From Sinomonas notoginsengisoli (GTDB taxonomy: Bacteria; Actinomycetota; Actinomycetes; Actinomycetales; Micrococcaceae), in assembly GCF_021554725.1 (NCBI RefSeq), contig NZ_JAIZDP010000011.1, forward strand, positions 1-64,000: a stretch of 64,000 bases of DNA, read 5' to 3'. The notes below the pieces were generated by a model. That model worked only from the letters and a program-made list of their open reading frames with translations. It was not told the origin of the DNA and did not search any database. This document shows, piece by piece, positions 1 to 64,000 of this stretch. Made by a program: the position numbers and the translations under genes. Position 1 is the first letter of the stretch, and each line of letters starts with the position of its first letter.

Positions 1-3
1 AGA

Positions 4-24
4 GCCACACCACGAGGATGTGGC
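4..24. terminator. Small hairpin at the left window edge
   Basis: The arms GCCACA and TGTGGC (6 bp each) enclose a 9-nt loop. It lies upstream of the first gene and could be the end signal of a gene left of the window. There is no T-run, which is common in high-GC actinobacteria, so the call is weak. Positions 25-135 hold only the leader of the next gene. Confidence 0.25.
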
Positions 25-135
25 GCCACGTAGACTTGAAGTCAGGTATGCCGGAACCCCCGGCCTCAGAAACGCATAGTGACGAGAAGCGGCCGACAGG
101 TCGCCGATCAAAGGAACCCAGGAAGAGGAGCCACC

Positions 136-2265
136 ATGGCAGAGCAGAACGGACGCGGTCCCGGAGGACGAGGATTCAATGGTCCCCGCGGCGGTTCAGG
201 TGGTGGCCGGGGTTCCGATCGTTTCGGTGGTCCGTTCCGAGGAACGAGTAACTCCGGCGGCCGACCACGTGGCTTCCGCGATCGCGCCAGAGACGAGCAG
301 CAGGGCGAACAGTCCGGTGAGCGCCGGCCGTTCGACCGCGATCGAGGCTATGGCGAGCGAAACGATCGCCGCCCGTCCGGCGACCGTGATGGCGGGGATC
401 GGCGCGGCTTCCAGCGCGATGACCGCGGAGCCCGCGGCTCATTCGACCGTGAGCGCGGCGACCGGCGCCCCTACGGCAAGCGTGAGGGCGACGAGCGCCG
501 TCCGTTCGAGCGTGATGACCGCGGTGGCCGCCGTCCCTACGGTGATCGGCCGCAGCGCGACGACCGCAGCCCCCGGGGCTTCGACCGGGAGGGCGGCGAG
601 CGTCGTTCCTTCCAGCGTGATGACCGGGGCGAGCGCCGTCCGTTCCAGCGTGATGACCGGGGCGAGCGCCGTCCGTACGGCGATCGGCCGCAGCGTGATG
701 ACCGGGGCGAGCGCCGTCCGTACGGCGATCGGCCGCAGCGCGACGACCGCGGCCCGCGGCGCTTTGACCGGGAGGGCGGCGAGCGCCGTCCGTTCCAGCG
801 TGATGACCGGGGCGAGCGCCGTCCCTACGGTGATCGGCCGCAGCGCGAGGACCGGGGCGAGCGCCGTCCCTACGGCGATCGGCCGCAGCGCGACGACCGC
901 GGCGAGCGCCGCCCCTACGGCGATCGGCCGCAGCGCGACGACCGCGGTCCGCGGCGCTTTGACCGGGAGGGCGGCGAGCGCCGTTCCTTCCAGCGTGATG
1001 ACCGGGGCGAGCGCCGTCCCTACGGTGATCGGCCGCAGCGCGAGGACCGCGGGGGGCGCCGTCCCTACGGTGATCGGCCCCAGCGTGATGACCGCGGTCC
1101 GCGGCGCTTTGACCGGGAGGGCGGCGCGCATGGGCCCCATGAGCGCGAGCACGGAAATGGCGGCCACGAGGACCGTACTGCTCGCCACAACGCAGCAGAC
1201 CTCCGGGTGTCGAACCGCGCGGACCGAGAGCGTTCGCCCGAGATCGACCCCGATGTGACCGGCCGTGAGCTTGACCGCGCAACCCTGGGACAGCTGCGCA
1301 CACTTGAGGGCAACAACAGCGATTGGGTCTCGAAGCACCTCGTGATGGCTGGGCGGCTGATCGACAGTGATCCGGAGGCCGCCTACCAGCACGCGCTGGC
1401 AGCGAGCCGCCGCGGCGGCCGTATCGGTGCCGTCCGCGAGGCGGTCGGCATGACAGCCTACGCAGCGGGCCGCTACGACGACGCGCTGCGAGAGTTCCGG
1501 ACATTCCGCCGCATCACGGGCTCAAGCATCCATGTTGCGCACATGGCCGATTGTGAGCGCGGTCTGGGCCGACCTGAGAAGGCGCTCGAGCTCGTGCGCT
1601 CCGATGCCAAGGACATGCTGGACAACGCCGGCAAGGTCGAGCTGGCGATCGTCGCCTCCGGCGCACGGGCGGACATGCGTGACTTCGAGGGGGCCGTGGA
1701 GGAGCTCGAGATCCCACAGCTCGACATCAACCGCGCGTTCTCCTTCAGCCCGCGATTGTTCGAGGCCTACGCCGACGCCCTGTCAGCGGCTGGCCGTGCC
1801 CCTGAGGCAGCCAAGTGGTACCGGCAGATCGGTGTCGCCGAGAAGGCCCTCGGCGTCGGCGAGTTCGAGGAGCCCGAGATCGTGGACCTCGGCTGGGACG
1901 AGGAAGAGGAGCGCCGCGAGCGCGAGGAGCGCCGTGCCCGCGCTGCCGCGGCTGCCCCCGGCGGCTCCGAGGATCTGGAGGACGGCGGCGAGGACGAAGC
2001 GGCCGAGCGAAGCGAGTCTGCCCCGTCGGATGCACGGGCGGCTGTACCGTCGGCCGAGGAGGACGCCATGTCCGACGACGAGCCCGAGTCCGGGTTGGCC
2101 GAGGATGAAATCGGGATGCACGTGTCCACTCCGGAGGAACAGGCGGCGGCCGAGGGCCACGCTTCCGAGGCGCCAGCTTCTGAGGCACCCCGCGACGCCG
2201 AGTCCGGCCTCGATGCCGCGTCGACTCATGATGTCGACCGCGGCCACGGGGACGACCGCGCTTAG
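136..2265 (+). CDS. Arg/Gly/Asp-rich repeat protein with a C-terminal TPR-like domain
   Basis: This 709-residue protein starts at an ATG with a purine-rich ribosome site (GGAAGAGGAG) about 6 nt upstream. Residues 1 to about 350 are low complexity, dominated by Arg, Asp, Gly and Pro, with tandem units such as ERRPYGDRPQ. Residues about 370-590 are helical and TPR-like (helix pairs such as AAYQHALAASRR and DDALREFRTF). The last ~130 residues are acidic. Position before the HAD, tlyA and nadK genes matches the TPR protein Rv1691 of M. tuberculosis. The RG-rich half resembles disordered RNA-binding tails, so an RNA or ribosome-linked role is possible but inferred. The enzymatic function, if any, is unknown. 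The window was probably cut downstream of tyrS; this cannot be seen. Confidence 0.75.
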   Translation: MAEQNGRGPGGRGFNGPRGGSGGGRGSDRFGGPFRGTSNSGGRPRGFRDRARDEQQGEQSGERRPFDRDRGYGERNDRRPSGDRDGGDRRGFQRDDRGARGSFDRERGDRRPYGKREGDERRPFERDDRGGRRPYGDRPQRDDRSPRGFDREGGERRSFQRDDRGERRPFQRDDRGERRPYGDRPQRDDRGERRPYGDRPQRDDRGPRRFDREGGERRPFQRDDRGERRPYGDRPQREDRGERRPYGDRPQRDDRGERRPYGDRPQRDDRGPRRFDREGGERRSFQRDDRGERRPYGDRPQREDRGGRRPYGDRPQRDDRGPRRFDREGGAHGPHEREHGNGGHEDRTARHNAADLRVSNRADRERSPEIDPDVTGRELDRATLGQLRTLEGNNSDWVSKHLVMAGRLIDSDPEAAYQHALAASRRGGRIGAVREAVGMTAYAAGRYDDALREFRTFRRITGSSIHVAHMADCERGLGRPEKALELVRSDAKDMLDNAGKVELAIVASGARADMRDFEGAVEELEIPQLDINRAFSFSPRLFEAYADALSAAGRAPEAAKWYRQIGVAEKALGVGEFEEPEIVDLGWDEEEERREREERRARAAAAAPGGSEDLEDGGEDEAAERSESAPSDARAAVPSAEEDAMSDDEPESGLAEDEIGMHVSTPEEQAAAEGHASEAPASEAPRDAESGLDAASTHDVDRGHGDDRA
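412..1128 (+). repeat. In-frame minisatellite encoding DDRGERRPYGDRPQ-type units
   Basis: Imperfect tandem units of about 45 bp (15 codons) alternate with a related unit encoding FDREGGERR. Two neighbouring 45-bp copies, 649-693 and 694-738, are identical at the nucleotide level; 844-888 and 889-933 are close variants. Unit length is a multiple of three, so copy-number change keeps the frame. The near-identity of copies points to recent expansion or homogenisation. Confidence 0.85.
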
Positions 2266-2266
2266 C

Positions 2267-3247
2267 ATGGAGGACTTCATCGAGGCATTCGACGCTGTCC
2301 TGTCTGATCTGGACGGCGTCGTCTACACCGGTTCCCATGCCATTCCTGGCGCAGTCGAGGCCCTCCGGGCCCTCGCCCCGCGTGGCGTCCGGCTCGGCTA
2401 CGTGACCAATAATGCGTCGCGCACGTCCGCTGAGGTCGCGGCACACCTCCGCGAGCTTGGCGCGCCCGCCGAGGATGACGACGTCGTGAGTTCGGCCCAG
2501 GCAGGCGCAGAACTGCTGGCGAAGATGGTCGCGGCCGGTACGCGCGTGCTCGTGACGGGGAGTGCGGCCCTGGCCCGCGAGGTAGAGGGCCGCGGCCTGC
2601 AGCCCGTACGCTCGGCCGACGCCGCGCCCGAGGCCGTGATCCAGGGTTTCAGCCCCGATCTGGGCTGGAGGGATCTCGCGGAGGCTGCGTACGCGGTTGC
2701 GGCCGGTGCCCACTGGGTCGCGACCAACACGGACATGTCGATCCCGCAGGCGCGCGGCTTGGCCCCCGGCAACGGAGCCCTTGTCGCCGCGGTGCGTTCC
2801 GCCACGGGGAGGGAGCCGCTCGTCGCCGGCAAGCCCGAGGCCCCGCTGTTCATCGCGGCGGCAGAGCGACTTGGAGCACGCCGTCCCGTCGTGGTAGGCG
2901 ACAGGCTGGACACCGACATTCTCGGCGGCAACCGGGCCGGCTTCGCCACCGCGGTGGTCCTGACCGGTGTCGACACGCGCGAGTCGATCCTCGCCGCCCG
3001 CGCGGCCGAACGCCCGAACTTCATCCTCGGCACCCTCGACGACTTCTTCCGCCCCTACCCTGAGGCAGTGGAGGACGACGGCGCGTGGCGGGCCGGCTCT
3101 GCCTCGGCCCGGGCCGTGCAGGGCAGGCTCGAAGTCTCGGGCGCGCGTGAGGACCTGAACACCTGGCGCGCCGCCTGCGCGGCGTGGTGGTCAGCATACC
3201 CCGATGCAGAGGGACCCGCGGAGCCCGAGATTGCGTGGGTCGCCTAG
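2267..3247 (+). CDS. HAD-superfamily (class IIA, NagD-like) sugar/nucleotide phosphatase
   Basis: The 326-residue protein carries HAD motif I as SDLDGVVYTG (nucleophile Asp14, acid/base Asp16), a TNN motif II region (YVTNNASRT) and motifs III/IV as VVGDRLDTDI. The cap lies between motifs II and III, as in subclass IIA phosphatases such as NagD and PNPase-type enzymes. The C-terminal ~60 residues extend beyond the usual fold. The ATG lies 1 nt after the upstream stop, so translation is probably coupled. An in-frame ATG at about 2232 inside the previous gene is an alternative start. The orthologous slot in M. tuberculosis is Rv1692. The substrate cannot be deduced. Confidence 0.85.
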   Translation: MEDFIEAFDAVLSDLDGVVYTGSHAIPGAVEALRALAPRGVRLGYVTNNASRTSAEVAAHLRELGAPAEDDDVVSSAQAGAELLAKMVAAGTRVLVTGSAALAREVEGRGLQPVRSADAAPEAVIQGFSPDLGWRDLAEAAYAVAAGAHWVATNTDMSIPQARGLAPGNGALVAAVRSATGREPLVAGKPEAPLFIAAAERLGARRPVVVGDRLDTDILGGNRAGFATAVVLTGVDTRESILAARAAERPNFILGTLDDFFRPYPEAVEDDGAWRAGSASARAVQGRLEVSGAREDLNTWRAACAAWWSAYPDAEGPAEPEIAWVA

Positions 3248-3288
3248 GCTGACGCACATCATCCTCTCGCCTCGATAAGCTGGGGAGC

Positions 3289-3444
3289 ATGAGCGAGGAC
3301 CCACAGCTGCTTCAGCCTGAGGCGGAGGCCGCCCTCGCGGCCCTCGACGCCGCGGACGGACTTCCGCTCTCGGACCAGGCGGACGCGTTCGAGGCATTCC
3401 ACGCCGCCCTCGCGGACATCCTCGATACGGAGCCGGCGGACTAG
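3289..3444 (+). CDS. Conserved small acidic protein (51 aa) between HAD and tlyA
   Basis: ATG...TAG encodes 51 residues beginning MSEDPQLLQP. The protein is acidic, rich in Ala, Asp and Glu, and predicted helical. GGGGAG lies 3 nt before the ATG, a close ribosome site. It ends 2 nt before the tlyA GTG, so it fits the operon tightly. M. tuberculosis has a small protein (Rv1693) in the same slot, which supports it being real. No domain or function is recognised. Confidence 0.7.
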   Translation: MSEDPQLLQPEAEAALAALDAADGLPLSDQADAFEAFHAALADILDTEPAD

Positions 3445-3446
3445 CG

Positions 3447-4277
3447 GTGCCCCGGCTCGATCTCGAACTCGTGCTGCGGGGCCTCGCCCGCTCACGCACG
3501 CACGCGGCGAAGCTCATCGCGGACGGTGCCGTGCGCGTGGACGGCACCACAGTGGCGAGGGCAGCGGCGCCGGTGGGGGACGCCGCCGCAATCCAGGTTG
3601 AAGCCACCGAGCATGACCGCTACGTGAGCAGGGCCGGCCACAAACTCGCCGGAGCCCTCGCCGCCTTCCCAGCGATCGACGCGAAGGGCGCCCGCTGCCT
3701 CGACGCGGGAGCATCCACCGGCGGCTTCACGGACGTACTCCTGCAGTGTGGTGCTGCGGAGGTCGTGGCCGTGGACGTCGGGCACGGCCAGCTCGTCGAC
3801 TCCCTGCGGGCCGATCCCAGAGTCCGCGTCCAAGAGGGCCTCAATGTCCGGGAGCTGTCTCCCTCGGACATTGGCGGTACCGTGGCGCTGACAGTCGCGG
3901 ACCTGTCGTTCATCTCGCTCACGCTGGTGCTGCGCCCGCTCGCTGCCTGCACATCTCCCGGCGGGGACCTCCTCGTCATGGTCAAGCCACAGTTCGAGGT
4001 GGGCCGTGAGCGGTTGGCGAAGAGCGGCGTCGTGAGTTCGGACAGCGAGCGACGCCGCGCGGTCACCGGAGTGGCGGAGGCCGCGGCCGGTGCGAGGCTC
4101 ACCCTGAGGGGGCTCATCGTGAGCCCGCTGCCCGGGCAGGACGGCAACCTCGAGTACTTCCTGTGGCTCGGCCGGCCAACTGGGCCCGGGACCCACCCAG
4201 CGCCCACGGTGGCCGAGGCGTCCTGGTGGGTCGCCGCGTCCTGGCCGGCGCCCGATCCGAAGGAGGCTCCAGCATGA
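3447..4277 (+). CDS. tlyA: TlyA family rRNA (cytidine-2'-O)-methyltransferase
   Basis: 276 residues from a GTG start. An N-terminal S4 RNA-binding domain (residues 2-60, LVLRGLARSRTHAAKLI region) is followed by SRAGHKL and an FtsJ-type SAM domain with CLDAGASTGGFTDVLL (84-99). The K-D-K-E catalytic set fits K66, D152, K180 (MVKPQFE) and E236 (NLEYF). The family 2'-O-methylates C1409 of 16S and C1920 of 23S rRNA, and its loss gives capreomycin resistance in mycobacteria. Its stop overlaps the nadK start by 4 nt (ATGA), indicating coupled translation. The C-terminal tail is slightly longer than usual. Confidence 0.95.
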   Translation: MPRLDLELVLRGLARSRTHAAKLIADGAVRVDGTTVARAAAPVGDAAAIQVEATEHDRYVSRAGHKLAGALAAFPAIDAKGARCLDAGASTGGFTDVLLQCGAAEVVAVDVGHGQLVDSLRADPRVRVQEGLNVRELSPSDIGGTVALTVADLSFISLTLVLRPLAACTSPGGDLLVMVKPQFEVGRERLAKSGVVSSDSERRRAVTGVAEAAAGARLTLRGLIVSPLPGQDGNLEYFLWLGRPTGPGTHPAPTVAEASWWVAASWPAPDPKEAPA

Positions 4278-5293
4278 CACGTCGCATTCTGCTGCTGGCA
4301 CACATGGGGCGCGAGGACTCTATGGAGGCGACGCGCGAGGCCTCCGCGCAGCTCTACGGCTCGGGGCTTTCCCCGGTCATGCCGGCAGGCCAGCAGGCGC
4401 AGCTCGAGGCCCGTTTCAACGGGCTCGACCACCCCACCGAGGTGATTGGCCAGGACGTGGGACTGGCGGACATCGAGCTCGTCATGGTCCTCGGCGGCGA
4501 CGGGACGATCCTCCGCGCGGCCGAGCTGGTGCGCCACGTGGATGTGCCGCTGCTGGGAGTGAATCTCGGTCATGTGGGCTTCCTGGCCGAGAGCGAGCGG
4601 GCCGATCTCGCGCAGACTGTCCAATGGATCGCCTCGCGCAGCTACTCGGTGGAGGAGCGCATGACCATCGACGTCACGGTATGGCACCGCGGGGCCAAGA
4701 TCGCGCACACGTGGGCGCTCAACGAGGCCGCGATCGAGAAGGCCAGCCGCGAACGCATGATCGAGGTGGTCACGGAGGTCGACGGCAAGCCCCTCACCTC
4801 CTACGGCTGTGACGGGATCGTCCTTGCGACGCCCACCGGCAGCACCGCGTATGCGTTCTCAGCTGGCGGCCCCATCGTCTGGCCCGAGGTTGAGGCCCTC
4901 CTCATCACGCCGATCAGCGCGCACGCCCTGTTTGCCAAGCCACTCGTCGTCTCGCCCCGCTCGACCCTCGCGGTCGAGATCCTGGGGCGCACCGACGCGC
5001 ATGCCGTCTTGTGGTGCGACGGCCGGCGCTCCGTGGACCTGCCGCCGGGGGCCCGCGTCGAAGTGACGAAGTCGCGGGATCCGGTCCGGCTCGCGAGGAC
5101 CAGCACGACCCCGTTCTCGGCACGCCTCGTGCGGAAGTTCGAGCTGCCGATCCATGGGTGGCGCGGACCGGTGCCCGGAGCGCCCCTCGGGGAGCCAGGG
5201 CCTATGGTCCCCGAGGTCCCGCCCATCGCGTGGAGCCAAGGGGCAGATGAGGACGCGACCGGCGGCGAGGAACCGAGCCAGGAGCACGCATGA
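4274..5293 (+). CDS. nadK: NAD kinase
   Basis: 339 residues; phosphorylates NAD to NADP in the cytosol. The diagnostic GGDGT lies at residues 74-78, followed by LGVNLGHVGFLAE, the NE/D region (ALNEAAIEK) and the glycine-rich YGCDGIVLATPTGSTAY segment that binds NAD. The C-terminal ~55 residues are Pro/Gly/Glu-rich and probably disordered, longer than the usual family end. The start and stop both overlap the neighbours by 4 nt (tlyA and recN), making tlyA-nadK-recN one translational unit, the same order as Rv1694-Rv1696 in M. tuberculosis. Confidence 0.96.
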   Translation: MTRRILLLAHMGREDSMEATREASAQLYGSGLSPVMPAGQQAQLEARFNGLDHPTEVIGQDVGLADIELVMVLGGDGTILRAAELVRHVDVPLLGVNLGHVGFLAESERADLAQTVQWIASRSYSVEERMTIDVTVWHRGAKIAHTWALNEAAIEKASRERMIEVVTEVDGKPLTSYGCDGIVLATPTGSTAYAFSAGGPIVWPEVEALLITPISAHALFAKPLVVSPRSTLAVEILGRTDAHAVLWCDGRRSVDLPPGARVEVTKSRDPVRLARTSTTPFSARLVRKFELPIHGWRGPVPGAPLGEPGPMVPEVPPIAWSQGADEDATGGEEPSQEHA

Positions 5294-7038
5294 TCGAGGA
5301 ACTGCGCATCCACGACCTTGGCGTCATCACCGACGCCTCCCTCCCCTTGGGCCCCGGGCTCAGCGTTGTGACGGGTGAGACGGGCGCCGGGAAGACGATG
5401 GTCGTGACGGCCCTCGGACTCCTGCTCGGAGGTCGCTCGGACGCGGGCGCGGTCCGCACGGGGGCAAAGTCGGCCGTCGCGGAGGCAACCGTCCGGCTGG
5501 AGCCGGGCCACGCCGCCGTCGTGCGGGCCGAGGAGGCGGGAGCGGACATCGAGGAGCACGACGGCGCGGCCGAGCTCCTCGTGGCACGCACCGTCGGCGC
5601 GGACGGACGCAGCCGCGCGCACGTGGGCGGCCGTTCGACCCCAGTGGGCGTGCTCGCCGAGGTCGGCGCCCAGCTGGTGGTGATCCACGGCCAGTCCGAG
5701 CAGCTTCGCCTGAAGGGCCCCGCCGCGCAGCGGCATGCCCTGGATACCTTCGCCGGGGAGCCTTTTGCCCGCATGCGCAGGGACTACGCCGCCCTCTACA
5801 CGCAGTGGAACGCAGCACGCCGCGAGCTCGAGCACCTCGTCTCATCCTCCCGGGAGCGGATCCGTGAGGCGGAGTCCCTCGAGGCGGCGCTTGCCGAGAT
5901 CGCCGGGGTCGATCCGCAGCCGGGCGAGGACGAGGCGCTCAAGGCAGAGTCTGGCCGCCTCGCCAACGCGGAGGCGCTGCGCCTCGCGGCCCAGCAGGCG
6001 CACGAGGCGATTCTGGCCGAGGACTTCGGCGAGGGCTCGGACGCGACGACGCTGGTGGACGTCGCGCGCCGGGCCCTCGAGCACGTCGCGGAGCACGACG
6101 CCGCCCTCGCCGGTTCCGCGGAACGGCTCGCGGAGGTCGGCTACATCCTGAACGACATCGCCCAGGAGCTCGCGAGCTACGCGACGTCGCTCGATACCGA
6201 GGGCCCGGGGCGGCTCGCCGAGGTGGAGGAGCGCCGGGCCGCACTCGGCGGGCTCACCCGCAAGTACGCCCCGACGCTCGACGAGGTCATCGCGTGGGCC
6301 GAGCAGGGCCAGAAGCGGCTCTTCGAACTCCAGGACGACGACGGCAGGATCGAATCGCTCGCGGCGCAGATCGCGGAGGATGAGGCCCGGCTCCGCGCAC
6401 TGGCGGCAGAGATGACCGATGCACGTCGCGCGGCCGCCGCCGAGCTGTCGGAGTGCGTCAGCGAGGAGCTCACGGCCCTGGCGATGCCGGACGCGACGCT
6501 CCAGGTCGACGTCGGGGAAACCGGGGAGCTCGGACCGGACGGCGCGGATACGGTCGCGATCCTCCTTCAGCCCCACGCGGGTGCGCCTGCGAGGCCGCTG
6601 GGCAAGGGCGCCTCGGGCGGCGAGCTCTCTCGTGTCATGCTTGCGATCGAGGTGGTCCTCGCCGCCGTGGACCCGGTGCCGACGTTCGTGTTCGACGAGG
6701 TCGATTCCGGCGTGGGCGGGCGGGCGGCCGTTGAGATTGGCCGCCGTCTAGCGATGCTCGCACGGAACGTCCAGGTCCTCGTCGTCACCCACCTGCCGCA
6801 GGTCGCCGCGTTCGCCGACCGCCACATCACCGTGATCAAGACCTCGGTGGTGGCCGGCCGAGATGCCAGCGGCGGGGAGGGCGTCACCTCGAGTGATGTC
6901 CGCGTCCTCGAGGAGGGGGAGCGCGTCGTCGAGCTTGCACGGATGCTGGCTGGCCAGGAGGACTCCGCCAGCGCCCGGGCCCACGCCCTCGAACTCCTCG
7001 AGGACGCCCAGTCCGCGAGGGCGGCGACCGCCCGCTGA
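5290..7038 (+). CDS. recN: DNA repair protein RecN
   Basis: 582 residues, an SMC-like ATPase acting early in double-strand break repair. Walker A is GETGAGKT (29-36), the ABC signature is GASGGELSRVML, and Walker B is TFVFDEVDSGVGG followed by the H-loop VVTHLPQVAAFAD. The two ATPase halves are separated by a helical coiled-coil region rich in Glu and Ala (about 170-400). It is the last gene of the tightly overlapping tlyA-nadK-recN unit. No LexA-type box was recognised in front, as expected for an internal operon gene. Confidence 0.95.
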   Translation: MIEELRIHDLGVITDASLPLGPGLSVVTGETGAGKTMVVTALGLLLGGRSDAGAVRTGAKSAVAEATVRLEPGHAAVVRAEEAGADIEEHDGAAELLVARTVGADGRSRAHVGGRSTPVGVLAEVGAQLVVIHGQSEQLRLKGPAAQRHALDTFAGEPFARMRRDYAALYTQWNAARRELEHLVSSSRERIREAESLEAALAEIAGVDPQPGEDEALKAESGRLANAEALRLAAQQAHEAILAEDFGEGSDATTLVDVARRALEHVAEHDAALAGSAERLAEVGYILNDIAQELASYATSLDTEGPGRLAEVEERRAALGGLTRKYAPTLDEVIAWAEQGQKRLFELQDDDGRIESLAAQIAEDEARLRALAAEMTDARRAAAAELSECVSEELTALAMPDATLQVDVGETGELGPDGADTVAILLQPHAGAPARPLGKGASGGELSRVMLAIEVVLAAVDPVPTFVFDEVDSGVGGRAAVEIGRRLAMLARNVQVLVVTHLPQVAAFADRHITVIKTSVVAGRDASGGEGVTSSDVRVLEEGERVVELARMLAGQEDSASARAHALELLEDAQSARAATAR

Positions 7039-7123
7039 GCCGAAGGGAGTGGCTGGGAGCTGCGAGGTGAGTGCAGGCTCACGGTTGACACGCCCGGTGC
7101 GTCAGGGCTGGTGCTGAGAACGG

Positions 7124-7132
7124 TGATATGCT
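7124..7132 (+). promoter_or_regulatory. Candidate extended -10 for leaderless pyrG transcription
   Basis: TGATATGCT fits the extended -10 pattern TGnTAnnnT. A start point about 7-9 nt downstream falls on or just before the paired GTG codons at 7141/7144. There is no ribosome-binding site before either GTG, which fits a leaderless mRNA. The TTGACA at 7085-7090 lies 36 nt upstream of the -10, too far to be its partner. Confidence 0.45.
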
Positions 7133-7143
7133 CGAATTCCGTG

Positions 7144-8949
7144 GTGCAGCGAACTCATTCCCGTTTCTCAGACTCCGCCAAGACGACAAAGCAGATCTTC
7201 GTCACCGGTGGCGTGGCCTCCTCGCTCGGGAAGGGCCTGACGGCTTCCAGCCTCGGTCACCTGCTGCGCGGCCGTGGCCTCTCCGTGACGATGCAGAAGC
7301 TCGATCCCTATCTCAACGTGGATCCCGGTACGATGAACCCCTTCCAGCACGGCGAGGTCTTCGTCACCGAGGACGGCGCCGAGACGGATCTCGACATCGG
7401 CCACTACGAGCGCTTCCTCGACGAATCCCTCGACGGCTCGGCCAACGTGACCACGGGCCAGGTCTACTCGACCGTGATCGCCAAGGAGCGCCGCGGCGAG
7501 TACCTCGGCGACACCGTGCAGGTCATCCCCCACATCACCGATGAGATCAAGCGGCGCATGCGACTGCCCTCCGAGGACGAGAACGCCCCGGACGTGATCA
7601 TCACTGAGATCGGGGGCACGGTCGGTGACATCGAGTCCCAGCCGTTCCTCGAGGCGGCCCGCCAGGTCCGCCAGGACGTGGGCCGCGGCAACGTGTTCTT
7701 CGTCCACGTCTCCCTCGTCCCGTACATCGGCCCGTCCCAGGAACTCAAGACCAAGCCGACCCAGCACTCCGTTGCGGCGCTGCGCTCGATCGGTATCCAG
7801 CCCGAGGCAATCGTGGTCCGCTCGGACCGCGCGATTCCGGACACCATGCGGGACAAGATCGGCCGCATGTGCGATGTCGACACCGACGCCGTGATCAACT
7901 GCCCTGACGCATCGAGCATCTACGACATCCCCAAGGTGCTGCACGCGCAGGGCCTCGACTCGTATATCGTCCGTGCCCTCGACATGCCCTTCAAGGACGT
8001 CGACTGGACCAAGTGGGACCGCCTGCTCGAGGTTGTCCACCACCCGGCCCATGAGGTCGAGATCGCGCTCGTCGGCAAGTACATCGATCTTCCCGACGCG
8101 TACCTCTCGGTCACCGAAGCGCTCCGCGCGGGCGGCTTCGCGAACGACGCCAAGGTTAACATCCGCTGGGTCGCCTCGGATGAATGCCAGACCCCTGCAG
8201 GCGCCCAGAAGGCCCTCGCAGGCGTCGACGCGATCCTGGTCCCCGGCGGCTTCGGGATCCGGGGCCTCGAGGGCAAGCTCGGCGCCCTCACCCTGGCGCG
8301 TGAGGGCAAGCTTCCTACCCTGGGCCTGTGCCTCGGCCTGCAGTGCATGGTGATCGAGTACGCGCGCAACGTGGTGGGCCTTGAGGGTGCCTCCTCGAGC
8401 GAGTTCGAGCCGGATTCGAAGTACCCGGTCATCGCCACGATGGCCGAGCAGCTCGACATCGTCGAGGGCAGGGGAGACATGGGCGGCACCATGCGGCTCG
8501 GGCTCTACGACGCCGTCCTGGACGAGGGCTCCGTTGTGGCCGAGACCTATGGGACAACCAAGGTCTCCGAGCGCCACCGCCATCGTTATGAGGTGAACAA
8601 CGCCTACCGCGAGGAGATCGCGGCCAAGGGCCTCAAGTTCTCGGGAACTTCCCCGGACGGCAAACTCGTCGAGTTCGCTGAGCTGCCCAAGGACGTCCAC
8701 CCGTACTACGTGTCGACGCAGGCGCATCCCGAGCTCGGGTCGAGGCCCACGCGGCCCCACCCACTCTTCGCGGGCCTCGTCAAGGCCGCCCTCGAGCACC
8801 AGAACCAGCCGGCAGCCCAGCGCCGCACCGATCCGGCCTCGAAGGCGATCGGAGCGGCAAAGGCTCCAGCGCAGGCGGGAGCCGCCGCGCCCCAGGGTAC
8901 CGTGCCCGAGGCCGCCGAGGCGGGCATCGCCGCTGGCAAGGGCAAGTAG
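7144..8949 (+). CDS. pyrG: CTP synthase
   Basis: 601 residues from GTG at 7144 (VQRTHSRFS); GTG at 7141 is equally possible. It converts UTP, ATP and glutamine to CTP. The synthetase domain has the P-loop-like [12 protein letters not shown] (21-32) and the conserved [12 protein letters not shown]. The glutaminase domain contains the nucleophile Cys396 in [10 protein letters not shown] and the His/Glu pair in [13 protein letters not shown]. About 55 residues of Ala/Pro-rich tail extend past the family's usual end. It is separated from recN by only 105 nt; the SteA/MctB-type genes that sit here in M. tuberculosis (Rv1697-Rv1698) are not present. Confidence 0.96.
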
Positions 8950-8953
8950 GCCA

Positions 8954-9631
8954 GTGGACGCCCACGCCCCGCGGCCCGGCGCCGACCCGGCAGTGCCGAC
9001 AGGCCCTGTCGACGACGCGCCGAGCCAGCGGCACGTCCTGTCCTCGGACGTGGTCTACCGCGGCCGCATCTGGAATGTCCGCAGCGATGCCTTCGAGCTC
9101 GCAGACGGCGCCGATGCGCTGCACCGCGACTACATCGAGCATCCGGGCGCCGTGGCGATCCTGCCGATGGACGAGGACGGGCGCCTCCTCATGCTGCGCC
9201 AGTACCGGCATCCGGTGGGCATGGACCTCTGGGAGATTCCGGCAGGCCTGCTCGACGTCGACGGAGAGTCGAACCTCGGGGCCGCCGTGCGCGAGCTTGC
9301 CGAGGAGGCGGACCTGACGGCAGAGAGCTGGCACGTCCTCGTCGACTACTTCGCCTCGCCGGGCTCCTCCAGCGAAGCACTCCGCATCTACCTTGCCCAG
9401 GGCCTGAACGAGATCCCACACGGGGACCGGCACAAGCGCACCGACGAGGAGTCCGAGATCGAATTCGCGTGGGTGGAGCTCGAGGACGCAGTTCGCGCCG
9501 TGCTCGAAGGAAAGCTCCACAACCCGAGCGCGGTCGTGGCGATCCTCGCCACGGACGCCGCACGGCGCGACGGATACTCGTCCCTCCGCCCCGGCGAGGC
9601 CCCGTGGCCAGCGCACCCGGCCCAGCGCTGA
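8954..9631 (+). CDS. NUDIX hydrolase, ADP-ribose pyrophosphatase type
   Basis: 225 residues from a GTG start 4 nt after the pyrG stop. The NUDIX box is [11 protein letters not shown]...RELAEEADL, with one more residue than the canonical G-x5-E spacing, and IPAG just before it is typical of ADP-ribose pyrophosphatases. Residues 75-80 ([12 protein letters not shown]) begin the core. The M. tuberculosis counterpart in the same slot after pyrG is Rv1700, an ADP-ribose/8-oxo-nucleotide hydrolase. The first ~25 residues are Pro/Ala-rich and may be disordered. The real substrate is inferred. Confidence 0.85.
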
Positions 9632-9642
9632 GCGGAACGGGC

Positions 9643-10680
9643 GTGCAGGCTCCCGACCTCACCGGTGCACCCGCCCTCGACCGTTCGCCGAAGGGCGCGT
9701 CCGGGAAGGACATCTCCCGGAAGACGCAGGCCTCGGCAGACCTCCCGCGGGTCCTCGCCCAGGCGGTCGAGGACTACTTGCGCCACCTCGCGGTGGAGCG
9801 TGGCCTCGCGGCCAACACGCTTGCGGCCTACCGCAGGGACGTGGCCCGCTACGGGGCCTACCTTGCACGCGAGGGTGTCCACGCGCCGTCGGACGTTCAG
9901 CGGCGGCACGTGGGCGGCTTCGCACAGGCGCTCCGCGACGGGGCCGACGGCGGCAGTCCCCTCACCGCGCGCTCGGCGGCCAGGACCGTGGTCGCCGTGC
10001 GCGGTCTGCACCGCTTCTGGGCGCTCGAGGGCACGACGCCGGACGACCCGGCCGCAGACGTGAGCCCACCGCTGGCCGGCCAGCGGCTTCCCAAGGCGAT
10101 CACGGTCCACGAGGTAGCGCGGCTCCTCGAAATGGCAGGCGCGGACACACCGTCAGGTCTCCGCGACCGGGCCCTCCTCGAGTTCCTCTACGCCACAGGT
10201 GCGCGCATCAGCGAAGCGGTGGGCCTCGACGTCGACGACCTCAGGCTCGATGCCCCAGACGGCGGCCCGGCGGTCGTGCGGCTGTTCGGCAAAGGCTCCA
10301 AGGAGCGCCTCGTGCCGATAGGCTCCTTTGCAGCGAGGGCCCTGGACGCGTACATCGTCCGCGCGCGCCCGGCACTCGTGGCGAAGGGCCCAGGCACCCC
10401 CGCCCTGTTCCTGAATGCTCGCGGCGGGCGCCTGAGCCGCCAGAGCGCTTGGACGATCCTCAAGGACGTCGCCGAGAAGGCCCAGATCAACCGGGACGTG
10501 TCCCCGCACACCCTGCGGCACTCGTTCGCCACGCACCTGCTCGAGGGCGGCGCGGACGTCCGCGTGGTCCAGGAACTCCTCGGCCACGCCTCGGTCACGA
10601 CGACGCAGGTCTACACCCTCGTCACCGCCGACACACTGCGCGAGGTCTACGCGGCCGCCCACCCGAGGGCGCGCGGCTGA
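9643..10680 (+). CDS. xerD: Site-specific tyrosine recombinase XerD
   Basis: 345 residues from GTG 9643; GTG 9604, overlapping the NUDIX gene by 28 nt, would add 13 residues. The N-terminal SAM-like DNA-binding domain covers about residues 38-130. The catalytic set is complete: R188 (GARIS), K220 (GKGSKER), H289 and R292 (HTLRH), H315 (LLGH) and Y324. It resolves chromosome dimers at dif together with XerC and FtsK. Synteny (after the NUDIX gene) matches Rv1701 rather than a mobile-element integrase. The long leader of ~37 residues before the fold is not part of the family core. Confidence 0.92.
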
Positions 10681-10696
10681 TGGAGAGGGCGGGCTG

Positions 10697-11176
10697 ATGG
10701 GCGCGCCGGTGGCGCTGTGCTTCCTGCTGCGCGAGGGTCCCGGCGGCCGCGAGGTCCTGCTCGGACGCAAGAAGCGCGGATTCGGACGCGGGAAGATTGT
10801 GGGACTGGGCGGGCACATTGAGGCGGGGGAGACCCCAGCGGAAGCCGCCGCCCGCGAGCTCGAGGAGGAGGCCCGCGTCGTGCTCGACGCCGCCGTGCTG
10901 GTTCCCGCCGGAACCGTGGACTTCCGCTTCCCCCTTCGCCCCGAGTGGGACATGGAGTGCACCATGTTCACCTCGAGCGTGTGGACCGGCGAGATCGGGG
11001 AGAGCGATGAGATAGCACCCGCGTGGTACCCGGTGGAAGCGCTGCCCGCGGAGAGCATGTGGCAGGACGCCGACCACTGGCTCCCCATCGTGCTCGCCGG
11101 AACGGTGGCCGACTTCTACGTAGAGATGGCCGAGGACAACGAGACGGTCTCCCGCTTCGTTGTCCTCGGCCAGTGA
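10697..11176 (+). CDS. MutT-like NUDIX hydrolase (8-oxo-dGTP/nucleotide clean-up)
   Basis: 159 residues; ATG preceded by GAGAGGGCGGGC. The NUDIX box reads GHIEAGETP...ARELEEEARV, with the metal-binding REL-x-EE core intact but the usual Gly of EExGU replaced (Ala-Arg). The flanking VGLGGHIEAGET resembles MTH1-like oxidised purine nucleoside triphosphatases. It begins 16 nt after xerD and converges on prpC. It marks the start of the accessory segment between xerD and parA. The oxidised-nucleotide role is a family-based guess. Confidence 0.8.
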   Translation: MGAPVALCFLLREGPGGREVLLGRKKRGFGRGKIVGLGGHIEAGETPAEAAARELEEEARVVLDAAVLVPAGTVDFRFPLRPEWDMECTMFTSSVWTGEIGESDEIAPAWYPVEALPAESMWQDADHWLPIVLAGTVADFYVEMAEDNETVSRFVVLGQ

Positions 11177-11189
11177 CTCTGACGAGGAC
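11162..11189. terminator. Hairpin between convergent MutT and prpC genes
   Basis: GTCCTCG (11162-11168) pairs with CGAGGAC (11183-11189), a perfect 7-bp stem around a 14-nt loop that contains the stop codon of the + strand gene. Its place between two converging genes fits a two-way terminator. No T-run follows. Confidence 0.35.
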
Positions 11190-11203
11190 GCCCGCCGCCC
11201 GGC

Positions 11204-12355
11204 TCAGTCGATGTGCCGCTCCTCTGGGCCGTTGTAGGCCGAGAGCGGACGGATGAGCGAGTTGTTCTCGGCCTGCTCCATGACGTGGGCGGTCCAGCCC
11301 ACGATTCGGCTCGCCACGAACAGCGGCGTGAACGTGGGGATGTCGAAGCCCATGAGGTGGTACGCCGGGCCGGTCGGGTAGTCGAGATTGGGCTTGATCC
11401 CCTTCGCCTCGTCCATGGACTGCTCGAGGCCGTCGTAGAGGCCCAGGACCTCTGGGCGGCCGTAGAAGGCGATCAGGTCGTCCAGCGCTGCCTTCATGGT
11501 CGGAACGCGCGAATCGCCGTGCTTGTACACGCGATGGCCGAAGCCCATGACCTTCTTCTTCGCCGCGAGCGCCTCGTCCATCCAGGCCTTGGCGCGGACC
11601 TTCGCCTGCTCATGCGTCTCGTCGGTGCGGATCCCGATCTCCTCGAACGTCTCCATGACCGCTTCGTTGGCTCCGCCGTGGAGCGGACCCTTGAGCGCGC
11701 CGATGGCCGCGGTCACCGCCGAGTGCAGATCGGAGAGCGTGGAGGTGACAACGCGCGCCGTGAAGGTCGAGGCGTTGAACGAGTGCTCCGCGTAGAGGAT
11801 CATCGAGACCTCGAAGGCCCGGACCACCTCGGGAGCGGCCTCCTCGCCGAATGCCATCCACAGGAAGTTGGCCGCGTAGCCGAGGTCGTCGCGGGGCTCG
11901 ATGGCCTCCTGGCCGCGGCGGCGGCGCTGGTCGTAGGCGACAACGGCCGGCATGGCGGCGAACAGCTCAAGGGCCTTGGCGAGGTTCGCCTCGTGCGAGG
12001 AGTCCCCCGCCTTGGGATGGCGGGCGCCGTGGACGCTGGCCGCGGTGCGGCAGACGTCCATCGGGTGGCAGGTGGCGGGAAGCTCGTCGACGACCTGCTT
12101 GAGGACAGGGTCGAGTTTCCGGCCCGAGCGCTCGCGCGCCTCGAACTCGGCAAGTTGCTCCGCGGCGGGCAGCTCGCCGTACCAGAGCAGGTACGCGACC
12201 TCCTCGAAGCTGCAGCGCGCCGCCAGTTCCTGGACCGGGTAGCCGCGGTAGAGCAGCGAGTTGGTCTCAGGGTTGACCTTTGAGATGGCGGTGTAGTCCA
12301 CCACCACGCCGGCAAGGCCCTTCTTAATCTCTTCGGTGTTTGGCACCTGTGTCAT
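11204..12355 (-). CDS. prpC: 2-methylcitrate synthase (citrate synthase family)
   Basis: 383 residues. It condenses propionyl-CoA with oxaloacetate in propionate catabolism. The citrate-synthase triad is visible as H226 (GPLHGGANE), H274 (GFGHRVYKHGDSR) and D325 (NLDYPTG). The short length and the GMDIPTFTP-like stretch (MGFDIPTFTPLFVASR) are typical of methylcitrate/citrate synthases of Gram-positives. It is the last gene of the prpD-prpB-prpC run; the neighbours, not the fold, set the substrate. Residual citrate synthase activity is common in this family. Confidence 0.93.
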   Translation of the reverse strand: MTQVPNTEEIKKGLAGVVVDYTAISKVNPETNSLLYRGYPVQELAARCSFEEVAYLLWYGELPAAEQLAEFEARERSGRKLDPVLKQVVDELPATCHPMDVCRTAASVHGARHPKAGDSSHEANLAKALELFAAMPAVVAYDQRRRRGQEAIEPRDDLGYAANFLWMAFGEEAAPEVVRAFEVSMILYAEHSFNASTFTARVVTSTLSDLHSAVTAAIGALKGPLHGGANEAVMETFEEIGIRTDETHEQAKVRAKAWMDEALAAKKKVMGFGHRVYKHGDSRVPTMKAALDDLIAFYGRPEVLGLYDGLEQSMDEAKGIKPNLDYPTGPAYHLMGFDIPTFTPLFVASRIVGWTAHVMEQAENNSLIRPLSAYNGPEERHID

Positions 12356-12388
12356 CGCAGGACTCCTTCGTCAGTGGGCCCGGTGGTC

Positions 12389-13294
12389 TCAGTATCGGCC
12401 GGGAACCTGAAAGTTGAACACGCCGGTGTCGAAGCGGTTGTACGCCTCGTAGTCAACCAGCTCGTAGAGGCGGGAGCGAGTCAACATGTTCTCCACCTGG
12501 GCCTCTTGCGTGCCATCCGCCCGGATGCTATCCAATGTACGTTCTGCAGCGCCCATGGCAATGCGCAGGAGGGTCACGGGATAGATCACGAGGTTGATGC
12601 CGACGCCCGCGAGCTCGTCGCGCGTGAAGAGCCGGCTCTTGCCGAACTCCGTCATGTTCGCCAGGACGGGCACGTCCACGGCACCGCGTATGGCCTTGAA
12701 CTCCTCAAGGCTGCCCATGGCCTCGGGGAAGATGGCGTCCGCCCCGGCGTCGACGAGCGCCCGGGCACGCTCGACCGCGGCGTCGAGACCTTCCGCCGCG
12801 CGGATGTCCGTGCGCGCCATGATGAGGAAGTTCGGGTCGCGCCGTGCATCCGCGGCCGCCCGGACGCGCTGGAGGGCCGTGTCGAGATCGACCACGGCCT
12901 TGCCGTCGAGGTGGCCACACCGCTTCGGGTTCACCTGGTCCTCGATGTGCATGCCTGCGAGGCCCGCGTTCTCGAGCTCCTGGATGGTCCGGGCCACGTT
13001 CATGGCCTCGCCGAAGCCCGTGTCGGCATCGACGATCGCGGGAAGGCTGGTCATGCGGGCGATCTGCCCGGCACGGGTGGCGACCTCGGTGAGAGTCGTG
13101 AGGCCGATGTCCGGCAGGCCGAGGTCATTGGCCAGAACCGCGCCCGAGATGTACACGCCGGGGAAGCCCTTCTCCTCGATGAGCCGGGCAGAGAGGGGGC
13201 TGAAAGCGCCCGGGAACTGCTGGAGCGCGCCGGAGCCGAGGATCTCGCGCAGCCTGATCCTCTTCTGCTCGGGGGTGGTGGTCGAGTAGAGCAT
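12389..13294 (-). CDS. prpB: Methylisocitrate lyase
   Basis: 301 residues. It cleaves 2-methylisocitrate to pyruvate and succinate. The signature KRCGH lies at residues 124-128 with the active-site Cys, and the Mg-binding DADTGFG at 89-95. The length is the usual 290-305 for PrpB, shorter than isocitrate lyases. It lies between prpD and prpC with 22- and 33-nt gaps, so a single transcript is likely. Confidence 0.95.
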   Translation of the reverse strand: MLYSTTTPEQKRIRLREILGSGALQQFPGAFSPLSARLIEEKGFPGVYISGAVLANDLGLPDIGLTTLTEVATRAGQIARMTSLPAIVDADTGFGEAMNVARTIQELENAGLAGMHIEDQVNPKRCGHLDGKAVVDLDTALQRVRAAADARRDPNFLIMARTDIRAAEGLDAAVERARALVDAGADAIFPEAMGSLEEFKAIRGAVDVPVLANMTEFGKSRLFTRDELAGVGINLVIYPVTLLRIAMGAAERTLDSIRADGTQEAQVENMLTRSRLYELVDYEAYNRFDTGVFNFQVPGRY

Positions 13295-13316
13295 TGGCAG
13301 TCCTCTCAGAAGAGTC

Positions 13317-14837
13317 TCAGAAGAGACCGTGCGGCGCGGAGGCGAGGTCGATCACGCCCTCCTTAGCCACGATGTTGAGCTGGTCGAGGTCGCCGGCGCC
13401 GAGTTCGGGCAGGCGCTGGACGGCGCTGAGGAAGCGGTCGATCTCCTCAGGTGCGACGGATTCCGACGCGAGGGTGCGGAACTTCATGATGTACTGCTCG
13501 CGGCCGAACGGCCGGGCGCCGAGCGGGTGGGCGTCGGCAACGGCGATCTGGTCCTCGAGCACGGTCGCGTCGGTCAGCGTGATGACCACGGAGCCGCCGA
13601 ACGCCTTCTCGGAGATGTCGAGCGAGTGGTACCGGCGGGTCCACTCCGGGTCCTCCTCGGTGGTGACCTTGTGCCACAGGGCCACCGTGTCGGGGCGGCC
13701 GGCGCGCTCGGGGGAGTAGGAGTCGACGTGGTGCCACGTGCCGTCCTGCAGCGCCACGGCGAAGATGTACGGGATCGAGTGGTCCAGCGTTTCGCGGGAA
13801 GCCGTGGGATCGTACTTCTGCGGATCGTTCGCACCGGAGCCGATCACGTAGTGCGTGTGGTGGCTCGTCCTGATGAGGATGCTGGCCACATTGTCCGGGT
13901 TGATGGCCTCGGGGTGCTCACGGTGCAGCTTGCGGGCGAGGTCGATCCAGGCCTGCGCCTGGTACTCGGCCGAGTGCTCCTTCGTATAGGTGTCCAGGAT
14001 CGCGCGCTTCGCCTCGCCCTCTGCCGGGAGCGGAACCTCGTAGGCCGCGTCCGGTCCGTCCAGCATCCAGGCGATGACCCCGTCTTCGCCCTCGTAGATC
14101 GGCACAGGCGACGTCTGCCCGCGCATCGCGCGGTCCACGGCCTCGACGGCCATCTTCCCGGCGAATGCAGGGGCGTGGGCCTTCCACGTGGAGATCTCGC
14201 CCTTGCGCGACTGGCGGGTCGCCGTCGTCGTGTGGAGGGCCTGGCCCACTGCTTGGAAGATCGTCTCGATGTCGAGGCCCAGGAGCGTGCCGATGCCGGC
14301 TGCAGCCGACGGGCCGAGGTGGGCGACGTGGTCGATCTTGTGCTTGTGCAGGCTGATGGCCTTCACAAGGTCCACCTGGATCTCGTAGCCGGTGGCGATG
14401 CCGCGGATGAGGTCGCGGCCGGTGGAGCTCGCGTGCTGGGCGACCGCGAGGATCGGCGGGATGTTGTCTCCCGGGTGCGAGTACTCGGCAGCGAGGAACG
14501 TGTCGTGGTAGTCGAGTTCGCGCACGGCCACGCCGTTGGCCCATGCTGCCCATTCGGGGGAGACGCGGTCCGTGATCCCGTAGACCAGCGCGCCCTTGCC
14601 GCCGGACGACGGCGCGTGGCTGAGAGCCTGGGCGCGCGCGGCCACGATGGGGCCTCGGTTGAGGGAGGCGATCGCTACCGAGGCGTTGTCGATGATCCGG
14701 TTGATGATCATCTCGCTGACCTCGTCGCTGACCTCGACCGGGTCGGCAGCGACCTTGGCGATCTTGTGTGCGAGCTGCTCCTCGCGCGGCAGGTTCTCTT
14801 CGCTCTTGTAGACGCGGACCTTGTGCATCTCTACCAT
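13317..14837 (-). CDS. prpD: 2-methylcitrate dehydratase
   Basis: 506 residues of the MmgE/PrpD family. It dehydrates 2-methylcitrate to 2-methyl-cis-aconitate. Recognisable stretches are [34 protein letters not shown] and [16 protein letters not shown] at 14837 gives [10 protein letters not shown]; the internal ATG at 14828 is an equally good start. It is the first enzyme gene of the minus-strand run, directly downstream of the GntR regulator gene (20-nt gap), so the regulator is probably co-transcribed. Confidence 0.94.
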
Positions 14838-14856
14838 GTCAGACCTCTTCGGATGG

Positions 14857-15498
14857 TTAGGGGACAGCGTGGGTGGACTTGATGTGGTTCAGGCTGTTGT
14901 GCAGGTGGACGGCCGTTGCCGCTGCGGCCAGATGGGCGTTGCCGTCGGCGATGGCGCCCGCAATGGCGGCATGCTCTGACGCCGCCTGCCGCAGCCGTGC
15001 GGCGTCGTCCTTCGCGAGGCGGCGCACGCGGGTGAGGTGCACGCGCAGGCCCTCGAGGGACTGCGCGAGGAACGAGTTGGCGATCGAGGAGTCGATCGCA
15101 TCGTCGAGCTGCGCGGCGAGGGCGTAGTACTCATGCCGCTGCGGGTCGTCGTCGGTCAGGAGAGTCGGCGCCGCGGCGAAGCGGTCGCGCAGGTCGGCGA
15201 ACCGCTCATGGTCGCCCCGCAGCGCGGCAAGGGCAGCAGCCTTGGACTCGAGTGCCTCCCGCAGCTCGAACAGCTCGTCGACGTGGGCCAGGGAGATGTC
15301 GCTGACAACGACGCCCCGTCCCCGCTGGGCCGACGCGAGGCCTTCGGCGGTGAGGCGCGCGAGCGCTTCACGCAGCGGAGTCCTGGAGACCCCGAGCCGT
15401 TCGGACTGCTCGACCTCGCCGAGGACGGTTCCCGGGGGGAGGCGCCACTCGACGATATCCTCGCGGAGGGCGGCGTAGGCACGGTCACTGGCCTTCAT
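14857..15498 (-). CDS. GntR/FCD transcriptional regulator of the prp locus
   Basis: 213 residues starting at ATG 15498, chosen for a strong GAGGAGG site 6 nt upstream; a longer start at 15537 lacks one. Winged-helix HTH at residues 5-70 ([13 protein letters not shown]...[14 protein letters not shown]) is followed by an all-helical FCD ligand domain whose Asp/His residues normally bind a metal and an organic acid. It sits between prpD and the divergent prpE. The two ATGTATACAT palindromes in that gap are its likely operators. Its ligand is probably a methylcitrate-cycle acid, by inference from location. Confidence 0.88.
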
Positions 15499-15545
15499 CG
15501 CTGCCTCCTCGCCGAACTGCCCGGAATCTTTCCCCACGAGGGGCT

Positions 15546-15618
15546 ATGTATACATTGACAGCGACCACTTGGAATTGCAAGCCGGTTCTTGGTGAAATTT
15601 TCGGATAAATGTATACAT
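15546..15618. promoter_or_regulatory. Divergent prp control region with two ATGTATACAT operators
   Basis: The perfect palindrome ATGTATACAT occurs at 15546-15555 and again at 15609-15618. On the + strand TTGGTG (15589-15594), a 17-nt spacer and TATACA (15612-15617) form a promoter whose -10 lies inside the right operator. On the minus strand the left operator also supplies a TATACA -10 (15552-15547) with a weak -35 about 16-17 nt away. Binding of a GntR/FCD dimer would therefore cover both -10 boxes. GntR-family sites of TGTATACA type are well known. The repressor identity is inferred from adjacency. Confidence 0.7.
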
Positions 15619-15685
15619 CGGCCTTGTCGAAGCGAGCGATGCTGGCCTAGTCTGGGCTCATCACGCCGAGGTGAGGAGCGCCACA

Positions 15686-17596
15686 GTGACCAACGCGAAG
15701 AGGGAGACGACGCCGTCCGCCTACGCCGAGCTCTACCGTAGGAGCATCGAGGACCCGGATGCCTTCTGGCTCGAGGCTGCGAAGGCGGTCGAGTGGGACG
15801 ACGCGCCGTCCGCTGCGCTCGACTCCACCGAGCATCCGCTGTACCGATGGTTCCCCGGGGGCACCCTGAACACGGCGTACAACGCGCTCGACCGTCACGT
15901 CGCCGCCGGGCGCGGCGAGGCCGCAGCGCTCATCTACGATTCTGCTGTCCTGGGTGTCCAGCGCACGTACACCTACGCCGAGCTCACCGGCCTCGTGGCC
16001 CGGTTCGCTGGCGCCCTCGCCGCACAGGGCGTCGGGAAGGGCGACCGCGTGGTGCTCTACATGCCGATGATTCCCGAGGCCGCCATCGCGATGCTCGCGT
16101 GCGCGCGCCTCGGGGCTGTCCACTCCGTCGTCTTCGGCGGGTTCGCCCCTCGCGAGCTCGCGGCCAGGATCAGGGACGCACGTCCCAAGCTCGTGGTGAC
16201 CGCCAGCGGAGGCATTGAGCCCAACCGCCGCGTCGAGTACCTCCCGATGGTCGCGGAGGCGCTTGAGATAGCGGAGATGCCCGAGACCGCGGTGGTGGTC
16301 AAGGTCCGGCCGGGCTTCGCGCATCAGCTGGCTGACTATCCCGAGTGGCAGGACTTCGACGCGCTGCTCTCTTCGGCCGAGCCCGCCGCTCCGGTCCCCG
16401 TCGCGGCCTCGGACCCGCTGTACGTCCTCTACACGTCCGGCACGACTGGAACACCCAAGGGTGTGCAGCGCGACAACGGCGGCCACGCCGTCGCCCTCGC
16501 CTGGACGCTGAAGAACCTCTACGGGGTCGGGCCCGGCGAGGTCATGTGGACGGCCTCCGACGTCGGGTGGGTCGTGGGGCACTCCTACATCGTCTACGGC
16601 CCGCTCCTCGCGGGCGCCACGACCGTCCTGTACGAGGGCAAGCCGGTGGGCACCCCGGACGCTGGCGCTTTCTGGCGCGTCGTCCGCGATCACGGTGTCA
16701 AGGTCCTCTTCACGGCCCCGACCGCCCTGCGCGCGATCCGCCGCGCGGACCCGGAGGCCGAGCTGCTGGACGGGTACGACATCTCCTCGCTCGTACGCCT
16801 CTACGCCGCCGGCGAGCGCCTCGATCCCGAGACATACCGGTGGGCGGGGGAGAAGCTCGGCGTCCCGGTCGTGGACCATTGGTGGCAGACCGAGACGGGA
16901 TGGGCGATCTGCGGCAATCCCAGGGGCCTCGAGGACATGCCGCTCAAAGCAGGGTCCCCGTCAGTGCCGATGCCTGGTTACGACCTCGAGATCCTCGACA
17001 GCGCGGGCAACCCGGTCGAATCGGGAGAGGAGGGGAATATCGTGCTGCGCGTCCCGCTACCGCCTGGGACCCTCACCACCCTGTGGCACAACGATGAGCG
17101 CTTCATCGCCTCCTATCTGACGGCGTTCCCGGGCTACTACGCCACGGGCGACTCCGGATACCGGGACGCGGACGGCTACGTGTTCGTCATGGGCCGCACC
17201 GATGACATCATCAATGTGGCCGGACACCGGCTCTCGACGGGCGCCATCGAAGCCGTCCTCGCAGGGCATCCCTCGGTCGCAGAGTGCGCGGTGATCGGCC
17301 TCAAGGACTCGCTCAAGGGTCAACGCGCCGTCGGCTACGTGGTCCTCAAGGCGGGGGTGGAGGCGCGCGAGGAGGAGCTTGTGCCGGAACTCGTGACACT
17401 CGTGCGGCGGCAGATCGGACCGGTGGCGGACTTCAAGCAGGCGATTGTGGTGGATGCGCTGCCGAAGACCCGCTCCGGCAAGATCCTGCGCAAGACCATG
17501 CGCCAGATCGCCGATGGTGTGGAGTACAGTGTGCCGTCCACGATTGAGGACCCTTCCGTGATCGAGCGCCTCATTCCGGTTCTCAAGGGGGAATGA
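15686..17596 (+). CDS. prpE: Propionate-CoA ligase (acetyl-CoA synthetase family)
   Basis: 636 residues from GTG 15686, preceded by GGTGAGGAG. It activates propionate with ATP and CoA. The ATP-binding motif YTSGTTGTPKG (249-259), the WWQTETGW core motif and the C-terminal acetylation-type lysine motif RSGKILRKTMRQIADG are present. The KILRKTMRQ form is typical of PrpE rather than Acs (which has KIMRR). It is divergent from prpDBC over a shared control region, so the four enzymes complete propionate to pyruvate plus succinate, except the cis-aconitate hydration step, for which no gene is seen here. Confidence 0.92.
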   Translation: MTNAKRETTPSAYAELYRRSIEDPDAFWLEAAKAVEWDDAPSAALDSTEHPLYRWFPGGTLNTAYNALDRHVAAGRGEAAALIYDSAVLGVQRTYTYAELTGLVARFAGALAAQGVGKGDRVVLYMPMIPEAAIAMLACARLGAVHSVVFGGFAPRELAARIRDARPKLVVTASGGIEPNRRVEYLPMVAEALEIAEMPETAVVVKVRPGFAHQLADYPEWQDFDALLSSAEPAAPVPVAASDPLYVLYTSGTTGTPKGVQRDNGGHAVALAWTLKNLYGVGPGEVMWTASDVGWVVGHSYIVYGPLLAGATTVLYEGKPVGTPDAGAFWRVVRDHGVKVLFTAPTALRAIRRADPEAELLDGYDISSLVRLYAAGERLDPETYRWAGEKLGVPVVDHWWQTETGWAICGNPRGLEDMPLKAGSPSVPMPGYDLEILDSAGNPVESGEEGNIVLRVPLPPGTLTTLWHNDERFIASYLTAFPGYYATGDSGYRDADGYVFVMGRTDDIINVAGHRLSTGAIEAVLAGHPSVAECAVIGLKDSLKGQRAVGYVVLKAGVEAREEELVPELVTLVRRQIGPVADFKQAIVVDALPKTRSGKILRKTMRQIADGVEYSVPSTIEDPSVIERLIPVLKGE

Positions 17597-17604
17597 CGCC
17601 GCAG

Positions 17605-17620
17605 GTTACTCATGGGTAAC
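17605..17620. promoter_or_regulatory. GTTACT-CATG-GGTAAC palindrome before the thioesterase
   Basis: A 16-bp near-perfect palindrome ends 8 nt before the ATG of the thioesterase gene. Arms GTTAC/GTAAC are perfect with a CATG centre. TTACT...AGTAA-type sites are typical of TetR-family fatty-acid regulators in actinobacteria. No such regulator is adjacent, so the binding protein would be encoded elsewhere. Confidence 0.35.
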
Positions 17621-17628
17621 ATGGCGGC

Positions 17629-18171
17629 ATGCACCTGCTCCTCAGAACACTCCTCCTCCTGCTCGCCTCGCGCCGCCGACGCCCACTGAGCCTCTGGGCC
17701 ACCTCGTCGCTGAAGATGCGCGTGCTCCCCACTGACATCGACGTGGCCATGCACCTCAACAACGGGATGTACTTCTCGCTCATGGACCTCGGCCGCTTCG
17801 ACCTCATGGTCCGGGCCGGGGCGTGGGACCGCATGCGCGCGCGGGGCTGGAGCCCCGTGGTCAATCTCGAGACGATCACGTTCCGCAAGTCGCTGCAGCT
17901 GTGGCAGGCCTACACGATCGAGACCAAGATCGTCGGCTTCGACGAGAAGGCCATCTTCTTCGAACAGCGCATGGTGGCCGACAGCGAGGTCTACGCGCGT
18001 GCCTACCTCGCCACACGCCTCGTCTCCGCGCGCGGCCCCGTCTCCAACGAGGAGATCTTCGCCGAGACGGGACGCCCGCCCACGGGCCTCGTTCTGCCCG
18101 AGTTCCTCCACCGCTGGCGCGAGGAGAACGCGCTCCCGAGCACCCGGCGGCCTGCGCCGCACCTCTGGTAA
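17629..18171 (+). CDS. Acyl-CoA thioesterase-like hotdog protein (THEM6/4HBT type)
   Basis: 180 residues. After a hydrophobic, leucine-rich N-terminus (LLLRTLLLLLAS) comes a single hotdog domain with DIDVAMHLNNGMYFSLMDLGRFD, in which the Asp/His/Asn region corresponds to the catalytic area of 4-hydroxybenzoyl-CoA thioesterase relatives. The leucine-rich start could anchor it at the membrane. It follows prpE by 32 nt, but the palindrome before it suggests separate control. The substrate is unknown. Confidence 0.75.
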   Translation: MHLLLRTLLLLLASRRRRPLSLWATSSLKMRVLPTDIDVAMHLNNGMYFSLMDLGRFDLMVRAGAWDRMRARGWSPVVNLETITFRKSLQLWQAYTIETKIVGFDEKAIFFEQRMVADSEVYARAYLATRLVSARGPVSNEEIFAETGRPPTGLVLPEFLHRWREENALPSTRRPAPHLW

Positions 18172-18289
18172 GGGCTGCGCGCCGAGTCGGGTCGGCCGCA
18201 CTGACGTGGTGCGGTGGATTTCACGGCCTGATCTGGGGCGTTGCGCGGAGCGCGCGAGCAGCCGAGCCATCCCTCATCCCGACGGCGTG

Positions 18290-19696
18290 CTAAGCGGCCA
18301 GTTCGCGGAACGCGGCGGTGAGCTGCGGGTATCGGAACTCGAATCCGGCGGACTTGAGGACCCCGGGCAGCGCCCGAATACTCTCCAGAGCCAGGGCGGG
18401 ATTGGTGCGCAGGACGCCGGCCGCCGCTCGCAGGAGCGGGGCGGGAGCCGGGATGCCCACCGGAATGCCGACGAGCTCGCGGATGTGGGCCATCAGCTCC
18501 CGGTTCTGCACGGGATGCGGAGAGGTGGCGTTCACGACGCCGTTCGGCAGCTCGAGCGTTCCCTCGGCGGCAGAGAGGGGCAGGCCCAGGCCGGCTCGCA
18601 CGGCCCTGAGCCAGTCGGTGATGTGGATCCAGCTGAACCATTGGGACCCGGTTCCGAGATGGCCGCCGGCACCGAGTCGAGCGGGCGTCGTGAGCCGGGA
18701 GAGGATCGCGGCGTCGCGCTCAATGATGACGGCGGTGCGCAGCACGATCGAGTTCGATGCCGCCGCGCCGTCGAAGGCGTCCTCCCACTCGCGCACTACT
18801 GCGGCCAGTCCTGGCACGTTCGACGGGGGAGGGGAAGACTCGTCCATGGGCTCGGGGGAGTCGCCGTAGATGCCGACGGCACTCTGCTGGACCCAGCGCT
18901 CCACCGCCCGGTTCCAGGTGCGGCTCGCCTCGACGAGCGCGCGGGTTGGTTCTACCCGCGAGGCTCGGAGCTTTTCGAGGTTCTCGGGGGTTCCCGGCCG
19001 GTCCAGGCTCAGCCCCACGAGGTTCACCAGGTTCAAGCGCTCCTCGGCGCCGAGCTGGGTGCTCCAGTCGCCAGCGCTCTTCCCATCCCAGACGATCTGG
19101 CGGAAGGGGGAAGGCCTGAACGAGTGGGTCAGGAGCGCCACGTCGTACCCCGAGCACACGAGGTCTGAGGCGAGCAGCGTTCCGAGGTAGCCGTTGCCCC
19201 CGGCGACGACAGTGAGCGGGCCGGGCCGCGCGGCGTCGTGCGAAGGACCCGGGCGTGCCGGAACTGCCAGGCGGTAGAGGCGCGCGCACTGGGCCGCGAA
19301 GCCGCGCACGAGCGGCTCGCCCGCGGTGAGGCCGAACTGCTGCTCGAGGGGGCCGTCGAGCGAGACGCGCTGCGTGAAGACGGTGCCGCCGTCGCGCTCC
19401 TCCAGCGACCACACGATGTCCTGGCCGCCGCCCGGCTGGGGCTGTCTGAGGACGAGACTGCGCCCGGGTTCCACGTGCGTGACGGTGAAGGCGGGGGCTG
19501 TGCGGCGGTGGAGGGCACCGAGCATGCGCCGCGAGGGAGCGTAATGGCCGGTGGCGCCCTCAGCGAGTGGGCCGTCGAGATCCGCCTCGGCGACCGCGGG
19601 GTTCCAGTCGGGCCAGCGGCGCAGGTCGCTCACTACGTCCCACAGCACGCCTGCCGGGAGCTGGAACCATTGCGAGGCCGTTCGATGCCAGGTCAC
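18290..19696 (-). CDS. Fusion of a SRPBCC/polyketide-cyclase-like domain and a TIGR01777 NAD-dependent epimerase
   Basis: 468 residues. Residues 1-150 resemble a START/SRPBCC ligand-binding domain (WDVVSDLRRWPDWNPAV). Residues about 160-468 form an extended SDR with the Rossmann motif VVAGGNGYLGTLL, a QQSAVGIYGD active-site strand and the C-terminal DUF1731 block (GFEFRYPQLTAAF). In the SDR part, the usual Tyr-x3-Lys is not obvious, as in many TIGR01777 members. The same fusion is common in actinobacteria; the family is also called YfcH. The substrate is unknown. It ends 10 nt from the downstream end of the marR-like gene. Confidence 0.82.
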   Translation of the reverse strand: MTWHRTASQWFQLPAGVLWDVVSDLRRWPDWNPAVAEADLDGPLAEGATGHYAPSRRMLGALHRRTAPAFTVTHVEPGRSLVLRQPQPGGGQDIVWSLEERDGGTVFTQRVSLDGPLEQQFGLTAGEPLVRGFAAQCARLYRLAVPARPGPSHDAARPGPLTVVAGGNGYLGTLLASDLVCSGYDVALLTHSFRPSPFRQIVWDGKSAGDWSTQLGAEERLNLVNLVGLSLDRPGTPENLEKLRASRVEPTRALVEASRTWNRAVERWVQQSAVGIYGDSPEPMDESSPPPSNVPGLAAVVREWEDAFDGAAASNSIVLRTAVIIERDAAILSRLTTPARLGAGGHLGTGSQWFSWIHITDWLRAVRAGLGLPLSAAEGTLELPNGVVNATSPHPVQNRELMAHIRELVGIPVGIPAPAPLLRAAAGVLRTNPALALESIRALPGVLKSAGFEFRYPQLTAAFRELAA

Positions 19697-19705
19697 CGTG
19701 CCAGT

Positions 19706-20242
19706 CTAGTGATCCGCCTCGCATTCCTCGGCAGCCCCTTCGGTAGTTCCCTCAGGGGTGCCGTCGATGGCGGCGATTGCGGCGGCGATGCGCGCGCAGG
19801 CCTCACCGAGCATGTCCTGCTGGTCGGGGGTGAGGGGATCGAAGACCGTCCGGCGGACGAACTCCACGTGTCCGGGAGCCGCCTCGACGATCGCGGCGCG
19901 GCCGGCCTCGGTAAGGTGGACGTCCTGTCCGCGGGCGTCGTCCGCGGAGCAGGTGCGGTGGATGAGCCCCTTGGCCTCCATCCGGCGCAGGATGTGGGAG
20001 AGCCGGCTGCGCTCCCAGCCGAGCTCGTGCGCGGCGGTGCCGGAACGCAGCACGCCGTTGGGGCATTCGGAGAGGGTAGCGAGCACGGAGTACTCGGGTC
20101 CGGACAGGTTCGATTCCCGGGTGAGCTGTCGGTCGATCGCGGGTGTGAGGCCCCACATGAGGCGGCGCAGTGCCAGCCAGACGTCTTTCTCGCGGTCGTC
20201 GAGCCAGCGCGGACGGACCTCGGTCTCAGCAGGCGTGGTCAC
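19706..20242 (-). CDS. MarR-family transcriptional regulator
   Basis: 178 residues from GTG 20242, chosen because AAGGAG lies 5-6 nt upstream. The winged helix is visible in residues 50-120: LSGPEYSVLATLSE, ELGWERSRLSHILRRMEAKGLI and the wing with DARGQDVHLTEAGR. It lies divergent from the FMN reductase gene; three copies of a TTGA-N4-TCAA palindrome in the shared control region are the expected operators. The DARG of the wing is a family hallmark. The ligand or redox signal is unknown; there is no conspicuous sensing Cys near the N-terminus apart from Cys64. Confidence 0.88.
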   Translation of the reverse strand: MTTPAETEVRPRWLDDREKDVWLALRRLMWGLTPAIDRQLTRESNLSGPEYSVLATLSECPNGVLRSGTAAHELGWERSRLSHILRRMEAKGLIHRTCSADDARGQDVHLTEAGRAAIVEAAPGHVEFVRRTVFDPLTPDQQDMLGEACARIAAAIAAIDGTPEGTTEGAAEECEADH

Positions 20243-20268
20243 AGGTGCTCCTTGGTCCCGAGGTGTAT

Positions 20269-20327
20269 TTGACACATCAATTATGACGTGGTCTAGTTGA
20301 AACATCAAGTTTTGATTGATGCGTCAA
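20269..20327. promoter_or_regulatory. Divergent marR/FMN-reductase control region with three 12-bp operators
   Basis: Three related palindromes TTGAcaCATCAA (20269-20280), TTGAaaCATCAA (20297-20308) and TTGATGcgTCAA (20316-20327, inverted form) share the core TTGA-NN-CATCAA. For the minus strand, TTGATG (20308-20303), 17 nt and CATAAT form a good promoter. For the + strand, TTGACA (20269-20274), 17 nt and TCTAGT give a weaker one. Each promoter element overlaps an operator, so autorepression and repression of the reductase are expected. Confidence 0.65.
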
Positions 20328-20341
20328 TAAGGAGTTCCCCT

Positions 20342-20917
20342 ATGAGCAAGATCGCAGTCATCACCGGCAGCACGCGCCCCGGCCGCAACAACCGCCAGGT
20401 TGCCGAGTGGACCCTCGCCCGTGCGCAGGAGCGCCAGCCCGAGGTCGAGTTCGAGCTCGTCGACATCGCCGACTTCCACCTTCCGCTCCTGAACGAGGCC
20501 GTCCCGGCCGGCTACCAGCAGTACAGCAACGAGCACACCAAGGCGTTCTCGGCCCGCATCGACGAGTTCGACGGCTTCATCTTCGTCACGCCCGAGTACA
20601 ACCACTCCGTCGCCCCGGCCCTCGCCAACGCGCTCTCCTACCTCAACGCGGAGTGGGCCAACAAGGCCGCCGGCATCGTCTCCTACGGCTCGGCATTCGG
20701 CGTCCGCGCCGTCGAGCACCTGCGCGCCATCCTCTCGGAGCTCCAAGTGGCCCACGTCCAGAAGACCGGGATGTTCTCCCTCTTCGGCGACTTCGAGAAC
20801 TTCTCCACCTTCGCCCCGACCGAGCTGCAGGCCGCCTCTGTCGACCCGATGATCGACCAGCTCGTCAGCTGGACGAAGGCGCTCGAGACCGTTCGCGCGG
20901 CCGCTGCCGTCGCCTGA
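20342..20917 (+). CDS. NAD(P)H-dependent FMN reductase (flavodoxin-like fold)
   Basis: 191 residues. ATG 20342 has AAGGAG 7 nt upstream. The phosphate-binding loop is VITGSTRPGRNNRQVA (residues 6-21) and the second flavin contact VTPEYNHSVAPALANAL. This matches the NADPH-dependent FMN reductase/azoreductase-like family. It is divergent from a MarR regulator, an arrangement often seen for quinone or electrophile detoxification. The physiological substrate is not known. A strong hairpin follows 20 nt after its stop. Confidence 0.88.
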   Translation: MSKIAVITGSTRPGRNNRQVAEWTLARAQERQPEVEFELVDIADFHLPLLNEAVPAGYQQYSNEHTKAFSARIDEFDGFIFVTPEYNHSVAPALANALSYLNAEWANKAAGIVSYGSAFGVRAVEHLRAILSELQVAHVQKTGMFSLFGDFENFSTFAPTELQAASVDPMIDQLVSWTKALETVRAAAAVA

Positions 20918-20936
20918 TCGCACGCATCCGCTTCCC

Positions 20937-20989
20937 ACGACGGCGGCACCCGGGTGAGCTTTCCGGCTCACCATGGGTGCCGCCGTCGT
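20937..20989. terminator. Two-part hairpin with CGACGGCGG core (copy A)
   Basis: ACGACGGCGGCACCC (20937-20951) pairs perfectly with GGGTGCCGCCGTCGT (20975-20989), 15 bp, and inside it GGTGAGC pairs with GCTCACC. No T-run follows. Two similar hairpins lie at 33001-33052 and 40544-40585. Confidence 0.8.
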
Positions 20990-21084
20990 CTGTATCCCGG
21001 GGCCACCCCGGGTAGCCGCCAGCCCGGAACGCTGAGAGCATGGCTGTGGCGCGCCTCGGCGCCGCAGCGAAGGGAGTCAGACGT

Positions 21085-21930
21085 ATGGACATTGCGCTCA
21101 CTGGCGGAAGCGGCAAGCTGGGCCGCGTGGTGCTGGCCCATCTGCGCGAGGCGGGCCACGCCGTCTGGAACCTCGACATCGCGGGGGAGCGGGATCCCGG
21201 TTTCATCCGGACCGACCTCACAGACTACGGCCACGTCGCCGACGCACTCGCGGGCGTGGACGACCGCCACGACGGCCTCGATGCAGTAGTGCACCTCGGG
21301 GCCATCCCGGCTCCGGGCCTCGCGCCGGACACGGCCACGTTCCGCAACAACATGCTCTCCACCTACAGCGTGTTCCAAGGTGCCCGCCGCGCCGGGATCA
21401 AGCGGATCGTGTACGCCTCCAGCGAGACGGTGCTGGGCCTGCCTTTCGACACCCCGCCGCCGTACATCCCCGTCGACGAGGAGTATGAGGCGCGGCCAGA
21501 GAGCACCTACTCTCTCGTCAAGCACCTCGAAGAGCAGATGGCCATCCAGCTGTGCCGCTGGGGCCCCGAGCTGAGCATCAGCGCCTTCAGGTTCTCCAAT
21601 GTCATGGTGCCTGAGGACTACGCCGCCTTCCCGTCCTTCGACGCGGATCCATTACAGCGGAAATGGAACCTGTGGGGATACATCGACGCCCGGGACGGTG
21701 CCCAAGCCGTCGAGCGGGCGCTCGAGGCGGCACGCCCGGGCTTCGAGGCCTACATCATCGCGGCCGCGGACACTGTCATGTCGCGCAGCTCGGCCTCGCT
21801 CGCGGAGGAGGTCTTCCCCGGCGTGCGGGTCACGAAGGACCTCGCCGAGCAGGAGACTCTCCTCGGCATCGACAAGGCCCGGAGGCTTCTTGGCTACGAG
21901 CCCCAGCATTCCTGGCGGCACCACGTCTGA
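21085..21930 (+). CDS. Extended SDR NAD-dependent epimerase/dehydratase
   Basis: 281 residues from ATG 21085, with AAGGGAG 8 nt upstream. The Rossmann motif is TGGSGKLG (6-13), followed by VVHLGAIP, the ASSETVLG strand holding the active-site Ser and the catalytic YSLVK. The size and the short C-terminal domain resemble uronate dehydrogenases and small NAD-dependent epimerases. A carbohydrate link is plausible because the next gene encodes a sugar-acid type transporter, but that gene is separated by a putative operator. The substrate is unknown. Confidence 0.82.
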   Translation: MDIALTGGSGKLGRVVLAHLREAGHAVWNLDIAGERDPGFIRTDLTDYGHVADALAGVDDRHDGLDAVVHLGAIPAPGLAPDTATFRNNMLSTYSVFQGARRAGIKRIVYASSETVLGLPFDTPPPYIPVDEEYEARPESTYSLVKHLEEQMAIQLCRWGPELSISAFRFSNVMVPEDYAAFPSFDADPLQRKWNLWGYIDARDGAQAVERALEAARPGFEAYIIAAADTVMSRSSASLAEEVFPGVRVTKDLAEQETLLGIDKARRLLGYEPQHSWRHHV

Positions 21931-21979
21931 GCCACTTCTCGTGCGGCCCTTCTGCACCCGACGAAGGGATTCCGATTTA

Positions 21980-22001
21980 GGATCCCAAATTGGGATCCCA
22001 A
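21980..22001. promoter_or_regulatory. Overlapping GGATCCCAA palindromes upstream of the MFS gene
   Basis: GGATCCCAA (21980-21988), one base, then TTGGGATCC (21990-21998) form a perfect inverted repeat, and TTGGGATCCCAA (21990-22001) is itself a perfect 12-bp palindrome. It lies in the 155-nt gap before the transporter gene. GntR/FCD proteins bind this type of symmetric site; the GntR gene at 23538 is the nearest candidate. Confidence 0.55.
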
Positions 22002-22085
22002 AAAGAACGCAGTTGCGCAGCGCCCGTTCGGGCAGGCTCCCACGGCATCCGGGAGCCACCTTCCCATCGTTGTGAAGGAGGACGC

Positions 22086-23426
22086 ATGTCCCTTCGAGAA
22101 GAAACCACGGACCAGTCCGGCCCGGCTGCTGAGGGCGAGGCCCCAGGCAAGGCCAAGCGCAGCAATGTGCGCTGGAAGCTGTTCGTCCTGCTCCTCGTCC
22201 TGGTCACGGTCAACTACGTCGACCGCGGCTCCATCTCCGTGGCCCTGCCGATCATCCAGAAGGAGTTCAACCTCTCGCCTGAGCTCGTGGGCCTCCTGCT
22301 CTCGGCCTTCTTCTGGACCTACGCCTTCATGCAGGTCCCGGTCGGCTGGCTCATCGACCGCTTCGGCCCCCGGAAGGTCATCACCGCCTCCTGCGTCGGC
22401 TGGGGCGCGGCGACCGCGGCGTCGGGCATGGCTGGCGGCTTCGTGAGCATGTTCATCGCCCGCATGGGCATCGGCGTCGCCGAGGCCGGCATCATGCCGG
22501 CGGGCGGTAAGCTCAACGCTCTGTGGATGCACACCAAGGAGCGCGGCCGCGGCGCCACGATCCTCGACGCCGGGGCGCCCCTCGGGGCTGGCGTCGGCGG
22601 CATACTCATCACGTGGCTCATCGCGGCGGCGGGCGGCTGGCGCGCGGCGTTCGTCATTGCAGGCATCGCAACCGTGCTCCTCGGTTTCGCCACGTGGTGG
22701 TACATCCGCGACAACCCGCGAGCGCACAAGGCGGTCAACAACGCCGAGGCCGAGTACATCGAGGCCTCGCACCGTGCTGAGGACGAGGCGGCCAAGGCCG
22801 CCGGGAGCACCTCCCGCCGCGCCCTGCTTCCGTACCTCAAGTTCCGCTCCTTCTGGGCCATGTGCCTCGGCTGGCTCGGCTTCAACGGCGTGTTCTACGG
22901 CCTCCTCACCTGGGGCCCGCTCTATCTCTCCCAGGCGAAGGGCTTCGACCTCAAGACCATCGGCTGGTCCACCTTCGTGATCTTTGGAGCGGGTTTCATC
23001 GGCGAGATCCTCGGCGGCGCGCTTGCCGACAAGCTCCGCGGCCGCGGCCTCGGCGCGAACGTCGTCATGCGCACGCTCCTCGGCATCTCGAGCGTCCTCG
23101 TGGCCGGCGGCCTTGTGGCCGTCACGATCGTCCCCGACCCGATCACCGCCGTCGTGCTGCTCTCGGTCGTCCTCTTCTTCCTGCGCTGGGTCGGCCTCTT
23201 CTGGGCCGTCCCCGCAACCCTGGGCGGCCGCACGAACGCCGGCGTCCTGGGCGGGGCGATGAACCTTAGCGGCAACATCGCGGGCATGGTCACCCCGATC
23301 GCCGTCGGCTTCATCGTCGGCGCAACGGGAGGCTACACGTGGGCCCTGCTGTACTTCGTCGCCTCGGCGATCGTCATGGGCGTCTCGGTGCTGGCACTGG
23401 ACTACAGCAAGCGCCTGCCCGTCTGA
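22086..23426 (+). CDS. MFS transporter of the anion:cation symporter (ACS) type
   Basis: 446 residues from ATG 22086 (GAAGGAGGACGC upstream). After a ~30-residue polar start come 12 predicted membrane helices. The motif LLLSAFFWTYAFMQVPVGWLIDRFGPRKV fits the conserved loop 2-3 sequence of the ACS family, which includes glucarate, galactonate and allantoate/hexuronate permeases. The neighbours (GntR, hydantoinase, racemases) suggest import of a hydantoin, ureide or related carboxylate. It ends with a strong hairpin, so coupling to the next gene may be partial. Confidence 0.85.
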   Translation: MSLREETTDQSGPAAEGEAPGKAKRSNVRWKLFVLLLVLVTVNYVDRGSISVALPIIQKEFNLSPELVGLLLSAFFWTYAFMQVPVGWLIDRFGPRKVITASCVGWGAATAASGMAGGFVSMFIARMGIGVAEAGIMPAGGKLNALWMHTKERGRGATILDAGAPLGAGVGGILITWLIAAAGGWRAAFVIAGIATVLLGFATWWYIRDNPRAHKAVNNAEAEYIEASHRAEDEAAKAAGSTSRRALLPYLKFRSFWAMCLGWLGFNGVFYGLLTWGPLYLSQAKGFDLKTIGWSTFVIFGAGFIGEILGGALADKLRGRGLGANVVMRTLLGISSVLVAGGLVAVTIVPDPITAVVLLSVVLFFLRWVGLFWAVPATLGGRTNAGVLGGAMNLSGNIAGMVTPIAVGFIVGATGGYTWALLYFVASAIVMGVSVLALDYSKRLPV

Positions 23427-23431
23427 TCCAC

Positions 23432-23470
23432 GGAGGTGGGGGGCGCACGTGCCGCCCGCCCCCCACCTCC
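23432..23470. terminator. GC-rich hairpin after the MFS gene
   Basis: GGAGGTGGGGGGCG (23432-23445) pairs perfectly with CGCCCCCCACCTCC (23457-23470), a 14-bp stem with an 11-nt loop. It starts 6 nt after the transporter stop. Readthrough or a promoter after it would be needed for the downstream genes. Confidence 0.8.
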
Positions 23471-23537
23471 ATGGTCGAATGGACCACGAGGGAGCCGCGC
23501 CGGACAGGCGCCGGCCACACACCACGAGGAGCGCTCC

Positions 23538-24185
23538 ATGGCACAGCCAGTCGATGAATCCCTCCGCGATCGCCCTCTGCGGGAGGTCATCCGCGACACC
23601 CTCCGGACGAGGATCTTCGAGGGCTATTACGCCCCGGGGACCCGCCTCATCGAGCGTGACCTCGCCGCCGAATTCAATGTTTCGAGGCTCCCGGTCCGGG
23701 AGGCGCTGCGGATGCTCCTCCAGGAAGGGCTGCTCGCCGAGCGGGCCACCCGCGGCTCCGTCGTCGCCGGGCTCAGCGAGAAGGACGTCGAGGACCTCTT
23801 CGATGTGCGGGCCTCCCTCGAGGTGCTCGCGTGCCGCCTCGCCGCCCAGCGGGCTACGCCCGAGGACATGGCCAGGCTCGAGGCCCTCCTGGACGCAGCC
23901 GCGGACGCCCTCGCGCGGGGCAGCGTCAACGAGGCCCACCGCTACAACAGCGAGTTCCACGACGAGGTGACGGCCATCGCGGACAACCCCTTCCTCCGCA
24001 CCGCCCTTGAGCCCCTCCAAGGCCGCATGCACTGGCTCTTCCGCCATGTGACAGACCTTCCCGAGCTGATCCAGGAGCACCGAGACCTGCTCGCGGCGAT
24101 CGCGAGCGGAGACGCCGAGCGCGCCGCCGCCCAGTCCGCCAAGCACATCGGGAAGTACAGAGAACAGTATCCGGACACGGTCTGA
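23538..24185 (+). CDS. GntR/FCD transcriptional regulator of the hydantoinase cluster
   Basis: 215 residues from ATG 23538. The N-terminal winged helix (residues 8-75; FNVSRLPVREALRMLLQEG) is followed by an FCD helical domain with the metal-binding pattern in YNSEFHDEV and the HIGKYREQY end. It lies between the transporter and the enzymes, in the same direction. The TTGGGATCCCAA palindrome upstream of the transporter is a candidate operator. It is a different protein from the prp regulator at 14857, although both belong to the FadR subfamily. Confidence 0.88.
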   Translation: MAQPVDESLRDRPLREVIRDTLRTRIFEGYYAPGTRLIERDLAAEFNVSRLPVREALRMLLQEGLLAERATRGSVVAGLSEKDVEDLFDVRASLEVLACRLAAQRATPEDMARLEALLDAAADALARGSVNEAHRYNSEFHDEVTAIADNPFLRTALEPLQGRMHWLFRHVTDLPELIQEHRDLLAAIASGDAERAAAQSAKHIGKYREQYPDTV

Positions 24186-24219
24186 ACGTCCGGCACGGTC
24201 CAAGACCCAAGGAACACCC

Positions 24220-25014
24220 ATGAGACTTCTTGTCATCAACCCCAACATCAGCGAGGACGTCACCGCACTGATCCGCTCGGAGGCGCAGCGTTCAGCGGCC
24301 CCCGGAACCGAGGTCGTCGTCCGCACCGCGGGCCACGGCGTCGAGTACATCGAGACACGCTTCGAATCGCTCGTCGCCGCGGGGGCTGTCGCCGAGATCA
24401 TCGCCGAGCACGCCGCCGGGGACGCCGAGAACCGAGTCGACGGCGTCGTCGTTGCGGCCTTCGGCGATCCCGGAATGCCGGCCCTGAAGGAACTCGCTGA
24501 CGTGCCCGTCGTCGGCATCACCGAGGCTGCGCTCTGCGCTGCAGCCCTCCAGGGCCAGCGCTTCTCGATCATCGCCATCTCGGACCGCATCACGGCCTGG
24601 TACCGCGACTGCGTCGAACGGTTCGGGTTCGGCGGCCGGCTCGCATCGATCCGCTCCATCAAGGGGGCCCTGCGCGGTATCGGCAGCGTCCAGGAAGACT
24701 TCCGCCCGACGCTGGTCGAGCTTGCGCGGCTTGCCGTCACGGAGGACGGGGCCGACGTCGTGATCCTCGCAGGCGCGCCGCTCGCAGGCCTGGCCCGGGA
24801 CGTCGCGGACGAGATCCCCGTGCCGGTGGTCGATGGGATCGGCGCCGGGGTCCGGCTCGTCGAGGCCGTTGTCGGTCTTGCCTCCGGCTCCCATCGCGCA
24901 GGTTCCTTCGCAGCTCCTCCCCTCAAGCACCGTGCCGGACTCTCGCCAGCCCTCAACGCCGCCATCGATGCGGCGCAGTCTGCCCGCCTCGCTGTTTCCG
25001 GGACCGCCTCATGA
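24220..25014 (+). CDS. Asp/Glu/hydantoin racemase-family protein lacking both catalytic cysteines
   Basis: 264 residues of the Asp/Glu/hydantoin racemase superfamily: LLVINPN at the start, and VAAFGDPGM and LAGAPLAGL at the two active-site loops. In hydantoin racemases these loops carry the two catalytic Cys (…ACFGDPG… and …LGCAG…). Here they are Ala80 and Gly185, so the classical two-base mechanism cannot operate. It could be a non-racemising lyase, a binding protein or an enzyme with other catalytic residues. It overlaps the hydantoinase gene by 4 nt, so the two are translated together. Confidence 0.85.
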   Translation: MRLLVINPNISEDVTALIRSEAQRSAAPGTEVVVRTAGHGVEYIETRFESLVAAGAVAEIIAEHAAGDAENRVDGVVVAAFGDPGMPALKELADVPVVGITEAALCAAALQGQRFSIIAISDRITAWYRDCVERFGFGGRLASIRSIKGALRGIGSVQEDFRPTLVELARLAVTEDGADVVILAGAPLAGLARDVADEIPVPVVDGIGAGVRLVEAVVGLASGSHRAGSFAAPPLKHRAGLSPALNAAIDAAQSARLAVSGTAS

Positions 25015-26486
25015 CTGTCGAACGTGTTCCCGACGTCGCAGACCTCGTCATTTCCGGCGGCCTCGTTGTCAACGCGACGGGAAGCCAGCACGCCCACGTG
25101 GTTGTCAATGGCGGACGGATCGCGGCAGTCGTTGACGCTGGTGAACCCGTCCCCGCGGCGAGCCGCGTGGTCGACGCCACCGGTCGCGCCGTGATCCCGG
25201 GCGGGATCGACGGCCACTGCCACGTCGCCCAGATCACCGGGCGCTTCCGCACGCTCGATGACTATGGCGTGACCTCCATGGCGGCGCTGTGGGGTGGCAC
25301 GACGACGATCCTTGACTTCGGCATCCCCCGGGACTCCACCGAGACCCCGCTCGAGGCCGCGAGGAACAAGCTCGCGCTCGCCGCTGAGTCGCGGTGCGAC
25401 GTCGCCCTCCACGGTTCGGTGATCGAATGGGACGAGACCGTGCCAGCCCAGCTCGAGGAGCTTGCGGCCCTCGGGATCCGGAGCGTGAAGATGTACATGA
25501 CCAACCGGGGCACGACGATGGCGGACAACGACACGGTCCTCAAGGTCATGCGCGAGATGGTGCGGCTCGACGGGCTGACCTACATCCACGCCGAGCACGA
25601 CGCCATCATCGCTGCCTGCACGCAGACCCATGCCGAGACGGGGGAGATCGGGATCGAGCACCTGCACGAGACCCGGCCAGAACTCGCCGAGGAGGCCTCA
25701 GTCCGTGAGGTCCTTGCGCTTGCCGAGTACACGGGCGCGCCGGTCTACTTCGTGCACCAGTCGACGCCCGGAGCCGTGGACCTCGTCGCGGAAGCCCGGG
25801 CACGCGGCATCGCGGCGTATTCCGAGACATGTCCCCATTACCTCGTCCTCGACGACGGCGTGTACTCCGCGCAGTTCCCGGAGTGGTACGCGTGCTGCCC
25901 GCCCATGCGCTCGCCGGAGACAGTCGCCGCAGTGCTCGAGCGCTTCGCAGAGGGATCGGTCCACACTGTCTCGAGCGACCACTCGTGCTATGACCTCACC
26001 CAGAAGCGCGAGCGAACCGACGACATCCGGCAGATGCCCCACGGCCTGCCAGGCGTCGAGACGCGCATGCCGGTGGCCTTCACGGCCCTCGCCGAGGGCT
26101 GGGAGGCGCAGGGCGCGCACGACGGCGCGGGCCTCCTCGAGCGGTTCGTCGAGCTGTTCACGGCGGGTCCGGCCCGGATCAACGCGCTCCCCGGCAAGGG
26201 CGCCATCGCCCCCGGCTACGACGCGGACCTGGTCGTGTTCGACCCGGCGGAGGCGCGCACAGTCGATGGTGAGGGACTCCACATGGGCACCGACTTCTCG
26301 CCGTTCCATGGGCGCCAGCTGCGGGGCTGGCCGAAGACAGTGGTCGCTGGCGGCCTGGTGGTCCTGGACGGGGACGGCTTCCACGATCCGGGCCCGGTCG
26401 GCCGATTCGTGCCCCGCGCGGGCCACCGCGCTTTCCAGACAGGGGCCTATATGGCCGTATCCCCGTCTCTCACGGAGGGCCACTGA
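25011..26486 (+). CDS. Dihydropyrimidinase/hydantoinase-family cyclic amidohydrolase
   Basis: 491 residues. The binuclear metal site is complete: H69 and H71 (GGIDGHCHV), the carboxylated Lys160 (SVKMYMT), H193 (IHAEHD), H249 (VHQS) and D323 (SSDHS). This pattern belongs to hydantoinases, dihydropyrimidinases and allantoinases, which open cyclic imides. The GIDGHCH sequence replaces the more usual GGID-x-HTH. The start codon overlaps the preceding gene (ATGA). No N-carbamoyl amidohydrolase gene is seen next to it, so the product's fate is unclear. Confidence 0.9.
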   Translation: MTVERVPDVADLVISGGLVVNATGSQHAHVVVNGGRIAAVVDAGEPVPAASRVVDATGRAVIPGGIDGHCHVAQITGRFRTLDDYGVTSMAALWGGTTTILDFGIPRDSTETPLEAARNKLALAAESRCDVALHGSVIEWDETVPAQLEELAALGIRSVKMYMTNRGTTMADNDTVLKVMREMVRLDGLTYIHAEHDAIIAACTQTHAETGEIGIEHLHETRPELAEEASVREVLALAEYTGAPVYFVHQSTPGAVDLVAEARARGIAAYSETCPHYLVLDDGVYSAQFPEWYACCPPMRSPETVAAVLERFAEGSVHTVSSDHSCYDLTQKRERTDDIRQMPHGLPGVETRMPVAFTALAEGWEAQGAHDGAGLLERFVELFTAGPARINALPGKGAIAPGYDADLVVFDPAEARTVDGEGLHMGTDFSPFHGRQLRGWPKTVVAGGLVVLDGDGFHDPGPVGRFVPRAGHRAFQTGAYMAVSPSLTEGH

Positions 26487-26488
26487 CC

Positions 26489-27214
26489 ATGGTGCAGACA
26501 GCGCGGCCCCGCCGCATCGGCATGATCGTCCCCTCGTCCAATACCTGCCTCGAGCCCATGAGCTACCGGATCCTCGGCGGCCGCGAGGACGTGACGATCC
26601 ATTCCACCCGGATTCCCGTGACCCGCATCGCCCTCGACGCCGGCTCCGACAGACAGTTCGACGTCGCCGGGATGCGTGCCGCTGCTCGGCTCCTCGCAAC
26701 GGCGGACGCGGACGTCATTGCGTGGAACGGGACGTCCGGCTCATGGCTCGGGCTCGAGCACGATCGGGCGATCGCGGCCGAGCTCAGCGCGGCCACCGGA
26801 ATCCCAGCGACCACGTCAACGCTCGCCTACTTCGATGCATTCGCCCAGTTCCGTACGGAGTCGATCGGCCTCGTCACGCCGTACACGCCGGACGTCAACG
26901 TCCAGGTCATCACCCGGTACGCGGAGGCGGGCATCCGCACCAGTGGCCATCACGCGCTCGGCCTGAGCGACAACGAGTCCTTCGCCCGCGTCGCGCCCCA
27001 GGAACTGGTGCCCGGTTCACTCGAGCTCGCTGCGCACCGTCCGGACGCCCTCGTCTTCCTGTGCACGAACCTCTACGGTGCGCCCGTCGCAGCCAAGCTC
27101 GAGGAACGAACCGGGGTGCCGGTGCTGGACTCCGTGGCCGTCACTCTCTGGCGATGCCTCCAGATGGCCGGTGCGCCCCTGCTGGATCCGCGGTGGGGGA
27201 AGCTGCTCGCATGA
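26489..27214 (+). CDS. Arylmalonate-decarboxylase/maleate-isomerase-like protein with a single active-site Cys
   Basis: 241 residues of the Asp/Glu racemase superfamily. It begins with MIVPSSNTCLEP, the typical maleate cis-trans isomerase start. At the first active-site loop Gly81 (AWNGTSGSW) stands where maleate isomerase has Cys; the second loop keeps Cys192 (FLCTNLYG). The Gly/Cys pair is the arrangement of arylmalonate decarboxylase (Gly74/Cys188). A decarboxylase or a lyase-type reaction on a malonate-like product is therefore more likely than racemisation; this is inference. It begins 3 nt after the hydantoinase stop and closes the operon. Confidence 0.82.
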   Translation: MVQTARPRRIGMIVPSSNTCLEPMSYRILGGREDVTIHSTRIPVTRIALDAGSDRQFDVAGMRAAARLLATADADVIAWNGTSGSWLGLEHDRAIAAELSAATGIPATTSTLAYFDAFAQFRTESIGLVTPYTPDVNVQVITRYAEAGIRTSGHHALGLSDNESFARVAPQELVPGSLELAAHRPDALVFLCTNLYGAPVAAKLEERTGVPVLDSVAVTLWRCLQMAGAPLLDPRWGKLLA

Positions 27215-27227
27215 CGGCCTGGGCGGG

Positions 27228-27893
27228 CTAGAGCCCCAAGACCCGCACCATCTCGTCGCGCAGGTGCTCCTGGCCTGCAACCGTTGGGTGATCGCCGTCG
27301 GCGCCCTCGAACTGGTCCCCGGCGAGCCAGTTCTCGGCGAGCGGATCGACGAACTCTGCCTTGGCCCGTGTGGCAGCAGACTTGAGGGCGTCCCTGATCG
27401 CAAGGCGCTCGGGCTCGGGCTCGTCGGTGAAAGCGGTCGGACCGACCATGACCACCCGGGCATCCGGCGCGGCGCTGCGCACCGACTCGACGGCCGCCAC
27501 CGCTGCATCGGCGATATCCGCTGGGTCCTCGCCCCAGTCGTTCTCCGAACCGAAGAACACCACCACCCTGGTCTCAGGGGTGACGGCATCCGCCGCGTGC
27601 GAGCCGAACGTGCCGTCCTCTTCGCCGAGGGCGAGGTAGCCGTCGCCGTTCTCGGACGCGTTGACTACGTCGAGCCGGCCATGCTCCTGCTGGGAGAGGA
27701 GGTGTGGCCAGGCCCAGCCCGCAGCCGTCCCGTAGCCCGTACTGAGCGAATCGCCCACGACCACGACACGAACGGCAGGGGCGGCGCTTGCCGGTGCGGC
27801 GCCCTGATCGGCTGCCAAGAAGGTGCCTGTGAGGGCCGCGGCGAGCATGAGGGCGGCGCCGCTGAAGAGGGCGACGGACTCCGGTCGTCTCAT
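27228..27893 (-). CDS. Secreted SGNH/GDSL hydrolase
   Basis: 221 residues from ATG 27893, with GGAGG 6 nt upstream. A signal peptide covers the first ~38 residues (basic MRRPES, then a hydrophobic core ending ASAAPA). SGNH blocks follow: VVGDSLSTGYG (catalytic Ser), a Gly-containing SENGDGY, GSENDWG (Asn) and DGDHPTVAGQ (Asp/His). It converges head-on with the preceding operon (13-nt gap). The substrate could be a lipid, acetylated polysaccharide or peptidoglycan. Confidence 0.85.
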   Translation of the reverse strand: MRRPESVALFSGAALMLAAALTGTFLAADQGAAPASAAPAVRVVVVGDSLSTGYGTAAGWAWPHLLSQQEHGRLDVVNASENGDGYLALGEEDGTFGSHAADAVTPETRVVVFFGSENDWGEDPADIADAAVAAVESVRSAAPDARVVMVGPTAFTDEPEPERLAIRDALKSAATRAKAEFVDPLAENWLAGDQFEGADGDHPTVAGQEHLRDEMVRVLGL

Positions 27894-28056
27894 GTCACCC
27901 TCCTTCCACACCTCGGCGCGGCGTATCCGTGCTGTGGGCGCTCTGTGATGGGCCCGTATCCAATCGTCCCAGACTTCTGCTGGAGGATTCTTGTCAGGAA
28001 GCTATGTTCCAGCTGAGGATCGGCAGCCTCAGCGCGGAGAAGTGTGCGGACGCGCC

Positions 28057-28089
28057 GGAGGGCCGGCAGCGGGATGCTGCCGACCCTCC
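28057..28089 (-). terminator. Terminator hairpin of the cold-shock gene
   Basis: GGAGGG-c-CGGCAGC (28057-28070) pairs with GCTGCCG-a-CCCTCC (28076-28089) with a matched single-base bulge on each side and a 5-nt loop. It starts 38 nt beyond the csp stop on the minus strand. The gap 27894-28127 has nothing else recognised. Confidence 0.7.
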
Positions 28090-28127
28090 AGGCGATCAGT
28101 GCTCTCCCTCACGGGAGGCCGCGAGGA

Positions 28128-28331
28128 TCAGAGCGGGCGCACGTTCGCGGCCTGCAGGCCCTTGGGGCCCTGCTGCGTCTCGAACTCCACCTTCTGGCCC
28201 TCGAGGAGCTCGCGGTAGCCCTTCGACTCGATCGCGCTGAAGTGGACGAAGACGTCCGCAGTGTTGTCATCGGGGGCGATGAATCCAAAGCCCTTCTCGC
28301 TGTTGAACCACTTGACGGTGCCAGTTGCCAA
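28128..28331 (-). CDS. cspA: Cold-shock protein (CspA family)
   Basis: 67 residues, a single cold-shock domain with RNP1 (KGFGFIA) and RNP2 (VFVHFSAI). It binds single-stranded RNA/DNA. The start codon is TTG, preceded by AGGAGGG at good spacing; no ATG is available at this N-terminus (ATGTVKW). This start choice is supported by the ribosome site and the family's MATGTVKWF start. A small CCCCGA/TCGGGG hairpin (28356-28370) sits just before the ribosome site in the leader. Confidence 0.94.
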
Positions 28332-28430
28332 TTTGCCCTCCTAGGACAATACGGTCCCCGACTTTCGGGGGCCGCGATGCAGCGGTGTTCGTAGGACCGC
28401 AAGGCAGCAGGCACAACGTGAAACACAACG

Positions 28431-28460
28431 ACTACAGGATCAACCGTACATGAGTGGCAA
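28431..28460 (-). promoter_or_regulatory. Candidate csp promoter
   Basis: On the minus strand TTGCCA (28460-28455), an 18-nt spacer and TGTAGT (28436-28431) form a plausible promoter. The start point near 28424 would give a leader of about 93 nt, long enough for the temperature-dependent structure known from cold-shock mRNAs. Nothing else is recognised in 28332-28518. Confidence 0.4.
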
Positions 28461-28518
28461 CACAGGAGCGAGCGCCACGCGGCATGTTGTCACCCAATCG
28501 CAACCTGCTTCGCGGAGC

Positions 28519-28716
28519 TCAGTCAATGCCGAGCTCGACGTCCGGATTCTCCTCGTCGTCCAATTCGATCAGACGCCGTGGATCGTGCAGCGGGTCGAGC
28601 TCGTCCATCGTCTCCGGGTTGTCGCTCGACCCTTCCGGGGCCTGGCTGTCGCGGCCGTCCAGGGGCTCGGTGAGGTCGTCGTCCTCGGTATTGCCAAAGT
28701 CGAGGCTGTGAGTCAT
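28519..28716 (-). CDS. Small acidic hypothetical protein (65 aa)
   Basis: 65 residues, MTHSLDFGNTEDDD..., very rich in Asp and Glu, probably disordered; GAGAGGATCGAC precedes the ATG. No domain recognised. It lies upstream of csp on the same strand, next to another small acidic gene. Codon usage follows the high-GC pattern of the chromosome. Confidence 0.55.
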   Translation of the reverse strand: MTHSLDFGNTEDDDLTEPLDGRDSQAPEGSSDNPETMDELDPLHDPRRLIELDDEENPDVELGID

Positions 28717-28760
28717 GTCGATCCTCTCTCTAGTCCCCTCTGGTGGTGTGGCCGAGCGTA

Positions 28761-28913
28761 TCAGCCTGCGTCGAAGCGTTCGGCGTCGGCCGTGTCCGGG
28801 TCACGGTCGTTGCCTGACCCATCCGGGATGGCATCGACGTCGAGCACGATCGCCGTCTCCTCGACGGACGTCTCCTCGACCTCTTCGACGAGGCGATCGG
28901 CATCCTCGCTCAT
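28761..28913 (-). CDS. Small acidic hypothetical protein (50 aa)
   Basis: 50 residues from ATG 28913, which has AAGGGAGG 5 nt upstream; a longer start at 28958 lacks such a site. The sequence is acidic (EEVEETSVEETAIVLDVDAI) and unrecognised. A possible promoter on the minus strand is TGTCCA (29008-29003), 17 nt, TAGATT (28985-28980). It may share a transcript with the 65-residue gene that follows. Confidence 0.5.
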   Translation of the reverse strand: MSEDADRLVEEVEETSVEETAIVLDVDAIPDGSGNDRDPDTADAERFDAG

Positions 28914-29055
28914 GGCGCCTCCCTTCCGTCGTCGAAAACCGCACCTGGAGTTCGGCACTGCAGCGGTTTCCTTGCTTCCAATCTAGGCCGGTCGCGACTG
29001 CTTGGACAGGAGGCCGAGGGCCGATCTTTTGCGCACTACGGGACTCCCACTGGAC

Positions 29056-29781
29056 TCAGCCCGTCCACCGGTATTCGTTCTCGGGCCGCCCGGGCGTGCC
29101 GTATCGGGCTGAGCGCGAGACCTCGCCAGTCTCGGCAAGGTGCTCGAGGTAGCGTCGGGCCGTCACGCGGGAAACACCGACGGCGTCCGTGACCTCGGCC
29201 GCCGAGACCGCGCCGGTCCTGCCCCGCAGGAACTCGCGGATCGACTCGAGGGTGCCAGCGGACAATCCCTTGGGCAGCGGCCTCGCGACGGGCGCGCGCA
29301 GGGCGGCGAGGGCCTCGTCCACTGCCGCCTGCGAGGCCGGCCCGCCACTGCCGGCAAGCGTCTGGCGGTACACGCGGTAGTGCTCGAGGCGCTCGGCGAA
29401 CGCCGCGAACGTGAAGGGCTTGATGAGGTACTGGACGACGCCCACCGAGATGGCCCGACGCACCACGGGCAGCTCCCGCACCGCCGTGATGGCGATGATG
29501 TCGACGGCGTGCCCGGCGGCCCTCATGCGGCGCCCCACGTCGAGACCGTGCAGGTCCGGGAGGTTCATGTCCAGCAGGAGCAGGTCTACGGGGGTTCCCG
29601 CAGCGTCGAGCTGCCCCGCCAGACGGAGCGCCGCGGCGCCGTCGTGCGCAGTTCCCACGTGCAGGAACCCCGGTACGCGCCCGACGTAGGCGGCATGCGC
29701 GTCCGCCGTGATGGGCTCGTCCTCGACCACGAGGACGCGGATCGGTGCGTAGGGCGCCGCGCGCGAGGTGGATTGGCTCAT
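29056..29781 (-). CDS. Response regulator of the CitB/DcuR type
   Basis: 241 residues. Receiver domain: acidic pair E20/D21, phospho-acceptor D71 (LLLDMNLPDLHG), T99 and K121 (LIKPF). The C-terminal part (about 180-241) is the winged/HTH region typical of CitB-DctR regulators (AAEVTDAVGVSRVTARRYLEHLAETG). It overlaps the kinase gene upstream by 4 nt. The pair stands divergent from dctA, so regulation of C4-dicarboxylate or citrate uptake is the natural reading. Confidence 0.92.
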   Translation of the reverse strand: MSQSTSRAAPYAPIRVLVVEDEPITADAHAAYVGRVPGFLHVGTAHDGAAALRLAGQLDAAGTPVDLLLLDMNLPDLHGLDVGRRMRAAGHAVDIIAITAVRELPVVRRAISVGVVQYLIKPFTFAAFAERLEHYRVYRQTLAGSGGPASQAAVDEALAALRAPVARPLPKGLSAGTLESIREFLRGRTGAVSAAEVTDAVGVSRVTARRYLEHLAETGEVSRSARYGTPGRPENEYRWTG

Positions 29782-31421
29782 GCTGGCTGCTCCTTCCGGG
29801 GAACGACGATCGTGAAGACGGCGCCCGCGCGCCGGGAGACGGTGAGCGTCCCGCCAAGCCGCTCCACCGAGCGCTTGACGAGGGCGAGGCCGAGGCCGCG
29901 CCCGTGGCCTGCGTGGGGTTTGGTCGAATAGCCGTACTGCAGCACCTGCTCGGCCTCGCCCTCGGGGATGCCTGGGCCGGAATCGGCGACCTCGATCACC
30001 ACCGACCCTTCATGGTCGACGACCTCGAGCGAGACCCAACGGGGCGGTGCGGCAGAAACGGCGGCGTCGATCGCGTTGTCGATCAGGTTGCCCACGATCG
30101 TGATGAGGTCCGTGGCCTCGATGCCCGACCCGGCTATCGAGGCCGTCGCCTCGGCATCCAGCCGCACACCGCGCTCATTGGCCTGCGCCGCCTTGCCCAT
30201 GATGAGCGCCGCCAGGACGGGCTCGTCCACAGAGACCACGAGCTCATCGGCGAGCGATTGGCTCAGGCGCAGGTCATCTGTAGCGAAGGCGAGTGCGTGG
30301 TCGGTCCGCCCCAGCTCGAGGAGCGAGACGATCGCGTGCAGGCGATTGGCGTGCTCGTGGGTCTGGCTCCGGAGGGCGTCGGAGAGGGTGCGCATCGTCT
30401 CGAGCTCGCTCCCGAGAGCCTCGATCTCGGTCCGGTCGCGCAGCGTCGCGACTGCCCCTAGGACCCTGCTGCGCCGGCCCTCTTGGGACACGGCGGGCTC
30501 CTGATTGACCACAAGCACGCGCTCGCCGGTCAGGTGGATTTCGTCACGGGCCGTCCGGCCGCTCGCGAGGAGTTCCCCCAGGCTGCCCGGGATGCCGAGC
30601 TCGCCCGGGCTCGGGAGCGGCGAACGGGAGAGCGGTGCGGGACGGAGCATGTAGCTGCGCGGGGCGTCCTCGTCCACGGCGATTCCGAGCAGGCGGGAGG
30701 CTTGGTCGTTGCGGATCACGACGCGCCCCTTGCCGTCCACGAGGATCACCCCCTCGCGCACCGAGTGGAGCACCGACTCGTAGTAGGCGAAAAGCTGCCC
30801 GAGCTGCTCGGGACCGTACCCTCGCGTCACCCGCGAGAGGTACCTCCCAACCGCGAGCGCGCCGAGCGAGCCGAGGGCCAGCACCACCGCTGCGATCGCC
30901 AGAAGCGCGGGAAGCCGGCCGGCGGTGGCCACCTCGATCGCGCTCACCTTCACTCCCGCCGCGACCATCCCGACCACCGTGTCGCCGTCCTTGATCGGCA
31001 CGATCGTGCGTACGGACGGTCCCAGAGTGCCCTCGGTCTGCTCTGTGTGGGGGCGGCCGGCGAGCGCCTCGTCGACGCTGCCGATGTACTTTCCGCCGAT
31101 CTGCTCGGGGTTCACGTGCGTCCACCGCGTCCGGTCTGGGGCCATGATCGTGACGAAGTCGAGGCTCGCGTCCTGGGTGACCTGGAGCGCGTACGGCTGG
31201 AGGACCGGCGTCGGGTCCACGGCGGCGGCGCCCTTCGCTGCGTCGCGCACGAACGGACTGTCCGCGATCGCCGAGGCTGCCGCGAGCGTGCGCCTGCCCG
31301 CCTGGTCGTGGGACTGGTCGCGGGCGTCGACGTACATGGCGGTGCCGATGAAGGCCGTGAGCACGACCACCGCGAGCACGAGCACCCAGAGCATTCGGGC
31401 CGCGAGGCTCAGCGGACGCAT
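29778..31421 (-). CDS. CitA/DcuS-type sensor histidine kinase
   Basis: 547 residues from ATG 31421 with AAAGGGG upstream; earlier in-frame codons lack a ribosome site. Architecture: TM1 (residues 9-30), an extracellular PAS-like (PDC) sensor up to about 175, TM2 (about 180-200), a cytoplasmic PAS domain, then the kinase with the phospho-His region SQTHEHANRLHAI, the N-box NLIDNAIDAA and G-box DSGPGIPEGE, GHGRGLGLALVK. The ligand is probably a di- or tricarboxylate, as in CitA, DcuS and DctS. Confidence 0.92.
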   Translation of the reverse strand: MRPLSLAARMLWVLVLAVVVLTAFIGTAMYVDARDQSHDQAGRRTLAAASAIADSPFVRDAAKGAAAVDPTPVLQPYALQVTQDASLDFVTIMAPDRTRWTHVNPEQIGGKYIGSVDEALAGRPHTEQTEGTLGPSVRTIVPIKDGDTVVGMVAAGVKVSAIEVATAGRLPALLAIAAVVLALGSLGALAVGRYLSRVTRGYGPEQLGQLFAYYESVLHSVREGVILVDGKGRVVIRNDQASRLLGIAVDEDAPRSYMLRPAPLSRSPLPSPGELGIPGSLGELLASGRTARDEIHLTGERVLVVNQEPAVSQEGRRSRVLGAVATLRDRTEIEALGSELETMRTLSDALRSQTHEHANRLHAIVSLLELGRTDHALAFATDDLRLSQSLADELVVSVDEPVLAALIMGKAAQANERGVRLDAEATASIAGSGIEATDLITIVGNLIDNAIDAAVSAAPPRWVSLEVVDHEGSVVIEVADSGPGIPEGEAEQVLQYGYSTKPHAGHGRGLGLALVKRSVERLGGTLTVSRRAGAVFTIVVPRKEQPA

Positions 31422-31477
31422 CCGGGCCCCTTTCGTCGCGCGGTCCTGTCTCGGGCTGTGACCAATATGACCGCAAC

Positions 31478-31493
31478 GGTGAGATCGCTCACA
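31478..31493. promoter_or_regulatory. GlxR/CRP-like site between citA-type kinase and dctA
   Basis: GGTGAGATCGCTCACA fits the CRP/GlxR consensus TGTGA-N6-TCACA with one mismatch. It lies in the 159-nt divergent gap, about 88 nt before the dctA GTG. This is the expected place for cAMP-dependent control of dicarboxylate uptake, but the regulator gene is not in the window. Confidence 0.4.
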
Positions 31494-31580
31494 GCATCGG
31501 CCAGAGTGGAACGTGAAGCGGCCCACATGCGGCCACTTGTCAAGGTATCAAGTCAACTGAACCCATCGAAGGAGTACTCC

Positions 31581-32972
31581 GTGGCAATGTCGCCAACGGC
31601 ACGCGAGGCGGCGCCGGGCAAGAAGAAGTCCGTCGACCGCACGCACTGGCTCTACATCGCCGTCGTCGTCGCAGTCGTGCTCGGCGTCGTCGTCGGCCTG
31701 GTGTTCCCGGGCAAGGACGGCTTCGCTGCGAGCCTCAAGCCGCTCGGCGACGGATTCGTCGCGCTCATCAAGATGATGATCGCCCCGGTTATCTTCTGCA
31801 CGATCGTCCTCGGCATCGGCTCGATCGCCAAGGCGGCCACGGTGGGGAAGGTCGGCGGACTGGCCCTCCTCTACTTCATGGTGATGAGCACGTTCGCCCT
31901 CGCGATCGGCCTCGTGGTCGGCAACCTTGTCCATCCCGGAGAGGGCCTGAACCTCAAGGACGCCACCTACAAGGCAACCCAGTCCGCGGACACCACGGAC
32001 TTCCTGTTGGGCATCATCCCCAAGACGCTGATGTCCTCCCTGACCTCGGGCGAGATCCTCCAGACGCTCTTCGTCGCGCTCCTCGTGGGCTTCGCGCTCC
32101 AGCGCATGGGCAAGACCGGCAAGCTCCTGCTGGACTTCATCGCCCAGGCCCAGGCGCTCGTGTTCCGGATCCTCATCATGGTCATGTGGCTCGCCCCGAT
32201 CGGGGCCTTCGGCGCGATCGCCGCGGTGGTCGGCGCAACCGGCTGGAAGGCCGTACTGAGCCTGCTGACCCTCATGGTCGCGTTCTACATCACGTGCATC
32301 CTGTTCATCGTCTTCATCCTCGGCACGATCCTCAAGGTCGTCTCCGGCGTGAACATCTTCAAGCTCATGAAGTACCTGGGCCGCGAGTACCTCATCATCG
32401 TCTCGACCTCCTCCTCCGAGGCTGCCCTGCCGCGCCTCATCGCGAAGATGGAGCATCTGGGCGTGTCCAAGCCCGTGGTCGGCGTGACCGTTCCGACCGG
32501 GTACTCATTCAACCTCGACGGCACGGCGATCTACCTCACGATGGCTTCCCTCTTCATTGCGACCGCGATGGGCCAGCCACTCGCGCTCGGCGAGCAGATC
32601 GGGCTCCTGGTGTTCATGATTATCGCTTCCAAAGGCGCCGCGGGTGTATCCGGTGCTGGTCTCGCGACTCTCGCCGGCGGTCTCCAGGCCCATGCCCCGC
32701 AGCTGGTGGGCGGCGTCTCGTTCATCGTCGGCATTGACCGCTTCATGTCCGAGGCCCGCGCGCTGACCAACTTCACCGGCAACGCGGTGGCCACAGTCCT
32801 CATGGGCACCTGGACCAAGGAGATCGACTCCGATCGGGCCACCGAGGTCCTCTCGGGCCGGCGCCCGTTCGATGAGACCACGATGATCGCCGGCCACGGC
32901 CATGGCGGCGAGCCCGAGGTCGAGGACGGGCCAGGGACCGAGGGCAAGAGAGAGGATCTCGCCCGGGCCTGA
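31581..32972 (+). CDS. dctA: C4-dicarboxylate:cation symporter DctA (DAACS family)
   Basis: 463 residues from GTG 31581, preceded by GAAGGAG at 6 nt; ATG 31587 is an alternative. It has the DAACS hallmarks: the re-entrant serine-rich STSSSEAALPRL hairpin, VPTGYSFNLDGTAIYL and the second hairpin with ASKGAAGVSGAGL. FSFN-type residues fit dicarboxylate rather than glutamate carriers. The His/Gly-rich tail is short and acidic. Divergent from the CitAB-type pair, it is the likely regulated target. Confidence 0.93.
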   Translation: MAMSPTAREAAPGKKKSVDRTHWLYIAVVVAVVLGVVVGLVFPGKDGFAASLKPLGDGFVALIKMMIAPVIFCTIVLGIGSIAKAATVGKVGGLALLYFMVMSTFALAIGLVVGNLVHPGEGLNLKDATYKATQSADTTDFLLGIIPKTLMSSLTSGEILQTLFVALLVGFALQRMGKTGKLLLDFIAQAQALVFRILIMVMWLAPIGAFGAIAAVVGATGWKAVLSLLTLMVAFYITCILFIVFILGTILKVVSGVNIFKLMKYLGREYLIIVSTSSSEAALPRLIAKMEHLGVSKPVVGVTVPTGYSFNLDGTAIYLTMASLFIATAMGQPLALGEQIGLLVFMIIASKGAAGVSGAGLATLAGGLQAHAPQLVGGVSFIVGIDRFMSEARALTNFTGNAVATVLMGTWTKEIDSDRATEVLSGRRPFDETTMIAGHGHGGEPEVEDGPGTEGKREDLARA

Positions 32973-33000
32973 GCCGCCCTTGTCCCCATCACACTCCGAC

Positions 33001-33052
33001 GTGCGACGGCGGGTGGGTCACCTCCCCAAGGTGGCCCATCCGCCGTCGTGCG
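33001..33052. terminator. Two-part hairpin with CGACGGCGG core (copy B)
   Basis: GCGACGGCGGgTGGG...ACCT pairs with AGGT...CCCAtCCGCCGTCGtGC, with a few G-T and mismatched positions. It begins 28 nt after the dctA stop. It is the second of three related intergenic hairpins. Confidence 0.7.
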
Positions 33053-33494
33053 CCCCGCCGCAGTGAGGCCGCCTCCGATGATGAGGGGTCATTTCCCTGA
33101 TGGGGTCACGTCCTCGGTGAAGGGCACTTTCCTGAGGCGAGTGTCCGCGCCTCGCCACGCAGGCGTACAGGTCTCGCCAGTCTCGTCGCCGCGCAAGGGC
33201 AACTCGCCCTAGATATCCTCGAGACGCGCCGCTCGCGCGGGGCTCCGTGGTGAGACCTGGAGGGGCCGATGGTGAATCCTCCACGCTCTGCGGGACACGC
33301 GAAAGCACGCGGACCATGGCCGCCACTCTAGGAAGGCGACCCCTCAACCTTTAAGTTCCAGTTGAAGGTGAGGCGCGCCGAAAGGCCGCTTGTCAAGGTT
33401 CACGGGATGCGTGTTGCCCGGTGTGTAGGCTGGGGTGTCAAGAGGGCGCAGGCACGCGAAAAGCCGCTAACGAATCGAAAGTGTGGATGGATAC
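33053..33494. other. Long intergenic region before parA
   Basis: No convincing gene is seen in this ~440-nt gap; the one open frame on the minus strand (33347-33018) runs through the hairpin and has no credible ribosome site. The region has an inverted repeat ACCTTTAA (33347-33354) / TTGAAGGT (33362-33369), one mismatch, which could be an operator. It must also hold the promoter of the parA-scpAB unit; no clear -35/-10 pair was recognised. Confidence 0.5.
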
Positions 33495-34418
33495 GTGAGC
33501 ACAGAGCAGAGCGCAGCGACTCTGGACGGCATCTCTGACCGCCTCGTCGAGGCAAGGGGCGAGGCGGACGGCAGGGCGGAGCTCGGACCGACCGGCCGGC
33601 CGCTGCGGGAGTTCCCCGTGCCCGTTCCGCTGGAATCCCATGGACCCGCGCGCATCATTGCGATGGTGAACCAGAAGGGCGGCGTCGGCAAGACGACGTC
33701 GACCATCAATCTCGCCGCCGCCCTCGCCGAATACGGCCGGAAGGTCCTCCTCGTCGACTTCGACCCGCAGGGCGCGCTGTCGGCAGGCCTGGGCATCAAC
33801 CCCCACGAGCTCGACACGACCATCTACAACGTGATGATGGAGCGCCACGTCGACGTGCGCCAGGCAATCCGCACCACCGATGAGCCCAACGTGGACCTTC
33901 TGCCAGCCAACATCGACCTCTCCGCCGCCGAGGTCCAGCTCGTCACCGAGGTGGCACGGGAGCAGGTCCTCGCGAGCGCGCTGCGCAACGTCGAGGACGA
34001 GTACGATGTCATCCTCATCGACTGCCAGCCCTCCCTCGGCCTCCTCACCGTCAACGCGCTCACCGCCGCACACGGCGTGATCATCCCGCTGATCTGCGAG
34101 TTCTTCGCCCTCCGCGCCGTCGCGCTGCTCGTGGAGACCATCGAGAAGGTCCAGGACCGGCTCAACCCACGGCTCACCGTGGACGGCGTGCTCGCCACGA
34201 TGTACGACGCCCGCACGCTGCACAGCCGCGAGGTCCTGGCCCGGCTCGTCGAGGCGTTCGGCGACAAGGTCTTCGAGACCGTCATCAAGCGCACCATCAA
34301 GTTCGCGGATGCGACGGTCGCCGCCGAGCCCATCACGCGCTATGCATCCAACCACCCGGGCGCCGAGGCGTACCGCAGGCTGGCCCGTGAGCTCGTGGCC
34401 CGCGGTGGGGCTCCCTGA
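33495..34418 (+). CDS. parA: ParA/Soj family ATPase
   Basis: 307 residues from GTG 33495 (GTG 33483 adds 4 residues). Deviant Walker A KGGVGKTT at 61-68, Walker A' LVDFDPQGA and Walker B ILIDCQPSLG. This is the scpA-linked ParA paralogue of actinobacteria (Rv1708 position), distinct from the parAB pair near the origin; there is no parB next to it. Its stop overlaps scpA by 14 nt, suggesting a role with condensin loading or chromosome segregation, by inference. Confidence 0.9.
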   Translation: MSTEQSAATLDGISDRLVEARGEADGRAELGPTGRPLREFPVPVPLESHGPARIIAMVNQKGGVGKTTSTINLAAALAEYGRKVLLVDFDPQGALSAGLGINPHELDTTIYNVMMERHVDVRQAIRTTDEPNVDLLPANIDLSAAEVQLVTEVAREQVLASALRNVEDEYDVILIDCQPSLGLLTVNALTAAHGVIIPLICEFFALRAVALLVETIEKVQDRLNPRLTVDGVLATMYDARTLHSREVLARLVEAFGDKVFETVIKRTIKFADATVAAEPITRYASNHPGAEAYRRLARELVARGGAP

Positions 34419-35316
34419 CACCGAGCCGGCCAACGCTGGCACCACCGGGTTCGAGGTCCGGCTCACCAACTTCACGGGGCCGTTCGACCTCCTGCTCGGC
34501 CTCATCGCCAAGCACCGCCTCGACATCACCGAGGTGGCGCTCGCGACCGTCACCGATGACTTCATCGCCTACACGCGCGCGCTCCAGGCCAATGGCGAGG
34601 ACTGGGCCCTCGACGAGGCCAGCGAGTTCCTCGTGATCGCGGCAACTCTGCTGGATCTGAAGGCCGCACGGCTCCTGCCCGCGGGTGAGGTCGAGGACGA
34701 GGAGGACGTGGCGCGGCTCGAGGCCCGCGACCTTCTCTTCGCGAGACTCCTGCAGTACAAGGCGTTCAAGGAGATTGCCGGGATCTTCGCCGAGACGCTC
34801 GAGGCCGAGGGCCGCAGATTCCCGCGGTCCGTGACACTCGAGCCGGGGTTCGCGGCACTGCTGCCCGAGCTCGTGTGGCGGCATACGCCCGAGGATTTCG
34901 CGGCCCTCGCCGCGAAGGCATTCGCCCCGAAGGAGGCCCCGGCGCGCGAGGTCGGGATCGACCACCTGCACGCGCCGCCCGTGAGTGTGCGCGAACAGGC
35001 CGAGCTACTCGGTCTCCGGCTGCAGGCCGCGGGTCCCCTGAGCTTCCGGGCGCTGACGGCCGACGCCGAGTCGCGCCTCGTGGTCGTGGCCCGCTTCCTC
35101 GCGCTGCTGGAGCTGTTCCGCGACAGGGCCGTCGCGTTTGAACAGGCTGCACCTCTGGCCGAGCTGAGCGTGCGCTGGACTGCGGAAGAGGACTGGACGT
35201 CGGAGAGGGTCGGCGAGGAGTACGACGACGCCGGGTTACCGGCCGAGGCGGGCCTCACCGGGGCGGGGGCCACCGCAGCGACAGCCGCTGGCGGGGAAGC
35301 TTCGGACAGGGCGTGA
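34405..35316 (+). CDS. scpA: Segregation and condensation protein A
   Basis: 303 residues from GTG 34405, overlapping parA by 14 nt. FEVRLTNFTGPFDLLLGLI marks the SMC-head binding N-terminus; RLDITEVALATVTDDFI and the C-terminal winged helix follow. ScpA is the kleisin that bridges the SMC dimer. The N-terminal ~15 residues are extra, and the last ~35 are Ala/Gly-rich. scpB follows 17 nt later. Confidence 0.92.
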   Translation: MGLPDTEPANAGTTGFEVRLTNFTGPFDLLLGLIAKHRLDITEVALATVTDDFIAYTRALQANGEDWALDEASEFLVIAATLLDLKAARLLPAGEVEDEEDVARLEARDLLFARLLQYKAFKEIAGIFAETLEAEGRRFPRSVTLEPGFAALLPELVWRHTPEDFAALAAKAFAPKEAPAREVGIDHLHAPPVSVREQAELLGLRLQAAGPLSFRALTADAESRLVVVARFLALLELFRDRAVAFEQAAPLAELSVRWTAEEDWTSERVGEEYDDAGLPAEAGLTGAGATAATAAGGEASDRA

Positions 35317-35333
35317 GCGCAGGGAGGAACAGC

Positions 35334-35888
35334 ATGCAGACTGAGGACCGGATCGCAGCCGCGCTCGAGGCGGTGCTCATGGTCGTGGACGAGCCTGTGG
35401 GCGCGGCCGAGCTGGCTGCGACGCTCGGGGTGCCCCAGCCCGACGTCGAGAAGGCCCTCACCGGGCTCGCAGCCGAGTACACCGAGCAGGGGAGGGGCTT
35501 CGAGCTGCGGGCCGTGGCCGGCGGGTGGCGCTTCTACTCACGCCCGGACTTCGCGGAGGTCGTGTCCCGGCACGTCCTCGAGGGCCAGAGTGCCCGGCTG
35601 ACGCAGGCCGCGCTCGAGACCCTCGCGGTGATCGCCTACCGCCAGCCCGTCGGCCGTTCCCGTGTCGCGGCCATCCGCGGTGTCAACGTCGACTCGGTCG
35701 TCAAGACGCTCGTAGCCCGCGGGCTCGTCGAGGAGGTGGGAACCGATCCTGAGTCAGGTGCGATCCTGTACCAGACGACGTCCTACTTCCTCGAGCGGCT
35801 CGGAATCGGCTCGGTGGCGGAGCTGCCGAGGCTCTCCCCGCACCTGCCGGGGCTCGACGAGCTGGGATCCTTCGACGCCGCCTACTGA
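35334..35888 (+). CDS. scpB: Segregation and condensation protein B
   Basis: 184 residues from ATG 35334, which has GGGAGGA 6 nt upstream; GTG 35313 overlapping the scpA stop is an alternative. Two winged-helix repeats are visible (residues 5-80 and 90-170), with the conserved LTQAALETLAVIAYRQPVGR and TTSYFLERLG. It works with SMC and ScpA in chromosome condensation. Confidence 0.93.
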   Translation: MQTEDRIAAALEAVLMVVDEPVGAAELAATLGVPQPDVEKALTGLAAEYTEQGRGFELRAVAGGWRFYSRPDFAEVVSRHVLEGQSARLTQAALETLAVIAYRQPVGRSRVAAIRGVNVDSVVKTLVARGLVEEVGTDPESGAILYQTTSYFLERLGIGSVAELPRLSPHLPGLDELGSFDAAY

Positions 35889-35931
35889 CGGCCCGCGGAG
35901 GGGCGGAAGCGCGCTTCCGGTATCCTTGATG

Positions 35932-35979
35932 GGGGCATTCGCCCCTTTAAACCACCAACGCGGCCCCAAGATGGGCCGC
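35932..35979 (+). promoter_or_regulatory. Two hairpins in the scpB-rluB leader
   Basis: GGGGG-cattc-(G)CCCC followed by TTTAAA looks like a terminator (about 35932-35948), and GCGGCCC (35960-35966) pairs with GGGCCGC (35973-35979) over a 6-nt loop. They lie between scpB and the pseudouridine synthase gene. A role as attenuator or mRNA stabiliser is a guess. Confidence 0.35.
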
Positions 35980-36002
35980 TTCATACTGCAGAGGCATTGG
36001 TT

Positions 36003-37058
36003 ATGGCACAGGCGGGACGCCAGGGTTCACCACGCAACGGGGGCAACCCTCGCAGGAACACTTCACGGGCAGGGCAGGACAGCGCGGGGTACGGCGGCCA
36101 GGGCCGCGGCAGCTCGGCGCGGGGCGGTGCGAAGGGTGCCCCGAAGGCGGCGCAGCGCAAGCGCGGCGAGCGTCCACTGCCCAAGGGCGCGGGTGCGGCC
36201 CCGTTCGCGTACGAGCGGTTCGGCAAGAACCTCGGACCCATCCGGAAGGGGAGCGCCGCCCAGGGCGGAGGCCGCAGGACGCCCTCTGGCCTGCCCCAGC
36301 ACGAGCCGCGCACCCGGGCACAGATGGCCGAGGACGGTGTGCGCCTGCAGAAGGTCATGGCCAATGCCGGCGTCGCGTCCCGACGGGTGTGCGAGGACCT
36401 CATTGCCGAGGGCCGGGTCGAGGTCAACGGGCAGGTCGTCACCGAGCTTGGCACGCGCGTCAACCCGGAGACGGATGCGATCCATGTGGACGGCGTGCGC
36501 GTCCAGACCGATGAGCACCTCGTCTACATGGCGTTCAACAAGCCCCGCGGCGTTGTCTCCACCATGGACGACCCCGAGGGCCGGCCGTGCATCACGGACT
36601 ACCTGCGCCCCGGTACGCCTGAGAGGCTCTTCCACGTGGGGCGCCTCGATACGAACACCGAGGGCCTGCTGCTGCTGACCAACGACGGCGAGCTCGCGAA
36701 CCGCCTCACCCATCCTGCCTATGAGGTGCCCAAGACCTACGTTGTCCAGGTACGAGGCCCCATGCCGCAGGGCGTGGGCGCCCAGCTGCGCCGCGGCGTC
36801 GAGCTCGAGGACGGCCTCGCGAAGGTCGACTCGTTCCGGCTCGTGGACTCGACGCCTGGCTTCGTGCTCGTCGAGGTCGTGCTGCACTCGGGCAAGAACC
36901 GGATCGTGCGCCGCATGTTCGACGCTATCGGCTTCCCCGTCCAGCGGCTCGTGCGGGCCAAGATCGGCCCCATCGGCCTCGGCGACCAGAAGCAGGGCAC
37001 GGTCCGCAAGCTCGGCAAGCAGGAGATCGGCCACCTCATGGCCGCGGTCGGCCTCTAG
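36003..37058 (+). CDS. rluB: rRNA pseudouridine synthase RluB/RsuA family
   Basis: 351 residues. The first ~110 residues are Gly/Arg/Lys-rich and probably disordered. An S4 domain follows (VRLQKVMANAGVASRRV...VEVNGQVV). The catalytic domain has the motif GRLDTNTEGLLLLTNDG with the nucleophile Asp. The C-terminus (GKNRIVRRMFDAIGFPV, LVRAKIGPIGLG) fits large-subunit RluB-type enzymes. The RG-rich start resembles that of the first gene of the window. It precedes tyrA by 16 nt. Confidence 0.92.
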   Translation: MAQAGRQGSPRNGGNPRRNTSRAGQDSAGYGGQGRGSSARGGAKGAPKAAQRKRGERPLPKGAGAAPFAYERFGKNLGPIRKGSAAQGGGRRTPSGLPQHEPRTRAQMAEDGVRLQKVMANAGVASRRVCEDLIAEGRVEVNGQVVTELGTRVNPETDAIHVDGVRVQTDEHLVYMAFNKPRGVVSTMDDPEGRPCITDYLRPGTPERLFHVGRLDTNTEGLLLLTNDGELANRLTHPAYEVPKTYVVQVRGPMPQGVGAQLRRGVELEDGLAKVDSFRLVDSTPGFVLVEVVLHSGKNRIVRRMFDAIGFPVQRLVRAKIGPIGLGDQKQGTVRKLGKQEIGHLMAAVGL

Positions 37059-37074
37059 GCCGGGAGAAGAGAGC

Positions 37075-38175
37075 ATGTCCGCAACGCACCTGCACGGTCC
37101 CGTCCTCGTCATCGGGACTGGGCTGCTCGGCACGAGCATCGGCCTCGGCCTCGAGCACCGGGGCATCCCGGTGTTCCTCGAGGACACGTCGCCCACCAAC
37201 CAGGCCGTCGCCGTGGACATCGGGGCGGGCCGTCCCCTCTCGGAGCTCGAGGCGGACCGGGGCGCCCAGCCCGAGCTCGTCGTCGTGGCCACGCCCCCGG
37301 ACGTGACCGTCGACGTCGTCGCCCGCTCCCTCGAGAGGTGGCCACGCGCCGTCGTCCTCGACATCGCGAGCGTCAAGGCATCGATCGTCGCCGGGCTGCG
37401 CGAGCGCAAGGCCGACCTTTCCCGGTATGTCGGAACGCATCCCATGGCTGGCCGGGAGAAGTCCGGACCTGTCGCCGCTCGCGGCGAGCTGTTCACATCG
37501 ATGCCATGGGTCGTGTGCGCGGCCCCTGAGTCGGATTCCGCCGCGGTCCGGCTCGCGAAGGCCCTCGGGGCGGACCTGGGCGGCAACGTGGTCGAATTCG
37601 ACGCGGACGAGCACGATGAGGCGGTGGCGCTCGTGAGCCACCTGCCGCAGGTCATGTCCTCGCTGCTGGCCTCCCGTCTGCAGGGCACCGACCTGCGGCT
37701 TCTGGCGCTCGCAGGCAATGGACTGCGGGACACGACGCGCATCGCCGCGAGCGATCCGGGGCTATGGGTCCAGATCCTCGGGTCGAACGCGCCGAAGATC
37801 GTCGAGCACCTGTACGGTGTGCGGGAGGACGTTGAACGGCTCATCCGAACGCTCGAGGCGCCCGTCGCTCCGGGCGCTCGGCTGGACATGGCCCAGCTCA
37901 TGAGCGAGGGCAACGCCGGCGTGGCCCGCATCCCGGGCAAGCACGGAGGTCCGCCGCAGGCGTTCGCATGGCTGACTGTCCTCGTGGATGACCGGCCCGG
38001 GCAGATCGCCAAGCTCCTGACGGAGATCGGGGAGATCGGCGTGAACCTCGAAGACCTGCGTCTCGACCATTCGTCGGGGCGGAACGTGGGCATGGTGGAG
38101 ATCTCCGTGCTCCCGAGCAAGCATGATGCACTGGTAGCGGATCTGGAGGAGCGCGGATGGCGGGTACTGCAATGA
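37075..38175 (+). CDS. tyrA: Prephenate dehydrogenase with ACT domain
   Basis: 366 residues from ATG 37075. Rossmann motif VIGTGLLGTSIG (12-23); THPMAGREKSGP is the conserved prephenate-binding segment. The last ~75 residues (LTVLVDDRPGQIAKLL...) form an ACT domain for tyrosine feedback. It makes 4-hydroxyphenylpyruvate for tyrosine. It ends inside the cmk start region. Placement between rluB and cmk is characteristic of Micrococcaceae-like genomes. Confidence 0.93.
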   Translation: MSATHLHGPVLVIGTGLLGTSIGLGLEHRGIPVFLEDTSPTNQAVAVDIGAGRPLSELEADRGAQPELVVVATPPDVTVDVVARSLERWPRAVVLDIASVKASIVAGLRERKADLSRYVGTHPMAGREKSGPVAARGELFTSMPWVVCAAPESDSAAVRLAKALGADLGGNVVEFDADEHDEAVALVSHLPQVMSSLLASRLQGTDLRLLALAGNGLRDTTRIAASDPGLWVQILGSNAPKIVEHLYGVREDVERLIRTLEAPVAPGARLDMAQLMSEGNAGVARIPGKHGGPPQAFAWLTVLVDDRPGQIAKLLTEIGEIGVNLEDLRLDHSSGRNVGMVEISVLPSKHDALVADLEERGWRVLQ

Positions 38176-38936
38176 GCGAGCTGAACTCGCAGAGCACGGC
38201 CCAGGGGACGTCCGTCACGTACACCCCGGCGCCCGGAGCGGAGCCTCTGCGGCTCGGCCGGCCGCTCGTCGTCGCGATCGACGGGCCATCCGGCTCGGGC
38301 AAGTCCAGCATCTCGAAAGAGGTTGCCCGGAGGCTGCGGCTCGCCTATCTGGACACGGGAGCGATGTACCGCGCAGTGGCGTGGGACTGCCTCGCCCGTG
38401 GCGTGGACCTGGACGACGGTGCGGCCGTCGAGGCCGCTGCGAAAGGCCTTGACCTCGAGCTGAGCACGAGCGCGGATGCCGAGTACGTCCGGGTCCGTGG
38501 CATGGATGTGAGTGCCGCGATCCGCGAGCCGCGCATCTCGTCGTCGGTGAGCGCCGTCGCCACGAACCTTGGGGTGCGGGACGAGCTCATCCGCCGCCAG
38601 CGCGCCATTATCGCCGCCCACGGACGCCGCATTGTGGTCGAGGGCCGGGACATCACCAGCGTCGTCGCGCCGGACGCCGAGGTGCGGCTCCTGCTCACGG
38701 CCTCCGAGGAGGCGCGGATGCGTCGCCGCGGGGCCCAGCTCGGCGGCACGCAGACTGCTGAGCAGCTCCGCGAGCAGGTCGTTGCGCGGGACGCCAAGGA
38801 CTCGGCGGTCGCAAGCTTCACCCAGGCCGCGGACGGCGTCTTCACCGTGGACTCGTCCGATCTGGACTTCGATGCAACAGTCGACGCCGTCCTCGGCGTC
38901 GTGCAGGCGGCCGTGAGCCGCCCGGCCGGCGCCTGA
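38157..38936 (+). CDS. cmk: Cytidylate kinase
   Basis: 259 residues from ATG 38157, chosen for its strong GGAGGAG at 5 nt spacing; ATG 38172 (overlapping the tyrA stop as ATGA) is an alternative. P-loop [10 protein letters not shown] (42-51); the LDTGAMYRA and [10 protein letters not shown] motifs bind CMP. It phosphorylates CMP/dCMP. It overlaps tyrA by 19 nt and precedes der, as in other bacteria. Confidence 0.94.
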
Positions 38937-38964
38937 GCCGCCCTACACCTTCAAGGAGATTTCC

Positions 38965-40515
38965 ATGACCGAATCCCTGGACACCGGGTCCGCGGGCAAC
39001 ACCGCAGCCGAGGAGTACGTGCCCGAGGGCTCCGACCAGGTCGCAGAGCACCTCGCCTCGATGGACGACGCCGAGGCGGACCAGCGTGCCGCGACCCTGC
39101 GGGCGGGGCTCGCGGACTACGACCTCGACGAGGACGACGCGCTCCTCCTCGCGGGCGAGGGCGAGGAGTGGGATCCCGACGCACCTACCCGGATGGATCC
39201 GGTCCTGGCGATCATCGGCCGCCCGAACGTGGGCAAGTCCACGCTCGTGAACCGCATCCTCGGCCGGCGCGAGGCCGTGGTCGAGGATGTCCCCGGCGTC
39301 ACCCGCGACCGCGTCTCGTATCCTGCTGAGTGGACGGGCCGGAGGTTCACCCTCGTGGACACCGGCGGCTGGGAGCACGACGCGAAGGGCATCCACGCGA
39401 TGGTCGCCGAGCAGGCGGAGATCGCCGTGAGCATGGCGGACGCTGTGCTCTTCGTCGTCGATGCGACCGTGGGTGCGACTGCCACGGACGAGGGCGTCAT
39501 GCGTATGCTGCGCAAGTCGAAGAAGCCAGTGCTGCTCGTGGCCAACAAGGTGGATGACTTCGCCCAGGAAGCCGATGCCTCCGCCCTCTGGGGTCTGGGC
39601 TTCGGCCAGCCGTACCCCGTCTCGGCCCTGCACGGCCGCGGTGTCGCTGACCTCCTTGACGCCGCCCTCGAGGTGCTTCCCGAGTTCTCGGCGATCGCCG
39701 GCGTGGAGCGCACCGGCGGCCCCCGCCGCATCGCGCTGATCGGAAGGCCGAACGTGGGCAAGTCATCGCTGCTGAACAAGCTTGCCGGGTCCGAGCGGGC
39801 CGTGGTCAACGAGGTCGCGGGCACCACGAGGGACCCGGTGGACGAGTACATCGAGCTGGGCGGCAGGACGTGGCGCTTCGTGGACACGGCCGGCATCCGC
39901 CGCCGTCAGCACATGGCCCAAGGCGCCGAGTACTACGCCTCCCTGCGGACGCAGGCCGCGCTGGAGAAGGCTGAGGTCGCCGTCGTGCTCCTGGCCGCGG
40001 ATGAGGTGCTGTCTGAGCAGGACGTGCGAATCCTCACGCTCGCGATCGAGTCCGGCCGCGCGCTCGTGATCGCGTTCAACAAGTGGGACCTGATGGACGA
40101 CGAGCGGCGCCGCTGGCTCGAGCGCGAGATCGAGAAGGACCTCGCGCACGTCGAGTGGGCGCCCCGGGTCAACATCTCGGCGAAGACCGGCTGGCATAGG
40201 GACCGCCTCGTCCCTGCGCTCGAGAAGGCCCTTGCCGGGTGGGACACGCGGATCCCCACCGGCCGGCTCAATGCGTTCCTGGGTGAACTCGTGGCGGCGC
40301 ACCCGCACCCCGTGCGCGGCGGCAAGCAGCCGCGCATCCTCTTCGGTACGCAGGCGCAGAGCCGCCCCCCGAAGTTCGTGCTCTTCACCACCGGGTTCCT
40401 CGACCCCGGCTACCGCCGCTTCATCACGCGCCGCCTACGTGAGACGTTCGGCTTCGAGGGCACCCCGATAGAGATCGGCATGCGCGTCCGCGAGCGCCGC
40501 TCGAAGAAGAAGTAG
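38965..40515 (+). CDS. der: Ribosome-assembly GTPase Der (EngA)
   Basis: 516 residues. Two GTPase domains in tandem: GRPNVGKST at 85-93 and GRPNVGKSS at 260-268, each with DTAG/DTGG and NKxD (NKVD, NKWD) boxes, then a C-terminal KH-like domain ending RERRSKKK. An acidic N-terminal extension of ~75 residues is usual in actinobacteria. It assists 50S subunit maturation. A strong hairpin follows 28 nt downstream. Confidence 0.95.
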
Positions 40516-40543
40516 CGCGCACGCCGCGTCGAACCGGCGCGTA

Positions 40544-40585
40544 CGACGGCGGTGACCCACCCTCGGGGGTGCGTCACCGCCGTCG
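40544..40585. terminator. Two-part hairpin with CGACGGCGG core (copy C)
   Basis: CGACGGCGGTGAC (40544-40556) pairs perfectly with GTCACCGCCGTCG (40573-40585) and encloses a second short stem ACCC/GGGT. It is the third of the related hairpins and terminates the der unit. Confidence 0.8.
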
Positions 40586-40600
40586 CGCGTGAGGAGGCAC

Positions 40601-40606
40601 TACAAT
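40601..40606 (+). promoter_or_regulatory. Candidate -10 of the BCCT transporter gene
   Basis: TACAAT fits the -10 consensus at 5 of 6 positions. The -35 position falls in the hairpin above and has no good match. Transcription from here would give a leader of about 120 nt with several short G/C stems before the GTG start at 40730. No known riboswitch was recognised in it. Confidence 0.3.
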
Positions 40607-40729
40607 GGATGGGTTGGTAGGACGCCCCCAGTCTTGGCGGGACCGTCCGAGTATCCCTTCTCGACAAGCGAGGCTGCTTCCGCGCGCTGGTTCCCCTCTC
40701 TGGCGTCCTGCCACAGATCAGGAGGATGA

Positions 40730-42979
40730 GTGGCAGAAACAGCGGACATTCAGGGCATCGACGGCGGATCGCCGAGGGCGGCGATCGAGCGCAGCCGGCT
40801 CGGGGGAACCGAGCGTCGCCGGACTGGCGGCGACGAGGGCCGGCCTCCCGTCTCCAGCAGCGAGCTGAGCAGGGGGCCGCAGGAACTCGCGGAGAGTCGA
40901 GGGCCCCGGGTCCGCTGGAGGGTGTTCATCATCGCCTCAGGCATCATCCTGGCCTTCTCAGCGTGGGCCATGGCCATGCCCGAGAACGCCGCCGGGACCC
41001 TGCACTCCATCGTCCAGTGGATCGCGACGAACCTCGGATGGTTCTACGTTCTCACCGTGGCGCTCGTGATCGTGTTCGTGCTCTGGGTTGCCCTGTCCAA
41101 GGAGGGCGGGGTCCGGCTCGGCCCCGACCACTCGCGCCCGCAGTATGGGCTTTTCACCTGGGTGTCGATGCTCTTCGCTGCCGGGGTGGGCATCGACATG
41201 CTCTTCTACTCGGTCACGGGGCCCATCACGCAGTACATGTCCCCGCCGTCCGGGGCCGGACAGACGCCCGCGGCCGCGCAGGACGCCGTGGTCTGGACGA
41301 TGTTCCACTACGGGATCGCCGGCTGGGCCATGTACGCCCTGCTCGGCATGGCCATGGGGTACTTCGCGTACCGCTGGGGCATGCCGCTCTCGATCCGCGC
41401 GGCACTCTACCCCTTGCTCGGCAAGCGGGTCCGCGGGGCGATCGGGGACGCGATCGACGTCTTCGCGCTCGTCGGGACCGTGTTCGGCGTGGCCACGTCG
41501 ATGGGCATCGGCGTGGTGCTCCTCAACGTGGGGTTCTCGCTCCTGTTCGGCCTCGAGCAGGGGCTGGGACTGCAGATCGCTCTCGTGGTCGTGGCCGTTG
41601 CCATGACGATCGCCGCGTGCACATCAGGGGTGGACAAGGGCATCCGCCTGATCTCGGAGCTGAACCTGTGGAGCGCCGGCGCGCTCCTGTTGTATATCCT
41701 CGTGACCGGCCAGACCTCGTTCGTGCTCAACGCGACGGTGGAGAACATCGGCCGGTTCCTTTCGACCCTGCCCGAGCGCACGCTCCAGACCTTCGCGTAC
41801 GAGGACGGCGGCTCGTCCTGGATGGCCGTCTGGACGCTCTTCTTCTGGGCCTTCTGGCTCGCGTGGGGGCCGTTCGTCGGGCTGTTCCTCGCGCGGATCT
41901 CCCGCGGCAGGACGCTGCGCGAGTTCGTCATCGCCGCGATCACCGCCCCCGTGCTGTGCGACCTGCTGATCGTGGCGATCTTCGGCAACAGCGCCCTGTA
42001 CGAGGTGATCCACGGCAATCTGGACTTCGCGAACCTCGCCATGGAGAGCCCCGAGCAGGGCTGGTACGCCCTGCTGCAGATGTTCCCCGGCGCTCCGTTC
42101 CTGATCGGCCTCGCCACGCTGTCCGGCCTGTTGTTCTACCTCACGAGCGCCAACTCCGGTGCCATGGTCATGTCCAACTTCTCCTCCTCCATCCCCAATC
42201 CAGCGCAGGACGGGGCAAAGTGGCTGCGCATTTTCTGGGCCGTCCTCACAGCCGTGCTGACTGTGGCCATGCTCGTGGCCGGCGGCGTGACGACGATGGA
42301 GTACGCGACGCTGATCTTCGCCCTGCCCGTGACGATCATCGCCTACCTCGTGATGGCCTCGTTCTCGAAGGCCCTCCGGATGGAGCGCGCCGAGCGGGAG
42401 GGTCACGTGCTGAGGCGGAAGACCACGGCGGCGGACGGCGGCGCGGTGCCTGAGCGCAGCTGGCGCCAGCGCCTCGCGGGGCTCCGCGCCTACCCGTCGA
42501 AGAAGGCCGTGGCCCAGTTCATGGAGCGCACAGTCCGGCCCGCGCTCGAGGACGTGGCCGTTGAGTTCACCAAGCAGGGCTACGAGGCGAGCCTCGTGAC
42601 GGCCCCCGATGAGGGCACCGGCATCCCCGCGCACACCCTCACGGTCAGCATGGACGAGTACCGCAGCTTCCACTATCAGGTGGCCGCGGTGGAGGCCGCG
42701 GTGCCGATGTTCGGCGGTCGCGTGAACCCGGAGGAGGACGTCTACTACCGCCTCGAGGTGTTCACGCAGACCGGCTCCGAGGGCTACGACCTCATGGGCG
42801 TGGCGAGGCAGCAGATCATCGATGACGTGATCGACCGATACGAGGCGCATTTGGCCTTCCTCGCGTACTCGGCCGAGCACTCGTCGGCATCGATGCTGAC
42901 CCCGCCGGCCGACGTGAACACCGGTCAGGTGCCGAGCGTGACCGAGCGGGTCCTTGATCTCGAGGAGACGGCGGTCTGA
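40730..42979 (+). CDS. BCCT-family betaine/choline/carnitine transporter (BetT-like)
   Basis: 749 residues from GTG 40730, with AGGAGGATGA just upstream. After ~60 polar residues there are 12 predicted membrane helices. The FFWAFWLAWGPFVGLFLARISRGRT stretch contains the conserved BCCT tryptophan box. Residues about 580-749 form a long cytosolic tail (YEASLVTAPDEG, YYRLEVFTQTGSEGYDLMG), typical of BetT-type carriers and involved in osmotic sensing. Import of choline or betaine is expected; no betaine synthesis gene is adjacent. Confidence 0.9.
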   Translation: MAETADIQGIDGGSPRAAIERSRLGGTERRRTGGDEGRPPVSSSELSRGPQELAESRGPRVRWRVFIIASGIILAFSAWAMAMPENAAGTLHSIVQWIATNLGWFYVLTVALVIVFVLWVALSKEGGVRLGPDHSRPQYGLFTWVSMLFAAGVGIDMLFYSVTGPITQYMSPPSGAGQTPAAAQDAVVWTMFHYGIAGWAMYALLGMAMGYFAYRWGMPLSIRAALYPLLGKRVRGAIGDAIDVFALVGTVFGVATSMGIGVVLLNVGFSLLFGLEQGLGLQIALVVVAVAMTIAACTSGVDKGIRLISELNLWSAGALLLYILVTGQTSFVLNATVENIGRFLSTLPERTLQTFAYEDGGSSWMAVWTLFFWAFWLAWGPFVGLFLARISRGRTLREFVIAAITAPVLCDLLIVAIFGNSALYEVIHGNLDFANLAMESPEQGWYALLQMFPGAPFLIGLATLSGLLFYLTSANSGAMVMSNFSSSIPNPAQDGAKWLRIFWAVLTAVLTVAMLVAGGVTTMEYATLIFALPVTIIAYLVMASFSKALRMERAEREGHVLRRKTTAADGGAVPERSWRQRLAGLRAYPSKKAVAQFMERTVRPALEDVAVEFTKQGYEASLVTAPDEGTGIPAHTLTVSMDEYRSFHYQVAAVEAAVPMFGGRVNPEEDVYYRLEVFTQTGSEGYDLMGVARQQIIDDVIDRYEAHLAFLAYSAEHSSASMLTPPADVNTGQVPSVTERVLDLEETAV

Positions 42980-43022
42980 CCCCAGTCGGGTCCGCCCCGC
43001 GTGCAGCCGAGCGCGGCCTCGG

Positions 43023-44153
43023 CTACACCCCTGCCACGGCCGGCTCGTCCCGGAAGTGGCCGACGGCGGTGAGCACCGCGCCGAGCACCGCCCACACTGC
43101 GAGGACGAGCCAGGGGAAGACGGCCGACGCGTCTGGGAAGTAGGAGAGGTCCCGCAGGAGGGTACCCGAGGCGCCGGGCACGAACCACTGGCCCACATCA
43201 CCCCAAGGCGGTGGCAGGAATTCTTTGGGCTGGGTCAGCGCTGAGAGGGGGTTGCCGACGAAGAGCGTGATGATCGCGCCGAGGGCGATGCCGGCCCTGC
43301 CGATGAGGGCGTTGAAGCCCACGATGATCGCTGCCGTCCCGACGATCCCGAGGCCGATGGCCGCGGTGTTGGCCCAGAAGCTGCCCTGCAGGATGTGGAA
43401 CCAGCCCTGCAGGACCCCCGCGAGTCCGAGGCCCGCGACGATCCCGTAGGCGAGGATCGCGGTGAGCCGTCGCCACGTTCCCGAGACGAGCAGCGAGATG
43501 AGCACGCCGCCGATCATGCCGCCCAGAGCGAGCGGAAGCCCGGCCACAGCGAGGCCGGTACCGCGCGGATCGTCCGGGGCGACGGGTACGACGTCGGTCA
43601 CGGTCACCACCGGGAGCGCGGCCGGCGCCTGGGCGGGCGGGCTCTGCCCTGGCGGGGGAGCTTGGCCCTTCGCGGCGGCCTGTGCCGCTTGGGATGCCTG
43701 CTTGAGCGCGTCCTGGAGCCTGGCGATCGCCTGGCTGTTGATCTGGGCCTGCATCTGCGTGCCGATCTGGGTCAGGGCCTGCGCGGCCACTGGGCTCCCG
43801 GCGCTCGCCACGAGGATCTCCGGCGAGTCACCGAGCACCATCGCGCCGTACACCTCACGAGTCCGGATGAGGTCCAGGGCGTGAGCACGGCTCGAGGTCG
43901 CACGCACGTCGAGCGCGCCCTGCGGGGCCTTGGAAGTGACTTGGGAGACCTGATCCGCGCTGCCCACCGCTGCGACGGGCAGGTTCTGGGCCTTCGAGGT
44001 GATGCTCGGCCACGCGAATGCCACGAGGACCACGACGACGGCCACGGCCGCGAGCGTCGCAGTGCGGAGCGTGTGGGCCCAGGGGGTGTGCGGCCCCGTC
44101 ACGATGGCACCCCGATGATCAGGGGCGACGGTGGGTTCGGTCGCTGTGGACAT
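43023..44153 (-). CDS. YhgE/Pip-like membrane protein (ABC-2 permease-like, DUF3533 type)
   Basis: 376 residues. One membrane helix near the N-terminus (residues 29-48), an extracellular part of ~150 residues with a short coiled coil (QAIARLQDALKQASQAAQ) and a Pro/Gln linker, then six predicted helices (about 195-370). This topology fits ABC-2-like membrane proteins and DUF3533/YhgE members. There is no ATPase gene next to it. It stands divergent from a TetR regulator with two shared operator copies, so it is probably an inducible efflux or stress membrane protein. Confidence 0.75.
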   Translation of the reverse strand: MSTATEPTVAPDHRGAIVTGPHTPWAHTLRTATLAAVAVVVVLVAFAWPSITSKAQNLPVAAVGSADQVSQVTSKAPQGALDVRATSSRAHALDLIRTREVYGAMVLGDSPEILVASAGSPVAAQALTQIGTQMQAQINSQAIARLQDALKQASQAAQAAAKGQAPPPGQSPPAQAPAALPVVTVTDVVPVAPDDPRGTGLAVAGLPLALGGMIGGVLISLLVSGTWRRLTAILAYGIVAGLGLAGVLQGWFHILQGSFWANTAAIGLGIVGTAAIIVGFNALIGRAGIALGAIITLFVGNPLSALTQPKEFLPPPWGDVGQWFVPGASGTLLRDLSYFPDASAVFPWLVLAVWAVLGAVLTAVGHFRDEPAVAGV

Positions 44154-44192
44154 GTCTTGTCCTCTCTTTGTGGCTCGCGGACACCAACGAAA

Positions 44193-44251
44193 AAGAATGC
44201 TCGTTCTCCATTGTGCTCAGATGCATACCTCTGTCAAGAATGATCGTTCTC
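44193..44251. promoter_or_regulatory. Two copies of a TetR operator, AAGAATGnTCGTTCTC
   Basis: AAGAATGCTCGTTCTC (44193-44208) and AAGAATGATCGTTCTC (44236-44251) differ at a single base and are near-palindromes (AGAA-N6-TTCT). They lie 43 bp apart in the gap between the divergent membrane-protein and TetR genes. Copy 2 ends 20 nt before the TetR ATG. Confidence 0.65.
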
Positions 44252-44270
44252 TTTGCTGTACCTTGGACGC

Positions 44271-44867
44271 ATGCCGAAGGTCAGTCAGGAGCACCGCGCC
44301 GCGATGCGCGGACGCATCCAGAGCGCCGCGATTGCATGCGTGGCGCGCAAGGGCTTCTCGAACGTGTCGATGGCGGACATCATTGCTGAGGCTGGCCTCT
44401 CCGCAGGGGCGGTGTATGTCTACTACCGCAGCAAGGAGGAGCTCGTCGTCGACGTCGGCAGACGCGTCTTCGAGGAGCGGATGACGGCGCTCGAGCGGCT
44501 GGGCGCTCTCGATCCCGTTCCGCATCCCTCCGAGGCAGTCCCGGCGCTCATGGAAGGGCTCATGCAAACCGACTTCTTCCCGGGGGTCGCGGTCCAGGTG
44601 TGGGGAGAAGCGGTGCGCAATGACGGACTCGGGAAGGTGGCGAAGACTATCCTCGACGAGATCGCCGCTCATATCGAGTCCTACCTCAGGGCCTGGCTGG
44701 CGAAGTCGCATGGGTTGACAACTGATGAGGCGGCCACTGAGGGGCGGAGGCTTGCGCCTGCAGTCATGGGTGTGATCCAAGGTTTCGCCGTCCAGACAGC
44801 GCTGCGCGGCGAGGGCGCCCTGGAACGTTATATCGACTCCACGCGGGCGCTCCTTGCCCCGCTGTAG
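44271..44867 (+). CDS. TetR-family transcriptional regulator
   Basis: 198 residues from ATG 44271; no strong ribosome site is seen. The HTH is in residues 12-58 (GRIQSAAIACVARKGFSNVSMADIIAEAGLSAGAVYVYYRSKEEL), the canonical TetR pattern. The C-terminal ligand domain is not specific. Divergent from the DUF3533-like membrane protein, which is the probable target; autoregulation is likely through the paired palindromes. Its stop lies 123 nt before the tRNA gene. Confidence 0.88.
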   Translation: MPKVSQEHRAAMRGRIQSAAIACVARKGFSNVSMADIIAEAGLSAGAVYVYYRSKEELVVDVGRRVFEERMTALERLGALDPVPHPSEAVPALMEGLMQTDFFPGVAVQVWGEAVRNDGLGKVAKTILDEIAAHIESYLRAWLAKSHGLTTDEAATEGRRLAPAVMGVIQGFAVQTALRGEGALERYIDSTRALLAPL

Positions 44868-44912
44868 CGATTGATCCGGCGGATCGGAGGGGGCTCGCCG
44901 AGACCCGATCGA

Positions 44913-44942
44913 TTCGCACGATCCGTCCGGTTCGGATATGCT
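44913..44942 (+). promoter_or_regulatory. Candidate promoter of tRNA-Pro
   Basis: TTCGCA (44913-44918), an 18-nt spacer and TATGCT (44937-44942) form a reasonable -35/-10. Transcription would start near 44949, about 40 nt before the tRNA. Confidence 0.4.
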
Positions 44943-44990
44943 GGAGCGGTTGCTTGGCCGGGTGCGAGAGCGTCAACGGCTGGCGATGTT

Positions 44991-46823
<1,833 letters not shown>

Positions 46824-46825
46824 GA

Positions 46826-47470
46826 TCAGACTCCTTGCGGTCGTGCTGTGCGGTTGAGGCGGTACTGCCAAGAGCGGCTGAAGGGTGTGCTCGCGGGCGT
46901 GCAGCGCGCGGCGGGTTCGATGATGCCGGTCTGTCGGAGTCGGACGACAAGGGCAGCTTCGGAGACTTGGAACAGATCGGCGAGGTCTGTGGTGCGCTGG
47001 ATGCCGCCGTAGTAGGCGCGCTTGAGAAGTTTCTTGGGCACGAGTAGACAGCCGGCGAAGTAGTCAGCGGCCTGTTCAGCCTGCTGTTGGGCGGTGGTGT
47101 CGCGGCTGCCGGTGTAGAGGGCATCAGCGCGGTTGTGGTCGATGATGTGCTTGTACTCGTGCGCGAGGGTGAAGCGCTGGCGGCGGTAGTTCTCGTACTT
47201 GTTGAGCTGGATGATCCAGGCGCTGCCGTTCCAGAAGCTGGCGCCGGAGACGGGCGCGTCGATGACTTCGATCTCGATCTTCGGCAGTTCCGGAATGAGG
47301 CCGCTCGGGATCGGACCGTCATCGATGCAATGAAGTTCGAGGAGCCGGCTGGCTTGATGTTCGGCAACGCGCAGGGCTTCACTCTGGCTGGTGATAATGC
47401 GGTTTGGGATGAGCGCCCGGAGACTGGCCAGGACGCTGCGCTCGGTGGTGATTGATGCTTTTGTGGTCAT
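46826..47470 (-). CDS. immA: ImmA/IrrE-family metallopeptidase
   Basis: 214 residues. The zinc site HEYKH lies at residues 104-108 and the third ligand is probably Glu132 in AEQAADYFAGCLLVP, the usual pattern of ImmA/IrrE (PF06114). In ICEBs1 the ImmA protease cleaves the ImmR repressor after DNA damage or cell signals. Here the gene sits directly between an XRE repressor and the integrase, the same functional order. Its C-terminal ~30 residues are basic. Proteolysis of the neighbouring repressor is inferred, not shown. Confidence 0.88.
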   Translation of the reverse strand: MTTKASITTERSVLASLRALIPNRIITSQSEALRVAEHQASRLLELHCIDDGPIPSGLIPELPKIEIEVIDAPVSGASFWNGSAWIIQLNKYENYRRQRFTLAHEYKHIIDHNRADALYTGSRDTTAQQQAEQAADYFAGCLLVPKKLLKRAYYGGIQRTTDLADLFQVSEAALVVRLRQTGIIEPAARCTPASTPFSRSWQYRLNRTARPQGV

Positions 47471-47495
47471 GGCTGTCTCCTTTCATATGAGAGAG

Positions 47496-47879
47496 TTATT
47501 CATCCTCGCCGGGTGCGGGACCGTTATTGAGATGGATGCCGTGGCGTTTGGCGACTTCTCGGAAATGGTCATCGATTTCCTTGAGGGCGCCTTCGGGCAT
47601 GTCCTTGAATTTGGTACGCAAATACGGTGCGAGGGCTGGCAGGTCGGATTCGCGTAGCAGACTGGAGTCGGCCAGCAGTTCGGTCAACGAGACCTTCAGG
47701 ACATCCGCGATGGCGCGGAGGTTGTCCATGCGGGGGCTTCCAATCTGCCCGAGTTCGAGCCGGGTGACGGTGCCTTTGGCTACGCCGGCTTGGCGGGCGA
47801 CTTCGCTGGCTGAGAGGCCGAGCTTTTCGCGTTGGTTGCGGATGGCCTTGGCCAGTCCCTGTGCGTCGTATTCTTGCAT
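47496..47879 (-). CDS. XRE-family repressor of the element
   Basis: 127 residues from ATG 47879 (GGAG 9 nt upstream); ATG 47894 adds 5 residues. The HTH lies in residues about 10-65 (LAKAIRNQREKLGLSASEVARQAGVAKGTVTRLELG), followed by a helical C-terminal part. It is the first gene of an XRE-immA-int run, and a degenerate GTTCAA-type palindrome lies 35 nt upstream of its start. It is the expected lysogenic-style switch of the element, with ImmA as the inactivating protease. Confidence 0.87.
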   Translation of the reverse strand: MQEYDAQGLAKAIRNQREKLGLSASEVARQAGVAKGTVTRLELGQIGSPRMDNLRAIADVLKVSLTELLADSSLLRESDLPALAPYLRTKFKDMPEGALKEIDDHFREVAKRHGIHLNNGPAPGEDE

Positions 47880-47913
47880 TTCAATATTCTCCATCCATGA
47901 TTATGGGCCGACC

Positions 47914-47929
47914 GTTCAACATATTCAAC
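47914..47929. promoter_or_regulatory. Degenerate copy of the element operator upstream of the XRE gene
   Basis: Read on the minus strand, GTTGAA-TATG-TTGAAC matches the perfect palindromes at 52839 and 52876 (GTTCAA-N4-TTGAAC) except for one base in the left arm. It lies 20-35 nt before the possible XRE start codons, where an autoregulatory site would be expected. A -35/-10 pair was not clearly seen. The rest of 47895-48056 has nothing else recognised. Confidence 0.5.
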
Positions 47930-48056
47930 GATTTAAGCGAATTCTACAACGCAAATTCCATGGACGGAGGAGGCAAATTCGTTTTGTTTGATTGCCCGGC
48001 AGGGACAGCGGCTGGCCGACTTGGCCTGCCTGCTGTCGCCTGCCGGACCGGCTCGT

Positions 48057-48368
48057 CTAGCGTCCTCGGCCGCGGGGCTTCTCGGTGGGCTGTTCGGTGC
48101 CGAACAGACTGGCGATGGCTTCGCGGCGGGCGGCGGCTTCGCGTTCGATCTCCGCCATGGCGGATTCGGCCTGCGAGGCGAGGTCGGTGTTGTCCTTGAC
48201 GTTGGCGATGTGCGCCATCAAGGCTTTTCTGATCTCGTCGGTGATGGTGCTGCCGCGCAGCTGGGCAATGAGCGTCAGCTGCGTGTGGACGTCCGGTTCG
48301 AGCCGGATGGCGAGAGTTTTCACTCCTGCCGAGTTGTGGCGGTCAGTGCCGCCTGCGGGGGTCGTCAT
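48057..48368 (-). CDS. Ribbon-helix-helix (CopG-like) DNA-binding protein
   Basis: 103 residues from ATG 48368, with GAGGAG 6 nt upstream. After ~17 polar residues comes VKTLAIRLEPDVHTQLTLIAQ...STITDEIRKALMAHI, a CopG/RHH fold as seen in mobile-element regulators and plasmid relaxosome proteins. A charged helical tail ends RGRGR. It is the last gene of the TraG-like operon. A transfer or copy-number regulator is possible. Confidence 0.7.
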   Translation of the reverse strand: MTTPAGGTDRHNSAGVKTLAIRLEPDVHTQLTLIAQLRGSTITDEIRKALMAHIANVKDNTDLASQAESAMAEIEREAAARREAIASLFGTEQPTEKPRGRGR

Positions 48369-48461
48369 GACAACTCCTCGGTGTGTGCGACCGGCGGGAC
48401 TCCGGGATGGAGTCCTGGTCACCGGCCGCAGTGCACCGACGAGCTGCCTTGCCCTTTGGCG

Positions 48462-49454
48462 TCAGGCGGCGCGGACATCCTCGACACGTTGGGTAGCTTC
48501 CTTTGCATAAGTTGCATTGAGCTCGATGCCGACCCAGTTCCGGTCGAGTTCTTCGGCGGCGACTGCGGTGGTTCCGCTGCCGATGAAGGGGTCGAGTACG
48601 ACCCCCGGCTCCGGGGCGCCGATGTGGCTGCACTGCGGCTGAACAGCAAGGCGGACAGCCGTCTGTCCGAGCCGCCTGATAGGGCTGACCCAGGGCATCC
48701 GGCAGGTGCGACAGCGGGCCGCAGGGGTTCCGGCAAGGATGCACCGTTCGGCCAACGCTCGCGGGAAGGCGGCGTGATGGCTGCCAGTGCCCGGGACTGT
48801 GGGGACGGTCCAGACGTCGCCGGGGTTCTTTCCGAGTGGATGGCCGATTTTTCCCTCCTGCTGCAGCCGTCGCAGCCCGTTGGTGCGGTTGGCATTGGGA
48901 CCGCGCCAGTCCTGCCGCTTGGGTGGATGGCGACTGCCGGGCGGAGCCCTTCGTCCTGGTCTGCTGGCGTGCGGGAGGCGGATGGCGTCGAGGTCGAAGT
49001 GGTAGCGGGATTGCTTGGCGAACAGGTAGATGACTTCGTGAGCGGCGGTGAGGCGGTCACGAACGCTGGAGGGCATCGGGTTCGGTTTGGCCCACACGAT
49101 GCTGTTGCGGAGGATCCAGCCATCCTGCTGCAGTAATCTGGCGACGCGTTCGGGAGCGAGCAGGAGGCTCTTGGTTGGCGCACCTTGGCGTGGGTGCATG
49201 GCGTAGGTGTCGCCGAGGTTCAGCCAGAGCGTGCCGGTCGGGACGAGGACGCGGTGGACCTCGCGGGCGATGTCCCGGATGGCAGCGGCCCAGTCGTCGA
49301 CGCGGTGCTCCAGCCCCAATTGCTCGCCGTTGCCGTAGTCCCGGAGGCGAAAATACGGCGGGCTGGTCAAGCACATGTCCACGCTCGCGGTCTCAAGCTT
49401 CTTGAGGGTGGCGAGGGCATCGCCCACGAGAATGCGGTTGAGTGACTTAGCCAT
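48462..49454 (-). CDS. Beta-class site-specific DNA methyltransferase (N4-C or N6-A)
   Basis: 330 residues. Catalytic motif IV LTSPPYF near residue 30 precedes motif I DPFIGSGTTAVAAEE near residue 290, the motif order of beta-class enzymes. TSPPY fits N4-cytosine as well as N6-adenine methylation. The zinc-like CRTCRMPW (about 250) is in the variable region. No matching endonuclease gene is next to it, so it is probably an orphan that marks the element DNA. It overlaps the replication-relaxation gene by 8 nt. Confidence 0.85.
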   Translation of the reverse strand: MAKSLNRILVGDALATLKKLETASVDMCLTSPPYFRLRDYGNGEQLGLEHRVDDWAAAIRDIAREVHRVLVPTGTLWLNLGDTYAMHPRQGAPTKSLLLAPERVARLLQQDGWILRNSIVWAKPNPMPSSVRDRLTAAHEVIYLFAKQSRYHFDLDAIRLPHASRPGRRAPPGSRHPPKRQDWRGPNANRTNGLRRLQQEGKIGHPLGKNPGDVWTVPTVPGTGSHHAAFPRALAERCILAGTPAARCRTCRMPWVSPIRRLGQTAVRLAVQPQCSHIGAPEPGVVLDPFIGSGTTAVAAEELDRNWVGIELNATYAKEATQRVEDVRAA

Positions 49455-50421
49455 GGCTGTATCCCTCCATCAGGCGGGCGGCCGTTTCCTGGAGCGCCGT
49501 GACGACGTAAGCGCCGTGTGGGAACTGGGGGCTTCGTTCTAGCGTGGTGGCGAGGCTGTCCCGGCGACGCTCAGCAGTTTCTGGGCGAGCGGCGTCCATG
49601 GCCCAAACCACCTTCGGATAGCTGCCGTAGGCGCGTTGCTCTGCCCCGGTGGCGCGGTAGGCCTCGTAGGCGGCGCATTTACTGAGGAGCGTTGGCAGGC
49701 TCTCGTGCCCGAGGTCGACTTCGATGAAGAAGGCCTCGACGTCTTGATCACCGGGATGCTCGGCCAGCTCGACGTAGAGATCGGGGCGCAGGGTCTGGGG
49801 AGCACCGAGGAGATCGGTGTAGCGGCGTCGGGCTTCCCGCTCCGGGGCGAGGCGAACGACTTCAGCATCGTGCACTTCGGCTTCCTGTAGCAGCGCGACG
49901 GCGAGGTCTGCGACGGCCAGGGTGTGATCGACGAACCGCGCAGACGGTTCCTCAGGGCGCCATCGTCGGCGGCCGAGTTGCTGCTCGCGCAAGATGCGGT
50001 CGCCTGCGGCATCAACGTAGTAGACCATGCCTTCCGAGCCAGATCGGATGCCGCCGACGCGGCGCTTCAGGACACCGAGGATGCGCAGCTCTCGCAGCCG
50101 GGCAAGCACGCGGCGGCAGGTCCGGGCCGCCGAGGCAGACGTTTGGTGCGCTGTGAAATGGAAGGTGCGCAGATGCCCGGCAGTGAGGAACCGGTAGCGA
50201 TCAACCGAGGCGAGGACTTCTATGTCCCGAGCGCTGAGGTTGGCGGCGATGTCACGGAGCTGACGGTGGCTGATGCGGTTCCCTGCATGAGGACCGGGAT
50301 GCGGAGCAGCCTTGGTATTCGGCGCCACTATCCGGCCGGACTTGGCTTTGACCTGCGAAGACGTGTCCTCAGACCTCGACGCGGGCGGGTAGCCGATCGG
50401 TAGGTTATCGAGAGCGCTCAT
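49447..50421 (-). CDS. Replication-relaxation family protein
   Basis: 324 residues. A winged-helix N-terminal half (DRYRFLTAGHLRTFHF, RRVLARLRELRILGVL) and a C-terminal restriction-fold-like domain with RPDLYVEL and FFIEVDLGHESL fit the actinobacterial Replic_Relax family (PF13814), found on plasmids and integrative elements. Its exact biochemical activity is not established. It overlaps the coupling-ATPase gene by 4 nt and the methyltransferase gene by 8 nt, so the three are translated together. Confidence 0.8.
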   Translation of the reverse strand: MSALDNLPIGYPPASRSEDTSSQVKAKSGRIVAPNTKAAPHPGPHAGNRISHRQLRDIAANLSARDIEVLASVDRYRFLTAGHLRTFHFTAHQTSASAARTCRRVLARLRELRILGVLKRRVGGIRSGSEGMVYYVDAAGDRILREQQLGRRRWRPEEPSARFVDHTLAVADLAVALLQEAEVHDAEVVRLAPEREARRRYTDLLGAPQTLRPDLYVELAEHPGDQDVEAFFIEVDLGHESLPTLLSKCAAYEAYRATGAEQRAYGSYPKVVWAMDAARPETAERRRDSLATTLERSPQFPHGAYVVTALQETAARLMEGYSHG

Positions 50422-52592
50422 GGCTGACTCCTCCGTCGCTTGGTAGTGCCCGCAGTGGCATCGGATTGAGGAGTAATGGCATGTCTCAGGTGCTCGTCGA
50501 CCTCGCTGATCGGCGTGCCGTAGGCGGTCCGACTAGCCCGCCGCACCCCCTCGGGCGAACTCGTCGAGCCGGGAATGTCGAGAGTGCGTCCCGATGCCCA
50601 GTCGGTCACTGCGCCGTGGTGGACGAGCTGGGCGTAGATATGCCGCGCCGGGAGAGCCATGAAGTCTTCTACTTCGAGACCCGGCGCCATGGCTGCAGCT
50701 GCTCTGGCGTCGCGAGCCGCGAGCTGGAAGAAGACCCGCGAGCGGCAATTGGCCTCGAAGGCCGTCCGCATGCTTTGGGGGAGTTGATCAAGGTACTGGT
50801 GGGCGACGTGGAAGGCCGCGCCGAGGCTCCTCGAGGTGGCGAGGGCATCGCCGAGATCCATTGGCAACCGCAGGTATTCCTGGACCTCGTCGAGTACGAC
50901 GGTGACGACCTGGCGGTCGTGGGCTGGAACGCTGGCGCGCTCTTGGATCGCCTGCCATAGTTCGGCCACAACCAAAGCCCCGAGCAGTTGCGCAGATTCG
51001 GGGCCGATCACACCCTTTTGGAGTGGAACGAGCAGGATCTTCCCCTCGGTGAGGACCTGTCGGACGTTGAACCGAGGGGCGGGCTGGGCCAGGATGCGGC
51101 GCAGGTGCGTATCGAGGAGTGGCCGCACCTTGTTCATCAGCGGAGCGACAATCTGCGCGGTGGCGTCCGGCGAGAGCTGGTCGAACCAGTGCCAGAATGG
51201 TCCAGCCGAGATCGGATCGGCAGCGGCAATCGGCTGGACAAGGCGCGCGCGGAAGACACGGTTGCTGAGCAACATCGGCAGCTGAGCCAAACTCGCGCCG
51301 TCGGTCTGCGCGAGCGCAGCGAGGGCGTGGCGGAGGATGTCACTACTCCGTGGGCCAAGCTGATCGCCATAGAGGGCGCGGAAGGTACCGAAGAGCTGGT
51401 CGGCGACGAGTGCCGGGCTGCGGCCGTGTCCGTCGACTGGATTGATGCCAACCGGAGCGTCGTCAAGTGGGTCGACCAGGACGACGTCTTTGACTCGGTC
51501 GGCGGGGATGTGCCGCAGCAGGTCGCGTATGAGGTCCTTAGGTTCAACCACGGCTATGCCCCGCCCTGCTTTCATGTCGCCGATCAGCAGATTGAGCAGC
51601 ATGGACGACTTGCCAACGCCGGTCGGCCCCATTGCCCAGACATGTCGGGTGCTGTCGGCGATTGTGAGCCCAAGTGGCGTGTGTTCGGTACCGGGGGCTG
51701 TCGATTCGGCGATGATTCGGTCACTGGCGGTGGCGGTAAAGGAAGGACGAATCGGGCGAGGATGGGCGGGCGGCTGCCCGGGATATACAGCATCGGTTCT
51801 CGTTGCTGGCCACGCGCTGAGGCGTCCAACTTCGGTCACCGTCAGATGCTGTCCAACGGGAGTGAGGAGAGGCCACGTATTGCTGGGTTGGTTGAGGCGG
51901 TCGGGGTGTTCAGGGCGAAACGTAAAGCGCATCCCAGGGGCGCTGAGCGAGCGGAAAGCGTTCACGACGTTCCGGACGAGGTTCAGAGCGCGCGCTTCAT
52001 CGCCAGCGTGCACACCAATGCGGACAACCGCGGCAAAGCCGGGTTCGGCCCGTTTGAGTTCGACGCTGCGGCGTACCCCTGTCCGCTGCTCGGTCTGAAC
52101 TCCGCTCGCGAGGAGCGATGCGAGGCCCTGATCGATTTGGGGCTGATCTCTTGGCGTCAGGCGCGGGCTGATGCGCGGGCCCAGGACGACTTGGACGACG
52201 AGCCGCTCCGAGCCCTGTACGGCCGTGAGTGCGGCAAGGATGGCGCGAGTTGAACCGTCGGCATCCTGAGCCTGGAGGGGTTGGGCTGCAGGGGAGAAGG
52301 CCACCCTGCCCGCCGAGGCAGACGGAAGGCGGTCTTCGTCCGCGTCGACGACGAGTGCGTCGTCTATCAGCTGTTCGATGTCGCGCCGAACAGCCCCAGC
52401 GTGGCGGCGCTGGGTGCCGACGAGGTACTGCACCCCTGTTCGGTCGGCCCGGGCCTCAAGCACAATCAGTGGAGCGTGGATTTGGGCGGCCCACGAGCGC
52501 AGCAGGCCGATTGTTTCGGCGTCGTCGAGGGGCTGGGGCCAGAAGATGCGCTGCCAAATGAGGCGGCTGAGATGATCATCGCGGCTACTCAC
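50418..52592 (-). CDS. Conjugative coupling ATPase (VirD4/TraG/HerA-like)
   Basis: 724 residues. Walker A GPTGVGKS at 322-329 and Walker B TVVLDEVQEYL (D568, E569). No transmembrane helix is evident at the N-terminus, unlike classical VirD4, which suggests a soluble TraG/TraM-like pump ATPase. The first ~280 residues are unassigned. Adjacent replication-relaxation and RHH genes fit DNA transfer or mobilisation of the element. It overlaps the 68-residue gene upstream by 8 nt. Confidence 0.82.
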   Translation of the reverse strand: MSSRDDHLSRLIWQRIFWPQPLDDAETIGLLRSWAAQIHAPLIVLEARADRTGVQYLVGTQRRHAGAVRRDIEQLIDDALVVDADEDRLPSASAGRVAFSPAAQPLQAQDADGSTRAILAALTAVQGSERLVVQVVLGPRISPRLTPRDQPQIDQGLASLLASGVQTEQRTGVRRSVELKRAEPGFAAVVRIGVHAGDEARALNLVRNVVNAFRSLSAPGMRFTFRPEHPDRLNQPSNTWPLLTPVGQHLTVTEVGRLSAWPATRTDAVYPGQPPAHPRPIRPSFTATASDRIIAESTAPGTEHTPLGLTIADSTRHVWAMGPTGVGKSSMLLNLLIGDMKAGRGIAVVEPKDLIRDLLRHIPADRVKDVVLVDPLDDAPVGINPVDGHGRSPALVADQLFGTFRALYGDQLGPRSSDILRHALAALAQTDGASLAQLPMLLSNRVFRARLVQPIAAADPISAGPFWHWFDQLSPDATAQIVAPLMNKVRPLLDTHLRRILAQPAPRFNVRQVLTEGKILLVPLQKGVIGPESAQLLGALVVAELWQAIQERASVPAHDRQVVTVVLDEVQEYLRLPMDLGDALATSRSLGAAFHVAHQYLDQLPQSMRTAFEANCRSRVFFQLAARDARAAAAMAPGLEVEDFMALPARHIYAQLVHHGAVTDWASGRTLDIPGSTSSPEGVRRASRTAYGTPISEVDEHLRHAITPQSDATAGTTKRRRSQP

Positions 52593-52791
52593 GGTCGATG
52601 CCCTCCCGTGGGCGTCTCGGACGCGTGGCCTCGTACTCAGCTTGGGCCTCGCGCTCGGCTTCTGCCTGTGCCAGGGCGATGACGGCGCGGCTGAGCTTGC
52701 GCAGATCCGGGTGGTCCCGTTGGACCCCTTCGACGATGATTCGTCGAGGCTCGCGCCGCTGCGCGCTGCCCTTTCGGGTGTTCTTGGTCAT
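52585..52791 (-). CDS. Small basic hypothetical protein (68 aa), first gene of the coupling-ATPase operon
   Basis: 68 residues from ATG 52791 with GGAGGGAG upstream; a longer start at 52845 would run into the operator. The sequence MTKNTRKGSAQRREPRR is basic at the N-terminus, followed by a long charged helix (AQAEAEREAQAEYEATR). Function unknown. It is the first gene behind the operator-covered promoter at 52870-52898. Confidence 0.6.
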   Translation of the reverse strand: MTKNTRKGSAQRREPRRIIVEGVQRDHPDLRKLSRAVIALAQAEAEREAQAEYEATRPRRPREGIDRE

Positions 52792-52838
52792 TGTGTTCTC
52801 CCTCCTTTCTGCCGGTGCTGTGGTTTGGTCGACTTGGT

Positions 52839-52898
52839 CGTTCAATTCGTTGAACGGTGTCTGCAGTCCACTATGCGTTCAATAAGTTGAACGTTCAA
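52839..52898 (-). promoter_or_regulatory. Promoter and paired operators of the coupling-ATPase operon
   Basis: On the minus strand -35 TTGAAC (52898-52893), 17-nt spacer and -10 CATAGT (52875-52870) form the promoter. The palindrome CGTTCAA-TAAG-TTGAACG (52876-52893) fills exactly the spacer, and a second palindrome CGTTCAA-TTCG-TTGAACG (52839-52856) lies just downstream, 37 bp centre to centre. TTGAACGTTCAA (52887-52898) is a further overlapping palindrome. This is a textbook repressor layout; the XRE protein is the likely binder. Confidence 0.72.
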
Positions 52899-52963
52899 GT
52901 GAATTTGTCCAAACCACAACACCGACAGGTAGGCCGTACTTGCGGACTATTGGCGGCGCGATT

Positions 52964-53161
52964 TCAGTAGCGGCTGCGCAGGTAGCGCACCAGTGCCCAG
53001 CCAGCCCACGCCAGCGTGACGACTCCCGCTGCCGCAATGAGGAACGGCAGGATAGCCTGCAGGACCTGCGTCGCGCAGTAGAGGGCGACAGCAGCGAGCA
53101 GGATCGACATGCACGCCCCAATTGCCCGGTCGAACCAGGACTTCGGCTCGTTCTCGCTCAC
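52964..53161 (-). CDS. Small membrane protein (65 aa)
   Basis: 65 residues from GTG 53161, overlapping the upstream gene by 4 nt (GTGA). Two hydrophobic stretches (MSILLAAVALYCATQVLQAIL and LIAAAGVVTLAWAGWAL) suggest two membrane helices with a short basic tail. No family recognised. It is the last of four small genes before the coupling-ATPase operon. Confidence 0.6.
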   Translation of the reverse strand: MSENEPKSWFDRAIGACMSILLAAVALYCATQVLQAILPFLIAAAGVVTLAWAGWALVRYLRSRY

Positions 53162-53337
53162 TGGCAGCGTCCCATCTTCCGCAGGGCGTCGCGATAGCGA
53201 TCGTGGAGCCGATCCACGGCGGCGTCAGCCGCACGACGTGCTCGCAGCCGACCGATATGGATGGCCAGGGCATTGGCCAAGCAGAGCGCGGCCAGGATGA
53301 TGGCAGCCGCGGCGATCAGAAGTTCGAGGGTCACCAT
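53158..53337 (-). CDS. Very small membrane-anchored protein (59 aa)
   Basis: ATG 53337 to TGA 53158 encodes 59 residues starting MVTLELLIAA. A single hydrophobic helix (residues 3-26) precedes a basic, helical tail (RLRARRAADAAVDRLHDRYR). The start codon lies directly after the upstream stop, and the stop overlaps the next start, so it fits the run without a gap. No ribosome site other than the coupling to the preceding gene is seen. Confidence 0.6.
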   Translation of the reverse strand: MVTLELLIAAAAIILAALCLANALAIHIGRLRARRAADAAVDRLHDRYRDALRKMGRCQ

Positions 53338-53339
53338 GG

Positions 53340-53585
53340 CTAGAGACGGGGCACCTTGGGCCAGGTTTCCAGCGCTGCGAGCGCCAGTGCGGCCATCTGT
53401 CGTGAGACCAAGGTCAGGTGTCGAGCAGTCGCCGGCGCCTCCGTCCGAAGTGTCGCGGCGGCAAGATCGAGCTCGTTGACGAGGTCAGTCAGACGGCCGA
53501 TGAAGGACTTCACAACATCCTCGTGATCGAACTCCTCCGGCTCCACTGCTTGAGTGTGAAAGGGTGAATCGAAAAGGCGGCGCAT
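53340..53585 (-). CDS. Hypothetical helical protein (81 aa)
   Basis: 81 residues from ATG 53585. Mainly helical with Glu/Asp and Ala/Leu (VVKSFIGRLTDLVNELDLAAATL). No membrane segment, domain or known motif. It lies 11 nt behind the 100-residue gene and 2 nt before the 59-residue gene, so it belongs to the same transcript. Confidence 0.55.
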   Translation of the reverse strand: MRRLFDSPFHTQAVEPEEFDHEDVVKSFIGRLTDLVNELDLAAATLRTEAPATARHLTLVSRQMAALALAALETWPKVPRL

Positions 53586-53596
53586 GGTTCCCCGCC

Positions 53597-53899
53597 CTAC
53601 CGCTGGAACCGACGGACTTCCCACGCCGCGTATTCGGCGAAGGAATCGGCAATGAAGTTCAGCCGCTCAGCTGACCGCGGGTCTCCGTTGGCTTGAAACT
53701 CAGCTTCACGACTCAACATCGCGGACAGGTGCATACCCGTTACCGCGACGTAGCCGGCCGCCTGCACACGGGCTGCTGTGACGAGGCCGTTGGCCACCTC
53801 GGTGTTCTGGCGCCGCTGGAGCGCTCTCCCCTCCGACCGGGAGAAGCTCTGAGGGTAGGGAGAAACTGTGCCGTCGGGACGACGAATGATGTCTGTCAT
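53597..53899 (-). CDS. Hypothetical protein (100 aa), first gene of the small-gene run
   Basis: 100 residues; AAAGGG before the ATG. Residues 40-65 (LVTAARVQAAGYVAVTGMHLSAML) are mildly hydrophobic. No family recognised. It stands divergent from the 180-residue + strand gene; an inverted repeat ATTTT-cgggc-AAAAT (54002-54016) lies in the shared gap and may be an operator. Confidence 0.6.
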   Translation of the reverse strand: MTDIIRRPDGTVSPYPQSFSRSEGRALQRRQNTEVANGLVTAARVQAAGYVAVTGMHLSAMLSREAEFQANGDPRSAERLNFIADSFAEYAAWEVRRFQR

Positions 53900-54022
53900 G
53901 ACAACCCTTTGCGAGTTCTAGGAGCGCCCGCTCCCGGATGGATTGGGCATAGCTCCAGCCTGCCGATCCGGCCGTCGTACCTTTTGGGACAAGAACTGGC
54001 AATTTTCGGGCAAAATCTGGGT

Positions 54023-54565
54023 ATGCCGGAAGGTCCGTTGCCACTGCACCACTACCTCGTGCGAGAGCTCAGGGTTGTCCGGAAGTACGGCCTCCATCGA
54101 CTTCGAGAGCATCTCGACGACCTACCGGCCCTGGCCGCGCTCACTGTGCGCATCGGTCGAGGAGACGGCAGTGCCGCCGCCATTGAGGCCCTACTGAGAT
54201 CAGCTTGGGCGGCCCGGGCTGAAGGGGCGCAAGGCACGGCAATTGGCGTCCTGCTTGGACTCGAAGTGGGACGGCGAGGTGCGCGGCCATCGGTCCTGCG
54301 AGAAGCGGCGGCAAAGCGCTTGGGCTACGCGTCAGTCGATACGTTTCGCAAGGCCCCAGAAGCCAACGCCATCGACTACTTCGCCGATGTGATCGAGAGC
54401 TACTGCCTAGACTCGGCCTGGGAGGCCAGGAGCGTGGAGATGAGCGACGACCGTATCGAAAACGCGCTGCGAGCCGTCGAGAAGCTGACTCTCGTGGAGT
54501 ATGGAGAATTCGTTCGTCGCCTCCGCGCCACTCCTCTGTTCTCTCGTCAGGAGCCTGACAGCTAG
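54023..54565 (+). CDS. Hypothetical helical protein (180 aa) of the element
   Basis: 180 residues from ATG 54023; no ribosome site, so leaderless translation from the CAAAAT -10 at 54011-54016 is possible. The protein is helical with charged surfaces and a KRLGYASVDTFRK segment that might be a helix-turn-helix. It sits alone between the small-gene run and the hsd operon. No known domain recognised. Confidence 0.55.
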   Translation: MPEGPLPLHHYLVRELRVVRKYGLHRLREHLDDLPALAALTVRIGRGDGSAAAIEALLRSAWAARAEGAQGTAIGVLLGLEVGRRGARPSVLREAAAKRLGYASVDTFRKAPEANAIDYFADVIESYCLDSAWEARSVEMSDDRIENALRAVEKLTLVEYGEFVRRLRATPLFSRQEPDS

Positions 54566-54590
54566 TCCGACGGCCAACATCCGGCAACGG

Positions 54591-54619
54591 TTAAATAATC
54601 CATCGATTTGTGTTATAAG
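54591..54619 (+). promoter_or_regulatory. Promoter of the hsdMSR operon
   Basis: TTAAAT (54591-54596), a 17-nt spacer and TATAAG (54614-54619) form a promoter in an AT-rich patch that stands out from the surroundings. The start point would be near 54627, giving a ~165-nt leader before hsdM. No gene is seen in 54566-54791. Confidence 0.55.
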
Positions 54620-54791
54620 TGAGAGCAAGAGATCCCTGCGTCCTGACTGGTTCCAACCGGGGCCCAAACGTCGACTGTGACAAGGCCGAGTCTTGCAGCA
54701 GAACTGTCAGTGCACGCTGCTAACTTGAGAAGCACAGCCTTAGGGGACCCAAACGTAAGCGCGCCCAGGCGCAAGGAGTACAGACACGACC

Positions 54792-56360
54792 ATGGCCGAA
54801 ACCACCAAGGAAGCGCAGCGCGCGGAGCTGCACAAGACGATCTGGCGGATCGCGAACGACCTGCGCGGCAGCGTGGATGGCTGGGACTTCAAGAGCTACG
54901 TGCTCGGCATGCTGTTCTACCGCTTCATCTCGGAGAACCTGACGGCCTACCTAAACGAGAGCGAGCGCTCGGCAGGCACCGCCAACTTCGACTACGCCTC
55001 GCTGCCTGACGACCAAGCAGAGTTCGGACGAAAGGAGACGGTTGCTGAGAAGGGCTTTTACATCCTTCCTTCTGAGCTCTTTGTCAACGTCCGCAATCGG
55101 GCGGCGCACGACGAGAACCTCAACGAGACCCTTGCCGCCATCTTCAAGAACATCGAAGGCTCAGCGACAGGTACCGATAGCGAGGATGACCTCAAGGGAC
55201 TCTTCGACGATCTTGACGTCAACAGCTCCAAGCTTGGCAACAGCGTCGAGAAGCGCAACAAGAAGCTATCGGGACTGCTCGACGCCATCGGCGACTTGCC
55301 GCTCGGCAACTTCCAGGACCACACCATCGACTTGTTTGGCGACGCCTACGAGTACCTGATGCAGATGTACGCCTCACAGGCTGGCAAGTCTGGGGGTGAG
55401 TACTACACACCACAAGAAGTAAGCGAGCTGCTGGCCCGAATCGCCGTGGCCGGTAAGACCTCGGTAAACAAAGTGTACGATCCCGCTGTCGGCTCGGGCT
55501 CGCTTCTCCTAAAGTTCGCGAAGGTGCTCGGCAAGGAAAACGTCCGTCAGGGATTCTTCGGCCAGGAGATCAACCTGACGACGTACAACCTAGCGCGGAT
55601 CAATATGTTCCTGCACGACATCAACTACGAGAAGTTCGACATTCGTCACGGCGACACGCTCATAGACCCTCAGCATGAGGACGACGAGCCGTTCGAGGCA
55701 ATTGTGTCCAATCCGCCTTACTCTATCAAGTGGGAAGGCGACGCCAATCCGTTACTAATCAATGACTCGCGTTACTCGCCTGCTGGCGTGTTGGCTCCCA
55801 AGTCGAAAGCCGATCTCGCCTTCACCATGCACATGCTGTCATGGCTAGCGGTCAATGGCACTGCCGCTATTGTCGAATTTCCTGGCGTGCTCTACCGCGG
55901 TGGAGCGGAAGGCAAGATTCGTAAGTATCTCATCGACAACAACTACGTCGACACTGTCATCCAGCTCCCGCCTGATCTATTCTTCGGCACCACGATCGCG
56001 ACATGCATCCTCGTACTGAAGAAATCCAAGAAGGACAACTCGATCCTTTTCATTGACGCCTCAAATGAGTTCGACAGGATCGGCAACAAGAACAAGCTCA
56101 CCGAACAGCGCCGCCAGAAGATTCTCGATACGTTTATTGCCCGCGAGGACGTCGACCACTTCGCCAAGCTCGTTCCCAACGATGAGATCGCCGAACGCGA
56201 CTATCTGATCTCTGTATCCTCTTACGTTGATGGTGAAGATAGCCGCGAAGCGACAGATATTACTGCTCTTAATGCTGAGATTGCCCGCATCGTGGCCCGG
56301 CAGACCGAGCTCCGTGTCTCGATCGATGAAATCGTTGCCGATCTGGAAGGTGCATCGTGA
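54792..56360 (+). CDS. hsdM: Type I restriction-modification methyltransferase subunit HsdM
   Basis: 522 residues. N-terminal helical domain (FKSYVLGMLFYRFISENL), SAM motif I DPAVGSGS at 230-237 and catalytic NPPY at 307-310 (N6-adenine). The length and the LADFQDHTIDLFGDAYEYLM-type region match the family. It methylates the bipartite site set by HsdS. Its end overlaps hsdS by 4 nt (GTGA). GC content is lower than the backbone. Confidence 0.95.
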   Translation: MAETTKEAQRAELHKTIWRIANDLRGSVDGWDFKSYVLGMLFYRFISENLTAYLNESERSAGTANFDYASLPDDQAEFGRKETVAEKGFYILPSELFVNVRNRAAHDENLNETLAAIFKNIEGSATGTDSEDDLKGLFDDLDVNSSKLGNSVEKRNKKLSGLLDAIGDLPLGNFQDHTIDLFGDAYEYLMQMYASQAGKSGGEYYTPQEVSELLARIAVAGKTSVNKVYDPAVGSGSLLLKFAKVLGKENVRQGFFGQEINLTTYNLARINMFLHDINYEKFDIRHGDTLIDPQHEDDEPFEAIVSNPPYSIKWEGDANPLLINDSRYSPAGVLAPKSKADLAFTMHMLSWLAVNGTAAIVEFPGVLYRGGAEGKIRKYLIDNNYVDTVIQLPPDLFFGTTIATCILVLKKSKKDNSILFIDASNEFDRIGNKNKLTEQRRQKILDTFIAREDVDHFAKLVPNDEIAERDYLISVSSYVDGEDSREATDITALNAEIARIVARQTELRVSIDEIVADLEGAS

Positions 56361-57613
56361 GCCGGATCGACGACCTGATTAAGGAATTGGCTCCTAAAGG
56401 AGTTCATTTCAAGACGCTCGGCGATACCGGCGAATTTATTCGAGGCAATGGATTACAGAAGTCTCACCTCACTTCTGAGGGTGCGCCGGCTATCCATTAC
56501 GGCCAAATCCACACGCACTACGGAACCTGGACCGATTCTACGAAGTCCTTCACCGATCCTGCATTGGCGGCGAGGCTGCGACGCGCAAAGCCCGGGGATC
56601 TAATCATTGCAACGACCAGTGAGGACGATGCTGCTGTCGCCAAGGCCACTGCCTGGATTGGCGAGGGGGAGGTGGCTGTCAGTGGTGACGCCTACATCTA
56701 CCGGCATACGCTTGATCCGCGCTATGTGGCGTACTTCTTTCAAACGGAACAGTTCCAGAATCAGAAGAGCAAACATATCACCGGCACCAAGGTCCGTCGC
56801 GTCTCGGGAACGGCGCTTGCGAAGATTCGCATCCCTGTACCACCTCTAAAGGTGCAGCACGAGATTGTGCAGATTTTGGACAGCTTCATCGAGCTCGAGA
56901 AAGGGCTCGAGAAAGAGCTCGAGAAAGAGCTCGAAGCGCGGCATCTTCAGTATGCTCACTATCGCGACGAGCTCCTTGCCTTCTCAAATAATGACACAAA
57001 ACGAATACCCATGGGTGAGGCTGGCGTATTCTTCGGTGGGCTTACCGGTAAGTCCAAGGCAGATTTTAGCAACGGAAACGCTCGTTTTATATCCTACGTC
57101 AACGTCTTCAACAACATCGCTGTCGACCTCGGCCGCGATGACTATGTGCGGGTTGAACCAGGGGAGCGTCAGCGCGCTCTCGCTCGCGGGGATGTCATCT
57201 TCACCGGTTCGTCCGAAACACCCGAAGATGTCGGCATGTCCTCAGTCGTTACCCGCGAGGTGGCCCAGCCGACCTACCTTAATAGCTTTAGCATCGGATA
57301 TCGCCTTCACGATCCTGAGTTGCTCGATCCGGAATTCGCTAAGCATTTATTCCGGTCGAGTTCCATGCGTCAGCAGATCGTTAAGACTGCAAGCGGCGTG
57401 ACGCGTTTTAATGTCTCAAAGGCCCGTCTTGCTAAAGTCGAGTTTCCCGTCCCCAGCAGGGATGAGCAGTCGCACATTGCTGGGATTCTTGATAATTTCG
57501 AAGCCCTCGTCAACAAACTCAGCGCGGATCTTCCAGCTGAGCTTGCAGCTCGTCAGGCGCAATACGAGCATTACCGAGAGATGCTCCTAAGCTTCGAGGA
57601 TGCAACGGCATGA
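56357..57613 (+). CDS. hsdS: Type I restriction-modification specificity subunit HsdS
   Basis: 418 residues from GTG 56357. Two target-recognition domains (about 15-160 and 215-380), each followed by a conserved helical spacer (IPVPPLKVQHEIVQILDSF; FPVPSRDEQSHIAGILDNF). The central spacer contains the repeated LEKE units (residues 179-194). It determines the DNA sequence of both methylation and cleavage. The lower GC and Asn/Ile-rich composition contrast with the coupling genes to the left. It overlaps both neighbours by 4 nt. Confidence 0.94.
   Translation: MSRIDDLIKELAPKGVHFKTLGDTGEFIRGNGLQKSHLTSEGAPAIHYGQIHTHYGTWTDSTKSFTDPALAARLRRAKPGDLIIATTSEDDAAVAKATAWIGEGEVAVSGDAYIYRHTLDPRYVAYFFQTEQFQNQKSKHITGTKVRRVSGTALAKIRIPVPPLKVQHEIVQILDSFIELEKGLEKELEKELEARHLQYAHYRDELLAFSNNDTKRIPMGEAGVFFGGLTGKSKADFSNGNARFISYVNVFNNIAVDLGRDDYVRVEPGERQRALARGDVIFTGSSETPEDVGMSSVVTREVAQPTYLNSFSIGYRLHDPELLDPEFAKHLFRSSSMRQQIVKTASGVTRFNVSKARLAKVEFPVPSRDEQSHIAGILDNFEALVNKLSADLPAELAARQAQYEHYREMLLSFEDATA
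56891..56938 (+). repeat. 12-bp tandem repeat in the hsdS central spacer
   Basis: Units GAGCTCGAGAAA (56891-56902), GGGCTCGAGAAA (56903-56914), GAGCTCGAGAAA (56915-56926) and the degenerate GAGCTCGAAGCG (56927-56938) encode ELEK-GLEK-ELEK-ELEA. Four-codon units keep the frame when copies are lost or gained. In EcoR124I/II a comparable 12-bp repeat (TAEL) sets the spacing between the two half-sites. Confidence 0.85.
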
Positions 57614-60600
57614 GTGAGTCGCCTGCTCGCAAGTATGATCCGATCGCCGTCTCCTCTGAGAGCACCGTTGTAGCCGAGTACGACTCCGATGCCCAGTCCG
57701 CGACTAGTTATCAGTCGGAAGCGGACCTCGAACGTGAGTTCATTAAGCTTTTGGAGTCGCAGGCGTACGATTACCTGCCGATCAAGTCCGAAGCCGATCT
57801 CATCGACAACCTTCGGCACCAACTTGAGCTGCTGAACAAGATGACGTTCTCGGACGCCGAGTGGCAGCGATTTTTCAACGAACGGGTCTCCGGCGCGAAT
57901 GACGGTATCGTCGAGAAGACGGTTCGAATCCAAGAGGATCACATTCAGCTCTTGACGCGAGACGATGGATCGCCCAAGAACATCGCTCTGATTGACAAAA
58001 AGAACATCCACAACAATCGGCTTCAAGTCATCAACCAGTATGAGGTTGCTCAAGGCGGCAATAGCGGAGGAAAGTACGCCAACCGGTACGATGTAACTGT
58101 TTTGGTTAACGGCCTACCTATGGTCCACGTTGAGTTGAAGCGTCGCGGCGTGGACATCCGTGAGGCGTTCAACCAGATCAACCGATACCAACGAGACAGC
58201 TTTTGGGCCGGCTCAGGGCTGTTTGAGTACGTCCAGCTGTTCGTGATCAGCAACGGCACCCTGACGAAGTACTACTCGAACACAACTCGCCGTCAGCACA
58301 TCTCGGACAGCGCCAGTGCAAAGAAGGCCAAGCGGCCGACCTCCAACTCATTTGAGTTCACATCCTGGTGGGCCGATGCGACCAATCGACCAATCCAGGA
58401 TCTAACCGCCTTCGGCAAGACGTTCTTCGCCAAGCACGCGCTGCTCAACATCCTCACTCGCTACTGCGTCCTCACGGCCGACCGCATGCTGCTCGTCATG
58501 CGCCCCTACCAAGTCGTCGCGACCGAACGCATCCTTCAGAAGATCGAGATATCGACTAATTACAAGCAGCTCGGCAGCGTCGCCGCCGGTGGGTATGTCT
58601 GGCATACGACCGGATCAGGCAAGACACTGACCTCCTTCAAAACGGCGCAGTTGGCGAGCAAGCTGGGAAGCGTCGACAAGGTGCTCTTTGTGGTCGACAG
58701 GAAGGACCTCGACTACCAGACAATGCGCGAGTACGACCGGTTTGAGAAGGGTGCGGCCAACTCCAACACATCGACGGCGGTACTCAAGAAGCAACTGGAG
58801 AACTCGCAGGCCAAGATCATCATTACGACGATCCAGAAACTGGCGACTTTCATCAACGCCAACAAGGGCCACAGCATCTTTGACGGTCATGTCGTCATCA
58901 TCTTCGACGAGTGTCACCGCTCGCAGTTCGGCGACATGCACACCGCGATCACCAAGGCGTTCAAGCGCTACAACCTGTTCGGTTTCACCGGAACACCGAT
59001 CTTCTCCGCCAACGCGGGCAGTGGCGGCAACCCGCACCTGAAGACTACTGAGCAGGCTTTTGGCGACAAGCTGCACACCTACACGATCAAGGACGCGATC
59101 AACGACAAGAACGTCCTGCCCTTCAAGGTCGACTACATCAGTACGATCAAGGTCGGTGCGCCTGACGACAAGCAGGTGTCCGCGATCGACACCGAGCGAG
59201 CGCTCCTGGCCCCCGAGCGGGTCAGCAAGATCGTCAGCTACACGCTTGAACACTTCGACCAGAAGACCAAGCGCGCCAGTGGCTACAGCCACTCGGTGAT
59301 CACGAACGTCGAAGACCTCGTCGGGCGCAATCCGAAGGTCGCCGACGAGATCAAGCAGAGCAATCGCGTCAAGGGATTCAACGCGTTGTTTGCGACAGCC
59401 TCCATTGATGCAGCGCGTCGGTACTACACCCAGTTCAAGCTGCAGCAGGAGGACCTCACTCCCGACCGCCGGCTCAAGATCGGCCTGATCTACTCCTTTG
59501 CCGCCAATCCGGACTTGGAAGATGGTGCACTCGATGAGGAGGACTTCGACACGGATGCCCTGAGCGGCGACGCCCGCTCGTTCTTGGAAGAGGCGATCCA
59601 GGACTACAACCGCATCTTCGGCACCAGTTACGACACCTCGGCCGAGCGCTTCCAGAACTACTACAAAGACTTGTCGCTGCGGATGAAGAACCGCGAGATC
59701 GACCTGGTCATCGTCGTCAACATGTTCCTCACCGGGTTCGACGCGACCACGCTCAACACGCTATTCGTCGACAAGAACCTCCGCTCGCATGGGCTGATCC
59801 AGGCCTACTCGCGCACCAACCGCATCCTGAACTCGGTCAAGACCTACGGCCACGTCGTCACTTTCCGCGACCTCGAGGAAGAGACCAACGATGCGATCGC
59901 CCTCTTCGGTAACAAGGACGCCAAGGGCATCGTGCTGCTGAAGCCGTACGGCGACTACTACAGCGAGTACAGCGAGAAGGTTGACGAGCTCCTCACCCAG
60001 TTCCCACTCGGAACCCAGATTGAGGGTGAAGCCGCCCAGAAGGAGTTCATCAAGCTGCTCGGTGCCATCCTGCGGCTGCAGAACATCCTGACCTCGTTCG
60101 ACGAGTTCGCCGGAAACGAGATCCTGACCGAGCGGCAGAACCAGGACTACCGCAGCATCTACCTCGACCTCTACGCCGAGTTCCGCAAAGACGGCGACTC
60201 AGACAAGGAATCGATCAACGAGGACGTCGTCTTCGAAATCGAGCTGGTCAAGCAAGTCGAGATCAACGTCGACTACATCCTGATGCTCGTCCAGAAGTAC
60301 CGCGACGAGCACGGCGATGGCGAGGACAAGGAACTGCGCGCCGAGATAACCCGCGCGATCGACTCCAGCCCATCGCTCCGCAACAAGCGCGACCTCATCG
60401 AAGACTTCGTCGACCGCGTCTCGGCCAAGGGCGACGTCGACGACGAATGGCAGCGCTACATCGCCGAACGCCGAGAATCGGAGCTCTCCCAGATCATCGA
60501 CGAAGAAAACCTCCGCCCGGAGGAGACCAGGAAGTTTGTCGACGCCTCGTTCCGAGAGGGATCGCTGCGCACCACCGGCACAGCGATCACAAAGGTGCTG

Positions 60601-60720
60601 CCACCAGTCTCACGCTTCTCTGCACGAGGCGGTCACGGTGAGAAGAAACAGCGCGTGCTGGCGAAGCTCGGCGAGTTCTTTGAACGATTCTTTGGTCTGA
60701 GTTCGAGTGAAGGAAACTAG
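57610..60720 (+). CDS. hsdR: Type I restriction endonuclease subunit HsdR
   Basis: 1036 residues. N-terminal nuclease motif D161...E175-x-K177 (VELKRRG), DNA-translocating SF2 helicase with Walker A TTGSGKT (334-339 region) and DECH box (433-436), then GFTGTPIF and the QAYSRTNR motif VI. The C-terminal helical domain binds HsdM. It cleaves unmodified DNA far from the site. It overlaps hsdS by 4 nt and is followed after 31 nt by the AAA ATPase gene. Confidence 0.95.
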   Translation: MSESPARKYDPIAVSSESTVVAEYDSDAQSATSYQSEADLEREFIKLLESQAYDYLPIKSEADLIDNLRHQLELLNKMTFSDAEWQRFFNERVSGANDGIVEKTVRIQEDHIQLLTRDDGSPKNIALIDKKNIHNNRLQVINQYEVAQGGNSGGKYANRYDVTVLVNGLPMVHVELKRRGVDIREAFNQINRYQRDSFWAGSGLFEYVQLFVISNGTLTKYYSNTTRRQHISDSASAKKAKRPTSNSFEFTSWWADATNRPIQDLTAFGKTFFAKHALLNILTRYCVLTADRMLLVMRPYQVVATERILQKIEISTNYKQLGSVAAGGYVWHTTGSGKTLTSFKTAQLASKLGSVDKVLFVVDRKDLDYQTMREYDRFEKGAANSNTSTAVLKKQLENSQAKIIITTIQKLATFINANKGHSIFDGHVVIIFDECHRSQFGDMHTAITKAFKRYNLFGFTGTPIFSANAGSGGNPHLKTTEQAFGDKLHTYTIKDAINDKNVLPFKVDYISTIKVGAPDDKQVSAIDTERALLAPERVSKIVSYTLEHFDQKTKRASGYSHSVITNVEDLVGRNPKVADEIKQSNRVKGFNALFATASIDAARRYYTQFKLQQEDLTPDRRLKIGLIYSFAANPDLEDGALDEEDFDTDALSGDARSFLEEAIQDYNRIFGTSYDTSAERFQNYYKDLSLRMKNREIDLVIVVNMFLTGFDATTLNTLFVDKNLRSHGLIQAYSRTNRILNSVKTYGHVVTFRDLEEETNDAIALFGNKDAKGIVLLKPYGDYYSEYSEKVDELLTQFPLGTQIEGEAAQKEFIKLLGAILRLQNILTSFDEFAGNEILTERQNQDYRSIYLDLYAEFRKDGDSDKESINEDVVFEIELVKQVEINVDYILMLVQKYRDEHGDGEDKELRAEITRAIDSSPSLRNKRDLIEDFVDRVSAKGDVDDEWQRYIAERRESELSQIIDEENLRPEETRKFVDASFREGSLRTTGTAITKVLPPVSRFSARGGHGEKKQRVLAKLGEFFERFFGLSSSEGN

Positions 60721-60751
60721 TGTACGGGCGTGCGATTAGTAAGGACGAGGG

Positions 60752-63301
60752 ATGACTAGCGAAGAGAGACCCGTCGTGGACCCTCGCATCAGCCTTTCTA
60801 CTTGGGCGAACAAACAATCGGAGTGGGTGCGCTCCATCGTGAGGCAGGTCATAGCCACCGGACGTCCACTGACGCAGGACGATATCGACGGCGTATACGA
60901 CCTGTTCCGGCAAGAAAAAGGACTCGACAGAAGGGAGCTTCCTTCTGAACCGCCGCTCTCAGTAGAGGCAAGTGCCGAATCGGCAGAGGCACCTTTGGTG
61001 ATCACCCGTCTTTCGGATATCCACGGTGTGAATGCGCTCGTTTCTGGCTCAGTGATCGAGCCGCACGATGGTCTCACTATTCTTTACGGAGAGAACGGTA
61101 CAGGTAAGACCGGATACTCGCGAATATTCAAGGCGCTTGCGGGAAGCCGTACAGCTGATCACATTCTGAGTAACGTAAACACCGCAACGCCAGAGGCGCA
61201 GTCGGCTTTACTCAGCTATCGGGTTGGCGCGATTGACGCAACCTTCACCTGGAAGGGTGAAATCGGGAAAGCCCCGTTTACAAGGATGTCTATTTTCGAC
61301 AGCCCAAGTGTTAACTTCCACGTCGATGCAGACCTTGAATATGTCTATCGGCCATCCGCGCTAGCGCTGTTTGACCACATCAGTGCAGGCATACGTGGAG
61401 TTCAGAGCAAGATTAGTGATTCGACCAGAGAGCTCTCCTCTGGGTCTGCGTCTCTCCTAAGTCGCTTCGCGCGTGATAGCAGTATCTACCCGCAGATTGA
61501 AACCCTGGGCGCATCCACTGATCTCCCCGCGCTCGAAGCGAGGGCAGATAGCGCCCCCGATACAGATGAACGGATTGATAACGCGCGTCGGGCTGTCGCC
61601 GCGTTGGAGGCAAACACGATCGCCTCCGAGATCACTACGCGGCAACGGCTCGAAAGAGCGCTCGAGCAAGCGGAAGCAGCGGCCACCAAACTATCTGTCT
61701 TCGATGGAGGGGCATACGACGCAGCACTTGCTCAGCTCGTTGAGCTTCGCAGTGACCTCGCCACGTTCCGGGGGGAGCTATTTCAGGCAGCCAACCTGCC
61801 AGCGGAGCCTGATGATACCTGGAGCGCCTTTGTGGCGAGCGGCGATGCATACCGGCAACATCTCATCGACCTCGGAGTTCACAACCATGAGGTTTGCCTG
61901 TACTGTCGCCAGACGCTGTCAGCAGCCGCTGCGGAGCTTCTCGGAAAGTATCGGGAATTTCTCGAAGACAAGATCAGCGCCGACATCCGGGTGGTATCAG
62001 CGCGGATTGAGCGAGACAAATCTGCCCTCGTCGTCGCGACAAATGACCTCGAGTCGCTCGTCGCAGACTACGCCGAGGAGGCCGATACCCTCCCGATCTT
62101 AGTCGATCTCCGTTCCGTTGCGGATGTAGCCGCAGTAGCTCGGGATGTCAGCAAAGCTGGGACTTCAGTCGGTAACCAACTGGACGTCGCTGATGACGAG
62201 TTGATCGCTCGGCTTCATGCTGCCCGCGTCAAGATTCAGGGGGAAATCACACAGCTGCGGGAACAGGCTAAAGATCGCGAAAAGGCGCTCATCGAAAAGC
62301 GGATCGAGCTCCGTGAACTTGTTGCTGCTATTGAGCTTGCTCAATCGCTTCCGGAGATAAGGGTCCAGGTTGGCCGCGCGAAGGAAAGTGATCAACTTAC
62401 GACGCTAGCAAAGCCCTTGGCTGGGCTTCTACGTGCTCTTACCGATCAGGCGAAGGCCGCTAGTGATGAGCTCATTAATCAGAACTTCGACATGCTATTC
62501 GACGAAGAGTGCAGGGCGCTGCGGGCGCCTGCCCTCAAACTGGAGTTTGTTGGCAGGCAGGGCAAAGCGCAGCGTCGTAAGACCATTGTGAAACATAAGC
62601 CCTCCCGGGTGCTATCTGAGGGTGAACAGAAGGTGCTCGCGATGGCGGATTTCCTGGCCGAAGCTCGGCTCGCCGGAATCACTGCACCCGTGCTCTTCGA
62701 TGACCCAGTCTCGAGTCTCGACCACCGGAGAATCAACGAGGTCGCTCAGCGCATCGTTAATCTCTCGACAAGCAATCAGGTCATCGTTTTCACGCACGAC
62801 ATCCTCTTTGCCACAACTCTTCTGGCACTGTCGGAGAGTACGGGGCGTTGCAGCTATCTACACATCACAGACGATGAGGGCAAAGGCCAGGTTACAAGGG
62901 CGAGTGGCCCACGTTGGGATACGCTCAAGAATCTCACGTCGAATATCAACAAGACGATCCAAGCTGCAAAGGCCGCAACTGGCGAAGCCCGTGCTGCCCT
63001 TGTACGGGAAGGATTCGACTGGATTCGTTCATGGTGCGAGGTGTTTACTGAAGTCGAGCTGCTTCAAGGCGTATCTCAACGCTACCAGCCAAATATTCGT
63101 ATGACAGTTCTGCCCAAGATCAAGGCCGGTGCTCTCCCTGATGCCATCAGCGTAGTTACTCGCGTTTTCGATGACGCGTGCCGCTACATCCCTGGACACT
63201 CGCAGCCGTTGGCGACACTTGGGGTGGCGCCAACCCTCCCGGAGCTCGAGGCCCGTTGGCAAGAGCTGCAAGAGGCAAGAAAGCAGTACTTGGCAGCCTG
63301 A
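60752..63301 (+). CDS. RloC/PrrC-like AAA ATPase with zinc-hook CxxC (putative anticodon nuclease)
   Basis: 849 residues; AAGGA 7 nt before the ATG. Walker A GENGTGKT (113-120), a long coiled-coil middle (about 270-560) broken by Cys382-Leu-Tyr-Cys385, an ABC signature LSEGEQ (621-626), Walker B VLFDDP (647-652) and a H-loop FTHD. This is the AAA_13 layout of RloC, a Rad50-like ATPase with a zinc hook. The C-terminal ~100 residues contain Arg759-x3-Glu763 and, further on, His816, reminiscent of the PrrC/RloC anticodon-nuclease triad, but the Glu-His spacing is longer than in PrrC. Its position right after hsdR matches the PrrC-EcoprrI and RloC contexts. tRNA cleavage is an inference. Confidence 0.72.
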   Translation: MTSEERPVVDPRISLSTWANKQSEWVRSIVRQVIATGRPLTQDDIDGVYDLFRQEKGLDRRELPSEPPLSVEASAESAEAPLVITRLSDIHGVNALVSGSVIEPHDGLTILYGENGTGKTGYSRIFKALAGSRTADHILSNVNTATPEAQSALLSYRVGAIDATFTWKGEIGKAPFTRMSIFDSPSVNFHVDADLEYVYRPSALALFDHISAGIRGVQSKISDSTRELSSGSASLLSRFARDSSIYPQIETLGASTDLPALEARADSAPDTDERIDNARRAVAALEANTIASEITTRQRLERALEQAEAAATKLSVFDGGAYDAALAQLVELRSDLATFRGELFQAANLPAEPDDTWSAFVASGDAYRQHLIDLGVHNHEVCLYCRQTLSAAAAELLGKYREFLEDKISADIRVVSARIERDKSALVVATNDLESLVADYAEEADTLPILVDLRSVADVAAVARDVSKAGTSVGNQLDVADDELIARLHAARVKIQGEITQLREQAKDREKALIEKRIELRELVAAIELAQSLPEIRVQVGRAKESDQLTTLAKPLAGLLRALTDQAKAASDELINQNFDMLFDEECRALRAPALKLEFVGRQGKAQRRKTIVKHKPSRVLSEGEQKVLAMADFLAEARLAGITAPVLFDDPVSSLDHRRINEVAQRIVNLSTSNQVIVFTHDILFATTLLALSESTGRCSYLHITDDEGKGQVTRASGPRWDTLKNLTSNINKTIQAAKAATGEARAALVREGFDWIRSWCEVFTEVELLQGVSQRYQPNIRMTVLPKIKAGALPDAISVVTRVFDDACRYIPGHSQPLATLGVAPTLPELEARWQELQEARKQYLAA

Positions 63302-63336
63302 CGCCGCGCTTATCAGCGGTGCAGCAAGAGGGGCAA

Positions 63337-63735
63337 CTACAAGTCGGCGGGGGGCCGTGACGTGAGGAAGGCCTGAGCAGTGCCGTAGCTACAGCCAACC
63401 TCGGCGGCGATAGCACGGATCGCCCTGCCCTGTCCGCGCAGCTGGAGCATGCGGGTCTTCTGCTCGGCGGTCAGACTTTGCTGGCGCATTGCAATGCCGC
63501 GTTCCTTAAGAAGACGTAGCAGCGAGGACTTGGCGATGCCGCACTCGGCAGAGAGGGCCGTGGTTGGCTCTCCTGCCTCGTAGCGCGCGATGAGATTGTC
63601 GAGCACGTCAGCGCCAAGCCGGTCAACGAGCCGATAGCGCTGGCGAGGAGCGGGCAGGGCTACCGCCGACTGGGTGTGCGAGGTGTCCGCGGTCTGGCTT
63701 TCGATTGCAGCAGCGATAGCTTCGAACTGGCTCAT
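63337..63735 (-). CDS. Double-HTH DNA-binding protein of mobile-element type
   Basis: 132 residues from ATG 63735, which lacks a clear ribosome site; TTG 63780 would add 15 residues. Two HTH-like modules are visible: EPTTALSAECGIAKSSLLRLLKERG and GRAIRAIAAEVGCSYGTAQAFL. This arrangement occurs in small proteins next to recombinases and in resolvase C-termini. It converges with the AAA gene (35-nt gap). Role unknown; possibly an element regulator or a remnant of a recombinase. Confidence 0.6.
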   Translation of the reverse strand: MSQFEAIAAAIESQTADTSHTQSAVALPAPRQRYRLVDRLGADVLDNLIARYEAGEPTTALSAECGIAKSSLLRLLKERGIAMRQQSLTAEQKTRMLQLRGQGRAIRAIAAEVGCSYGTAQAFLTSRPPADL

Positions 63736-63814
63736 TTTGTGGAGGGCATGCTTGGAATACTGTGTAAGCAGCTCGACCAAGAATAAGAATCATTTTCATT
63801 AGACCTACCGGTCG

Positions 63815-63994
63815 CAACAGGGGTCGTCACAGCGTTGTGGCGACTCCTTTAATTTGCTGCGGTACAGATTTAGTGGCGATGAGGCAAGAATCGGAGCCTT
63901 TCACCACCCCTGTTAAAAGGTTTGAGTCCAGCCAGGTGTTTTGGCTGCGGTACGGGTTTTTGAAGCTAGCTCCACAACACTACCACCCCTGTTA
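63815..63994. repeat. Scattered 13-bp motif ACCACCCCTGTTA near the right edge
   Basis: ACCACCCCTGTTA occurs directly at 63903-63915 and 63982-63994; an inverted copy with two mismatches (CAACAGGGGTCGT) lies at 63815-63827. A second pair, GCTGCGGTAC, occurs at 63856-63865 and 63944-63953. No gene is seen in 63781-64000. These may be recombinase or replication-protein binding sites of a further element; the window ends before the pattern can be judged. Confidence 0.45.
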
Positions 63995-64000
63995 GGTGTA

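Follow-up and report, generated by a model that had tools for sequence, protein, structure and literature searches.

The open reading frame behind the Type I restriction-modification (R-M) genes of the 64,000-nucleotide stretch of DNA analysed here (the window) very probably encodes a member of the RloC family: its 849-aa product contains all the obligatory sequence items of that family, and anticodon nuclease activity is predicted for it from these features. The protein has the RloC architecture, its putative catalytic residues are conserved among relatives, and its gene lies directly behind hsdR in the operon. We favour, with a probability of about 0.68, the reading that it is an RloC-type, ATPase-gated tRNase which is triggered by DNA ends and probably co-expressed with the restriction enzyme.

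The gene is a well-conserved member of its family, and its genomic setting is one already described for that family. Linkage to hsd operons is a known RloC feature because, according to the accessible text of PMC2610378, 8 of 72 rloC genes lay in R-M loci of Type I or Type III, and the name itself stands for restriction linked orf. Nevertheless, the locus is of moderate interest because the branch to which it belongs seems unstudied and because its R-M-linked and apparently unlinked members permit a direct test. An hsdR-adjacent member, together with Type III-linked or apparently unlinked close relatives (55-61% identity), forms a natural test set for a question raised in the available portions of PMC2610378 and PMC3874168, i.e., whether an R-M enzyme controls RloC or RloC answers DNA ends only. 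One survey that lists RloC as a defence system calls its function still unknown in the part consulted (PMC12447246).

Table 1. Genes of the operon and features of the RloC-family protein (coordinates within the window)
Feature	Position	Strand	Basis
hsdM, Type I modification subunit	54792..56360	+	PADLOC MTase_I 1.8e-134; NCBIfam TIGR00497 hsdM 7.3e-225, above cut-off
hsdS, Type I specificity subunit	56357..57613	+	PADLOC Specificity_I 2.7e-99; NCBIfam below cut-off only
hsdR, Type I restriction subunit	57610..60720	+	PADLOC REase_I 1161 bits over 33-1029; NCBIfam TIGR00348 8.6e-165, above cut-off
RloC-family protein, 849 aa, ATG start	60752..63301	+	PADLOC PDC-S06 PDLC04888; Pfam AAA_13
Three-helix N-terminal extension, about residues 1-80	60752..60991	+	Model helices 11-19, 24-36, 42-55
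Walker A GENGTGKT, residues 113-120	61088..61111	+	Motif; conserved in relatives
Zinc hook CLYC, residues 382-385	61895..61906	+	CxxC in 38/38 branch proteins
ABC signature LSEGEQ, residues 621-626	62612..62629	+	Motif and branch alignment
Walker B end LFDDP, residues 648-652	62693..62707	+	Motif and branch alignment
C-terminal helical domain, residues 722-849 (R759, E763, R777, R811, H816)	62915..63298	+	Conservation; model

Family assignment and protein architecture

As printed in the accessible text of PMC2610378, RloC is a protein of 658-897 aa with an ABC ATPase split by a coiled-coil insert that carries CX2C and with a C-terminal Arg-X3-Glu-X36-52-His, in which a Ser often, but not obligatorily, stands just before the His. 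The window protein has 849 aa, an ABC ATPase split by a helical insert with a central CX2C, and a triad spaced R759-X3-E763-X52-H816, in which X52 is the upper limit of the range; His816 is preceded by Gly815 and followed by Ser817, i.e., the common Ser before His is missing. Thus, the original prediction of an RloC-like zinc-hook ATPase with a C-terminal nuclease triad is supported, and Walker A, the ABC signature, Walker B, the CLYC hook, R759-x3-E763 and His816 all lie where it had placed them; a further motif, FTHD, occupies residues 680-683. R777 and the N-terminal extension were no part of that prediction. Its suggestion that a Glu-His distance longer than in PrrC marks a possible new branch fails, however, because X52 falls within the printed RloC range. 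In the alignments, the spacing is 48-53 in the branch (n = 38) and 38-49 in other RloC-type proteins (n = 11). A separate branch is real, but its grounds are the N-terminal extension and the tree rather than spacing.

Profile searches matched nearly the full length of the protein to PADLOC PDC-S06 (PDLC04888, 5e-121, 403 bits, residues 15-846 of 849), a candidate defence family listed without a mechanism. Other PDC-S06 models match L038-L040, which belong to the other RloC-type clade; since these models cover both clades, PADLOC places both under one candidate name. Pfam AAA_13 matches the window protein above cut-off (1.2e-14) and spans most of L038-L040, which are proteins of RloC architecture that had been chosen by the AAA_13 model. 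No NCBIfam family exceeded its cut-off among the best 25 of 26 matches listed, and the PADLOC PrrC model matches only residues 647-696, in the ATPase. In an hhalign comparison, 18 branch sequences and 11 other RloC-type sequences, which serve by their architecture as stand-ins for G. kaustophilus and A. baylyi RloC, aligned at 99.7% and 6e-26, with a weak result for the C-terminal part alone.

The split ABC ATPase, the CX2C hook, R-x3-E-x36-52-H, the size and the occasional Type I/III linkage are common to the window protein and RloC of G. kaustophilus and A. baylyi. Judged from published residue numbers alone, the window protein is about 70 N-terminal residues longer than these, carries an extra invariant Arg (R777) and lacks a Ser before His; likewise, its hook lies at 382 instead of 288 and its Glu-His spacing is 52 instead of 40 when it is set against G. 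kaustophilus RloC. The latter, with its hook at 288/291 and its triad at 692/696/737 in the available text of PMC2610378, fits the other clade by hook and triad positions, again by residue numbers. PrrC shares with the window protein the ABC ATPase, the C-terminal R-x3-E...H and linkage to hsd genes. However, PrrC proteins have 341-416 aa and no zinc-hook insert (PMC2610378, accessible part). PrrC is linked to Type Ic hsd loci; the locus in the window is of Type I.

In the structural model, the hook lies between broken helical stretches (291-373 and 391-574), where pLDDT is only about 50-75. The C-terminal domain is modelled as a helical bundle (pLDDT 87.7, pTM 0.83), for which HEPN ranked top in a fold comparison, but weakly and tied with other bundles; a search of BFVD with this model gave no match at E <= 0.001. 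A phmmer search with the 849-aa protein found no solved structure clearly related to its nuclease part, and another with one RloC-type query found no solved relative; matches of residues 756-848 to 1wfr and 2cx7 (E 0.08-0.09) were rejected as chance. R811-x4-H816 corresponds to the HEPN-type R-x4-6-H motif, and position 811 is R in 17 and K or R in 27 of the 38 branch proteins, against backgrounds of 23% and 38%. PrrC and RloC nuclease domains have been assigned to the HEPN superfamily in the consulted part of PMC3710099, and the HEPN-like bundle modelled here does not count against the original prediction.

Operon position and genomic surroundings

All four genes are read from the + strand in the order hsdM-hsdS-hsdR-rloC. 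The hsdR stop ends at 60720, which leaves a 31-nt gap before the rloC-type gene and confirms, together with PADLOC Type I models that match hsdM, hsdS and hsdR, the predicted linkage to a Type I operon. The sequence AAGGA (60741-60745), 6 nt ahead of the ATG, is plausible as a ribosome site. No terminator-like site was found in the hsdR/rloC gap, and a weak one on the + strand lies within the end of hsdR (60656-60673). It should be noted that such sites occur in the region at about chance frequency (12 observed vs. 8.1 +/- 2.7 in shuffled sequence); the strongest of them, with a 13-pair stem, lies 3' of the rloC-type gene at 63819-63848. Because of the 31-nt spacing and the lack of a recognisable terminator between the genes, co-transcription appears likely, and the cell probably produces the rloC-type protein along with the Type I enzyme.

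A small convergent ORF of HTH/resolvase type adjoins the rloC-type gene in the interval 63337-63848, which includes the 13-pair stem. Upstream, on the - strand (48462-52592), there are genes for a DNA methylase, a Replic_Relax protein and a TrwB/TraG-type coupling-protein-like product. Given these three genes at 48-53 kb, the defence island may lie within a conjugative element.

Conservation, relatives and R-M linkage of the branch

Relatives were detected in 184 of 72,556 plasmid records (12 of the 184 were examined) and in few genomes: 3/296 in the phylum (E 1e-30), 6/297 in the order (1e-25) and, at 1e-60, 2/394 in the class and 3/345 in the family, where each genome count includes the protein's own genome and the samples overlap. 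When the single protein was used to scan genome contigs, one match appeared, short and in the ATPase region. On viral contigs, 37 loci matched the broad alignment A2 and none matched the narrow alignment A1, and a phage collection held no match to either RloC-type clade. Among the 37 viral loci, 25 have an ORF that matches at 1e-8, and 20 of these ORFs exceed 700 aa. These 20, the window protein and 19 others gave 40 sequences, which were reduced to 38 by removing L074 and L077, which do not belong to this branch. Two viral-contig copies, L054 (2943-5639) and L061 (5995-8149), are split across two ORFs and apparently broken.

Both hook Cys residues, E763, R777 and H816 are kept in all 38 branch proteins (each >700 aa, that of the window included), and R759 is kept in 35, with K in L024 and S in L028 and L029. 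This near-complete conservation argues that the motifs exceed chance. In an alignment of 18 sequences, no column past residue 682 is invariant apart from E763, R777 and H816; in the 11 proteins of the other RloC-type clade, all three triad residues (R, E and H) are invariant. R777 is a fourth C-terminal residue, more conserved than R759, the expected catalytic Arg.

The two clades are set apart by a FastTree analysis of 51 sequences, in which 37 branch members group with a support of 0.999 and 38, with L024, at 0.866. Within the branch, the window protein and L011 form a pair (0.98) that falls in a group of eight (1.0), whose three taxonomically named members are Actinomycetota. The N-terminal extension is missing in 9/11 other RloC-type proteins: Walker A lies near residue 101-123 in 35/38 branch members vs. 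about 30-37 in 9/11 others, where the exceptions (L012, L021 and the short L059 in the branch; L042 and L047 in the other clade) may partly reflect the choice of start. A literature search that covered few subscription journals found no experiment on any member of the extension-bearing branch.

Linkage to R-M genes was surveyed in 45 branch loci, i.e., L011-L029 (19), L049-L070 (22), L091-L093 (3) and the window, of which L054, L061, L063 and L066 are broken or partial and several have short flanks. Adjacent R-M genes occur in at least six of the 45: the window and L069 have a Type I system, L011, L017, L028 and L091 one of Type III, and PADLOC profiles confirm the systems in all linked loci except L091. 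Labels for neighbouring genes came from phmmer comparisons with nine reference proteins, and the count is a lower bound because only seven of these were R-M proteins (including two pairs that originate from L011 and L017). In four of the six loci, the rloC-type gene stands directly behind the restriction subunit, at 31 nt in the window, 16 in L011, 10 in L091 and 151 in L028; in L017 it lies ahead of mod and in L069 after hsdS. The nine close members (window, L011, L012, L013, L025, L026, L091, L092 and L093) comprise one that is Type I-linked, two that are Type III-linked and six that have no visible R-M neighbour.

L069 (3243-12585, viral contig IMGVR_UViG_3300027985_001840) is a Type I locus with hsdM, hsdS, a branch RloC, PrrC and hsdR, so that two anticodon-nuclease-type genes stand side by side; its hsdR is partial and reaches the end of the stretch. 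The PrrC (PADLOC 4.7e-144) carries R310-x3-E314-x31-H346, a Glu-His spacing of 31 compared with 52 in the window protein. Of 21 E. coli genome records that matched in blastn, none covered 80% of this RloC-PrrC pair.

Other neighbours were also observed. RloC-type genes adjoin an SbcD-SbcC-like pair in three branch loci, L018 (4048-11634), L052 (5983-13095) and L056 (5983-13072), and, in divergent orientation, in L048 (95-7539) of the other clade; the pair is confirmed by Pfam in L052 and L056 and taken from record annotation in L018 and L048. The RloC gene of L056 shares 4 nt with the SbcD gene, and in L052 a BREX BrxL gene (3912-5981) lies directly 5' of the RloC relative. In L029 (5713-14007), the relative is flanked by genes for an AAA_15-type ATPase and a DEAD/ResIII helicase.

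Proposed mode of action and alternatives

The favoured reading joins a Rad50-like ABC ATPase, a coiled-coil zinc hook and a fused C-terminal helical nuclease domain, probably of HEPN type, with an Arg-Glu-His triad. The protein would be silent in a healthy cell; the ATPase head would bind DNA ends, such as those of phage-degraded or restricted DNA or of double-strand breaks, and hydrolyse ATP, and the hook and coiled coil would relay the signal to the C-terminal domain, which would cleave the tRNA anticodon loop at the wobble position and arrest translation. The nuclease would probably act as a back-up to the Type I enzyme. The DNA-end trigger, the tRNA cleavage and the abortive outcome are proposed by analogy with Geobacillus and Acinetobacter RloC. 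In the available portion of PMC3874168, purified G. kaustophilus RloC requires linear DNA, and DNA breaks activate A. baylyi RloC, also in R-M mutants; it then cleaves tRNA-Glu and tRNA-Gln, although only a minor share of these tRNAs is cleaved and no clear benefit is observed there.

The claim that the Type I enzyme silences the protein was carried over from PrrC and is doubtful, as an internal switch that responds to DNA ends, also in R-M mutants, operates in the studied RloC (PMC3874168, accessible part). Under such control, the linked HsdMSR would bind and silence the nuclease, and phage anti-restriction proteins would release it. We regard this as distinctly unlikely even though the 31-nt linkage to hsdR would suit it, as would the 56% and 45% identity that HsdM and HsdR of the window share with their counterparts in L069, where PrrC stands beside a branch RloC in an hsd locus. 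Against it stand the rarity of R-M linkage in the published RloC set, the low count (at least six of 45) and two R-M types of linked branch loci, and the gene order, since the window gene is 3' of hsdR and prrC of L069 lies between hsdS and hsdR. The activity of A. baylyi RloC in R-M mutants also argues against it, although in the consulted text its authors leave R-M control during infection possible. The recurrent position behind a restriction/translocase subunit, in four of six linked loci and with both Type I and Type III systems, led us to a further reading that we hold to be quite improbable, namely a coupling of the nuclease to successful rather than failed restriction: it would sense DNA ends made by the R-M enzyme, so that cutting of an incoming genome primes translation arrest, with the N-terminal extension as a possible docking part.

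The same ATPase-gated RNase might instead cleave a target other than the anticodon loop, such as another tRNA site, rRNA or mRNA, which is possible but unlikely. HEPN-type domains cleave many RNAs (PMC3710099, available part), and the branch-invariant set, E763-R777-H816, differs from the fully invariant triad of the other clade; however, the branch largely retains (35 of 38) R-x3-E...H, which has been published as the triad of anticodon nucleases. It is very improbable that the protein is instead a Rad50/SMC-like factor for DNA repair or DNA sensing with a C-terminal domain that is no nuclease. The body of the protein is Rad50-like and some relatives adjoin SbcD-SbcC-like pairs, but the putative catalytic residues are almost fully conserved, and the distribution is patchy, with relatives on plasmids and viral contigs.
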